Of a DNA stretch of 41,498 nucleotides, positions 1-41,498 are shown piece after piece; the first letter of the stretch is position 1; every line of letters starts with the position of its first letter. The stretch lies in the NCBI GenBank assembly GCA_021779955.1, contig JAJXZS010000045.1:1-41498 (forward strand), written 5' to 3'. Made by a program: the position numbers and the translations under genes. The DNA is from Chloroflexota bacterium (GTDB lineage Bacteria; Chloroflexota; Anaerolineae; Anaerolineales; Anaerolineaceae). The notes beneath the pieces are model-generated. The model saw nothing but the letters and a program-made list of their open reading frames with translations. It had not been told where the DNA came from and ran no database searches.

Positions 1-372
1 GGCGATGCGGTTGTCCTTTCAGCAACACTCGCGGCCACAAGAGGAGATCAGGAGCAGATTCAAGCCAGAATGGCAGAACTCTCTGAGAAACGCCGCCACT
101 CTCAACCCCCCGGCGCCAGTATGGGTTCGATGTTCAAGAACCCTGCCGGTGACTATGCAGGACGTCTGATCGAAGCCGCGGGTCTGAAGGGAGCAAAAAT
201 CGGTGGAGCGCAGATCAGCCCTGTCCACGCAAATTTTTTCGTGAACGATGGGACCGCGAACGCAGTAGACATTTACAGACTCATTCATCTTGTGCAGAAA
301 ACAGTGCATGAGAAATTCAACGTAGACCTTGAATTAGAGGTTGAATACTTGGGAAAGTGGCAGGAACAATAA
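1..372 (+). CDS. murB: UDP-N-acetylenolpyruvoylglucosamine reductase, C-terminal part (partial)
   Basis: Only the last 123 codons are inside the window; the frame is open from base 1, so the gene begins upstream. MurB is the FAD/NADPH enzyme that reduces UDP-GlcNAc-enolpyruvate to UDP-MurNAc, a cytoplasmic step of peptidoglycan precursor synthesis. The visible part has the C-terminal family signature: a GSMFKNP segment (Ser acts as proton donor in the family), then AGRLIEAAGLKG, then an ISPVHANFFVN segment and a helix followed by VDLELEVEYLG. The stop codon TAA overlaps the first base of the ddl ATG, so the two genes are translationally coupled. Identification is from motif recognition; there is no sign of damage in the visible part. 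Confidence 0.93.
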   Translation, partial: GDAVVLSATLAATRGDQEQIQARMAELSEKRRHSQPPGASMGSMFKNPAGDYAGRLIEAAGLKGAKIGGAQISPVHANFFVNDGTANAVDIYRLIHLVQKTVHEKFNVDLELEVEYLGKWQEQ

Positions 373-1487
373 TGGCAGATAAGATCAGGATCGGCGTGAT
401 ATTTGGAGGTCGTTCGGGTGAGCATGAAGTCTCGCTTCTGTCCGCTCGCTCAGTATTATCGGTTCTCGACCCGGCCGCCTACGAGATCACCCAGATTGGC
501 ATCACCAATGAAGGCATCTGGCTGACCGGTCCATCGGCGTTGGAAGCCTTCGAGAAAAAACAATACGACTCGCTATCACCAGCCATCCTTCTGCCCGAAC
601 CGCAGAACGCCATGCTTTATCGAATTCGAAAGTCGCCGGCAGGCGATATCCTCGAGCCTTTGACCCATCTTGATGTGGTCTTTCCTGTTTTGCACGGAAC
701 CTTTGGCGAAGATGGCACCGTACAGGGCCTGCTGGAACTCGCCGATGTCGCATATGTCGGCGGGGGCGTGCTTGCCTCTTCCGTGGGTATGGATAAGGTG
801 GTCTTCAAAGAAGTCATACGCGCCAACAACCTGCCTGTCGTCGCCTCATTGGTCTTTACCCGCCGCCAGATTGAAACCTCCATGCTTGACGTGGTCGCGC
901 AAATCGAAGCCTCTCTGCCCTACCCGGTTTTCGTCAAACCCGTCAATTCAGGGTCATCGGTGGGCATCAGCAAATGCGCCGGTCACAGCGACCTTGTCGA
1001 AGGCCTCATGGATGCCGCCCAGTACGACCGGCGGATCATGGTCGAGGCGGCTGTCAAAAACGCACGCGAAATCGAAGTCAGCCTGCTTGGAAATGAGCAT
1101 CCGAAAGCTTCGGTGCTTGGCGAAGTCCTTCCGAGCGACGAGTTCTACACCTACAATGCCAAATACATCGACAATAAATCTGAATTGGTCATCCCTGCCA
1201 GGGTTGAACCCGAGCTCGCCCGCAGAATCCAAAAGACCGCCGAAAAAGCCTTCAGTTTGATCGACTGCGCAGGTATGGCTCGCGTGGATTTTCTGCTCGA
1301 ACGTGGGACGGATACCTTCTACGTCAGTGAGATCAACACCATCCCTGGCTTCACCGAGATCAGCATGTATGCGAAATTATGGGATGCATCCGGCCTGCCA
1401 TACGCCGGCCTGGTCAAACAATTGATCGACCTGGCCCTGGAAAGAAAGAGCGACCGCGACCATACGAAATATCGGAGGGAAGCATGA
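372..1487 (+). CDS. ddl: D-alanine--D-alanine ligase
   Basis: A 371-aa ATP-grasp ligase that joins two D-alanines for the peptidoglycan stem peptide. The N-terminus has the Ddl signature GGRSGEHEVSLLSA (about residues 12-25); the central ATP-grasp part has VFPVLHGTFGEDGTVQG and KPVNSGSSVGISK, and the metal/substrate loop EINTIPGFT starts at residue 320. Length is usual for the family. I chose ATG 372 rather than the in-frame GTG at 357 because it overlaps the murB stop (TAATG) and gives the normal family N-terminus. Its own stop overlaps the ftsQ start as ATGA. Position between murB and ftsQ is typical of division and cell wall clusters. Identity is clear. Confidence 0.97.
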   Translation: MADKIRIGVIFGGRSGEHEVSLLSARSVLSVLDPAAYEITQIGITNEGIWLTGPSALEAFEKKQYDSLSPAILLPEPQNAMLYRIRKSPAGDILEPLTHLDVVFPVLHGTFGEDGTVQGLLELADVAYVGGGVLASSVGMDKVVFKEVIRANNLPVVASLVFTRRQIETSMLDVVAQIEASLPYPVFVKPVNSGSSVGISKCAGHSDLVEGLMDAAQYDRRIMVEAAVKNAREIEVSLLGNEHPKASVLGEVLPSDEFYTYNAKYIDNKSELVIPARVEPELARRIQKTAEKAFSLIDCAGMARVDFLLERGTDTFYVSEINTIPGFTEISMYAKLWDASGLPYAGLVKQLIDLALERKSDRDHTKYRREA

Positions 1488-2521
1488 GCGCTCGTAGAGA
1501 AGAGGCCACCTCTCGCGCGGAAGAGCTTCGAAGAAAGCGGCAGCAAGAGAGCCAGATGCGCTACACGAACGTGAAGCAGAAAGTCTCGCAATCGACTGCT
1601 TCGCAGAGCACGCCTGTCACCAGCCGCAGCTTCCCTTATAACCCTCAAACGCGCCATGCGCCGGGCAGCATGACCCCCCGGCGTAAGGTGGTCTACGCTC
1701 CAGGCGCCAATGGAAGCGAAGTACGCTTGCCGGCCATTCCGATCATCCATTTCGATTGGAAGATGATTTCTGGCGCACTGGCGATCATCCTGCTTTTCAG
1801 CGTCCTGCTCATGACCTCGCTTTCGGCCTTTGATATCACCAATGTGGAAGTTCAGGGCATCACCCGCGTACCCGCAGGCGATATCGTCACCGTGCTGCGC
1901 GCCACGGCTTCCTCGATCTTCACGCTGAATCGTGACGAGGCAATCAAAGCGATTGCGGCTTCATTCCCCGAGCTTACCGACATTCATCTCCGCGTGTCAT
2001 TCCCTTCGAGTGTCGTGGTCACTGCTGTCGAACGGCAACCCATCCTGGCATGGACATCCGGCGAGCAGACACTCTGGATCGACAAAGAGGGCGTAGTGAT
2101 GCCTGTGAGAGGCGACGCCGGCAGCCTGGTGACAGTCCAAAGCAGCGTCGCGCCCCCCCTCACCAACCCCATTGACACCACCCAGGGTGTATTGGATTAC
2201 GCCCGCCTGGTGCTCGCAAATCAGTCTGCAGCGACAACCGGCGAAATGGTGATCCCGCAAATGGATCCCAATGTGCTCAAAGCAGCCATCGAGCTGACTG
2301 CAAAATTGCCAGAAGGCGCAAGCCTGGTCTATGACTCGGTCGAAGGGATGGGTTGGGTCGATCCTCGCGGGTGGAAAGTTTATTTTGGCATCGATTTGAC
2401 CGACCTGGCTACGAAGGAAGCCGAGTATCAGGCCATCGTCGATCAATTGACAGCGCAGGGCATTACCCCTGTCACGATCAGTGTGGAATTTCCACACGCA
2501 CCGTATTATCGAACGGAGTAG
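1484..2521 (+). CDS. ftsQ: Cell division protein FtsQ (POTRA-domain divisome protein)
   Basis: A 345-aa single-pass membrane protein. A long basic, Ser/Thr-rich cytoplasmic tail (residues 1-90) is followed by one transmembrane helix (about 97-116, rich in Ile, Leu and Val), then a POTRA-like domain beginning FDITNVEVQGITRVP (about 117-185) with a FPSSVVVTAVERQPI strand typical of FtsQ/DivIB, then the FtsQ C-terminal domain. FtsQ links FtsA/FtsZ with the septal FtsB/FtsL complex. The start overlaps ddl (ATGA) and is preceded by GGAGGG six bases upstream. The cytoplasmic tail is longer than in proteobacterial FtsQ, as often seen in DivIB-like proteins. Call is supported by topology and by position before ftsA. 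Confidence 0.9.
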   Translation: MSARREEATSRAEELRRKRQQESQMRYTNVKQKVSQSTASQSTPVTSRSFPYNPQTRHAPGSMTPRRKVVYAPGANGSEVRLPAIPIIHFDWKMISGALAIILLFSVLLMTSLSAFDITNVEVQGITRVPAGDIVTVLRATASSIFTLNRDEAIKAIAASFPELTDIHLRVSFPSSVVVTAVERQPILAWTSGEQTLWIDKEGVVMPVRGDAGSLVTVQSSVAPPLTNPIDTTQGVLDYARLVLANQSAATTGEMVIPQMDPNVLKAAIELTAKLPEGASLVYDSVEGMGWVDPRGWKVYFGIDLTDLATKEAEYQAIVDQLTAQGITPVTISVEFPHAPYYRTE

Positions 2522-2526
2522 GTCTT

Positions 2527-3759
2527 ATGGATGAGCCAATCGTAGTCGGAATCGATATCGGAACCACAAAAGTCTGCACGCTCGTTGCCCGCCTCGAAGA
2601 GGCGACAGGCATGCGCGTGCTCGGTGTGGGAATCGAGCCATCGCAAGGCATCAAGAAAGGCACCGTGGTCGACCTTGCAGAAGCATCTCAATCCATTGCC
2701 CGTTCGGTTGAAAAAGCACAGCGGACTTCGGGACTGGAAATCACATCTGCCCTGGTCAGCCTGGCAGGATCACACGTTTCTTCAGTAAATTCTCGCGGCG
2801 TTGTGGGCATTTCAGGCGGAACCATCGAAGAGAATGATGTCTACCGTGCCCTCGAGGCAGCCCAGGCGATTGCCATCCCGCATAATCGTGAAATCATCCA
2901 TGTCATCCAGCGCGGCTTCACTGTGGACGGCCAGGAAGGCATCCACATGCCCGTCGGGATGCATGGATATCGCATGGAAGTGGAAGCACACATCATCACT
3001 GCTGCCGCGGCAACTGTCGAAAACTTGCGCCAGTGCGTGCAGGCTTCGGGCGTCAATGTGAGCCAGTTCGTGCTCAACCCCCTTGCCTCGGGCGAGGTCG
3101 TCCTCAGCCCGAATGAACGCCAGATGGGCGTGATCGTTTGCGACATCGGTGGAGGCACCACGGATATGGCCATCTACATCGATGGTGACGTTTGGCATAC
3201 CATGGTGCTTTCTGTTGGCGGCAATCACATCACATCTGATATTGCCCACGGCTTGCGGATGAGCCTGGAACAGGCGGAACAGGCGAAAAAGCAGTACGGC
3301 TATGCGATCAAGAGCGAAGTCCGCGAAGACGAAGTGTTCACTGCCCGCGCCTTCGGCGAGGAATCACCGGTTCAGGTAAGCAGGCGCGACCTGGCGCATA
3401 TCATCGAAGCGCGTGTCGATGAGATCTTCCAGCTGCTGTTGCAGGAAGTCAAACGTTCGGGCTACGATGGTCTGCTTCCTGCCGGAATGGTGCTCACAGG
3501 CGGAACGAGCATGCTCCCCGGAATCAAGCCGCTGGCAAGCCAGGTAATGGGGATGCCCGTAAGGATCGCCCGACCTGAAGGACTGGTTGGCCTGGTGGAC
3601 CAGCTTCATTCGCCGTCTTTTTCTACCAGCATTGGCCTGCTCAAATGGGCAAGCATCATGAACGAGGTTGGCGGCAGCGCCAGCCCCCGCAACCGTCACA
3701 AGATGCCGGTGACAAACTGGGACGACATCAAAGACCTGTTCAAGCGGTTATTGCCGTAA
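2527..3759 (+). CDS. ftsA: Cell division protein FtsA (actin-like Z-ring anchor)
   Basis: A 410-aa actin-family ATPase that tethers FtsZ filaments to the membrane. Visible are the phosphate-1 motif GIDIGTTKVCTLVA at the N-terminus, the FtsA-specific 1C domain with a RGFTVDG segment, the phosphate-2 motif CDIGGGTTDMAIY and the adenosine motif VLTGGTSMLPG. The last residues (DDIKDLFKRLLP) form the amphipathic membrane-targeting helix. I chose ATG 2527, 5 bases after the ftsQ stop, because it gives the exact family N-terminus; an upstream in-frame extension to 2353 lies inside ftsQ and has no homology-like content. No obvious SD sequence precedes it beyond the ACGGAG at the end of ftsQ. Confidence 0.97.
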   Translation: MDEPIVVGIDIGTTKVCTLVARLEEATGMRVLGVGIEPSQGIKKGTVVDLAEASQSIARSVEKAQRTSGLEITSALVSLAGSHVSSVNSRGVVGISGGTIEENDVYRALEAAQAIAIPHNREIIHVIQRGFTVDGQEGIHMPVGMHGYRMEVEAHIITAAAATVENLRQCVQASGVNVSQFVLNPLASGEVVLSPNERQMGVIVCDIGGGTTDMAIYIDGDVWHTMVLSVGGNHITSDIAHGLRMSLEQAEQAKKQYGYAIKSEVREDEVFTARAFGEESPVQVSRRDLAHIIEARVDEIFQLLLQEVKRSGYDGLLPAGMVLTGGTSMLPGIKPLASQVMGMPVRIARPEGLVGLVDQLHSPSFSTSIGLLKWASIMNEVGGSASPRNRHKMPVTNWDDIKDLFKRLLP

Positions 3760-3764
3760 GTCAA

Positions 3765-3786
3765 CAGGCGCTTTTGATTGCGCCTG
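3765..3786 (+). promoter_or_regulatory. Hairpin in the ftsA-ftsZ gap
   Basis: Arms CAGGCGC (3765-3771) and GCGCCTG (3780-3786) form a 7-bp GC-rich stem with an 8-base loop, starting 5 bases after the ftsA stop. Only A-rich, not T-rich, sequence follows, so it is not a classical terminator. It may mark an mRNA processing point, or overlap a weak promoter for ftsZ (TTGATT 3774-3779, 18-base spacer, TATAGA 3798-3803). Function is inference. Confidence 0.45.
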
Positions 3787-3822
3787 AAAAGTATTCGTAT
3801 AGAATAAACTGAGGAGATCAAA

Positions 3823-4968
3823 ATGGAGACCAACAGCAAGGTACAAAGCGAAGCATTTGCAAGGATCAAGGTCATCGGAGTCGGCGGCGGCGGCTGCAAC
3901 GCGGTCAATCGCATGATTGACGAAGGCATGCAGGGCATCGAGTTCATTACAGTGAACACCGATGCTCAGGCGCTCGTCATGTCGAAAGCGCATACCAAGG
4001 TACGCATTGGCGACAAAACCAGCCGTGGGCTTGGCGCAGGCGGCAATCCTGAGGTTGGCAAGAAATCTGCCGAAGAATCCTCGGAAGAATTGTACGAAGC
4101 GCTCAAGGGCAGCGATATGGTCTTCGTTACAAGCGGTCTCGGCGGCGGAACCGGCACCGGTGCTGCGCCGATCGTGGCTCAAATTGCCAAGGAAGTTGGC
4201 GCTCTAACCATTGGTGTGGTCACCCGCCCATTCACCTTCGAAGGCGCAAAGCGGTCCCAAAACGCAGAACAGGGCATTGCCCGCTTGAAGGAACACGCCG
4301 ATACACTCATTGTGATCCCCAATGATCGCCTGCTGCAAATTGTCGACAAGAAAGCCACGCTGCAGGAATCCTTCCGCGCGGCTGACGATGTGCTGCGCCA
4401 GGGTATCCAGGGTATTTCCGAACTCATCACCATCCCCGGCCTGATCAACCTCGACTTTGCCGATGTTCGCGCGATCATGTCTGAAGGCGGAGCAGCATTG
4501 ATGGCTGTTGGAACGGCCAGCGGTGAAGACCGCGCTGCCAAGGCGGCCGAACTGGCGATTTCCAGCCAGTTGCTGGATATTACGATCGACGGCGCCCGCG
4601 GTATCCTCTTCAATGTCACCGGCGGACCTTCGCTCACCTTGTTCGAGGTCAACCAGGCTGCTGCGATCATCAAAGAGACTGCGCACCCCGATGTCAATCT
4701 CATCTTTGGCGCTGTGATCGACCCGAATATGGGCGATGACATCCGCATCACGGTGATCGCCACGGGTTTTGACCGCGCCGGCGTGCGGCCATCGCTGGAA
4801 AGAGTTTCAAGCCGGCTGGAAGATCCCCGGTCTACCCAGCATGCCCGCCCCAGTGAATCGGCGAATTCGGATGCCCCCATCGAAGCCCCGGCAGAATTCC
4901 AGCCGCGTGTGTACAACACAAACGAACTGGATATTCCAGCCTTCCTGCGCAATCGCAACCAGCACTAA
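3823..4968 (+). CDS. ftsZ: Cell division protein FtsZ (tubulin-like GTPase)
   Basis: A 381-aa tubulin homologue that polymerises into the Z ring. It has the N-terminal [17 protein letters not shown] motif, the tubulin signature GGGTGTG (residues 107-113) and the T7 synergy loop [11 protein letters not shown] that completes the GTPase site of the next subunit. A variable linker rich in Pro, Ala and Ser follows, then a C-terminal peptide ([14 protein letters not shown]) that matches the conserved FtsA/SepF-binding tail. Start ATG 3823 has GAGGAG eight bases upstream. It lies 63 bases after ftsA and is followed by two hairpins, the second a clear terminator, so it ends the division operon. Confidence 0.98.
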
Positions 4969-5018
4969 GCGCAGAAGGACATTTGAAAACGTTTGATCTC
5001 CTGAATTTTATTTTGGCG

Positions 5019-5047
5019 TCAGGATCTTTTACAACGTGAGATCCTGA
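5019..5047 (+). other. Stem-loop after ftsZ
   Basis: TCAGGATCT (5019-5027) pairs with AGATCCTGA (5039-5047): a 9-bp stem with an 11-base loop about 50 bases after the ftsZ stop and 18 bases before the terminator. No T-run follows, so it is more likely an mRNA 3'-end stabilising structure than a terminator. Confidence 0.5.
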
Positions 5048-5064
5048 ACCTGAAGCGTTGCTTC

Positions 5065-5100
5065 CATGCCGGCGGTTGGTCCCCGCCGGCATGTTTTATT
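5065..5100 (+). terminator. Rho-independent terminator of the ftsZ operon
   Basis: CATGCCGGCGG (5065-5075) and CCGCCGGCATG (5083-5093) form an 11-bp perfect GC-rich stem with a 7-base loop, followed by TTTTATT. This is a textbook terminator about 100 bases after the ftsZ stop. Confidence 0.88.
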
Positions 5101-5553
5101 CCCCGGCTTAATATTTTCTTCACACCAGGAACCCGGCGATCCACCCAACAAAGAATCGAAATGGCAATATGTCAACAGTTCATCAGCCTTACCGGGAATC
5201 GACCGGCTCTTCGCTGGCACTCCCGAACCAACTGAGCGCTGGTCGAAATATCAACTCGTAATCGAATGTAGAAAACCTGGCACTGCAACAATCGACAATC
5301 TCATGCGTGGGAGAAGAAGCAGGCGGAATGTCGATCCTTTCCGGTCAACCATTCGGTTTTTTAAGTTTTATCGAAACGGCATTTCAAGCAGAATTTACCG
5401 CCGCCGATTACCCGTGTAAATCGTGTTGGTATCGTTCCCCACCCCATATCTGGCAATTGCTCCGTTCACGTTTCAACAGACTCGCGCGGGAAATTGTCTT
5501 ACAGATCCAAAGAGATCCAATCCAATCTTTAAGGTTAAAACATCCTGATTGTC
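5101..5553. other. Non-coding gap between the ftsZ terminator and the nrdR promoter
   Basis: About 450 bases without a gene I can support. Short open frames exist but show no recognisable protein, no good ribosome binding site and poor amino acid composition. I looked for conserved cores of RNase P RNA, SRP RNA, tmRNA and a cobalamin riboswitch and saw none. The stretch could hold a small RNA, but nothing in it shows one directly. Confidence 0.6.
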
Positions 5554-5582
5554 TTGAACCTGCGCTGGGGATGTGCTATGAT
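5554..5582 (+). promoter_or_regulatory. Sigma-70 type promoter of nrdR-nrdJ
   Basis: TTGAAC (5554-5559), a 17-base spacer and TATGAT (5577-5582), with TG at 5574-5575 giving an extended -10. Predicted transcription start is near 5589, about 125 bases before the nrdR ATG. This is the best promoter-like sequence in the gap. Confidence 0.7.
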
Positions 5583-5613
5583 TAATGGCATAGATGTACG
5601 GGTAAGCATTGCT

Positions 5614-5638
5614 CTATCCCCCTATATATGGGGGATAG
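5614..5638. promoter_or_regulatory. Dyad operator resembling a NrdR box
   Basis: Arms CTATCCCCC (5614-5622) and GGGGGATAG (5630-5638) flank TATATAT. The core CTATATATGG (5622-5631) matches 9 of 10 core positions of the known NrdR box (CwAtATaTwG). It sits about 25-50 bases downstream of the predicted start of the nrdR-nrdJ transcript, where a bound repressor would block elongation. Only one clear box is seen, whereas many NrdR targets have two. Assignment is inference from motif and position. Confidence 0.6.
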
Positions 5639-5712
5639 CGTTTCAAACATCGCCATTACATTATCGGCCCCAAGAGATATTCCAAAGATTCTTACCCCTC
5701 AAGGAGGGCAGC

Positions 5713-6162
5713 ATGCGTTGTCCGTATTGCCAGGATGAACACTCTCGAGTTCTAGATACGACCCATGACAGCCGGGGCGGTGTTCGCCGTCGGAGAGAAT
5801 GCGACAACTGCAGCCAGCGATTCTCGACATATGAGCGACCCATCCTCACCACCCCGCTCATCATCAAGCGCGGCGGAACCCGTGAGGATTTCAACCGCGA
5901 CAAACTTACGGAAGGGATCCGCCTTGCCTGCACCAAGCGGCCGGTTTCGGCTGCCGAAATCGATCACCTGGTCAGCGAGATCGAGTTATCGCTGCAAAAA
6001 ATGGGACGCGAAGAAGTCTCCTCGCGAGTGGTTGGCGATATGGTCATTGCCGGACTCAAGCGCCTGGATCAAATTGCCTATATCCGTTTTGCCATTGTTT
6101 ATCTTCATTTGGACGATTTACTCTCTATTCGCAAAGAAATCGACCGGTTATTGGAAAGCTAA
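5713..6162 (+). CDS. nrdR: Transcriptional repressor NrdR (zinc ribbon plus ATP-cone)
   Basis: A 149-aa repressor of ribonucleotide reductase genes that senses ATP/dATP. The N-terminal zinc ribbon carries Cys3, Cys6, Cys30 and Cys33 (MRCPYC, RRECDNC), followed by the invariant QRFSTYERP segment and an ATP-cone domain (about residues 49-139, starting [17 protein letters not shown]). Length is standard. ATG 5713 is preceded by AAGGAGG at 5701-5707; a longer in-frame reading from 5554 would translate the promoter and operator and is rejected. The nrdJ gene follows 14 bases later, so NrdR is expected to control its own operon through the dyad at 5614-5638. Confidence 0.97.
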
Positions 6163-6176
6163 GGAGGCTGATCCGC

Positions 6177-8786
6177 ATGAATTCAAATTCAAATCAGCAA
6201 CCTATGTTCGACTTGTCGGGCGCGCCGCTCGATCTGCCGCCCGTTGAATTGACCGATAATGCCCGCCAGGTATTGATTAAGCGTTATGTCCGCAAAGCCG
6301 CAGACGGTTCTCCTGCCGAGAGCGTCGAAGAGATGTTCTGGCGGGTTGCCGTAAATGTGGCCAAAGTTGAAGAAAAATACAATGTTGATATCAATGCCCT
6401 GGCGAAAAAGTATTATGCCCTGCTCACTCTGAAGCGATTCTTCCCCAACTCACCCACATTTACCGGCGCGGGTACTCCCCTGGGCCAGCTCGCGGCTTGT
6501 TTCGTGCTGCCCATCAATGACGATATGGGGCGCGATCAGGCAGGCATTTTTCAGACATTGAGAGATGCCGCGCTCATCCAGCAAACCGGCGGAGGCAACG
6601 GTTTTTCTTTCTCGCGCTTACGGCCGGCGGGCAGCCTGGTCAAATCCTCGTCAGGAAGGGCAACCGGTCCTGTAGGTTTTCTCCGCGTTTACGACAACGC
6701 ATTCGGAGAAGTCGCCCAGGGCGGCACCCGCCGGGGTGCCAATATGGCGGTGCTAAGGGTCGATCATCCCGATATCGAGGAATTTATTACATGCAAAACG
6801 GATGAGAATCAAATCACCAATTTCAATATATCGGTTGGCATTACAGATGCGTTCATGACTGCAGTGGCTGAAGATGGCCCGTGGGATTTGCGTTTCCCCG
6901 ATATCACAGATTCGCGCATGCGCGGTTTCAAAGGCACTTTCGAAGAAGCTGAAGCTGCCGGCATACCCTTCAAAGTATATAAGACCGTCCGCGCAGTCGA
7001 TCTCTTCGAGAAGATCGTGCGCCAGGCCCATCACAACGGCGAACCGGGTGTCCTTTTCCTCGATGCGGCCAATCGCTCGAATCCTGTACCCCATCTTTAC
7101 CAACTGGAAGCCACCAATCCATGCGGTGAACAGTGGCTTGGACCTTACGAGAACTGCTGCCTTGGCTCGATCAACCTGGCTCAGCACCTGGCGCCCAACC
7201 ACGAAGTCGATTGGGGCAGGCTGCAAGAATCTGTTCAGACTGCCACGCGCTTCCTGGATGATGTCGTGGATGCAAACGCTTACGTCCCTGCGGTTCCGCA
7301 GTTGAAAATAGCGGCGCTGAGAGCCCGAAGAATCGGAATGGGCATCATGGGCCTTGCCGACCTGATGTACCACGTCGGTGTGCGATACGGGTCGCCCGAA
7401 GGAGAAGGTTTCGCGGGCCAGGTGATGGAATTCGTGCGGTATATTGCCATGGAGACCGGCATCGAACTCTCGCGCGAGCGGGGCCCATTCCCTGTCATCG
7501 AGGGCAGCATCTATGACCAATCGAATTTATTGTGGCAGCCGCCGCATACCGCGGCGACCGGTCAGGGCGATTGGAAGCGCCCGGCCGTCGATTGGGAAAA
7601 GATCGTGGACGGCATCAAGCAGTACGGAATTCGAAATGCCGCCCAAACCACCGTGGCGCCTACCGGAACGATTGCCACGGTCGCCGGCTGTGAAGGGTAC
7701 GGCTGTGAGCCCGTGTTTGCGCTTGCCTACATTCGGCACGTCAATGACAACGGGAAAGACCTTCAGCTCACTTACGCGAGTCCCAGCTTTGAAGAAGCGT
7801 TGACAGAAGCCGGATTGGACGAAGACACGCGCAAAGATATCTTTGAGCAGGCGATGCGCGATGGAACCTGCCAGAATATCTCGACCATTCCGGAAGAGAT
7901 TCGCAACGTCTTTGTGGTCAGCCAGGATATCACCGCTGAAGAACACGTGCGCATGCAGGCAGTACTGCAAACCTTCGTCGATAATTCGCTTTCGAAGACG
8001 GTGAATTTCCCCGAGACGGCCACGATCCAGGACGTGGCAACCGCGTACATACGCGCCTGGGAACTCGGATGCAAGGGAATCACGGTTTACGTTACCGGAT
8101 CGCGCGAGAAGGTGGTGCTGGAGACGCGCGCAACAGCCGGCCGCAAGAAGATCGTAGAAGAGGGCGCCGCATATTCGCCAACGGATCAGATCAAAATCTG
8201 GACCGAAACCAAGAAGCCGCGGCCGCGAGCCCTCGTCGGGCGCACCTATTCTGTCGAGACTCCTCTGGGCAAGGCATTCGTCACGATCAATGAGAATGGG
8301 GGCAGCCAACCCTTCGAGGTGTTCATCAACACTGCCAAAGCTGGCTCTGACACGGCTGCTGTGAGCGAAGCCATTGGGCGCCTGATCTCCTACGTCCTGC
8401 GCCTCGCATCGCCCATCGAACCCCGCCAGCGCCTGACGGATGTGACCCGTCAGCTCGCCGGTATCGGAGGCGGACGCAGCCTCGGATTTGGCCCCAATCG
8501 TGTCCGCTCACTACCAGACGGCCTGGCACAGGTATTGGAAGAATACCTGGATGAGCGGGCTCAACGGATTGGAGAAGGCGAAGCCGGATTGGAAGAGATG
8601 CAGCCCAATCTGGAAGAGCTCGAAGGCAAAGCGGACACCGCAGCAGCTGAAGAAGAATCCAAGCCGGAAGAGCCACACATCGAATTACCCAAAATAGGCG
8701 ATCTATGCCCTGAATGCGGTCAGGCGACCCTCGTCAATGAAGAAGGCTGCCGAAAGTGCTACAACTGCGGCTACAGCGAGTGCTAA
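6177..8786 (+). CDS. nrdJ: Adenosylcobalamin-dependent (class II) ribonucleoside-diphosphate reductase
   Basis: An 869-aa class II reductase that makes deoxyribonucleotides using a B12-derived radical, without oxygen dependence. The N-terminal segment ([10 protein letters not shown]) starts directly without an ATP-cone. Cys108 (AACFVLP) and the radical motif NPCGEQ (Cys316) mark the 10-stranded barrel; [15 protein letters not shown] and RRGANMAVL are further family motifs. A TSCPD domain lies at roughly 695-790. An acidic linker leads to a zinc-ribbon-like tail with CPEC and CYNCGYSEC, the last Cys pair being the likely redox shuttle. In the active site segment W follows NPCGEQ where P is usual. 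AAGGAGG precedes the ATG. Cotranscription with nrdR is likely; no B12 synthesis genes are nearby. Confidence 0.96.
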
Positions 8787-8815
8787 AAGTGTGGATTTCC
8801 AAAATCATGCGGACC

Positions 8816-8852
8816 AAAAAAATCGCGGGCGCTTCAATCCCCGCCCGCGCTT
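8816..8852. terminator. Bidirectional terminator between nrdJ and a 64-aa gene
   Basis: CGCGGGCG (8824-8831) pairs with CGCCCGCG (8842-8849), 10-base loop. For plus-strand nrdJ the tail is CTTCTCGTTT; for the convergent minus-strand gene the tail is a run of seven T, so it is strongest in the minus direction. Confidence 0.75.
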
Positions 8853-8877
8853 CTCGTTTCTATTACCTATAAGCGCT

Positions 8878-9072
8878 CTAAGGAATCGGGTAGTGTTGTC
8901 GATCTTTTTCCAATTCTTCTTCACGAATATCCCCTATCTTAAGATCGATCTCCGTCTTCTCAGAGAGCGGCATATCCTGCTCGATAAAATCCAAAATCCT
9001 GTGGATGACTTTTTCGGTCTGAACAGGCGTCAGGTTAGTTTCACGATCAATTTCATCAATTAGTTCGTTCAT
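8878..9072 (-). CDS. Small conserved-looking protein, paralogue A (64 aa, HU-like N-terminal helices?)
   Basis: I do not recognise this family. It is 64 aa, acidic, and predicted mostly helical in its first half (MNELIDEIDRETNLTP...), with the block MPLSEKTEIDL in the middle and the end DRQHYPIP. The first 30 residues resemble the N-terminal helix pair of HU-type proteins, but the DNA-binding arm is absent. The start was placed at 9072, where GGAGG lies six bases upstream; a reading extended to 9126 lacks such a site. A second copy of the same length with 29 of 64 identical residues lies at 9936-10130 on the same strand, which strongly supports both as real genes. Function unknown. Confidence 0.75.
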   Translation of the reverse strand: MNELIDEIDRETNLTPVQTEKVIHRILDFIEQDMPLSEKTEIDLKIGDIREEELEKDRQHYPIP

Positions 9073-9125
9073 AGTTACCTCCTGATCCAGATCCTTTACT
9101 GAATCAACTATCAATTTAGCGCTCA

Positions 9126-9153
9126 ATCATAAGAAATCGATTAGCAATCGATT
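9126..9153 (-). promoter_or_regulatory. Putative -10 with two AATCGATT palindromes
   Basis: TATGAT on the minus strand (9131-9126) lies 54 bases before the 64-aa gene. Just upstream are two copies of the 8-bp palindrome AATCGATT (9135-9142 and 9146-9153), spaced 11 bases centre to centre, one helical turn, where a -35 would be. This is a plausible operator between divergent genes; no good -35 is seen. Confidence 0.4.
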
Positions 9154-9241
9154 AACATTCTCACAAATAATTGTATGCTCCCTATTTTCGTCCAGACAGA
9201 GTAAAATTCTTGCATCATCCATACCGATTTACGGAGCAACC

Positions 9242-9637
9242 ATGAAGAATAAACTCGCCTTGTTGACCTTGATCGTTGCCGGCCTGATTCTCGGGGCGTG
9301 CTCAACTCTGCCAGGCACAACAGGCTCATTGGAAGGCAAAGTGACCATCGGCCCTGTGACCCCTGTCGAGAAAGCTGGAGCGACGCCTGCCCTTTTACCT
9401 CCTGAAGCCTACACTAGCCGCGGAATCGAAATCCTCAAAGGCAATGATGATAAAGTCTTTAAGACCGTCAATTTCAATGCTGATGGCACGTATAGCGTGA
9501 CTTTACCTGCAGGCAATTACATCGTCAGGCAGATTACTGGAGAGATGTACATGGCAGATGGACTGCCGACTTCAGTAACAATCACAGCAGGCGAAGTAAC
9601 GACCCTCGACATCAATATCGATACAGGTATCAGATAA
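9242..9637 (+). CDS. Small secreted lipoprotein with a carboxypeptidase-regulatory-like beta domain
   Basis: A 131-aa precursor with a lipoprotein signal: basic start MKNK, hydrophobic core, lipobox LGAC with Cys20. After cleavage a short linker leads to a segment GSLEGKVTIGPVTPVE, then FNADGTYSVTLPAGNYIV and GEVTTLDINID, the strand pattern of transthyretin-like or carboxypeptidase-regulatory domains that occur on bacterial surface proteins. GGAG lies eight bases before the ATG. It would be anchored on the outer face of the cytoplasmic membrane. It stands alone between the two 64-aa paralogues. Role unknown; a structural or binding role is inference. Confidence 0.8.
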   Translation: MKNKLALLTLIVAGLILGACSTLPGTTGSLEGKVTIGPVTPVEKAGATPALLPPEAYTSRGIEILKGNDDKVFKTVNFNADGTYSVTLPAGNYIVRQITGEMYMADGLPTSVTITAGEVTTLDINIDTGIR

Positions 9638-9685
9638 TCAAATCGAATTAAATTAGCTGTGATTCGTGCGTGGAGGCTATCTTTG

Positions 9686-9700
9686 AAGGGCTTTAGCCCT
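9686..9700. repeat. Small REP-like hairpin
   Basis: AGGGC-TTTA-GCCCT (9687-9700) is a short perfect inverted repeat about 50 bases after the lipoprotein stop. The motif GGGCTTTAGCCC resembles dispersed intergenic palindromes of many genomes, but only one copy is in this window, so repeat status is a guess. Confidence 0.25.
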
Positions 9701-9878
9701 CTACGGGTCGATCCGAAGATTCGAACCAGGCTGGGAAAAACGAGGCCGTCCCGCTCAAGGAAATGAAGCCTGCGAGTTACTGCCAAAAAAGTTGGCGCTC
9801 AGCAAGCCAGGAATGGACTGGGGTAACAAGAATTCAAATTGCGCGAAAGATGTTTTTCTTACACCGGCTGATTAACCG

Positions 9879-9914
9879 AAAGTGCCAGGATCTAAGGTTT
9901 CCCGGCACTTTTCG
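9879..9914. terminator. Terminator downstream of the lipoprotein and of paralogue B
   Basis: AAAGTGCC (9879-9886) pairs with GGCACTTT (9904-9911), and inner GGA/TCC bases extend the stem. TTTT closes the plus-strand side. It lies between a plus gene and a convergent minus gene and may serve both; the minus-strand tail is poorer in T. Confidence 0.6.
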
Positions 9915-9935
9915 ATGTTGAATTCATTCACGGGC

Positions 9936-10130
9936 CTACGGAATATTGAATGGCTGCCGGTCAGCTCCAAGTTCTTTCTCTCCGATCTCCTTAAGCTGGA
10001 GGTCGATTTCTGTTTTTCGCGACAAGGGAAGATCTGCTTCGATATAATCCACCACGATTTTTATGACTTTATGCGCCGTTTCTTTTGAAATGCCGGTTTC
10101 CGCTACAAGTTTATTCATCAAGTCTCTCAT
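9936..10130 (-). CDS. Small conserved-looking protein, paralogue B (64 aa)
   Basis: A second 64-aa protein (MRDLMNKLVAETGISKE...) collinear without gaps with the protein at 8878-9072: 29 of 64 positions are identical, including KVI, the central block PLSxKTEIDL, DRQ and the final IP. GGAGG lies five bases before the ATG. The conserved block in the middle and the conserved last residues suggest a shared fold or interaction surface, while the N-terminal helices differ more. The pair flanks the lipoprotein gene but each copy seems to have its own transcription signals. Function unknown; not recognised as a toxin or antitoxin. Confidence 0.75.
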   Translation of the reverse strand: MRDLMNKLVAETGISKETAHKVIKIVVDYIEADLPLSRKTEIDLQLKEIGEKELGADRQPFNIP

Positions 10131-10326
10131 AATAACCTCCCGTATTGAAAGTATGCTCCACTTGATTCTCAGTGTACAGACCCTTCCTATGAAATAGATT
10201 AAAAATTCTATCGATATTTACGCCAACTGACAAAGTAAATCCAAAATAATGCCTGGAGGTGCTGTCAATTTGTCATGCGCTTTTGCCAACAGCACTTTTG
10301 GTATTTGAGATGAATCTGTTGTTCCC

Positions 10327-10713
10327 CTAGTGTCCGCTCACTTTCAACGGCTCGATCTTGTAAATCACTCTCGGGTTTTTGGGGTCGACCCGGTCGTAGG
10401 GTTTGCCTTTATATCTCATGGACAGTTCATTGATATGCTTTTCCGCCCCTTCTTCGGTGATTTCCAGAATGATCCCTCTGATCGCAATATATCTGTAGGG
10501 ATTATCGGGATCCTGGATTTCCAAGGCCACATGCGCGTCCCGGCGCATGTTGCGATCTTTTTGCCTGCCCTTTGAGCTGTTGACAAGAATAAACTTGCCG
10601 TCGTAATCCACCCAAACCGGTGTGACTTGAGGAGATCCATCAGGCATGAGTGTGGCAAGATGTGCAAAAGCCCGCTTCTTGAATAGGTCCAAGTATTGAG
10701 AAGGAATTTCCAT
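10327..10713 (-). CDS. Pyridoxamine 5'-phosphate oxidase-fold flavoprotein, likely F420/flavin-dependent PPOX class
   Basis: A 128-aa split-barrel protein. Residues 12-37 (KKRAFAHLATLMPDGSPQVT then PVWVDYDG) and the following SSKGRQKDRNMRRDAHVAL segment are typical of the PPOX class of F420- or FMN-dependent oxidoreductases; IAIRGIILEIT and the end MRYKGKPYD with RVIYKIEP complete the fold. Length matches the class of short single-domain members. AGGA precedes the ATG. The substrate cannot be told from sequence. It is separated from its neighbours by gaps and a terminator, so it is probably monocistronic. Confidence 0.85.
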   Translation of the reverse strand: MEIPSQYLDLFKKRAFAHLATLMPDGSPQVTPVWVDYDGKFILVNSSKGRQKDRNMRRDAHVALEIQDPDNPYRYIAIRGIILEITEEGAEKHINELSMRYKGKPYDRVDPKNPRVIYKIEPLKVSGH

Positions 10714-10793
10714 AATTATCCTTGTTCTCCTTTCATGTTAACTATTTTATTGTATAGCCCAAGGATTAGATACGCATATGAGCATTGCATGAA

Positions 10794-10820
10794 ATAAAAA
10801 ATCCCCCTTCCGGGGGATTT
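10794..10820 (-). terminator. Terminator of the DEAD-box helicase gene
   Basis: On the minus strand AAATCCCCC (10820-10812) pairs with GGGGGATTT (10807-10799) around a 4-base loop, followed by more T (TTTTTTATTT). It lies 7 bases after the helicase stop. A strong intrinsic terminator. Confidence 0.9.
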
Positions 10821-10826
10821 CATCGA

Positions 10827-12533
10827 CTAATCCGCAAGGCGCATATGCACAGGTCTGCCGCGCATTTTGTATTTTCCGGTAGTCTCCCTGAGCACGCGGT
10901 TGGCGTGTTGTTCTGCAACGTCGACCAGAGTGTAATCGTCTCGAATATCGATTTCACCAATCGCACGTCCCGGTATGCCCACCTCGGTGGCTATGGCACC
11001 CACGACATCACTCGGACGCAATCCGGCTGTCTGACCCACGTTCATCCAGAGGCGTACCATCCCCGCTTCATGAGCAGGTTCATGCCTTCCACGTTCTGAC
11101 GGTCGATTCGAGTGATCCATTGCACGGTCGGCCGAAGGGAACCGGTCTTCTTTCCTGGATCTCTTATTTGTCACCTGCCTGCGTTCTTCCAGGCGAACAT
11201 GTTTGGGTTCATGAATTTCATTAGAAACGGTTTCAGCTTTCAACTGTCCTTCCGCGGCTCGGGCCAGGCGGATGGCAGCGATCATAATTTCCTCAGGCTT
11301 CATGCCAAGGTGATTCATCTGCTCAATCATCACCCGCTCTTGTTGACTGATGCCCGCAATCAATTGACCAGAAATCTTTTCAATAAAACGCTCATCCCGC
11401 CTGGCGCGAATCTCTTCGATGCTGGGCAAAGCGATTTCGCTAACCGGCTGGCGTGTATATGCCTGGATTTGAGCTTGACGGCTGCGTTCCCGCGGCGTCA
11501 GGAGTGTGATCGCAACACCTTTTTCACCTGCACGCCCGGTTCGACCAATGCGATGCACATAATCTTCAGCATCTTGAGGGACATCGTAGTTGAACACATG
11601 TGAAACGCCCGCAATATCCAGTCCACGTGCGGCAACATCCGTCGCAACCAATAAAGTCACGGCGTGCTCTCTGAAACGATTCAGAACCTGCTCACGGCGG
11701 GCTTGATTCAAGTCACCATGCAGGCTATCCGCAGCAAACCCGGCCCGGGCAAGATCATCGGCGATGTCCTGCGCGCGCGCCTTGGTACGCACAAAGATGA
11801 GGGCGCTTGTGACCGGTTCCACCTCGATTAGGCGGGTGAGAGCTACGAACTTGTTCTCTTCACGCACCCGGCAAAAGCGCTGATCTGTCTCGCTGACGGT
11901 CAGCTTTTCAGGGCTGAGATTCATCTTTGTGGGTTCGACAAGGTATTTCTTTGCCAGCTTTCGGATGGCATCAGGCATTGTCGCCGAAAATAGGGCTATC
12001 TGACGTTCGTCTGCCAGTTCGCGCAGGATCGCTTCGACATCATCGATGAAACCCATCTCAAGCATTTCATCTGCTTCATCCAGCACAAGATGCTTCACCT
12101 GTCCGAGGTCGAGCACTTTTTGCGAGATTAAATCCAACAAGCGCCCGGGGGTGCCCACAACAATATCCACGCCGCGCTCGAGCGCTCGCTTTTGGATGGT
12201 GTACGACTGCCCCCCATATACGGCCAGAATTCGCACAGGAGCTTCACCGGCGAGTTGAATCGAAGCATCAGCAACCTGTCTGGCCAGTTCGCGGGTTGGC
12301 GCAAGAACGAGCGCCTGCACTGCTTCGTGGCCGGGTTGAAGATTCTGCAAAATGGGCAGCATAAAAGCCGCAGTCTTGCCTGTACCTGTTTGTGCTTGAC
12401 CAATCACATCCTTCCCCGCCAGCATGGCAGGGATGGCTGCATTTTGAATAGGTGTGGGTTGGGTAAAACCCATGGCTTCCACAGCTCGTACAAATTGGGG
12501 CTGCATTCCCAACATTTCAAAGGGACTTTGCAT
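10827..12533 (-). CDS. DEAD-box ATP-dependent RNA helicase with DbpA/CsdA-type C-terminal RNA-binding domain
   Basis: A 568-aa helicase. The Q motif (GFTQPTPIQ), Walker A AQTGTGKT (47-54), PTRELA, DEAD box VLDEADEML, SAT and the C-terminal helicase motifs (HGDLNQARRE, ATDVAARGLDI, HRIGRTGRAG) are all intact. A basic, low-complexity linker leads to a C-terminal domain (VRLWMNVGQTAGLRPSDVVG..., ending GRPVHMRLAD) like the RNA-binding domain of DbpA/CsdA. These helicases unwind short RNA duplexes in ribosome assembly or cold adaptation. I chose ATG 12533 with GAGGAG upstream rather than GTG 12560, which would overlap that site. A leader hairpin and an extended -10 promoter lie upstream; a strong terminator follows. 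Confidence 0.93.
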   Translation of the reverse strand: MQSPFEMLGMQPQFVRAVEAMGFTQPTPIQNAAIPAMLAGKDVIGQAQTGTGKTAAFMLPILQNLQPGHEAVQALVLAPTRELARQVADASIQLAGEAPVRILAVYGGQSYTIQKRALERGVDIVVGTPGRLLDLISQKVLDLGQVKHLVLDEADEMLEMGFIDDVEAILRELADERQIALFSATMPDAIRKLAKKYLVEPTKMNLSPEKLTVSETDQRFCRVREENKFVALTRLIEVEPVTSALIFVRTKARAQDIADDLARAGFAADSLHGDLNQARREQVLNRFREHAVTLLVATDVAARGLDIAGVSHVFNYDVPQDAEDYVHRIGRTGRAGEKGVAITLLTPRERSRQAQIQAYTRQPVSEIALPSIEEIRARRDERFIEKISGQLIAGISQQERVMIEQMNHLGMKPEEIMIAAIRLARAAEGQLKAETVSNEIHEPKHVRLEERRQVTNKRSRKEDRFPSADRAMDHSNRPSERGRHEPAHEAGMVRLWMNVGQTAGLRPSDVVGAIATEVGIPGRAIGEIDIRDDYTLVDVAEQHANRVLRETTGKYKMRGRPVHMRLAD

Positions 12534-12565
12534 TACGAAAATGACTCCTCTACTAAACACACAAA

Positions 12566-12589
12566 CACCCTGCCGGAACCGGCAGGGTG
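12566..12589 (-). promoter_or_regulatory. Hairpin in the helicase mRNA leader
   Basis: CACCCTGCCGG (12566-12576) and CCGGCAGGGTG (12579-12589) form an 11-bp perfect GC-rich inverted repeat with almost no loop, 33 bases upstream of the helicase ATG and just before its SD. On the minus strand it is followed by TTTGTGTGTTT. It could act as an attenuator or as a target of the helicase itself (inference). Confidence 0.6.
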
Positions 12590-12627
12590 AAAATTACCTG
12601 TCTCGATAACTGCAATTTCAGAACGTG

Positions 12628-12636
12628 ATTATAACA
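12628..12636 (-). promoter_or_regulatory. Extended -10 promoter element of the helicase gene
   Basis: TGTTATAAT on the minus strand, perfect extended -10. The -35 region (GTCGAT) is poor. It predicts a leader of roughly 85-90 bases that includes the hairpin at 12566-12589. Confidence 0.6.
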
Positions 12637-12675
12637 CACTATCCAGCACGATCGACCAGGTGCAAATCAGACACA

Positions 12676-12912
12676 TCATCTCTCAGAATGAGATGCTATC
12701 CCCACAGTCCGAACATAAATATGCTGGCCGTCTCCCGCAAAACCGCCCCAACCGATTCGATCTCCCCCGGCATCGACAATCTCGGCTTCTCCGTTGCACA
12801 ATTTCAAATACAGCACTGTGTCGTAAGCATTGACGCAATGCTGTACCTCGGCCCATGGAAAGATCACGATGGGTTGATCATTCACAAACACAGTTTTACG
12901 GTCTTCGGCCAT
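12676..12912 (-). CDS. Hypothetical protein, possible beta-grasp (MoaD/ThiS-like) domain
   Basis: A 78-aa protein starting MAEDRKTVFVNDQPI. The pattern of a short strand VFVNDQPIVIFP, a helix containing VQHCVNAYD, and a closing GGDRIGWGGFAGDGQHIYVR resembles small beta-grasp domains related to ThiS/MoaD, but the C-terminal Gly-Gly needed for sulfur transfer is missing and the tail goes on to SHSER. ATG 12912 was preferred to the upstream start at 12969 because GGAGGG lies five bases before it. No partner genes for cofactor synthesis are adjacent. The fold assignment is weak and based on pattern only. Confidence 0.6.
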   Translation of the reverse strand: MAEDRKTVFVNDQPIVIFPWAEVQHCVNAYDTVLYLKLCNGEAEIVDAGGDRIGWGGFAGDGQHIYVRTVGIASHSER

Positions 12913-13093
12913 AAGCCCTCCAGGAAATGAGGTGGGGCAATACAGTCCCCTCCCGATGATCCGGATCAATCCTGAATATTACCGGGTTGAGAGCGATGGT
13001 ATCTCGCTCCAGGGTACATGTCGGGCTTCCCTTCTTTCGACTAAAGTGCTCTCTCCGTCATGGTAGTTGGATGTACCTCTCGCATCGATCGAA
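12913..13093 (-). ncRNA. Candidate structured leader RNA upstream of the 78-aa gene
   Basis: The promoter at 13100-13128 predicts a leader of about 180 bases. Within it GGTACAT and ATGTACC could pair over about 60 bases, GAGCGA pairs with TCGCTC as a local hairpin, and TGATCCGGATCA (12957-12968) is a perfect palindrome. No known riboswitch is recognised. It may also simply be an untranslated leader. Confidence 0.3.
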
Positions 13094-13099
13094 TGCCGC

Positions 13100-13128
13100 A
13101 TTATAGGCCGCGATGAAATTGCTTGGCA
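13100..13128 (-). promoter_or_regulatory. Sigma-70 type promoter pointing to the 78-aa gene
   Basis: On the minus strand TTGCCA (13128-13123), 17-base spacer, TATAAT (13105-13100): 11 of 12 consensus bases. The next gene in that direction starts only at 12912. Confidence 0.6.
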
Positions 13129-13347
13129 AAGTATTGAAACGCCGGGTTTCAGATGGATTAAAGACAAAGATGGACTCCCCAGATGATGAATTTTCCCTCA
13201 ACCTTCGATGCTTTGGGGAGACTTCTCACGATCAATTATGGCGAAACCCTGAAAACAGTCTATTTGTAGTATACAGACATGCGGGCTTGAATGCAATGCA
13301 TAAATTGCCGATTAATAAAGCTTTGAGCCGGACATTTTCATAGTCAC
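13129..13347. other. Intergenic stretch without a supported gene
   Basis: Together with 12913-13128 this makes a gap of about 570 bases between the 78-aa gene and the nucleotidase. A 76-codon frame at 13113-13343 has no SD and no recognisable content. Nothing else is seen apart from the promoters listed. Confidence 0.5.
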
Positions 13348-13377
13348 TTGAAATCGCTGTATCAACTATGCTATATT
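13348..13377 (+). promoter_or_regulatory. Promoter of the 5'-nucleotidase gene
   Basis: TTGAAA (13348-13353), 18-base spacer and TATATT (13372-13377), with TG at 13369-13370 as extended -10. It gives a leader of about 100 bases. Confidence 0.6.
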
Positions 13378-13482
13378 AATTATCGGTTCGATTGTTATCG
13401 ACGATTCCAAGGCGTTTCACATCCCACTCTCATCACAACTCAATACTATACCGGCAATCTACTGTATCTCTGGAGGGAGAAT

Positions 13483-15135
13483 ATGAAAAAAAGAAGATTG
13501 TATGTATTGTTTTCGGTATTGCTGGCAATTGCGCTGGTCGTTGGGGTTACCGGGAGTGCGCTTGCATTTCCAAACAAGATCATCAAAGTTCAAATCCTTG
13601 CCCTCAACGATTTTCATGGTGCGTTGGATCCCAGCAAAGGCATAGGCGGTGCCGAGTATCTGGCGACTTACGTCAAGAATTTGGAAGCGCTGAATGAGAA
13701 CACCGTAAAAGTATCTGCCGGTGATATGATCGGCGCCAGCCCGCTTCTATCGGCGCTCTTCCATGATGAGCCAACGATTCAGGCATTCAACTTGATGGGA
13801 TTCGATTTCTCGGCAGCGGGGAATCATGAATTCGATGAAGGGTGGACAGAGTTGCTGCGAATGCAATATGGTGGCTGCAGCCCGATCGATGGCTGCTATG
13901 AAGGTGTTCCGGCTTTCACAGGCGCCACTTTCGATTACCTCACAGCCAATGTCATCCGACTGGATGACGAAGAAACTCTCTTCCCGCCTTACATGATCCG
14001 GGAATATGGAAATATCAAGGTTGCCTTCATCGGTATTTCGCTGGAAAGCACTCCCACGATCGTTGTGCCATCCGGTGTCGCAGGCCTTGAATTTCTGCCT
14101 GAGGTTAGGACAATCAACCATACGGTCCAGTACTTGAAGGATAACGAAGGTATCAAAGCCTTTGTGATATTGCTGCATGATGGAGCGGGCCCTGCGCCGG
14201 ATCCAAACGGCTGCAATCCAACCGACCCATTCTTCACCAATATTATTAAGAACATTAATCCAGAAGTAGATGTAGTGATCACCGGGCATTCTCACAATGC
14301 CTACAAGTGCTCCATCGAGGTCAAGAAGAACTATCATCCAATGCTGGTGACCAGCGCGGGAAGCAGCGGCAAATTCCTCACCGACATCAACATGGACATT
14401 TATAACACCAACGGTCAGGTTGCCGCCGTTACGGGCCAAAATATCTCGATCGTGGATGCCAACGTAACCCTCGATACCGACATGAAAGCTCTATTGGATC
14501 AGTACCGCGCGATATCCGTTCCGATCGCCAACCAGGTGGTTGGAGAGATCACAGCTGATCTCACACGCACCCAGGACACTGCGGGTGAATCGGCTTTGGG
14601 CGACGTGATCGGTGACGCGCAACTCCTCGCGACAAGCGATGTAGACGCAGGTAGCGCAGTGGTTGCCATGACCAACCCTGGCGGAATTCGCACCGACTTG
14701 TTCTATACTCAGAGTGTGGGTGAAGGAGATGGAAACGTTACCTATGGCGAAGCCTTTGCCGTACAGCCTTTCAGCAACAGCCTTGTGACCATGACGCTCA
14801 CAGGCGCGCAACTGAAAGCCGTCCTCGAGCAGCAATTCCAGGTCAGCCGCATGCTGCAGATTTCGGACAGCTTGCACTACTCCTGGAGCGCTTCTGCACC
14901 CCTCGGGAGCAAGATCGTTTCCATGCAAATCGACAGCGTCGACGTAGACCCGGCTGCCAGCTATCGCATCACAATCAACAACTTCCTTGCTGGCGGAGGA
15001 GATGGATTCACCACTTTCCTGGCCGGTACAGATCTGTTGACCGGAATGATCGACCTGGATGCTTTCGTCAATTACCTGCAAGCCGCAAGCCCAATATCGC
15101 CTCCAGCGCTCGACCGGATCACAAAGCTTCCTTAA
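13483..15135 (+). CDS. Secreted 5'-nucleotidase / metallophosphoesterase (UshA family)
   Basis: A 550-aa exported enzyme. A signal peptide (MKKRR, hydrophobic core, ending GSALA before FPN) is followed by a calcineurin-like metallophosphatase domain with LNDFHG, GNHEFDEG and ITGHSHNAY metal-binding motifs (about residues 35-330). The 5'-nucleotidase C-terminal domain follows (ALGDVIGDAQL, TNPGGIRTDL, INNFLAGGGDGF). It would hydrolyse extracellular nucleotides to nucleosides for uptake. No LPXTG or other wall anchor is visible. ATG 13483 has GGAGGGAG just upstream and gives a clean signal peptide; a longer reading from 13348 would translate the promoter. A strong terminator follows. Confidence 0.93.
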   Translation: MKKRRLYVLFSVLLAIALVVGVTGSALAFPNKIIKVQILALNDFHGALDPSKGIGGAEYLATYVKNLEALNENTVKVSAGDMIGASPLLSALFHDEPTIQAFNLMGFDFSAAGNHEFDEGWTELLRMQYGGCSPIDGCYEGVPAFTGATFDYLTANVIRLDDEETLFPPYMIREYGNIKVAFIGISLESTPTIVVPSGVAGLEFLPEVRTINHTVQYLKDNEGIKAFVILLHDGAGPAPDPNGCNPTDPFFTNIIKNINPEVDVVITGHSHNAYKCSIEVKKNYHPMLVTSAGSSGKFLTDINMDIYNTNGQVAAVTGQNISIVDANVTLDTDMKALLDQYRAISVPIANQVVGEITADLTRTQDTAGESALGDVIGDAQLLATSDVDAGSAVVAMTNPGGIRTDLFYTQSVGEGDGNVTYGEAFAVQPFSNSLVTMTLTGAQLKAVLEQQFQVSRMLQISDSLHYSWSASAPLGSKIVSMQIDSVDVDPAASYRITINNFLAGGGDGFTTFLAGTDLLTGMIDLDAFVNYLQAASPISPPALDRITKLP

Positions 15136-15150
15136 TCCGGGCGCCAAATA

Positions 15151-15190
15151 AAAACACAGGGCACAGCTTTTACTGTGCCCTGTGTTTGTT
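15151..15190. terminator. Bidirectional terminator between the nucleotidase and lysA genes
   Basis: AAACACAGGGCACAG (15152-15166) and CTGTGCCCTGTGTTT (15173-15187) form a perfect 15-bp stem with a 6-base loop. T-rich sequence follows on both strands (TGTTCTTGTT on plus, TTTTATTT on minus). It serves the two convergent genes. Confidence 0.9.
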
Positions 15191-15206
15191 CTTGTTCAAT
15201 GTCCTA

Positions 15207-16526
15207 TCAGGCGCATCCGCCCCACCACTGGCATTGGTCTGGATGCTCGCGTTCTTGCAGCACTTCGACCCTGCCGGGTTCAAGCCATAGCACGCATGGT
15301 CGGGTGGCAAAATTGTAATTCGAAGACATGCTCAATTGATAAGCGCCAGCCACCGGAATGGCAAGAAAATCCGATCTTGAGACATGAGGTAAATCGATCT
15401 CAGGGATCAGCACATCCCCAGATTCGCAGAATTTACCCACAACCCTCGACTTGAGCTTGTCCGAAGCAAGCGGACGGTCCACTACGAGGGCAGTGTATTG
15501 TGAGTTGTAGAGTGCCACGCGTGGATTGTCTGCCATGCCGCCGTCCAACGCTACGATGTGCGTGCCGTCAGGCGTATCTTTTTGCGTACCCACCCTGTAG
15601 ATTGCCACCCCTGCTCGCGCCACCAGATGCCTGCCCGGTTCGATCACCAGCCGGGGGACGGGCCATCCGCGGCTGTCACATTCGTCATGTACGGTCCGCG
15701 AGATTGCATCAACCCAGGGCTGAGAGTCGTCGCAGGGGTCATCGGTGGTGTAGCGCACTCCCCACCCTCCGCCCGGTGAGAGTTCCTCGGGAATGAATTG
15801 TTGCTCGGCAGCCAAGGCATACAACTTCTGAATTGCCAGCCGATAGGGTTCTGGATCGAACAACTGTGATCCGAGGTGCATATGCAGACCGGTCAACCTC
15901 AGCCATCTGCTCGATCTGGCGCGCCGGATGGCTTCAGCCGCCTGACCGTTGGAAATGTGCAGACCAAACTTGCTGCCTGAATGCGATGTCTCGATGTGCG
16001 GATGCGTATTTACCTCAAGATCGGGGGTAATCCGCAGCCAAATCCTGGCCTTTTTCCCGCTGCGCGCCGCCAGTTCTTCGAGCAGCGACAATTCATCCAG
16101 GTTATCGACAACGATTGCCTGGATATCCCAGTCAAGCGCCGCTTGTAGTTCTGCTTCCGATTTATTGTTCCCGTGCAGATGGACGCTGCCTCCATCGAAG
16201 CCGCCCTTCTGGGCAAACTTGATTTCGCCCAGCGAGACCACATCCACGCCAATGCCCAGCGCCGATAGCTTCCTGGCGATGCCCAACGATAAATACGCTT
16301 TGCTTGCATAGGCGATCAGAGCCTCGCCGCGGTACGAATGGGAGAATGCGGTCTTCAATACCTGAACCTGGTGGCGGACGGTCTCCCCATCATAGGCGTA
16401 TAAAGGTGTGCCATACACGCCGGCAAGCTGCCTGAGCGAATGACCTGCGATCGTCAGGCTTCCCCCGCCATCCAGAGAAGTTGAAATTGGGAATATCGAA
16501 AGTTGAGAGTCGCTCTGGTAAACCAT
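15207..16526 (-). CDS. lysA: Diaminopimelate decarboxylase
   Basis: A 439-aa fold-III PLP enzyme that decarboxylates meso-diaminopimelate to lysine. The PLP lysine lies in YASKAYLSLG; HLHGNNKS, the glycine-rich ELSPGGGWGVRY, the VIEPGRHLVA motif and the C-terminal CESGDVL and AGAYQLSMSSNYN segments are all in order. ATG 16526 with AAGGA upstream was chosen over the upstream start at 16604, whose extra 26 residues do not look like the family. The protein ends in an unusual CQWWGGCA tail. No other lysine genes and no lysine riboswitch are seen. A carboxynorspermidine decarboxylase is a less likely alternative. Confidence 0.93.
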   Translation of the reverse strand: MVYQSDSQLSIFPISTSLDGGGSLTIAGHSLRQLAGVYGTPLYAYDGETVRHQVQVLKTAFSHSYRGEALIAYASKAYLSLGIARKLSALGIGVDVVSLGEIKFAQKGGFDGGSVHLHGNNKSEAELQAALDWDIQAIVVDNLDELSLLEELAARSGKKARIWLRITPDLEVNTHPHIETSHSGSKFGLHISNGQAAEAIRRARSSRWLRLTGLHMHLGSQLFDPEPYRLAIQKLYALAAEQQFIPEELSPGGGWGVRYTTDDPCDDSQPWVDAISRTVHDECDSRGWPVPRLVIEPGRHLVARAGVAIYRVGTQKDTPDGTHIVALDGGMADNPRVALYNSQYTALVVDRPLASDKLKSRVVGKFCESGDVLIPEIDLPHVSRSDFLAIPVAGAYQLSMSSNYNFATRPCVLWLEPGRVEVLQEREHPDQCQWWGGCA

Positions 16527-16700
16527 TATGATCCTTCTATCAATAGAACCGTATTTGAGCCGAAAAGTTACCGGCCGTGCATGTAAAATAATGATGATTT
16601 CCATCGGGTGAGTCGAGCGCTGCCGGTCTTGTCCCCGAAAAAAACAATATCGCTGCAGTATACTCCCATTCCTTTAAATCGTTAATCATGTTGATTCACG

Positions 16701-16728
16701 TTGATATTTATGCCTGGGGCGATATAAT
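16701..16728 (+). promoter_or_regulatory. Promoter of the deoxynucleoside kinase gene
   Basis: TTGATA (16701-16706), 16-base spacer, perfect TATAAT (16723-16728); leader of about 28 bases to the ATG with AAGGAGAG. Confidence 0.65.
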
Positions 16729-16762
16729 CAAATTGACTTTAAACTCGATCAAGGAGAGCGGC

Positions 16763-17398
16763 ATGCCAAAACGACTGATCCTGGTTGCGGGAAACATCGG
16801 CTCGGGAAAGACATCGTTGACCGAACGCATCGGCGAACGATTGGGATGGCAGACAGCCTACGAATCGGTCGTCGACAACCCGTACCTGCCCGATTTCTAC
16901 GCGGACATGAAATCCTGGTCTTTCCATCTGCAAGTCTTCTTCCTGGGGCACCGCGCTCAACAGCACCTCGATATGCTCGACGATCCGCGCTCGGCAATCA
17001 TCGATCGCTCGATCTATGAAGATGCCTACATCTTCGCCCGGGCTCTCCATATGATGGGAAATATCAACGAAAGAGACTATCAAACTTATCGACAGGTGTT
17101 CGATATGGTGGTTAGGAACCTGCCGCCACCTTCTCTGCTGATCTACCTTAAAGCTCCCGTGAAAGTGCTGATGCAGCGGATTCACGTGCGCGGCCGTGAG
17201 ATCGAGTCGTCGATCAGCTCAGAATATCTTTCACTGCTCGAAAGCCTTTACGAGGACTGGATCCGCAATTTTGATCTCTGTCCTGTTCTGACGCTCAGCA
17301 CCGATGACCTGGACTTTGTGCATGAGACGCGGCACCTTGACCAGGTTGTGGACCGCATCAACGACAAATTAGCCGGCAAAGAAGAAATCAAATTTTAG
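16763..17398 (+). CDS. Deoxynucleoside kinase (dGK/dAK family)
   Basis: A 211-aa salvage kinase phosphorylating deoxyadenosine, deoxyguanosine or related deoxynucleosides. It has the P-loop GNIGSGKTSL near the N-terminus, the substrate-binding segment ESVVDNPYLPDFY, the catalytic DRSIYEDAYIFA motif and the LID-like HVRGREIE region. Length is typical of the bacterial dNK family. ATG 16763 follows AAGGAGAG; the longer reading from 16688 would run through the promoter. Together with the class II reductase and the secreted nucleotidase in this window it adds a salvage path for deoxynucleotides. Base specificity cannot be decided from sequence. Confidence 0.88.
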   Translation: MPKRLILVAGNIGSGKTSLTERIGERLGWQTAYESVVDNPYLPDFYADMKSWSFHLQVFFLGHRAQQHLDMLDDPRSAIIDRSIYEDAYIFARALHMMGNINERDYQTYRQVFDMVVRNLPPPSLLIYLKAPVKVLMQRIHVRGREIESSISSEYLSLLESLYEDWIRNFDLCPVLTLSTDDLDFVHETRHLDQVVDRINDKLAGKEEIKF

Positions 17399-17463
17399 AC
17401 AAGCCTTAGTCAAATGTGCCAAAACCCGGAAAATTCCCTCTGGGTTGCAACTATTTGGAATGG

Positions 17464-18102
17464 ATGCCGTATATCACAGTAGACAACGAAAAAGAACGTG
17501 GAGCATTCGTGAGCATTCCGGAAAATGAATGGCTGGGAAAGGCCATCAATGGAGAAGAGGAAGCTTTCACACATCTGGTCGAAGCGTATCAGACCCCTGT
17601 GTATAATTTATGCTATCGAATGCTGGGAGAACCAAATTCGGCCGAAGATGCGGCGCAAGAGACCTTCTGGCGGGCTTACCGCAATATCAAGCGCTACGAT
17701 ACCGACCGTTCCTTTATCACCTGGCTTCTTTCCATCGCAGCCCATTATTGCATCGACCAACAACGCAAGAAGCGCCTCCCCCTCTTCGAAATGGACGAAT
17801 TTCCCGATTTTGACGTTGCCGATATCGAGACTCCAAATCCCGAAAAAGAATTCAATCAGGATGAGGAGAATTCAGCGCTGCACAGGCTGATCAATCAGCT
17901 GAACCCGCAGGATCGTGCAGCGGTCATTCTTAAGTATTGGTACGATTGTTCGGAGGAAGAAATAAGTCAAATGCTTTCACTAACAGTAAGTGCAGTAAAA
18001 AGCCGGCTTCACCGGTCAAGACGCCAGCTTGCTGAACTGGTCACATCTATGCAACCTCAAACTGCCAGCAAAAGGAGACGTCATGAATCACCAGCCCTTT
18101 GA
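17464..18102 (+). CDS. ECF-type RNA polymerase sigma factor
   Basis: A sigma-70 family protein of about 212 aa with only regions 2 and 4. Region 2 is FTHLVEAYQTPVYNLCYRML through SAEDAAQETFWRAYRNI and FITWLLSIAAHYCID; region 4 is LNPQDRAAVILKYWYDCSEEEIS with the helix-turn-helix AVKSRLHRSRRQL. The start is uncertain: ATG 17464 is used here, while GTG 17509 has GGAG at good spacing and would trim 15 residues, and GTG 17416 has no SD. The anti-sigma factor gene overlaps its 3' end by 20 bases, a typical ECF arrangement. It should direct polymerase to this operon and a small regulon when released. Confidence 0.93.
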   Translation: MPYITVDNEKERGAFVSIPENEWLGKAINGEEEAFTHLVEAYQTPVYNLCYRMLGEPNSAEDAAQETFWRAYRNIKRYDTDRSFITWLLSIAAHYCIDQQRKKRLPLFEMDEFPDFDVADIETPNPEKEFNQDEENSALHRLINQLNPQDRAAVILKYWYDCSEEEISQMLSLTVSAVKSRLHRSRRQLAELVTSMQPQTASKRRRHESPAL

Positions 18103-18628
18103 AACCTGGATCATCGATGACTTGCCATTAGATAAACAGCAGCAAACGGAATTGGAAGAACATCTGCGCGATTGCCAGTCATGCAAAACCCTGCAACTTT
18201 CCTGGGAAACTGCCAAACACAAAATCAAGAGTGCTCCTGTAAAACAACCGTCTCCCGGGTTTTCCATGCGCTGGCAAGCCAGCTTGAAAGAAAGACGCGA
18301 AGCTGAAGCACGTAGCCAATCCCGCACGCTGTTCATTTGGATAGGCAGTCTTGTTGCGGTTTCGATCATCACTTTTGGGGTGATCGCCTTGCCCGAGTTA
18401 TCTTTCATCAGCATGGTGATCTCCTTTGTCACCACCCTCATCACAGTCACCACCTCTGTGGAGAGTATTGTCGCACTGGTTGAAAGTGTGGCGAATTCAC
18501 TTTCGCCTACGGCCAGGATCCTGGCGGGAATCGGCCTTTCCACCGTGATCAGTGTTTTCACTTTCGTGTGGGGCATAACCGTATGGCGCATGTCCCGTAA
18601 AGGTGTAAAGCAATATGAAGAAGATTAA
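18083..18628 (+). CDS. Membrane-bound anti-sigma factor with zinc-finger (zf-HC2) domain
   Basis: A 181-aa protein. The N-terminal anti-sigma domain carries the zinc motif His27, Cys31, Cys34 (EEHLRDCQSC). A charged juxtamembrane stretch (KERREAEARSQS) precedes three hydrophobic segments at about 83-103, 107-125 and 146-170, ending in basic RMSRKGVK. It should hold the preceding ECF sigma factor at the membrane until a signal arrives. AAAGGAGA lies just before ATG 18083, inside the sigma factor gene. The first two hydrophobic segments may form a hairpin, giving only a small outside domain, so sensing may occur within or near the membrane (inference). Confidence 0.9.
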   Translation: MNHQPFETWIIDDLPLDKQQQTELEEHLRDCQSCKTLQLSWETAKHKIKSAPVKQPSPGFSMRWQASLKERREAEARSQSRTLFIWIGSLVAVSIITFGVIALPELSFISMVISFVTTLITVTTSVESIVALVESVANSLSPTARILAGIGLSTVISVFTFVWGITVWRMSRKGVKQYEED

Positions 18629-19628
18629 TTTCATTATTGTTGCATTGATATGCATGGCCGGGCTGCTTGGCAATTTGACAATTGCCAATGCACAATCTCC
18701 GACGCCGCAACCCGGTACGATCACCCAGGGAGACAAATTCGTTATCGCCAATACGATTCATTTTTCCAGCGGTGATATCCTGAACGGCTCGCTGGGGCTA
18801 GTTGGCAGCACGGCCATCATAGACCGGGGCGCGACGGTGATCAAGAGCGTATTCGTTGTCGGAAGCACGATTACGATTAACGGCGCGGTCGCAGGCGACA
18901 TCATTGCCATCGGCGGCGCAATCAACCTTGGCGATACAGCCATGGTCGATGGCGACATTACCATCATTGGCGCAAGCCTAACGCGCTCTCCGATGGCAGT
19001 GGTCAAGGGAAAGATCACGCAGCAGGCTCCCACGATTGTGGATATCAATCCGGCAGTTCCCGCACCTCAACCTGTTTCATCTGTCGGAAAGATTGCAAGC
19101 CTTGCGCTCCAGTCGTTCCTGGTGGCTGCCATCGCTGCGATCGTTGCTCTGCTTATTCCCAATCCGATCAAGCGAATTGGAACCGCTCTGGCGGAACAAC
19201 CTGCAATCGCCATGGGCGTCGGGCTCCTCGTGATCATCGGTTCCATCGTTTTGATGATATTGATGGTCATCAGCATCATCCTCATCCCCGTTGCTTTCCT
19301 GGCCGTTCTGGCGTTCTTCCTTACCCTGTTCTTTGGCTGGTTCTCTGTAGGCTATGAACTGGGTTACAAGATCGGCGAGCTATTCCATGCCGAATGGGCG
19401 CCCGCTGTGGCATCCGGTATCGGCACCCTGATCCTGACCCTCGTAATCTCAGCTGTCGGTTTGATCCCCTGGGCAGGCTGGCTGATCATGAGCCTTGCCA
19501 TCCTCCTGGTCATCTTGCTTGGCATAGGCAGCGTTGTGATGGCTCGTTTCGGCTCGCCGAAATATCGCCCTGTACCCAGAATGCCAGGCCATACAATAGA
19601 CACGAGCAGCACTCAGCCATCTGCGTAA
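18615..19628 (+). CDS. Membrane protein with bactofilin-like polymer-forming N-terminal domain
   Basis: A 337-aa protein. A signal peptide (MKKINFIIVALIC... cut near NAQS) is followed by a right-handed beta-helix-like segment with repeated short strands (IDRGATVIKSVFVVGSTITINGAVAGDIIAIGG, shown here by its start only in words: rows of about 17 residues with Val/Ile and Gly), like bactofilin/polymer-forming domains but located outside the membrane. About residues 155-310 hold several transmembrane helices, two of them in a long Ile/Leu-rich stretch, and a short cytoplasmic tail. It overlaps the anti-sigma gene by 14 bases, so it belongs to the operon. It may be an envelope-stress effector or sensor; function is inferred from context. 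Confidence 0.8.
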   Translation: MKKINFIIVALICMAGLLGNLTIANAQSPTPQPGTITQGDKFVIANTIHFSSGDILNGSLGLVGSTAIIDRGATVIKSVFVVGSTITINGAVAGDIIAIGGAINLGDTAMVDGDITIIGASLTRSPMAVVKGKITQQAPTIVDINPAVPAPQPVSSVGKIASLALQSFLVAAIAAIVALLIPNPIKRIGTALAEQPAIAMGVGLLVIIGSIVLMILMVISIILIPVAFLAVLAFFLTLFFGWFSVGYELGYKIGELFHAEWAPAVASGIGTLILTLVISAVGLIPWAGWLIMSLAILLVILLGIGSVVMARFGSPKYRPVPRMPGHTIDTSSTQPSA

Positions 19629-19657
19629 GCTGCTATTGAAAAAGTATAGGAGTAGAG

Positions 19658-20506
19658 ATGAAAATCACAAGATTAATCCCCCTGATCGTTATTGCGGTGA
19701 TCCTGATGGGCTGCTCTTTCACGGTCAACCTGCCCAACGTACAAACGGGCACCACCCAAACATACACCATCGATCAAGCTTATCCGGCAAATGTGCAAAC
19801 GCCTCAACTGAGTATCGAAATGGGTGCAGGAACTTTGAACCTCAGCAGCGGTTCCAACGCCCTGGTCAGCGGCACTGTGAAGACCAATGTTTCAGAGTGG
19901 AAACCCACAGTCAGTGAGACCTCTTCCGGAGTGACGGTTACCCAAAAGCAAACCGGCCAGGTGAACATTCCGAACAATAATGTCACCAATGACTGGGCTC
20001 TGAAGCTTGGCAAGAATCCGTTTAGCCTTAAGATTGCAGCAGGAGCCTACGAAGGCACCCTCGATCTTGGTGGGATTCCCCTCACCTCGCTGGACGTGAG
20101 CGATGGCGCAAGCAAGTCGACGATCACTTTCGGCTCGGAAAATCCGGTCAAGATGGACAACCTATCGTACAAAACCGGTGCGTCCACGGTTGAAATCACC
20201 GGCATCGGCAACGCCAACGTGTCCAACGTCACCTTCGAAGGCGGCGCAGGTTCCTATACCCTCGATTTCACCGGTAAACTGCAACAGGATATCAATGTGA
20301 CCATCAAGACAGGCATGAGTGAAATGAAACTTGTCCTGCCTCAAGGCGTTCATTCGGTCATCACCATGACCAGCGGGTTGAGCAACGTATCCGCTTCGGG
20401 ATCCTGGATCATCACCGGGTCGACCTATGAAACCGGCTCCGGCTCACCGACAATCAATATCTCAGTTGATATGGCCCTCGGCAGCCTTGTCCTGTCACAA
20501 AAGTAG
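19658..20506 (+). CDS. Lipoprotein with toast-rack/DUF4097-type adhesin-like beta domain
   Basis: A 282-aa precursor with lipobox LMGC (Cys19) after a short hydrophobic signal. The mature part is almost all beta: repeated strands such as SIEMGAGTLNL, LDLGGIPLTSLDVSDGAS, YKTGASTVEITGIGNANV and GMSEMKLVLPQGV form a helical stack like the LiaF/LiaG C-terminal and toast-rack domains. Such domains occur in cell-envelope stress modules. It starts 29 bases after the previous gene with TAGGAG upstream and is followed by a strong terminator, so it closes the sigma/anti-sigma operon. A ligand is unknown. Confidence 0.8.
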   Translation: MKITRLIPLIVIAVILMGCSFTVNLPNVQTGTTQTYTIDQAYPANVQTPQLSIEMGAGTLNLSSGSNALVSGTVKTNVSEWKPTVSETSSGVTVTQKQTGQVNIPNNNVTNDWALKLGKNPFSLKIAAGAYEGTLDLGGIPLTSLDVSDGASKSTITFGSENPVKMDNLSYKTGASTVEITGIGNANVSNVTFEGGAGSYTLDFTGKLQQDINVTIKTGMSEMKLVLPQGVHSVITMTSGLSNVSASGSWIITGSTYETGSGSPTINISVDMALGSLVLSQK

Positions 20507-20575
20507 ATCCGGAATGATTGATTGAATTGGCAGAAATCTCAAAAAGTCTGCCAAGAGCTACATCGTCGAGACCAG

Positions 20576-20613
20576 AGTGTTCAATCCGCAACCGGATTGA
20601 ACACTTTCTTTTT
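20576..20613 (+). terminator. Terminator of the ECF sigma operon
   Basis: AGTGTTCAATCCG (20576-20588) pairs with CGGATTGAACACT (20593-20605), 4-base loop, followed by TTCTTTTTAG. Strong intrinsic terminator 70 bases after the lipoprotein gene. Confidence 0.9.
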
Positions 20614-20640
20614 AGTCTATGTTCGAAGGCCGCTTGAGCT

Positions 20641-20646
20641 TATAAT
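20641..20646 (+). promoter_or_regulatory. -10 element just before the C45-type peptidase gene
   Basis: Perfect TATAAT ending 7 bases before ATG 20654, which has no SD. If used, transcription would begin at or next to the ATG (leaderless mRNA). The -35 region is weak (TATGTT at 17-base spacing). Confidence 0.5.
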
Positions 20647-20653
20647 TGAACCC

Positions 20654-21757
20654 ATGAATCTAGTTAAACCCGTTACCAAGTATCCGAACCCTGCTCCTAT
20701 TGTGCACGTCAAAGGCTCTCATCGTGAAATGGGACGCCAGATTGGCGAACAATTCCGTAATCTCATCCAACACAGCATCGACAATGCCAAGGCAATTGTC
20801 GCCTCCGACTACGAGAATCTGCAATTGGATTGGGAAGGCGCCCAAATCCAGGCTCGCAAGTACATGCCCTTTGCCCAGGAACGCTATCCTCAATACGTCG
20901 ATGAGCTCGTTGGCATGGCGGAAGGCGCAAACGTCAACTACTCTGAGCTCACAGTGGTCAATGGTCTCGAAGGTGTGACCTCCGACTCGCTCCACCTCAC
21001 CAAATGCACCAGCCTCGCCGTCAACCAGCTATACACCGCTGACGGGCATGTGCTTGCCGCCCACAACGAGGATTGGCTGCCTGATGACGAGCCGGATATC
21101 TATGTCGTCCACGCGAAGCCTGACGACGAACCTGAATTCATCGCCATGACTTATGGTGGATTGCTCCCCAATGTGGGATTCAACTCAGAAGGTCTCGCCC
21201 AATGCTGTGACTCGGTCTATCCAAGCGACTCGCGCATTGGCATTCCCCGCGTAATTGTCTCGCGTGCCGTACTGGGCGCCCGCACGATCGGCCAGGCCAT
21301 TCGCCACACCCTGGTGCCACTGCGCGCTGCAGGCTACAACCATCTGATTGCGCACGAAAGCGGTGAAATGTATAACGTCGAAGTCTCAGCCCGGCATTTC
21401 GATCTTCTTTATGGAGAAGAGGGTTGCCTGGCGCATACAAACAACTATCTTTCTCAAAGGATGGAGAGCATCGAAGCGGAACCCGATGAACTCGTACATA
21501 CCCGGGTTCGCTACTTCCGTGCGATGCACCTGCTCAAGGAAAATCACAAGCACACCTTCAAAACTCTCGAAGCCATCCTGCAAGACCATGTTAACTACCC
21601 TGATTCCATCTGCAACCACTCGATCTTCGACGAAATCCCCGTGGATCGCGAAAAAACGATTGTGAGCCTGGTCATGGACCTGACTGCCCGCAAGATGGTT
21701 CTGGCTTGGGGGTCACCCTGCACGAATTCCTATCATAATTACGACATGGATCTGTAG
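20654..21757 (+). CDS. C45-type Ntn-hydrolase peptidase / acyltransferase-like protein
   Basis: A 367-aa protein of the acyl-CoA:6-aminopenicillanate acyltransferase-like (MEROPS C45) group. The N-terminal helix HREMGRQIGEQF, the GMAEGANVNYSEL segment and the KCTSLAV site are typical; Cys118 should become the N-terminal nucleophile after self-cleavage before it. HNEDWLPDDE and GFNSEGLAQCCDS follow as in the family. Bacterial members usually act on amide or acyl substrates that are not known. ATG 20654 gives the family N-terminus; longer reading to 20522 passes through the terminator of the previous operon. A penicillin-related role should not be assumed. Confidence 0.85.
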   Translation: MNLVKPVTKYPNPAPIVHVKGSHREMGRQIGEQFRNLIQHSIDNAKAIVASDYENLQLDWEGAQIQARKYMPFAQERYPQYVDELVGMAEGANVNYSELTVVNGLEGVTSDSLHLTKCTSLAVNQLYTADGHVLAAHNEDWLPDDEPDIYVVHAKPDDEPEFIAMTYGGLLPNVGFNSEGLAQCCDSVYPSDSRIGIPRVIVSRAVLGARTIGQAIRHTLVPLRAAGYNHLIAHESGEMYNVEVSARHFDLLYGEEGCLAHTNNYLSQRMESIEAEPDELVHTRVRYFRAMHLLKENHKHTFKTLEAILQDHVNYPDSICNHSIFDEIPVDREKTIVSLVMDLTARKMVLAWGSPCTNSYHNYDMDL

Positions 21758-21805
21758 CTCCACCTGATTGCTGGATACTGAATCGCTGGGAGGATACAGC
21801 TCTTC

Positions 21806-23038
21806 ATGTCGAACGGACTGATTACCTCGATCATCGTGGGCGTCACGTATCTTGGCATTGCCGCAGGCCGCTGGCCAAAGCTGAGATCGAACCGCACCAC
21901 CATTGCCTTGATGGGCGCCGGGCTGCTCATCCTCCTGTCGCAAGTAAAATTCGAACAGATCGGTTCATACCTCGACCTGGATACCCTCATCCTACTATTC
22001 AGCATGATGATCATCAACGCCAACCTGAGGCTCGCTGGATTCTTCAAATATGCCGGAGCCCTTTTCCTGAGAGTGGCTCACCACCCCAGGGCGTTTCTCC
22101 TTGTCGAAGTCCTGCTGGTTGGCCTGCTGAGTGCGTTCTTCCTCAACGACACCATCTGTTTGATGTTCACTCCCTTCCTGCTCGATCTGCTCATCGCCAT
22201 GGATCGCCAACCTGTGCCTTACCTCATCGCCCTTGCGGCTGCCGCCAATATCGGCTCGGTGGCCACCATCACCGGCAATCCGCAGAACATGATCATCGGC
22301 ATCGCTTCGCATATCACCTATACGCAATTTGCGGCTGCGCTGACTCCAATCGCCGTCATCAGTCTGGGCTTCGTTTGGCTCGTCATCGTCGTCCTTTATC
22401 CCCAAGAATTCAAAAAAGGCAAGGCATTCGACCTTACTGCAACTCGCGAACCGAGAATCTACAAACCGCTGCTGCTCAAGAGCCTTCTAATCATGTCAGG
22501 GCTCTTGGCTGCGCTTCTGGCAGGTGCGCCGGTCGCCCTGGCCGCTTTCATCGCAGCCTGTCTGATGCTCTTCAGCCGCCAAATGCGCCCCGAAAAAGTC
22601 TTTGCCGAGATCGACTGGGATATTCTTGTCTTTTTCGCTGCTCTTTTCATTGTCACGGCATCTCTGGAGGTCAATGGCGTTTCTCAGCAGATCTTGAACG
22701 CGTTGAACCTTACTGCAAACCTGGATGTGCCTAAACTCACTGCCATTTCGGTGGTTCTCAGCAACCTGGTTTCCAACGTTCCTGCCGTGCTTCTCCTCAA
22801 GCCTGTCGTCGAAGCGCTTCCCTCGCCCACGCCTGCCTGGCTGACCCTGGCTGCAACGTCAACCCTGGCGGGCAACTTGACCCTTCTTGGCTCCGTGGCC
22901 AATTTGATCGTCGTCGAAATCGCCAAAAGACGCCGCGTGATGATCACTTTTTGGGAATACACCCGCGCCGGGCTGATCATCACGGGCATTTCGCTGGTGA
23001 TTTCGACCACCTGGTTGATGCTTGTCGTCTGGAAATAA
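21806..23038 (+). CDS. ArsB/NhaD/citrate-type (IT superfamily) membrane transporter
   Basis: A 410-aa protein with about ten to eleven hydrophobic helices in two repeated halves. Each half has its re-entrant motif: FFLNDTICLMFTP with ATITGNPQNM in the first, and LSNLVSNVPAVLLL with STLAGNLTLLGSVANL in the second. These are hallmarks of the ion transporter superfamily that includes ArsB, NhaD and SLC13 proteins; the second half resembles the arsenite/citrate transporter-like group most. The substrate is not clear: no arsR, arsA or arsC gene is nearby, so arsenite export is not supported. It follows the C45-type gene by 48 bases and may be cotranscribed. Confidence 0.87.
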   Translation: MSNGLITSIIVGVTYLGIAAGRWPKLRSNRTTIALMGAGLLILLSQVKFEQIGSYLDLDTLILLFSMMIINANLRLAGFFKYAGALFLRVAHHPRAFLLVEVLLVGLLSAFFLNDTICLMFTPFLLDLLIAMDRQPVPYLIALAAAANIGSVATITGNPQNMIIGIASHITYTQFAAALTPIAVISLGFVWLVIVVLYPQEFKKGKAFDLTATREPRIYKPLLLKSLLIMSGLLAALLAGAPVALAAFIAACLMLFSRQMRPEKVFAEIDWDILVFFAALFIVTASLEVNGVSQQILNALNLTANLDVPKLTAISVVLSNLVSNVPAVLLLKPVVEALPSPTPAWLTLAATSTLAGNLTLLGSVANLIVVEIAKRRRVMITFWEYTRAGLIITGISLVISTTWLMLVVWK

Positions 23039-23085
23039 AAAAAGCCGGCAGCGATGGCTGCAAGCGGAAACGTCATTCTTCTCCT

Positions 23086-23694
23086 CTATCGATACATTCC
23101 CAATTCTTGAATTGCCCGATACACCGCTTCACGCAAATAATACCGGTAGGCTTCACCTTCCTCGATGCGCTGGCGGATTTGTCGCGAAGATATTTCCAGG
23201 ATGGGCGCTTCTACGATTTGTACCTTGCGAATGACGCCCGGGAGGACCTTTTCGAGCGATTCGAGGTCAACCTGGTCTTCGTGGCGGCGCATCACGCCCA
23301 GTCCATCACATTCTCGTATGAAATCTTGCGGCCGTTTCCAGGTGGGTAGATCGTGAAGCGAATCGCCTCCCATGAGGTAGAACATCTGTGCGCCTGGCAT
23401 CATTTGCTTGAGAATACGCACCGTATCGATCGCAAAATGAGGCGCCGGACGGTCGATATCCACCCGTGACAACTCGAAAGCCGGGTTACCCTGAATTGTC
23501 AGTTCGACCAGCTTCACCCGCTCTTCGATCGGGCTGATCGCTACGGTTTGCTTGTGCGGCGGGTTATCCGTGACAACCCACAGCAGCTTATCGAGATCGA
23601 GTTGTGTGCGGCATTCCTCGGCCAGGATCAGATGCCCTACATGCGGAGGATCGAAAGTTCCGCCAAAGATGCCGATTCGTTTTAGCTCTGCCAT
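23086..23694 (-). CDS. nadD: Nicotinate-nucleotide adenylyltransferase
   Basis: A 202-aa nucleotidyltransferase that makes nicotinic acid adenine dinucleotide in NAD synthesis. It begins with the phosphate-binding motif GGTFDPPHVGHLILA (HxGH), has DNPPHKQ for base binding, the GGDSLHDLPTWKRP segment and the C-terminal ISSRQIRQRIEEG motif in place of ISST. Length is standard. It begins 15 bases after the obg stop on the same strand; obg-nadD is a common gene pair. The SD (GGGAGCGG) is about 12 bases from ATG and so weak, consistent with coupling to obg. Confidence 0.95.
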   Translation of the reverse strand: MAELKRIGIFGGTFDPPHVGHLILAEECRTQLDLDKLLWVVTDNPPHKQTVAISPIEERVKLVELTIQGNPAFELSRVDIDRPAPHFAIDTVRILKQMMPGAQMFYLMGGDSLHDLPTWKRPQDFIRECDGLGVMRRHEDQVDLESLEKVLPGVIRKVQIVEAPILEISSRQIRQRIEEGEAYRYYLREAVYRAIQELGMYR

Positions 23695-23709
23695 CGATGG
23701 TTCCGCTCC

Positions 23710-24969
23710 CTAATCCTGCCACTCGAGTTCATACTCTCCAATATACACCGTCTCGCCTTCGGTGATGCCTGCCTTTCGCAAGGCATCGTCCACCCCCAGC
23801 CTTACCATCATTCGCTGGAAGTGCCTCACCGAGCTTTCGTGCTCCCAATAAGTCATCGCTGCCGCGCGTTCGATGGCGGCGCCGTTCACACGCCAGCCAT
23901 CCTTCTCGCGGCTGAGTGTAAAATCACGCGGATCTTCGGCCGGTTTGTATACCGGTATCTGCTCCTCCACTTCGTGCACAGGCAGGCTTTCCAAAATGGC
24001 TGAAGCCCTCCAGAGTACCTGCTGCACATTCTCGTGAGTTGCTGCCGAAATGGGGAAAATCTCATAGCCCAACGCTTCGATCTTGCCTTTGACCTCGGGC
24101 CATTTTACCTGTACATCGGGCAGGTCCATTTTGTTGAACGCCACCACCTGGGGTTTCTGGGCAAGATTCTCGTCAAATAAGGACAATTCAGCATTGATCT
24201 GCGAAAATTCGTCGATCGGATCTTCGGCCATGCCGTTCAAAATATGGATCAGCACTCTTGTGCGCTGGATATGGCGCAGAAAATCGAACCCGAGACCCAC
24301 ACCTTCATGCGCTCCCTCGATCAGTCCGGGAATGTCTGCCAGGACAAGCGAATGCTCCATATCGAGGTTGGCAACGCCCAGGTTTGGTTCAAGAGTCGTA
24401 AAGGGATAATCCGCGATCTTCGGTTTGGCATTGGTCACCGCCGCCAGGAATGTGGATTTGCCGGCGTTGGGTACGCCAACGATGCCGACATCAGCCAGCA
24501 GCTTCAATTCCAGCCGCAGATTCTTCTCTTCAGGGGGAACGCCTTTTTCAGCCATGCGTGGAGCTTGATTGCTCGCCGTTGCGTAATGTTGATTCCCCTT
24601 GCCTCCCCTGCCCCCCTTGCAAACGGTCAGCCGCTGACCTTTACCCGTCAGGTCGCCGAGGAGCTCGCCGGAATCTGCATCATAGATGATCGTGCCAGGC
24701 GGTACCGGAATGACCAGGTCCGGCGCAGACCTGCCGGTCTTATTGGTGCTGCCGCCGTTTGCGCCGCTTTCGGCAACGTACTTGTGCTTATATCTGAAAC
24801 TCTGAAGCGTGTTCAGGGTGGCCACGACTTCGAAAATGACATCTCCACCGCGCCCGCCGTCCCCGCCGTCCGGCCCGCCTCGGGGCACATACTTTTCACG
24901 GTGGAAATGAACCATGCCATTCCCTCCGCGTCCTGAGCGAACATAGATCAGAGCTTCATCGATAAACAT
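23710..24969 (-). CDS. obg: GTPase Obg/CgtA (ribosome assembly)
   Basis: A 419-aa GTPase with three domains. The glycine-rich Obg fold (1-158) has the GGPDGGDGGRGGDV motif; the G domain has P-loop GVPNAGKST (165-173), the switch TTLEPNLGV, DIPGLIEGA, NKMD and SAAT; the C-terminal OCT domain (about 345-415) ends IGEYELEW. Obg acts in 50S subunit maturation and links growth with GTP/ppGpp levels. The TGA of no other gene overlaps; a 10-bp inverted repeat lies in the 90-base gap to the upstream gene. Clear identity. Confidence 0.97.
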   Translation of the reverse strand: MFIDEALIYVRSGRGGNGMVHFHREKYVPRGGPDGGDGGRGGDVIFEVVATLNTLQSFRYKHKYVAESGANGGSTNKTGRSAPDLVIPVPPGTIIYDADSGELLGDLTGKGQRLTVCKGGRGGKGNQHYATASNQAPRMAEKGVPPEEKNLRLELKLLADVGIVGVPNAGKSTFLAAVTNAKPKIADYPFTTLEPNLGVANLDMEHSLVLADIPGLIEGAHEGVGLGFDFLRHIQRTRVLIHILNGMAEDPIDEFSQINAELSLFDENLAQKPQVVAFNKMDLPDVQVKWPEVKGKIEALGYEIFPISAATHENVQQVLWRASAILESLPVHEVEEQIPVYKPAEDPRDFTLSREKDGWRVNGAAIERAAAMTYWEHESSVRHFQRMMVRLGVDDALRKAGITEGETVYIGEYELEWQD

Positions 24970-24986
24970 TCAAACTTCTTTCAACA

Positions 24987-25045
24987 AGATCAGGAACCAG
25001 GTTTGACATCAGGGCTTTCGTAGCGTCATCACTGATTCCTGATCT
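24987..25045 (-). promoter_or_regulatory. Inverted repeat before obg
   Basis: AGATCAGGAA (24987-24996) and TTCCTGATCT (25036-25045) form a 10-bp perfect arm pair around 39 bases, between the DPG-synthetase-like gene and obg. There is no T-run. It may close an mRNA structure before the obg SD; function unknown. Confidence 0.35.
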
Positions 25046-25060
25046 ACTCATCAATATGGA

Positions 25061-26383
25061 TTACTTTTTGGCGAACTTGGCCTTCAAGATATCTTCAAGA
25101 TCCGGCTTGCCGATCTCTTCGAGTTCGTAGCGCACACGCTGCATCGGCTTGTTGACCTTGATGATGCGGGTCAGATCGATCGGCGTGGCAGAAATGACCA
25201 GGTCGACATCGGCCTTGTTGATCGTCTTCTCGAGATCCTTCACCATCTGATCTCCGTAGCCCATGGCCGGGAGAATCGTGCCTGTGTTGGGATACTTGAC
25301 ATACGTGTCATGGATGGAGCCAACCGCGAACGGGCGCGGATCGACGATCTCGCCGGCGCCAAAGCGCTGAGCAGCCACCCATCCGGCGCCATATTTCATG
25401 CCGCCGTGAGTCAGGGTCGGGCCGTCCTCTATCACGAGAACGCGCTTGCCGCGAATGGCCTCCGGATCGTCGACGAACAGGGGTGAAGCCCCTTCGATGA
25501 TGATGGCTTTGGGATTCATCTCGTGCAGGCTGTCGCGCACGGCAATGACATTCGCGTAATCGGCTGTATCGACTTTGTTGATGACGAACACATCCGCCTG
25601 GCGGACATTGGTCTCACCAGGATGGTAGGTTCGTTCGTGACCTGGGCGATGCGGGTCGGCAACCACGATGCTCAAGTCGGACTTGTAGAAGGAGAAATCG
25701 TTATTTCCGCCGTCCCACAGAATGATATCGACTTCCTGTTCGGCCTGGCGCAGAATGGCTTCATAGTCCACTCCGGCATACACGATGACCCCGTTATCGA
25801 TGTGCGGTTCGTATTCCTCGCGCTCCTCGATTGTGGTCTCGTGCTTGTCTAGATCGGCATAGGTGGCAAACCGCTGCACCTTTTGCTTCACCAGATCGCC
25901 ATAGGGCATGGGGTGACGGATCGCTGCGACCTTGTAACCCATCTTGGTCAGAATGGACGCTACTCGCCGTGTGGTCTGGCTCTTGCCCGAGCCTGTGCGG
26001 ACTGCGCAAACCGAGACAACGGGCTTGACCGACTTGATCTGAGTGGAATTGAGCCCCATCAATTTGAAATCGGCGCCCGCGGCAAGCACGGTCGATGCCT
26101 TGTGCATCACATATTCGTGGGGCACATCGCTGTAGGCGAAGATAACCTGGTCGACCTTGAGATCCTTGATCAGCTTGACCAGGTCGCTCTCAGGGTAGAT
26201 GGCGATCCCATTCGGATAGAGCTTGCCGGCAAGTTCAGCCGGATATTTACGGCCTTCGATGTTGGGAATTTGGGTGGCAGTGAAAGCTACCACTTCATAA
26301 TCCGGATTGTCGCGGAAGAACACATTGAAATTGTGGAAATCGCGACCTGCGGCTCCCATGATAAGCGTTCGTAAAGCTGTCAT
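25061..26383 (-). CDS. Cyclic 2,3-diphosphoglycerate synthetase-like P-loop protein
   Basis: A 440-aa protein. The N-terminal 115 residues form a nucleotide-binding-like alpha/beta domain (LIMGAAGRDFHNFNVFFRDN). A P-loop NTPase domain follows with Walker A AVRTGSGKSQTTRR (from residue 127), a WDGGNNDFSFYKSDL segment and a VFVINKVDTAD segment that resembles the NKxD motif of G proteins. The overall layout matches proteins named cyclic 2,3-diphosphoglycerate synthetase after the Methanothermus enzyme, which are widespread in bacteria where the product has not been shown. Located between argS and obg with GGAGAAGG before the ATG. Enzymatic role in this organism is uncertain. Confidence 0.8.
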   Translation of the reverse strand: MTALRTLIMGAAGRDFHNFNVFFRDNPDYEVVAFTATQIPNIEGRKYPAELAGKLYPNGIAIYPESDLVKLIKDLKVDQVIFAYSDVPHEYVMHKASTVLAAGADFKLMGLNSTQIKSVKPVVSVCAVRTGSGKSQTTRRVASILTKMGYKVAAIRHPMPYGDLVKQKVQRFATYADLDKHETTIEEREEYEPHIDNGVIVYAGVDYEAILRQAEQEVDIILWDGGNNDFSFYKSDLSIVVADPHRPGHERTYHPGETNVRQADVFVINKVDTADYANVIAVRDSLHEMNPKAIIIEGASPLFVDDPEAIRGKRVLVIEDGPTLTHGGMKYGAGWVAAQRFGAGEIVDPRPFAVGSIHDTYVKYPNTGTILPAMGYGDQMVKDLEKTINKADVDLVISATPIDLTRIIKVNKPMQRVRYELEEIGKPDLEDILKAKFAKK

Positions 26384-26427
26384 AACTGAACCTTCTCCTT
26401 TGAATCATTTGGTTTACGAGACATGAC

Positions 26428-28191
26428 TCACATCGCTTGTGGGGCTGTGATGCCCAGTAAAGCCAAACTATTTGCCATCGCCTGTCTTGCAGCAGCAACC
26501 AGGCGCAATCTGGAGTTTCTGATCTTTTCTTCCGCCTGCAGCACAGGACATTGACCGTAGAAGTCGTTGAACGCGCTCGCCAGTTCATACGCCAGGTTGG
26601 TGATCACGAGGGGGCGCAAGTCGCGGGCTGCAGATTGGACTTCATCCGGCAGACGGCCGATGAGATCGATTAAGGCGACCTCAGGTTGGCTGAGTTCATA
26701 CTCGGGAAGCAGCGATGCGGGGATGGGCATGTTCGCCTTCCGCAAGATGCTGTTCGCCCGAACGTAGGCGTATTGGATATACGGCGCAGCCTGACCGTTG
26801 AAATCTAGCGCCGATTGCCAGTCGAACGTGACCACCTTGGTGTTGTCTCTCGAAAGCATCGGATACTTGATCGCGCCAATGCCCACAGCTCTGGCGATTT
26901 CCTGCTTCCGCTCTTCGGTGAGCTCAGGGTTCTTTTCGCGCACCACCTGCAGGGCTCGCTCATTCGCCTCGCGGAGGAGATCCTCGAGCAGAACGATCGC
27001 TCCTTCGCGCGAAGACATCACCACGTTACCAGGCAGGCTGACAATCTCGTAGGGCACATGCTGGCATTTGACTGCCCAAGCGTATCCGTCGAGTTCGAGC
27101 GTCTTGAACACCTGTTGAAAGTGCAGCGACTGCCGCACATCGACCACGTAAAACGATTTGGCAAGGCCCGGATAATCCAGGAACTTCTGGCGTGCCAGGC
27201 CGAGGTCTTCAGTAGCGTATAACGCCGTCCCGTCTGAACGCAGGGCGACAAATACATGGTACTTTTCACCGGTCAGACCGAGCTTCTCATCGAGCTTGAC
27301 CACAACCGGCCCGCCCGTTGCCCGCTCGTCATCCGCGATCCCCTTGCGGATCAGCTCATCCACGATTTCACGCCCGGAATCTTCGAACATGCTGTTGAAG
27401 TAATACCGGTCGAAGCGGATGCCCAGTTTGGCGTACATATCGTCGAATCCATCCAGCGACCACTGGCGCGTCTCTTTCCACAACGCCACGATCTCAGGAT
27501 CGCGATTATCCCACTGCTTGTAAACTTCGCGAACCTCTGCGTCCAGTTCGGGGTTCTGTTCCAGCCGTTTGATCGCTTCGGCATAGAGGTTCCCCATCCA
27601 CTTGGTGATATCGCGATCGGGTTTTTCACCCATGTGATATTTCTTATAGTTCCACAGCCAGCGAATAACATGCAGGCCCATATCGCCGGGATAATTCGTC
27701 CGCACCACATCATAGCCGGCAGCATCGAGCAGGTTGCACAACACGTCCCCAAGGATGGCGCTGCGCAAATGCCCCACGTGGAAGGCTTTGTGGGTATTGG
27801 GCTGCGAAAACTCGACCATCACCTGTTCATGGCGCCGCATCCCTTGCCCATACCCCTCGCCCTCATCCAGGACAGCATCCACAACCCGGCGCGTGTACTG
27901 GGCTGGGTCGAAGGTCAGATTCAGATATCCTTTGACGGCCTCCACTTTCGAGAAACCGGCTGGTGTACCCAGGTCCTCCGCGATCCCCAACGCAATCTCC
28001 TGGGCTTTCGCCTGTGTATTGCCCTTTTGATCGCCAAAAGAAGCTGCAGCTAATTGAAAAAAGGAAGTGGAAATTCCCCACTGGCCGCTGAACGGGATCC
28101 ATTTCCAACGCAGGGTTGGGGCAGGCAGATCATGCGCAGTGCAATAGGCTTGAATTTGCTCTTCGATTCGTCTCTGCTCGACCTCAAACAT
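26428..28191 (-). CDS. argS: Arginyl-tRNA synthetase
   Basis: A 587-aa class I synthetase that charges tRNA-Arg. The N-terminal Add-1 domain is followed by the catalytic core with FSQPNTHKAFHVGHLRSA (HVGH is the HIGH motif), YPGDMG and the MSSREG site that replaces KMSKS, as usual in many ArgRS. The C-terminal DALR helix-bundle ends in QAEEKIRNSRLRLVAAARQAMANSLALLGI. ATG 28191 has GAGGG five bases upstream. The next gene on the strand begins 44 bases later and may be cotranscribed. Clear identity. Confidence 0.97.
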   Translation of the reverse strand: MFEVEQRRIEEQIQAYCTAHDLPAPTLRWKWIPFSGQWGISTSFFQLAAASFGDQKGNTQAKAQEIALGIAEDLGTPAGFSKVEAVKGYLNLTFDPAQYTRRVVDAVLDEGEGYGQGMRRHEQVMVEFSQPNTHKAFHVGHLRSAILGDVLCNLLDAAGYDVVRTNYPGDMGLHVIRWLWNYKKYHMGEKPDRDITKWMGNLYAEAIKRLEQNPELDAEVREVYKQWDNRDPEIVALWKETRQWSLDGFDDMYAKLGIRFDRYYFNSMFEDSGREIVDELIRKGIADDERATGGPVVVKLDEKLGLTGEKYHVFVALRSDGTALYATEDLGLARQKFLDYPGLAKSFYVVDVRQSLHFQQVFKTLELDGYAWAVKCQHVPYEIVSLPGNVVMSSREGAIVLLEDLLREANERALQVVREKNPELTEERKQEIARAVGIGAIKYPMLSRDNTKVVTFDWQSALDFNGQAAPYIQYAYVRANSILRKANMPIPASLLPEYELSQPEVALIDLIGRLPDEVQSAARDLRPLVITNLAYELASAFNDFYGQCPVLQAEEKIRNSRLRLVAAARQAMANSLALLGITAPQAM

Positions 28192-28225
28192 TGATGCCCT
28201 CTACTATCGGTTAACACTCACGGAG

Positions 28226-28234
28226 ATTATAACA
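28226..28234 (-). promoter_or_regulatory. Extended -10 promoter element of argS
   Basis: TGTTATAAT on the minus strand, about 34 bases before the ATG. No clear -35. Same nine-base sequence as before the helicase gene. Confidence 0.6.
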
Positions 28235-28293
28235 CGCGCAAATATATGAAATTGATTCTGCAGGATTCTCTGGTTCTTATGAATACGGCCACT

Positions 28294-30315
28294 TCATTTT
28301 TTAAGGAGCTTCCACCCCTCCCACTGTTGAATTATCGACATTCCTGGAAATTCATCGTCCTGAAATTGCGGACTTGTCAGTAGATAATCCACCTGCTTTC
28401 GAAGGGATGGGTAATCTTCGTATTTTGTGGATTCGGTCAGGCTCCGGGATAAAGAATCGCCATAATATAGATAATCGGGCACAAAACCAGCGACATCCAG
28501 AACTCCAAGTTTTGCACCCTGCGGAACAAAATTAGTCACCAAATACGCAGGTGGATAATAATCCTCAAAGCCAAGTGTTTTGAGTGTCAATTCATCTATT
28601 TTGAAAGTGTCAAATTCGTTTCGTGCCAGGGGAATGAGCTTATAGGTGATTTTTTGAACGAGTTTTGAATGATCCTTTCCCCATACATACAGCCTGATCA
28701 TGCTTTTCGTGTTGACTATTGGACGATAGTCGTTGTTCAAGATCGCATAATTCGCCGAATAAAATCCGATGCAGAAGAGTATTAAGAATTGTATCTTTGA
28801 GATAACTCTTTGGTTGAACAACATCGCCCCAAAAGGCATTAACAGCGCGGTAGAGAAGATCAAATACCTTCCTTGATACGGATCCCATCCGCGCTTGAAC
28901 AATGCCGTCATCACAAAAAAAGATAATGCAGTCAGCAAGAGTATTAGCCATTCCCACTGCTTTCTCTTGATTATCGCTATCAAGAGGACAATAAATGTTG
29001 GCAATAGAATGAGCCAGCCAAGCAATCCAAACCAGGCAGATTCCTCATTCAATGCATACCCTTCATTTAACGAGAATGGAGTAATGGTTTCATTTAAAAA
29101 GACTGTCCTCTCAATATTGAAAGCGGCGTTTGCAATGAGGGGACGGGCCAATGATTCTTTTACAGAAATACAGTCGTTTTCCCATTGTGGCGAAATCGCC
29201 TCACAAGTGAAGAACTGATAGCTTAATCGCGTCGAGATCACTAACGCTTTTTCTGGAAGCTCGGAAAGAGTTGTCTTCTGTTCAATGTTTGAATAAGTCG
29301 AATCTGCCCCTACAGGTGAACCGTAAACGATCCAGTTCTGGATATATGCATATGAGCCAACCAACAATCCAAAAATCAATGTGCTCTTTACAGTTAGGAA
29401 GAGTGTGGTTTTAATGACTGGTTTATTCTTTAGAAGATAAAAAATGAACAGAGAAGCATATCCAGGCAAAGCAAAAAGGGCATTTTGCTTTGTACCAACT
29501 GCCAAAGCAAATGCTAGAAGCGAAAACACCAAGTATTGATTTTCCTTCGTGTGCAAAGACCTCAACAGAAGATAGAATGAGATCATTAAAAAGCAACTTA
29601 CAAGGAGGTCATTTTGAGCCGTGATAGATTCCAAAACAACGATGGGAAGAGTCAAAAATGCCAAACCAACAAATAGACTCCCAACCCTCGAAAAGTTAAA
29701 TTCTCTGGCAACCTTGTAGATGGACAAAGAAAGCAAGATCGCAGAAAAATATTGTACAAAACCAGCCAACTTGTCAGAATGCAAAAATAGCATCGACCAT
29801 AACATCAGCAAGCTGTTGTTATACGGATAATTAATTCCAATGGCATTGAATCCCTGGTATGGGAGAAGTGATCCCTGTTGAAGCCAGTGGGCGATCCTGG
29901 AAAGGTGATTGTATAAACTATCACTTGTGCTCTGGGGGAAGCGGAAATTGACGTAGATTAGGATCAAATATGTAACGCCGATCAGAATGATGAAGATCGT
30001 GGGAATACGGTTGCGCTTAATTTTATTGATAATATCACTCGTAACTGCTCGAAGATCTACCCTGCGGTAACCAATGTGCATCAGCCGATTGGCTAGAAAT
30101 GCAGCACCGCAGAGAATTGCTTGCACTACAAGAACGAGACTCGCACGGTTGATAAACTCGACGATTCCGGCAATTTCGAACAAAACAATCAGGTAACCAG
30201 TGATCCAGAGAAACAAAATAAGGACTTTCTCTGCCGCACTAAATCGCTCCAACAGATTGAACATAGCGTAAATTGCCGCTACTAATAAAAACATGGAAAT
30301 TGAGAAGCCAATCAT
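28294..30315 (-). CDS. GT-C fold glycosyltransferase-like polytopic membrane protein
   Basis: A 673-aa protein with about eleven to thirteen hydrophobic helices and a C-terminal soluble part of about 170 residues. After two or three N-terminal helices comes the first large loop with STSDSLYNHLSRIAHWLQ and then NYPYNNSLL, the layout of GT39/PMT-like enzymes that use a lipid-linked sugar, where an acidic residue in this loop is catalytic. The sugar and acceptor are unknown. The gene is visibly richer in A/T than its neighbours and uses many ATT, AAA and AAT codons, which suggests later acquisition. AGGGGA precedes the ATG. No other polysaccharide genes are adjacent. Confidence 0.7.
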   Translation of the reverse strand: MIGFSISMFLLVAAIYAMFNLLERFSAAEKVLILFLWITGYLIVLFEIAGIVEFINRASLVLVVQAILCGAAFLANRLMHIGYRRVDLRAVTSDIINKIKRNRIPTIFIILIGVTYLILIYVNFRFPQSTSDSLYNHLSRIAHWLQQGSLLPYQGFNAIGINYPYNNSLLMLWSMLFLHSDKLAGFVQYFSAILLSLSIYKVAREFNFSRVGSLFVGLAFLTLPIVVLESITAQNDLLVSCFLMISFYLLLRSLHTKENQYLVFSLLAFALAVGTKQNALFALPGYASLFIFYLLKNKPVIKTTLFLTVKSTLIFGLLVGSYAYIQNWIVYGSPVGADSTYSNIEQKTTLSELPEKALVISTRLSYQFFTCEAISPQWENDCISVKESLARPLIANAAFNIERTVFLNETITPFSLNEGYALNEESAWFGLLGWLILLPTFIVLLIAIIKRKQWEWLILLLTALSFFVMTALFKRGWDPYQGRYLIFSTALLMPFGAMLFNQRVISKIQFLILFCIGFYSANYAILNNDYRPIVNTKSMIRLYVWGKDHSKLVQKITYKLIPLARNEFDTFKIDELTLKTLGFEDYYPPAYLVTNFVPQGAKLGVLDVAGFVPDYLYYGDSLSRSLTESTKYEDYPSLRKQVDYLLTSPQFQDDEFPGMSIIQQWEGWKLLKK

Positions 30316-30442
30316 GATCGTTCCCCTGAGTTATTGCTGATTGCCTTGAGAATTCGCTTCAAAAAAGCGCGTTTCGATTTTACTGGAAGAAAAATTACTA
30401 TCGTTTAGTAGATCTTGCCAAAGAGCGAGTAAATGACCATTT

Positions 30443-30470
30443 TAAACAAAAGCGGGAGTTACCTCCCGCT
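30443..30470 (-). terminator. Terminator of rpsT
   Basis: AGCGGGAG (30451-30458) pairs with CTCCCGCT (30463-30470), 4-base loop; on the minus strand TTTTGTTT follows. It lies about 24 bases after the rpsT stop. Confidence 0.88.
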
Positions 30471-30493
30471 CACTGCTTGCTGCAGAATTCCAA

Positions 30494-30757
30494 CTACTTG
30501 ACTTCGGCAAGATGCTTCATCAAGCGGCTCTTGCGGCGTGCGGCGTTGTTCTTGTGAATGACGCCCTTCTGCGCAGCTTTGTCAAGCGCGCTGATAGCCA
30601 CAAGCGTAGCCTTCTTTGCAGCATCCGCATCAGAACCGGCAATGGCGACGCGGGCGCGGGCAACAAAAGTGCGGGCGGTGCCTCGATATACACGATTGCG
30701 GACACGGCGTTTCTCGTTTTGCTTGTTGCGTTTGATTGCAGACTTAATATTAGCCAA
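30494..30757 (-). CDS. rpsT: 30S ribosomal protein S20
   Basis: An 87-aa basic protein of the small subunit. MANIKSAIKRNKQNEKRRVRN at the N-terminus and the KGVIHKNNAARRKSRLMKHL end are diagnostic. The start codon is TTG (30757), preceded by GGAGG eight bases upstream; no ATG or GTG lies nearby that would give a full protein. A rare start codon is known for S20 in Escherichia coli, where it takes part in autoregulation, so the feature may be conserved in function. A TATAAT on the minus strand (30836-30831) is a possible promoter. Terminator follows. Confidence 0.97.
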   Translation of the reverse strand: MANIKSAIKRNKQNEKRRVRNRVYRGTARTFVARARVAIAGSDADAAKKATLVAISALDKAAQKGVIHKNNAARRKSRLMKHLAEVK

Positions 30758-30885
30758 CTTAATTTCCTCCGAACAATTACTTGGTCAGTGCGAGGGTCGA
30801 GGGTGGTGCACTGTTCCAGGTGGCCCAAAGATTATACATCACCCTCGTTGATTTGCATAGGCGGCGCTTGCTGAGGCCTTTGCTT

Positions 30886-31332
30886 CTATGGATAAGAAGC
30901 TTGCAGCCCCTGGATCAGTGTCTGTTGTTGAGTGGCAGATAGGCGGGCATTGGCGTGGATGAGAGTGTACTGTATGGGGGGCATTCTGCCCTCCTGGATC
31001 ACTCGCACCATCTCGCCCACCAGTCCGCTCTGGGCATTTGGATTCGCCGGCCATTCGCTCATATTGAAGCGTACCCGCCCTTCATCGACATCCCTTTGGA
31101 TGAGCCACGAAACCGGAGCCACATTGCTGTACCAGGGCCACACCGTCTCGTTCGAATGGCAATCCATACAGGTTGCCTTGATCACATCTGCTGTCTGCGT
31201 CGAATTCCACACTGGTGAACTGACAACCGGTGGGTTGGCGTGATTACGTCCGTAGGGGATCAATTGGATCAGCCCAAACAGAATCAACAAAACAGCGATG
31301 ACGTATAACCAGGTGGTCCGCTTTTTGTTCAT
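30886..31332 (-). CDS. Membrane-anchored haem-binding domain protein (Haem_bd family)
   Basis: A 148-aa protein with an N-terminal anchor helix (about residues 8-27) and an outside domain with one c-type haem motif Cys55-Met-Asp-Cys58-His59, followed by SNETVWPWYSNVAPVSWL, typical of the family. The later GRMPPIQYTLIH segment supplies a likely distal ligand region. Such proteins occur in cytochrome-rich respiratory settings; the redox partner is not visible here. It starts 50 bases after the pgk stop with AGGTGA upstream, so it may be read from the gap-pgk transcript. Confidence 0.85.
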   Translation of the reverse strand: MNKKRTTWLYVIAVLLILFGLIQLIPYGRNHANPPVVSSPVWNSTQTADVIKATCMDCHSNETVWPWYSNVAPVSWLIQRDVDEGRVRFNMSEWPANPNAQSGLVGEMVRVIQEGRMPPIQYTLIHANARLSATQQQTLIQGLQASYP

Positions 31333-31382
31333 CCCAGCTCACCTTTCTCCATATCGAATTAACGAGACGAAATCGTAAAAAG

Positions 31383-32558
31383 CTACTTGTCTTGAAGCGC
31401 TGCTACACCAGGCAACTCCAGTCCTTCGAGCATTTCGAGAGAAGCCCCTCCGCCAGTGGAAATGTGCGTGATCTTGTCGGCCAGCCCGGATTCCTGAACC
31501 GCTGCCACCGAATCGCCGCCGCCGATGATGCTGACGGCCTTGCTTTCGGCAACGGCTTTGGCAATCGCGAAGGTTCCTTCGGCAAAGCGCGGGAATTCGA
31601 AGACGCCCATCGGTCCGTTCCACACGACCATCCCCGCGCCGCTGATGACCTTGCTGTAAGCTTTGACGGTTTCCGGGCCGATATCCAGGATGCGCCAGCC
31701 GTCGGGAATTGGGCCGACAGCCATCGTCTTCATGGCTGCTTCGGCATCGAACTTGTCGCCAAGCACCACGTCGACAGGCAGGCGCAGCTTGGTGCCGCCT
31801 TCCTTGAGTAGCTCCTGTGCTGTCGCGATGGCTTCTTCTTCAACCAATGAATCCGCAACCGGATACCCCTGCGCCTTGAAAAAGGTATTCGCCATGCCGC
31901 CCCCGATCAGTACCGAGTCGGCCTTGGTCAGCAGATTCTTGATCACGCCGATCTTGTCGCTGATCTTTGCCCCACCCATGATCGCAACGAAGGGATGCTT
32001 CGGATCGGCAATCGCCTGCCCGAGATATTTGATCTCTTTTTCAAGCAAGAAACCGGCAACGGAGGGCAGATAGTGGGTGACCCCTTCCGTGGATGCATGA
32101 GCGCGGTGCGCCGTCCCGAACGCGTCATTGACGAAGATATCCGCAAGCGATGCCAGTTGCTTCGCCATCGCCGGGTCGTTCTTCTCTTCCTCGGGATGGA
32201 AACGGGTGTTCTCAAGAAGCAGTACTTCTCCCGGTTTGAGCGCTTTGGCTGCTTTTTCGGCTTCGGGACCGATGCAATCTGGGGCAAAGGCAACCGGCTT
32301 TCCGAGCAACTTGGCGAGATGGCCGGCAACGGGCTTCAGTGAATACTTGGGGTCAGGTCCGCCTTTGGGCCTTCCCAGGTGAGAAGCGAGGATCACGGCC
32401 GCTCCATGCTCCAGGAGATACTTGATTGTTGGCAGCGCTGCCTTGATGCGGGTATCATCCCCCACCCCGCCATCTTTCAGCGGTACGTTGAAGTCAACTC
32501 TGACCAGGACCCGTTTGCCTTTGACATCGATATCACGCACAGTTTTTTTATTGAACAT
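31383..32558 (-). CDS. pgk: Phosphoglycerate kinase
   Basis: A 391-aa glycolytic enzyme transferring phosphate from 1,3-bisphosphoglycerate to ADP. Signature [12 protein letters not shown] lies near the N-terminus; [36 protein letters not shown] and the C-terminal nucleotide site GGGDSVAAV are in order. Length is standard for bacteria. GAGAGGAG lies before ATG 32558. It follows gap by 89 bases that contain a 12-bp hairpin. No triosephosphate isomerase gene follows; a haem-binding domain gene does. Confidence 0.97.
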
Positions 32559-32582
32559 CGTACACTCCTCTCAATATAAACA

Positions 32583-32623
32583 GGATGCGTAATCAGTCTG
32601 TTGTTGACCGCGATTACGCATCC
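32583..32623 (-). promoter_or_regulatory. Hairpin between gap and pgk
   Basis: GGATGCGTAATC (32583-32594) pairs perfectly with GATTACGCATCC (32612-32623), 17-base loop. On the minus strand it starts 24 bases after the gap stop. TGTTTATATT follows, too poor in T for a strong terminator. It could reduce read-through into pgk or stabilise the gap mRNA end (inference). Confidence 0.55.
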
Positions 32624-32647
32624 AGTTAAATCCTCTCCAGGATCGGA

Positions 32648-33700
32648 CTAGAGTTTGCTTGCCATCAATGCCGCCAAATCCGCTGTGCGGCAGGAATAAC
32701 CCCATTCATTATCGTACCAGGCGATCACCTTCACCAGGCTTCCGCCCATCACCATGTTGTTGGGAAGATCGACGATGGAAGATCGGGAGTCACCCTTGAA
32801 GTCCATCGATACCAGAGGTTCGTTGTACTCGCCGGTGGTAAAGCCCAGGATGCCCTTGAGCTTGCCCTTCGAAGCTTCGATGAATGTCGCGTTGAGCTCA
32901 TCCTTGGTCGTGGGTTTTTCGATGTTGGCTACGAAATCGACCACGGAGACTGTGGGAGTCGGGACGCGCAGTGAAAGTCCGTCGAACTTGCCCTTCAGAT
33001 CGGGGATGACCAGGGCAACCGCTTTGGCAGCGCCGGTTGTCGTCGGGATGATATTCAAGCCGGCGGCGCGAGAGCGGCGCAATTCTTTCTTGTGGCCCTG
33101 ATCCAGGATGACCTGATCGTTCGTGTATGAGTGGATCGTGGTCATAACCGCGTAGGTGATGTGGAACTTGTCGTGAACGATCTTGACAGCAGGTGCAAGG
33201 CAGTTGGTCGTGCAGGAGGCATTCGACACAACGTTGTGTTTGGCGCTGTCGTACATGTCTTCATTGACGCCGAGGACGACTGTGATATCTTCATTCTTGG
33301 CAGGGGCGCTGATGATTACCTTCTTCGCTCCACCCTTTTCGATGTGAACACGGGCTCCTGGCTTGCCTTTCGCCGGATCGCCCGCTGCGTCGGTGAAGAG
33401 ACCCGTCGACTCGATGACGATATCGACGCCCAGGTCCTTCCAGGGAAGCGCGCCCGGATCTTTTTCTGCAAAAACTCTGATCGGTTTACCATCGACGAGC
33501 AGGCTGCCCTCCCGGGCTTCTACGTCTCCGTGGTAAATTCCGTAATTTGAATCGTATTTGAACAGATGAGCATTTGTTTTTGTGTCGAAAAGATCATTGA
33601 TGGCTACAACTTCAAGCTCACTGCCGTGTCTTTCCTTGATCGCCTTCAAAACCTGACGGCCAATCCGTCCGAAACCATTGATTCCTACTTTTACTGTCAT
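32648..33700 (-). CDS. gap: Glyceraldehyde-3-phosphate dehydrogenase (type I)
   Basis: A 350-aa enzyme. The NAD-binding [15 protein letters not shown] start, the acidic residue after strand beta-2 (AINDLFD, favouring NAD), the catalytic NASCTTNC with Cys163, the HSYTNDQ and [20 protein letters not shown] loops and the C-terminal [11 protein letters not shown] motif are all present. It oxidises glyceraldehyde-3-phosphate in glycolysis, or runs in reverse. AAAGGAGGTAA lies before ATG 33700. The promoter spacer contains a 16-bp palindrome, so expression is probably regulated. pgk follows. Confidence 0.98.
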
Positions 33701-33727
33701 GGTGTTACCTCCTTTTGCCTTACCTTA

Positions 33728-33756
33728 ATTTTACCATGTCTAGACATGGATTGTAA
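33728..33756 (-). promoter_or_regulatory. gap promoter with palindromic operator in the spacer
   Basis: On the minus strand an extended -10 TGGTAAAAT (33736-33728) and a weak -35 TTACAA (33756-33751) are separated by 17 bases, of which 16 (33734-33749) form a perfect palindrome with half-site CCATGTCT and core GTCTAGAC. The core matches operators of HutC-type GntR regulators such as DasR and NagR. Regulator identity is inference; no regulator gene is in the window. Confidence 0.65.
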
Positions 33757-35109
33757 TCATAATTGACTTGCGCTGTCTCTCGGATTCAACGGCCCTGTCC
33801 GTTCGAGATAGAGATCCATCACGGTTTTGGCCAGCTTCTCTGAATCGTGCCGCCACGGGTTCTCGACGTCGAGCAGATCAGACTTGTATACGGGCGCGCC
33901 CATCTCCTCCGCAGGGTCCAGCTTCACCCAGTCGATACCTTCGGGGAGGCTTCCTCCATAATTCGAATTGCAGATGGCGACATCGATCAGTCCCCGTCCA
34001 ATATGACGTTCTATCGTCTTTAGGTGATCATTGCAGGTAAAATGATCGGTCTCGCCGGGTTGGGTCGCCACATTACATACGTAAAACTTGGCTGCCCGGC
34101 TCGCCCGAATGGCATCTCGAAGATCGGGAACCAGCAGGTTGGCAAGCAAGCTCGTGAAAAGGCTCCCAGGGCCAATGATGACCAGGTCGGCATTGAGGAT
34201 CGACTGCACCGTTGGCGGAAATGCCGCCGGGCTGGCCGGCTCGAGCCATACGCGCTGGATCTTGCCCCCAATTTTGGGAATCTGACTCTCGCCTTCGATC
34301 TGCACTTCCACTTCGCGATCCTCGAGTTTGACGTCAGCGCACAGGTTCACGTTATGCAGCGTGGATGGAAAAACATCTCCCTGCACCGCCAGCACACGGC
34401 CCATCTCGGCAACGCCTTCTTCGAAGCTTCCGGTCAATTCCGTCAGCGCAGTGATCAACAAATTTCCGAGCGAATGCCCGTTCAACCCCGCGCTTGCGCC
34501 AAATCGGTATTGAAAGAGTTGAGTCAGCAATTCTTCATCTTTGGAGAGCGCAGCCAGGCAATTGCGAATATCTCCAGGCGGCAGAATGCCGATATTCTTG
34601 CGCAGTTCTCCCGATGATCCGCCGTTATCCGCGACAGTCACCACGGCAGTGATATTGCGGGAATACTCCTTCAATCCGCGAAGCAGTGCAGAAAGGCCTG
34701 TGCCCCCGCCAATGACAACGATCCGGGGACCTCTTTCGCGCCGGCGGTACTCCGACACCGTCTCGATGACGTCGGCGCCAGGGCGCACAAAAGGCTTCAA
34801 TAGCGTCCGGTTGAGACCCATGATCCCGACGGCAATGAGCGCCACGCCCAATCCGCCGAAGACAATCGCCCGTAAAGTGCGATCCAGAAACCGCAGCGAA
34901 GCATAAGATAGGATCGGTAGCCACCAGGTATCGGGAGTTGTTCTATAGACGTCCAGCAACAAAACGGCGAGCCCAACCCCCAGGAGGGTGATACCGCCGA
35001 GGATAAGCAATACCCAACGCTTTATTCCAATTCCCGGAATAAGCCATCGCAATTTCAACACCATGGATTGGAAGAACCGCTGTGGGTAGCGGTTTCGTTT
35101 AGGTCGCAT
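33757..35109 (-). CDS. yvcK: Membrane-anchored YvcK/CofD-like gluconeogenesis factor
   Basis: A 450-aa protein. The N-terminal 130 residues hold two hydrophobic helices (about 30-53 and 80-100), followed by the CofD/YvcK domain: VVIGGGTGLSALLRGLKEYS, VTVADNGGSSGELR, PPGDIRNCLAAL, GNLLITAL, IIGPGSLFTSLLANLLV and CNVATQPGETDHF. In Bacillus subtilis the soluble YvcK binds UDP-GlcNAc and is needed for growth on gluconeogenic carbon. I placed the start at ATG 35109, since a promoter (TTGACG, 17, TATTAT) ends only 9 bases upstream and the longer reading to 35160 would include it. The nearby gap, pgk and kinase genes fit a central-carbon role. Confidence 0.9.
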   Translation of the reverse strand: MRPKRNRYPQRFFQSMVLKLRWLIPGIGIKRWVLLILGGITLLGVGLAVLLLDVYRTTPDTWWLPILSYASLRFLDRTLRAIVFGGLGVALIAVGIMGLNRTLLKPFVRPGADVIETVSEYRRRERGPRIVVIGGGTGLSALLRGLKEYSRNITAVVTVADNGGSSGELRKNIGILPPGDIRNCLAALSKDEELLTQLFQYRFGASAGLNGHSLGNLLITALTELTGSFEEGVAEMGRVLAVQGDVFPSTLHNVNLCADVKLEDREVEVQIEGESQIPKIGGKIQRVWLEPASPAAFPPTVQSILNADLVIIGPGSLFTSLLANLLVPDLRDAIRASRAAKFYVCNVATQPGETDHFTCNDHLKTIERHIGRGLIDVAICNSNYGGSLPEGIDWVKLDPAEEMGAPVYKSDLLDVENPWRHDSEKLAKTVMDLYLERTGPLNPRDSASQL

Positions 35110-35118
35110 ATTGTGAAT

Positions 35119-35147
35119 ATAATAGCAGTGTTTAACCTCATCGTCAA
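35119..35147 (-). promoter_or_regulatory. Promoter of yvcK (leaderless)
   Basis: Minus strand TTGACG (35147-35142), 17-base spacer, TGCTATTAT with -10 at 35124-35119. The ATG at 35109 begins 9 bases after the -10, and no SD is present, so the transcript should have almost no leader. Confidence 0.75.
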
Positions 35148-35166
35148 CAATATAAATCAAAAGACA

Positions 35167-35175
35167 TGCTATAAT
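35167..35175 (+). promoter_or_regulatory. Extended -10 promoter of the ROK kinase gene (leaderless)
   Basis: TGCTATAAT; the ATG at 35183 begins 7 bases after the -10, and no SD is present. No good -35. It is divergent to the yvcK promoter, with 42 bases between the two -10 hexamers. Confidence 0.65.
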
Positions 35176-35182
35176 TTAGCCT

Positions 35183-36124
35183 ATGAGAGCATTCATTGCC
35201 GTTGATATAGGTGGGACACAGATACGGGTAGCAGTATTTCCAGAACAAAGCGCCATCCCAATCGTACAGCAGCGAATTCGAACAGTGGCAGAAGGACAAA
35301 CAGCCGTAGAGCGCATGATCGGGCTGATCGAAAAACTTTGGCCCAAAGAGACACAAGTCGATTCGATTGGCATCGCCGCTCCTGGTTTTTTGGACCCAAA
35401 AACCGGGGTTGTTGTCACTGCGCCAAATATCGCCGGCTGGGTCAATTTGCCGATCGCGGAGATCATTCGCAAACGCTTCAACGTGCCTGTTTACCTTGGC
35501 AATGATGCGAACCTGGCTGCCTTGGGCGAATGGCACTTCGGCGCAGGTCGCGGCTATTCGGACATCATCTACATCACGGTCAGCACGGGCATCGGCGGTG
35601 GGTTGATTGCCGGCGGACATCTCGTCGAGGGCGCGCACGGTATGGCCGGCGAGCTTGGACACGTCATGGCTGAGCCGGGCGGTCCCCTCTGTGGCTGCGG
35701 CAAACGAGGTCATCTCGAAGCAGTTGCCTCGGGCACAGCCATCGCGCACTATATGGCCGATAAAATCGAAAGCGGTGCACCGACGGTGTTCCCCAAAGGT
35801 TCCAGGCCAAACGCGAAAGAGACAGCTTTGGCTGCGCAACAGGGCGATGCATTGTCCATTGAAGCCTTTGATCGGGCAGGCTTCTATCTTGGCAGGGCAG
35901 TAGCCGATTTCCTTCACATCCTCAATCCTGAACTGATCATCTTCGGAGGAGGTGTCTCGTTGAGCGGTGACACCATCCTTGCCCCAATGAAACGATCGTT
36001 GGAAGATCATGTGATTTCCAAAGAATATCTTAAGGACCTCACGATCACGCGAACGGTTTTGGGTGACGATTCAGGCCTGATGGGCGCCTACGCCTTAATG
36101 CTGAGCAAACTCGAGAAATCATAA
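35183..36124 (+). CDS. ROK family sugar kinase, likely glucokinase
   Basis: A 313-aa kinase. DIGGTQIRVAVF at the N-terminus binds ATP phosphate; APGFLDPKTG, NDANLAALGEW and STGIGGGLIAGG are the ROK and sugar motifs. The zinc motif reads His160 (ELGH), Cys170, Cys172, then His177 where CxCGxxGCxE has Cys, followed by Glu179. The best guess is glucose phosphorylation, feeding the lower glycolytic enzymes nearby; N-acetylmannosamine or fructose kinases of the same family are possible. Start ATG 35183 agrees with the family and with the adjacent promoter. A terminator follows. Confidence 0.88.
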   Translation: MRAFIAVDIGGTQIRVAVFPEQSAIPIVQQRIRTVAEGQTAVERMIGLIEKLWPKETQVDSIGIAAPGFLDPKTGVVVTAPNIAGWVNLPIAEIIRKRFNVPVYLGNDANLAALGEWHFGAGRGYSDIIYITVSTGIGGGLIAGGHLVEGAHGMAGELGHVMAEPGGPLCGCGKRGHLEAVASGTAIAHYMADKIESGAPTVFPKGSRPNAKETALAAQQGDALSIEAFDRAGFYLGRAVADFLHILNPELIIFGGGVSLSGDTILAPMKRSLEDHVISKEYLKDLTITRTVLGDDSGLMGAYALMLSKLEKS

Positions 36125-36146
36125 ATTCAATTCGTCCAACACCTGG

Positions 36147-36173
36147 AGACGGCCTTCCTGCTGTCTTTTTGTA
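36147..36173 (+). terminator. Terminator of the ROK kinase gene
   Basis: AGACGGC (36147-36153) pairs with GCTGTCT (36160-36166) with one G-T pair, 6-base loop, followed by TTTTGTATT. Confidence 0.75.
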
Positions 36174-36194
36174 TTCGAAAACGGCCTCCTCGCC

Positions 36195-36223
36195 TTGAGG
36201 GGAAGTTGCCCGCATGATATAAT
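36195..36223 (+). promoter_or_regulatory. Promoter of the aminotransferase gene
   Basis: TTGAGG (36195-36200), 17-base spacer, TATAAT (36218-36223) with TG at 36215-36216. The GTG start at 36301 has AAGGAGGTG upstream, giving a leader of about 70 bases. Confidence 0.7.
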
Positions 36224-36300
36224 CACCTTGGCATTATTAACAATCAGAAAGCGCTAGTCCGTTCGGGAGTGTTTGCGTTAATCAATCAAGGAGGTGTGCA

Positions 36301-37662
36301 GTGAAAACGCTGAACTTACCAGGGCCGGTTGCCAAAAGCTTGATCGAACGCGATCGAGCAGTTATTTCTCCCTCATATCCGCGTGGGTATCCCTTTGTGA
36401 TGGATCACGGTCGCGGAGTTGAGGTTTGGGACGTAGACGGGAATCGTTTTCTCGATTTTGCAGCAGGAATCGCCGTCGCATCCACGGGGCACAGCCACCC
36501 CGAAGTCGTCAAAGCCATTCAGCAACAGGCTGAAAAATTCATTCATATTTCGTCCGATTTTTATCATCCCAAGTGGATTGAACTAGCTGAATACCTTGAT
36601 CGAATAGCCCCTTTCAAAGAGGATGCTGTTTCTTTTATGACCAACTCCGGCACTGAGAGTGTCGAAGCTGCCATCAAACTGGCTCGCTATCACACAGGCA
36701 GAACTCAGCTCATCGCCTTCCACGGTGCATTTCACGGAAGAACCATGGGGGCGGTGACATTGACGGCGAGCAAACCCCAATATCATCGCGGTTTTTTCCC
36801 GCTCATGGGCGGGGTTACGCATGTCCCTTATCCTGATCCCTACCGGCCGGTGATCCTTAACCGGACGGATGAAGATGCTGGAAGCGCTGTCATCCGCTAC
36901 ATCGAAGAAGAAGTCTTCGCCAAGGACATTCCGGCAGATGAAGTAGCCGCTATTATTGTTGAACCCATTCAAGGCGAAGGAGGATACATCGTTCCTCCGG
37001 CCTCTTTCTTCCCCAAACTGCGCGCACTTTGCGATCGCCACGGCATCTTGCTCATCGCCGACGAAGTGCAGGCCGGCGTTGGACGCACGGGCAAATGGTG
37101 GTCGATAGAGCAATTTGGCGTCGAACCCGATATCCTTACCACTGCAAAGGGGCTTGCCTCGGGCATGCCGCTTGGCGCCATGATCGGGCGTAAGTCTGTA
37201 GTGACCTGGCCCAAAGGCTCCCACGGAAATACCTACGGCGGCAATCCCATCTCGTGCTCCGCGTCGCTCGCAACCCTCCGCCTGATCGAAACTGGTTACA
37301 TGCAAAATGCCGCCAGGGTCGGCAGTTACGTCCTTGAAAGATTGGCAGAGATCCAGGCGGATCACCCATCCATCGGCATCGTGCGCGGCATGGGCCTGAT
37401 GATCGGCGTCGAATTCGTCAAGGATCCACTCACCAAGGAACCTGCTGTAGAAGTGCGTAACCTGGTGGAAGAGCTCGCCTTCGAGCGTGGGTTGCTAACG
37501 CTGGGCTGCGGCCGCAGCACGCTGCGCATCTCTCCCCCGCTCTGCCTCACCCAGGCTGAAGCCGAGGAAGGGCTTGAGATCCTGGAAGACGCGATCTCAG
37601 TAGCCGAAGAAGAAGTCGACATATACCCTCAACGTGAAGAGGTTAGGATTGCACAAAAATAA
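36301..37662 (+). CDS. Class III PLP aminotransferase (4-aminobutyrate/acetylornithine type)
   Basis: A 453-aa fold-I enzyme. MTNSGTESVEAAIKLAR binds the PLP phosphate, FHGAFHGRTMGA and VEPIQGEGGY are family motifs, LIADEVQAGVGRTGKWWS holds the Asp that contacts the ring nitrogen, and the PLP lysine is Lys283 (TTAKGLASGMPLGAM). The RGMGLMIGVEF segment is typical of GABA aminotransferases and their relatives. The substrate could be 4-aminobutyrate, ornithine or another omega-amino acid; no arginine or GABA genes lie next to it. GTG start 36301 follows a strong SD. The histidine kinase starts 5 bases after its stop. Confidence 0.9.
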   Translation: MKTLNLPGPVAKSLIERDRAVISPSYPRGYPFVMDHGRGVEVWDVDGNRFLDFAAGIAVASTGHSHPEVVKAIQQQAEKFIHISSDFYHPKWIELAEYLDRIAPFKEDAVSFMTNSGTESVEAAIKLARYHTGRTQLIAFHGAFHGRTMGAVTLTASKPQYHRGFFPLMGGVTHVPYPDPYRPVILNRTDEDAGSAVIRYIEEEVFAKDIPADEVAAIIVEPIQGEGGYIVPPASFFPKLRALCDRHGILLIADEVQAGVGRTGKWWSIEQFGVEPDILTTAKGLASGMPLGAMIGRKSVVTWPKGSHGNTYGGNPISCSASLATLRLIETGYMQNAARVGSYVLERLAEIQADHPSIGIVRGMGLMIGVEFVKDPLTKEPAVEVRNLVEELAFERGLLTLGCGRSTLRISPPLCLTQAEAEEGLEILEDAISVAEEEVDIYPQREEVRIAQK

Positions 37663-37667
37663 ACATC

Positions 37668-39239
37668 ATGCTGCCTGATTTTAGAGTTCGCCAGCGCGAC
37701 TACTTATTGGAAATCTCTCGAGCTCTCACCCAGGAACTTGACCTGGACAAGCTGCTCGAACGCATTCTCACCATTTCGCTCGAAATGCTGGCAGGACAGG
37801 CAGGACTGATCGCATTACGAAGTCAATCGCGCGGATGGCGGATCAATGTAAGCAAGGGTCTGCCATCTGCGTTTTTGCGCTATATCGAACCAAAGCTTGC
37901 CCAAATCCCCGAATATGAAGACCCGCAGGATACCGAACTGAACCTGGTGAACCGCATGTTCGTCGAGCTCACCCAGGCTGCGACGATGGGCCAGCTTTCA
38001 TCGTTTGCGCTTCCGCTGATCACCGGGCGGCGCGTCGTCGGCGTGATTATCATCTTCCGCGGATATGCCGCCTTCACCTCAAACGACCGCGTCGTTTTGA
38101 GCAACTTTGCCAACCAGGCCGCAATCGCGGTTCAGAACGCCCAGCTCTACACCCAGGCGAACAACGACCGCCAGCGCGTCAATGCCCTGATCGACGCTGC
38201 AGCTGACGGTATTCTCATCCTCAATTCAGACCTGACCATCGAGCGCGCCAACGCCGCCTTCGCCTTTTTGATGAATGGAAAACCTGATGACTACAAGGGC
38301 CTTCCCCATGAGGAGGTCATTCAATGGCAAAAACCACCTGAGGGTATGACCCTCGAGACGGCAACGCTCAACGGCTGGCCGCTGACTCAGCACGCCACGC
38401 TTTACGTCGAAGGCGACATGAAGCGCAAAGACAATCCCGTTCCCCTTCCGGTCGGGATCACCTATGCACCTCTGCTGGCTGAAGACGGTACTCTGATCAA
38501 TGTGATCACCACCGTGCGCGACATCACCCGCTTCCGCCAGGCCGACGAGCTCAAATCGACTTTTATCTCGGTGGTCAGCCATGAACTGAAAACCCCTGTC
38601 GCTTTGATCAAAGGCTATGTGAGTACGCTGAGGCGTGAAGATGCCCGTTGGGACCGCAAGATCGTCGATGAAAGCTTGCAGGTGATCGAAGAAGAAGCAG
38701 ACCGGCTGAACTCGTATATCGAAAACCTGCTCGATGCGTCGCGTCTGCAGGCGCAGGGCTTCAGCCTGAATTTCACCGACGTCCAACTTGCAGACATCAT
38801 CAGGCACACTGCCGATCGCTTCCAGACCCAAACGAAGAAGCACAAGATCGTTGTCGATCTGCCGGACTCTTTACCGGTGATCCAGGCGGACGAAGTACGA
38901 ATCGATCAGGTGCTCTCAAATCTGATCAGCAATTCGATCAAATATGCCCCGGGCGGTGAAATTCGCATCGCCGCTGAGGTCAAGAGCGATTTTCTTGTCG
39001 TCTGCGTGAGTGATGAGGGTCCGGGCATCAATCCCGCCGATGTTCCCCATCTTTTCGACAGGTTCTACCGTTCGTCCGAAGCCATCCGCAATACCAAGGG
39101 CACAGGACTCGGCCTCTACCTTTCGCGCCAGATCATCCGCGGGCACGGGGGTAGAATTTGGGTGAACCCTGAGACGGGCAAGGGGGCTCGCATCTGCTTC
39201 TGCCTGCCCCTGGTCAAGGGCGGCCAATCCTGCGTCTAA
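37668..39239 (+). CDS. Sensor histidine kinase (GAF-PAS-HisKA-HATPase)
   Basis: A 523-aa soluble kinase with no membrane helix. A GAF domain (about 20-165) follows an N-terminal helix with LTQELDLDKLLERIL; a PAS domain (about 175-290) begins VNALIDAAADGILILNSD. The phosphoacceptor is His305 in SVVSHELKTP; the ATPase domain has NLISNSIKYAP, DEGPGINP and GTGLGLYLSRQI. No transmembrane segment means a cytoplasmic signal, perhaps a small molecule or redox state sensed by GAF or PAS. It starts right after the aminotransferase gene, probably in one transcript. A response regulator is not next to it, but the end of an OmpR-type one lies 2 kb away on the other strand. Confidence 0.93.
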   Translation: MLPDFRVRQRDYLLEISRALTQELDLDKLLERILTISLEMLAGQAGLIALRSQSRGWRINVSKGLPSAFLRYIEPKLAQIPEYEDPQDTELNLVNRMFVELTQAATMGQLSSFALPLITGRRVVGVIIIFRGYAAFTSNDRVVLSNFANQAAIAVQNAQLYTQANNDRQRVNALIDAAADGILILNSDLTIERANAAFAFLMNGKPDDYKGLPHEEVIQWQKPPEGMTLETATLNGWPLTQHATLYVEGDMKRKDNPVPLPVGITYAPLLAEDGTLINVITTVRDITRFRQADELKSTFISVVSHELKTPVALIKGYVSTLRREDARWDRKIVDESLQVIEEEADRLNSYIENLLDASRLQAQGFSLNFTDVQLADIIRHTADRFQTQTKKHKIVVDLPDSLPVIQADEVRIDQVLSNLISNSIKYAPGGEIRIAAEVKSDFLVVCVSDEGPGINPADVPHLFDRFYRSSEAIRNTKGTGLGLYLSRQIIRGHGGRIWVNPETGKGARICFCLPLVKGGQSCV

Positions 39240-39347
39240 ACTGCCACAGGCCTCTACTGTGTAGATTTCACCTGGAGTTCAGTTTAATCAGATAAAGTAA
39301 TTCAATTGCTCACAGATGATTGATATTCCTCCTACAAAGGGACTACC

Positions 39348-39765
39348 ATGATTCAATCCCGGTTCGGACATATCCAGATCAATATCCATCCACAAAACAG
39401 GGGGTTCTACAAAGACTTATTCGCCTTTATGGGTTGAAAGACTCTCGAAGATTCCCCTTCGCTGTTCGGCGTTGGCCCGGATATCTTTAACAGCTTCTGG
39501 TTCTTCGCCGGCGCGAATGACGCGCGCAACGACTATGATGGCGTTGGAGTGAACCATGTTGGCCTGTTAGTGCAAACCCAGAGCGAGATCGATGAAATGG
39601 TCGCCTACCTGCATGAACGAACTATTGCGCCTTTATTCGATACCCCCCCACCACCGTCCAGAGTTTGCCATGAACGAAAAATACACCTATTACCAGGTGA
39701 TGTTTGAAACACCCGACCGCATTCTATTCGAAATCGTATATATGGGGCCGCTTCAAAAAATATAA
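39348..39765 (+). pseudogene. VOC (glyoxalase/dioxygenase-fold) protein, disrupted
   Basis: The reading starts at ATG 39348 with AAAGGGAC upstream and encodes RFGHIQINIHPQNRGFYKDLF, the usual N-terminus of a VOC fold domain (shown in part). A TGA at 39435-39437 interrupts the frame where Trp is expected (FMG-stop-KTLED). The frame then continues through GVGPDIFNSFWFFAGANDARNDYDGVGVNHVGL, whose second half has the VNHVGL metal-ligand motif. In the C-run near 39643-39649 one extra base shifts the frame; in the next frame RPEFAMNEKYTYYQVMFETPDRILFEIVY ends at TAA 39763. Two independent lesions support a pseudogene over a single sequencing error. Confidence 0.8.
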
Positions 39766-39914
39766 AACTGACCGCACAATGAACCCTGCATACATTCCAT
39801 GAAGAAAGGATGTGGAATCCGCTTCGCTATCAGTTTGGTTCGCAAAATCGCTTGAAATTGATTATTCACGTATTGAATTTCTGATACAACGCTTACAGAA
39901 GCCAATACCCCTGA

Positions 39915-39923
39915 TGGTATAAT
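39915..39923 (+). promoter_or_regulatory. Extended -10 promoter of the CpXC gene
   Basis: TGGTATAAT, about 35 bases before ATG 39959. No clear -35 is seen. Confidence 0.55.
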
Positions 39924-39958
39924 CGGTTGATATTGAATTTGAAATGAGTGAGAAGATC

Positions 39959-41317
39959 ATGGCTAAAATTCAAACTACATGTCCGCGCTGCCACCAACCC
40001 ATCCTTGTTGAGATCCAGCAGCTTTTTGATATGAACATCGATCCAACGGCAAAGCAGAAATTGCTCGGCCGTACGGTCAATGTGGCGCATTGCCAGAATT
40101 GCGGTTACGAAGGGATGATTGCTACGCCGATCGTGTATCACGATCCCGCGAAAGAATTGCTTCTAACCTTTTTCCCGCCCGAGATGGGCCTACCCCTGAA
40201 TGAACAGGAAAAGCAGATCGGACCGCTCGTCCGCCAGGTAGTCGATGCGCTGCCAAACGAGAAACGCAAGGGCTACCTCTTCCAGCCCCAGACGATGCTC
40301 ACTTACCAGACTCTGCTCGACCGCATTCTTGAAGCTGACGGGATCACCAAGGAAATGATGGATGCGCAGCAGAAACGCGTTGGGCTGATCCAGCGGCTGC
40401 TCTCGACTCCCAAGTCTGAAGAGCGCATCGCCATCATCAAGCAGGAAGAAGCCATCATCGACGGCAATTTCTTCGCCATTCTCTCGACCCTCATCGAATC
40501 AACCATCATGCAGGGTGACGAGAAAGGCTCGCAGGTATTGTCCGGCCTGCAAAAGGAGCTCCTCGAAAACACAAAGGTTGGGCAGGAATTGCTCGCCCAG
40601 AACAAAGAGACCCAGGCTGCAGTGAAGGCTCTTCAGGAAGCCAGCAAGGGCGGCCTGACGCGCGAAAAACTCCTCGACATCATCCTGGATGCCAAATCGG
40701 AAAATACCCTGGCAGCATTGGTGACCCTTGCCCGCAGTGGATTGGACTACCAGTTCTTCCAGGTGCTCAGCGAGCGCATCGAAAAGGCTGCTGCTGACCA
40801 GAAACAGCCGCTGATCGAACTGCGCGACAAGCTCTTGAACATGACCCGCGAAATCGATGCTGAAGTACAGAAACGGCTTCAAGCAGGCGTTGATCTGCTC
40901 GAAGAAATCCTCAAGTCCGACAATGTCGAAGAGGCCGTGCAGCAGCGGATGCCTGAACTGGATGACTACTTCAGCCAGGCAATCCAGAACGAATTCGAAA
41001 AAGCGCGAAATGCCGGTGACCTTGCGCGAATCGAGAAAATTCAGAAGGTCATATCCGTTCTCGAGAAAGCCAGCGCTCCCCCGCCTGAGATCGACCTGAT
41101 CCAGAAACTGATCGACACCTCAGACGAGACCGCCCGTGAAAAGCTTCTTGCCGAGAACGAGTCGCTGGTGAACGATGATTTCTTAAAAGCCTTCAACTCC
41201 ATCATTGCAGAAGGTGAATCGCGGAACCAATCGCCTGAACTGCTGGAAGCTTTGCGCAGCGCCTACAAATCAGCCCTCCGCTTCAGCATGGTTAAGAATC
41301 TCAAAGCGCAAGCGTAA
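39959..41317 (+). CDS. CpXC-domain protein with long helical C-terminal region
   Basis: A 452-aa protein. The N-terminal CpXC domain has Cys8-Pro-Arg-Cys11 and Cys45-Gln-Asn-Cys48, likely a zinc site, and the HDPAKELLLTFFPPEMGLPL segment common in this family. From about residue 95 on it is almost wholly helical and charged, with Leu/Glu/Lys-rich stretches such as AILSTLIESTIMQG, QKELLENTKVGQELLAQ and LRDKLLNMTREIDAEVQ that could form coiled coils. Function is not known to me; the family name only describes the cysteine motif. Start ATG 39959 gives MAKIQTTCPRC; an in-frame ATG 39944 would add five residues. A terminator follows shared with the convergent gene. Confidence 0.8.
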   Translation: MAKIQTTCPRCHQPILVEIQQLFDMNIDPTAKQKLLGRTVNVAHCQNCGYEGMIATPIVYHDPAKELLLTFFPPEMGLPLNEQEKQIGPLVRQVVDALPNEKRKGYLFQPQTMLTYQTLLDRILEADGITKEMMDAQQKRVGLIQRLLSTPKSEERIAIIKQEEAIIDGNFFAILSTLIESTIMQGDEKGSQVLSGLQKELLENTKVGQELLAQNKETQAAVKALQEASKGGLTREKLLDIILDAKSENTLAALVTLARSGLDYQFFQVLSERIEKAAADQKQPLIELRDKLLNMTREIDAEVQKRLQAGVDLLEEILKSDNVEEAVQQRMPELDDYFSQAIQNEFEKARNAGDLARIEKIQKVISVLEKASAPPPEIDLIQKLIDTSDETAREKLLAENESLVNDDFLKAFNSIIAEGESRNQSPELLEALRSAYKSALRFSMVKNLKAQA

Positions 41318-41334
41318 GAAAATTGAAAAGATCA

Positions 41335-41370
41335 AAAATGAGCTGCCTTCTGGTAGCTCATTTTCTTAAC
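41335..41370. terminator. Bidirectional terminator at the CpXC/response regulator junction
   Basis: AAAATGAGCTGCC (41335-41347) pairs with GGTAGCTCATTTT (41352-41364) with one G-T pair and a TTCT loop. TTTTCTT follows on plus; TTTTTGATCTTTT on minus. The stop codon of the minus gene lies within the stem. Confidence 0.88.
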
Positions 41371-41498
41371 TCGTTTTCCAACCTCAGCCCATGTCCCCTC
41401 ACGGTGACGATGTACTGGTGTTTTGCATCCATCTCGGCGATCCGGTCGCGCGAAGGAGTCTCGCGGCCGAGGTCACGCCGCGGATCTTCCCCAATCCC
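41358..41498 (-). CDS. OmpR/PhoB-type response regulator, C-terminal end (partial)
   Basis: The last 46 codons of a gene that continues beyond the window. The reading ends QYIVTVRGHGLRLENELRK, matching the wing and final strand of the OmpR/PhoB winged-helix DNA-binding domain (usual form RYIxTVRGxGYRLE), with EDPRR before it at the usual place. A charged insertion (RETPSRDRIAEMDAKH) separates EDPRR from the wing, longer than normal. The frame stays open to the window edge. It may be the partner of the histidine kinase at 37668 but is transcribed in the opposite direction, so pairing is only a guess. Confidence 0.75.
   Translation of the reverse strand, partial: GIGEDPRRDLGRETPSRDRIAEMDAKHQYIVTVRGHGLRLENELRK

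Follow-up and report, generated by a model that had tools for sequence, protein, structure and literature searches.

A conserved palindrome at the gap promoter of an Anaerolineaceae genus, a putative operator of a dedicated regulator

Introduction

Dyads placed in the promoter spacer are the operators of MerR-type regulators, whose promoters have a -35 spaced 19-20 bp from the -10. The dre sites of DasR and NagR, which are operators of HutC-type GntR proteins, have TGG/CCA flanks, and WhiA is the usual neighbour of yvcK. For the HutC family the consensus GTMTAKAC has been reported, in a study whose accessible part includes no HutC member from Chloroflexi (PMC4494728), and for Rex the accessible part of another study gives the operator as TTGTGAAW4TTCACAA (PMC2883068). 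In the cggR-gapA operon of B. subtilis, gap and the gene upstream of it are separated by an inverted repeat, and according to the available portion of the report a hairpin downstream of a cleavage stabilises the product (PMC11780869). The literature searched yielded no description of how gap is controlled in Anaerolineae, or of YvcK and gap in Chloroflexi. Here we describe a palindrome at the gap promoter of a Chloroflexota genome (G000) and compare it with these systems.

Results

Layout of the gap promoter

The window, that is, the whole stretch of DNA analysed (41,498 nucleotides), contains the following features around gap:

31383..32558, minus strand, pgk
32583..32623, minus strand, gap-pgk intercistronic hairpin (arms 32612-32623 and 32583-32594), taken as a natural control
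32648..33700, minus strand, gap, type I glyceraldehyde-3-phosphate dehydrogenase, 350 aa
33708..33713, minus strand, AGGAGG, ribosome-binding site of gap, as read from the sequence
33728..33736, minus strand, extended -10 TGGTAAAAT of the gap promoter, a role predicted from sequence
33734..33749, no strand, perfect 16-bp palindrome CCATGTCTAGACATGG, the proposed operator
33751..33756, minus strand, TTACAA, earlier read as a weak -35; not conserved and probably no element
33757..35109, minus strand, yvcK (CofD-like, TIGR01826), start uncertain

The start codon of gap lies at 33700-33698, and gap is the only match of that protein in G000. The yvcK frame is open to 35160, with an ATG at 35109, and the region 33757-35058 was taken for searches; its stop codon is 7 bp from the palindrome. 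The minus strand of 33756-33728 reads TTACAATCCATGTCTAGACATGGTAAAAT, in which TAAAAT (33733-33728) adjoins the palindrome and so forms TGGTAAAAT.

A sequence-only reading of this DNA had placed the palindrome exactly between an extended -10 and a weak -35. The perfect palindrome is real, and it is the sole one of 16 bp in the window; the layout had to be amended, as the palindrome shares the TGG of the extended -10 (3 bp overlap) and the -35 was not supported, the mean match to TTGACA being 1.0-2.5 of 6 at spacers of 15-21 bp in the 10 orthologous promoters. The same reading offered a spacer-binding activator of MerR type as an alternative. The likeness to MerR-type operators is the dyad in the promoter spacer, but the gap promoter differs in having no conserved -35 at 19-20 bp: the mean match was 1.1 and 2.2 of 6 at 19 and 20 bp, respectively, and TTGACA occurred at 20 bp in a single promoter (1/10, G003), which makes a MerR-type regulator unlikely. 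An intrinsic terminator was not found at the palindrome, where no T run follows the hairpin and TAAAATTAAGG comes next, and Rfam gave 0 matches at gathering score on the window.

Conservation of the site among relatives

Upstream regions of gap were collected from the family and the order, with start codons chosen by script as the in-frame start with a ribosome-binding site. In the family, gap was matched in 142/147 genomes and 130 upstream regions were used, among them that of G061, where the top match is a remote paralogue (48% identity); the 12 genomes left out were G001 (masked), G029, and ten with fragments or weak matches. At the order level, 73/79 genomes had a match and 70 upstream regions were used, leaving out G044, G288 (distant) and G308 (fragment). 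Absences reported below are absences of detection, since most of the genomes are partial (completeness 68-100% within the genus).

Ten gap promoters carry the site: nine from the genus of the window (G000, G002, G003, G004, G007, G008, G010, G013 and G014) and one from another genus (G093). When these were aligned on TAAAAT, 21/22 columns of the 22-mer CCATGTCTAGACATGGTAAAAT were identical and the remaining one was identical in 9/10, the lone change being a central A-to-G substitution in G008. Columns flanking the block were identical in 6/10 on either side, and those farther away in 3-8 of 10 (-60 to -17) and 4-9 of 10 (+6 to +29). Across the 45 pairs of carriers, identity at fourfold sites of gap was 0.25-0.43 in 31 and 0.47-0.52 in 8; the other 6, all combinations of G007, G010, G013 and G014, reached 0.70-0.83. 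The centre is also palindromic, as the site of a dimer should be, with the exception of G008. The earlier interpretation is supported in part, namely for a site at the gap promoter that is regulatory and sequence-specific.

Two observations taken together, absence from orthologous gap promoters and absence from all other promoters of the genome, had been named as speaking against that interpretation. The first is not what was found: among the 15 readable genus promoters (the 16th, G001, is masked with N at the site) eight have the exact 22-mer and G008 adds a ninth at 1 mismatch, and the exact 22-mer also stands at gap in G093. The six readable promoters without the site had 3 (G011), 4 (G015), 5 (G006), 7 (G005 and G012) and 9 (G009) mismatches, while ATGGTAAAAT was kept in 15/15 with or without the palindrome, indicating that gap does without the palindrome in these six genomes. 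In the gap protein tree (34 rows, midpoint root, several forks weakly supported) carriers were scattered among non-carriers and G093 grouped with other genera, so the site may have an early origin within the family.

A perfect 16-bp palindrome would be expected about 0.63 times in the window under uniform base composition, so that the palindrome by itself is within chance, whereas its placement and conservation are beyond it. A chance palindrome beside an extended -10 that alone is functional would accord with this expectation and with ATGGTAAAAT outlasting the palindrome (15/15 against 9/15 readable genus promoters); we regard it as very improbable, given that conservation of the -10 itself is matched, in carriers, by that of the 11 bp preceding CATGGTAAAAT, save one base in G008.

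Search for further copies

The sequence-only reading had suggested a search of the genome for further sites, and this also bears on the second of the two observations named above. No second site was found within 2 mismatches in G000 (2.83 Mb), and at 3 mismatches the pattern gave 6 places, counting the gap site, against 6 for the reversed control, so there was no sign of a wider regulon in this genome. The five further 3-mismatch places were rejected as sites, their number being equal to that of the control and each overlapping an open frame of at least 375 codons on one strand.

Nine of the 16 genus genomes had exactly one site at no more than 1 mismatch, just upstream of gap by coordinates; under the same limit, the reversed control had 0 places in the nine carriers and one in G011 across the 16 genomes. 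The site, its place at gap and its single copy per genus carrier are observed directly, as is its invariance in the ten carriers. Across the order, the 22-mer at up to 3 mismatches was present in 10/400 genomes (a draw including 12/16 of the genus genomes), with every place at gap but for one in G167 at 3 mismatches. A scan of genome_contigs, which may omit records of the window's own genome, was carried out with the 21-mer CATGTCTNGACATGGTAAAAT and returned 10 loci, namely nine carrier gap promoters (8 seen upstream of gap, and L098 assigned to G010) and L092, which lies inside an Elusimicrobia ORF and was taken as a chance match.

GntR-type candidates

A GntR-type repressor, as proposed earlier, is a candidate. 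The palindrome resembles HutC-type operators such as the dre sites in having a GT-N4-AC core, and this core, GTCTAGAC, fits the consensus GTMTAKAC, which in the accessible part of its source was drawn without Chloroflexi members (PMC4494728); moreover, G000 encodes five GntR proteins, three of which combine GntR and UTRA domains (HutC-type; on C40, C19 and C3). The gap site differs from the dre sites in its CAT/ATG flanks, in its one gap target, and in having no counterpart at a GntR gene of G000, where the 150 nt ahead of each of the five genes yielded nothing closer to the palindrome than 6 mismatches. Hence in G000 the palindrome is found neither at a candidate regulator's own gene nor elsewhere in a regulon, and none of the three HutC-type proteins could be linked to it.

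The C40 gene (L201) has orthologues in 11 other genus genomes (72-83% identity, among L250-L267), and the promoters of these 12 genes have ACTGGTAGTGACCACATGACCAGT in 7/12 and a close variant in 5/12, an operator that differs from the gap palindrome. HutC operators were read by eye over 30/57 UTRA matches, and within this coverage no C40 orthologue turned up for the carriers G002, G007, G008, G010 and G093. The C19 gene stands between adenine deaminase-like and carbamoyltransferase genes, and no related site was found in the region upstream of the C3 gene. Co-occurrence of HutC proteins with the palindrome was uninformative, because UTRA-domain matches were present in 17/17 genomes examined, carriers and non-carriers alike. 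Given the mismatches at the GntR genes and the separate operator of the C40 protein, it is doubtful that the palindrome is the operator of a HutC-type GntR repressor of this genome, a case that we count within the operator reading.

As a separate observation, a FadR-type GntR gene of G000 (L203, on C18, with an FCD domain) is preceded by a perfect 18-bp palindrome, TATATCATATATGATATA, which ends 8 bp before its start.

YvcK, WhiA and Rex

An amino-sugar link through the neighbouring YvcK had also been suggested; relatives have yvcK ahead of gap whether or not they carry the palindrome, so this adjacency is uninformative. WhiA was rejected as the protein that reads the site, PF02650 being found in 0/16 genus genomes.

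Rex (PF06971) was undetected in 15/16 genomes of the genus (g1), the other, G008, having one, and it was found in 32/33 other genomes asked, that is, in all except G162 and including the carrier G093. Rex-like sites of at least 12/14 bases were present in 14/200 gap upstream regions, against 0.10 expected from shuffles, with six in family f12 and five in genus g8, where the sites overlap the end of yvcK and part of the match is the yvcK end. Sites of 12-13 of 14 bases were recorded at L276, L290, L300, L301 and L312 (f12) and at L024, L153, L158, L193 and L194 (g8). When TTGTGAA-N4-TTCACAA was searched, no genus promoter appeared among the 30 best matches listed from the 200 upstream regions. 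The gap palindrome thus shares with Rex operators the position of a dyad at gap promoters, as in g8 and f12, but is unrelated in sequence and belongs to a genus in which Rex is mostly undetected. By these Rex-like sites, dyads at gap promoters are not rare in the order, and a different one is present in the genus of the window.

Folding upstream of gap and the gap-pgk control

An inverted repeat at this place could also act as RNA. A stem-loop of a yvcK-gap-pgk read-through transcript might protect or define the 5' end of a processed gap mRNA and merely overlap an internal promoter, which we consider possible, if on the unlikely side. Over the 130 family gap upstream regions, the genus-mean folding z was -1.31, -1.67 and -1.11 in three windows between -70 and -14, compared with -0.06 to -0.57 farther upstream, and the best inverted repeats reached p 0.05 against shuffles in 31/101 sequences (a test that excluded five order-level sequences and those with N). 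Other family genera have inverted repeats of different sequence and variable loop length at the same place: in genus g21 several G-U pairs contribute to a hairpin of 17 bp (z -5.8 and -5.5 on the sense strand, against -1.4 and -2.8 antisense), loop length varies between relatives in g15 and g60, and several g15 genomes have the hairpin downstream of a TATAAT. By their G-U pairs, changing loops, or place downstream of TATAAT, these cases look like RNA. In the upstream regions L108 and L109 (G117 and G035) the 3' arm of a 17-bp hairpin with several G-U pairs holds TGGTAAAAT.

Sense folding was stronger than antisense in 22/36 genera (Wilcoxon p 0.016), which favours a stem-loop; the difference was not significant, however, within promoters with (p 0.20) or without (p 0.07) TGGTARAA, nor was a direct G-T versus A-C comparison (p 0.26). 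Among the six readable non-carriers only G009 folds clearly, through a different hairpin with AATGGT at its end (z -3.2); G006 had z -1.1, and G005, G011, G012 and G015 were above 0. The alternative hairpin of G009 fits a structural role, whereas the other five non-carriers argue against one. The signal was weaker in the 70 order-level gap promoters (z about -0.7), and the family-wide signal may in part reflect DNA operators such as the Rex-like ones.

In the comparison set, 75 other genes had a mean z of -0.43, a background that tempers the gap signal, 8 gap regions had -1.81 and 8 pgk regions -4.44; a mixed set of 93 genes that includes gap and pgk had -0.90. The region upstream of pgk was unfit as a negative control because it has a strong hairpin of its own, and the 75 other genes were used instead; yvcK upstream regions provided 3 sequences only.

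That second hairpin, between gap and pgk, is in line with a structured transcript and at the same time serves as the natural control. In the ten carriers its arms, GGATGCGTAATC...GATTACGCATCC, have 6/13 pairs changed on both sides and several G-U pairs, and its z averaged -3.85 across 32 rows and -4.44 across 8. This hairpin is probably an RNA element with a structural role in the operon. (A T run follows this hairpin in L050 and L062 of g16 and in L059 of g46.) The arms of the gap palindrome had zero changes in the same ten genomes, which by itself speaks neither for nor against pairing, and its T-CTAG-A centre is conserved though dispensable for pairing with the promoter arm. With its arms frozen while the gap-pgk hairpin of those genomes covaries, the gap palindrome appears unlike a purely structural RNA in its evolution. 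In carriers, moreover, a stem-loop would sit upstream of the start predicted from TGGTAAAAT. The likeness to the cggR-gapA hairpin, as far as the available portion of that report describes it (PMC11780869), is one of place, an inverted repeat between the upstream gene and gap, while the gap palindrome differs in that carriers keep its sequence frozen and in that it precedes the predicted start.

Discussion

The palindrome is probably read by something as a switch for gap alone. We give about an even chance to its being the operator of a dedicated gap regulator, and a DNA operator read by sequence is favoured over a purely structural hairpin because the arms are frozen where the gap-pgk hairpin covaries. 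A DNA-reading protein is accordingly ranked first and a hairpin second, and both could hold.

As an operator, the palindrome would be a double-stranded DNA site for a dedicated homodimeric regulator of gap, and would cover the region just upstream of the -10 in a promoter with an extended -10 and without a -35. Binding of a protein at this position would obstruct RNA polymerase, for which reason repression of gap would be the simplest mode. We infer the promoter role of TGGTAAAAT as well as protein binding and repression.

The Rex-like dyads at gap promoters nearby (14/200) offer a precedent for such an operator. Against it, one target with no other genomic copy is unusual for a transcription factor, the repeats of other genera, with their differing sequence and loop length, suit a structural role better, and 6/15 genus promoters lack the site (3-9 mismatches) while all have ATGGTAAAAT.

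A broader proposal, which we advance as speculative and rather unlikely, is that an undescribed regulator devoted to gap, acting on an old family operator, governs lower glycolysis in a genus from which the redox sensor Rex has been lost, and that elsewhere in the family the same spot has drifted into Rex sites or leader hairpins. A one-target site on a core promoter, in a genus mostly without detected Rex, would be a clean bait for its regulator.
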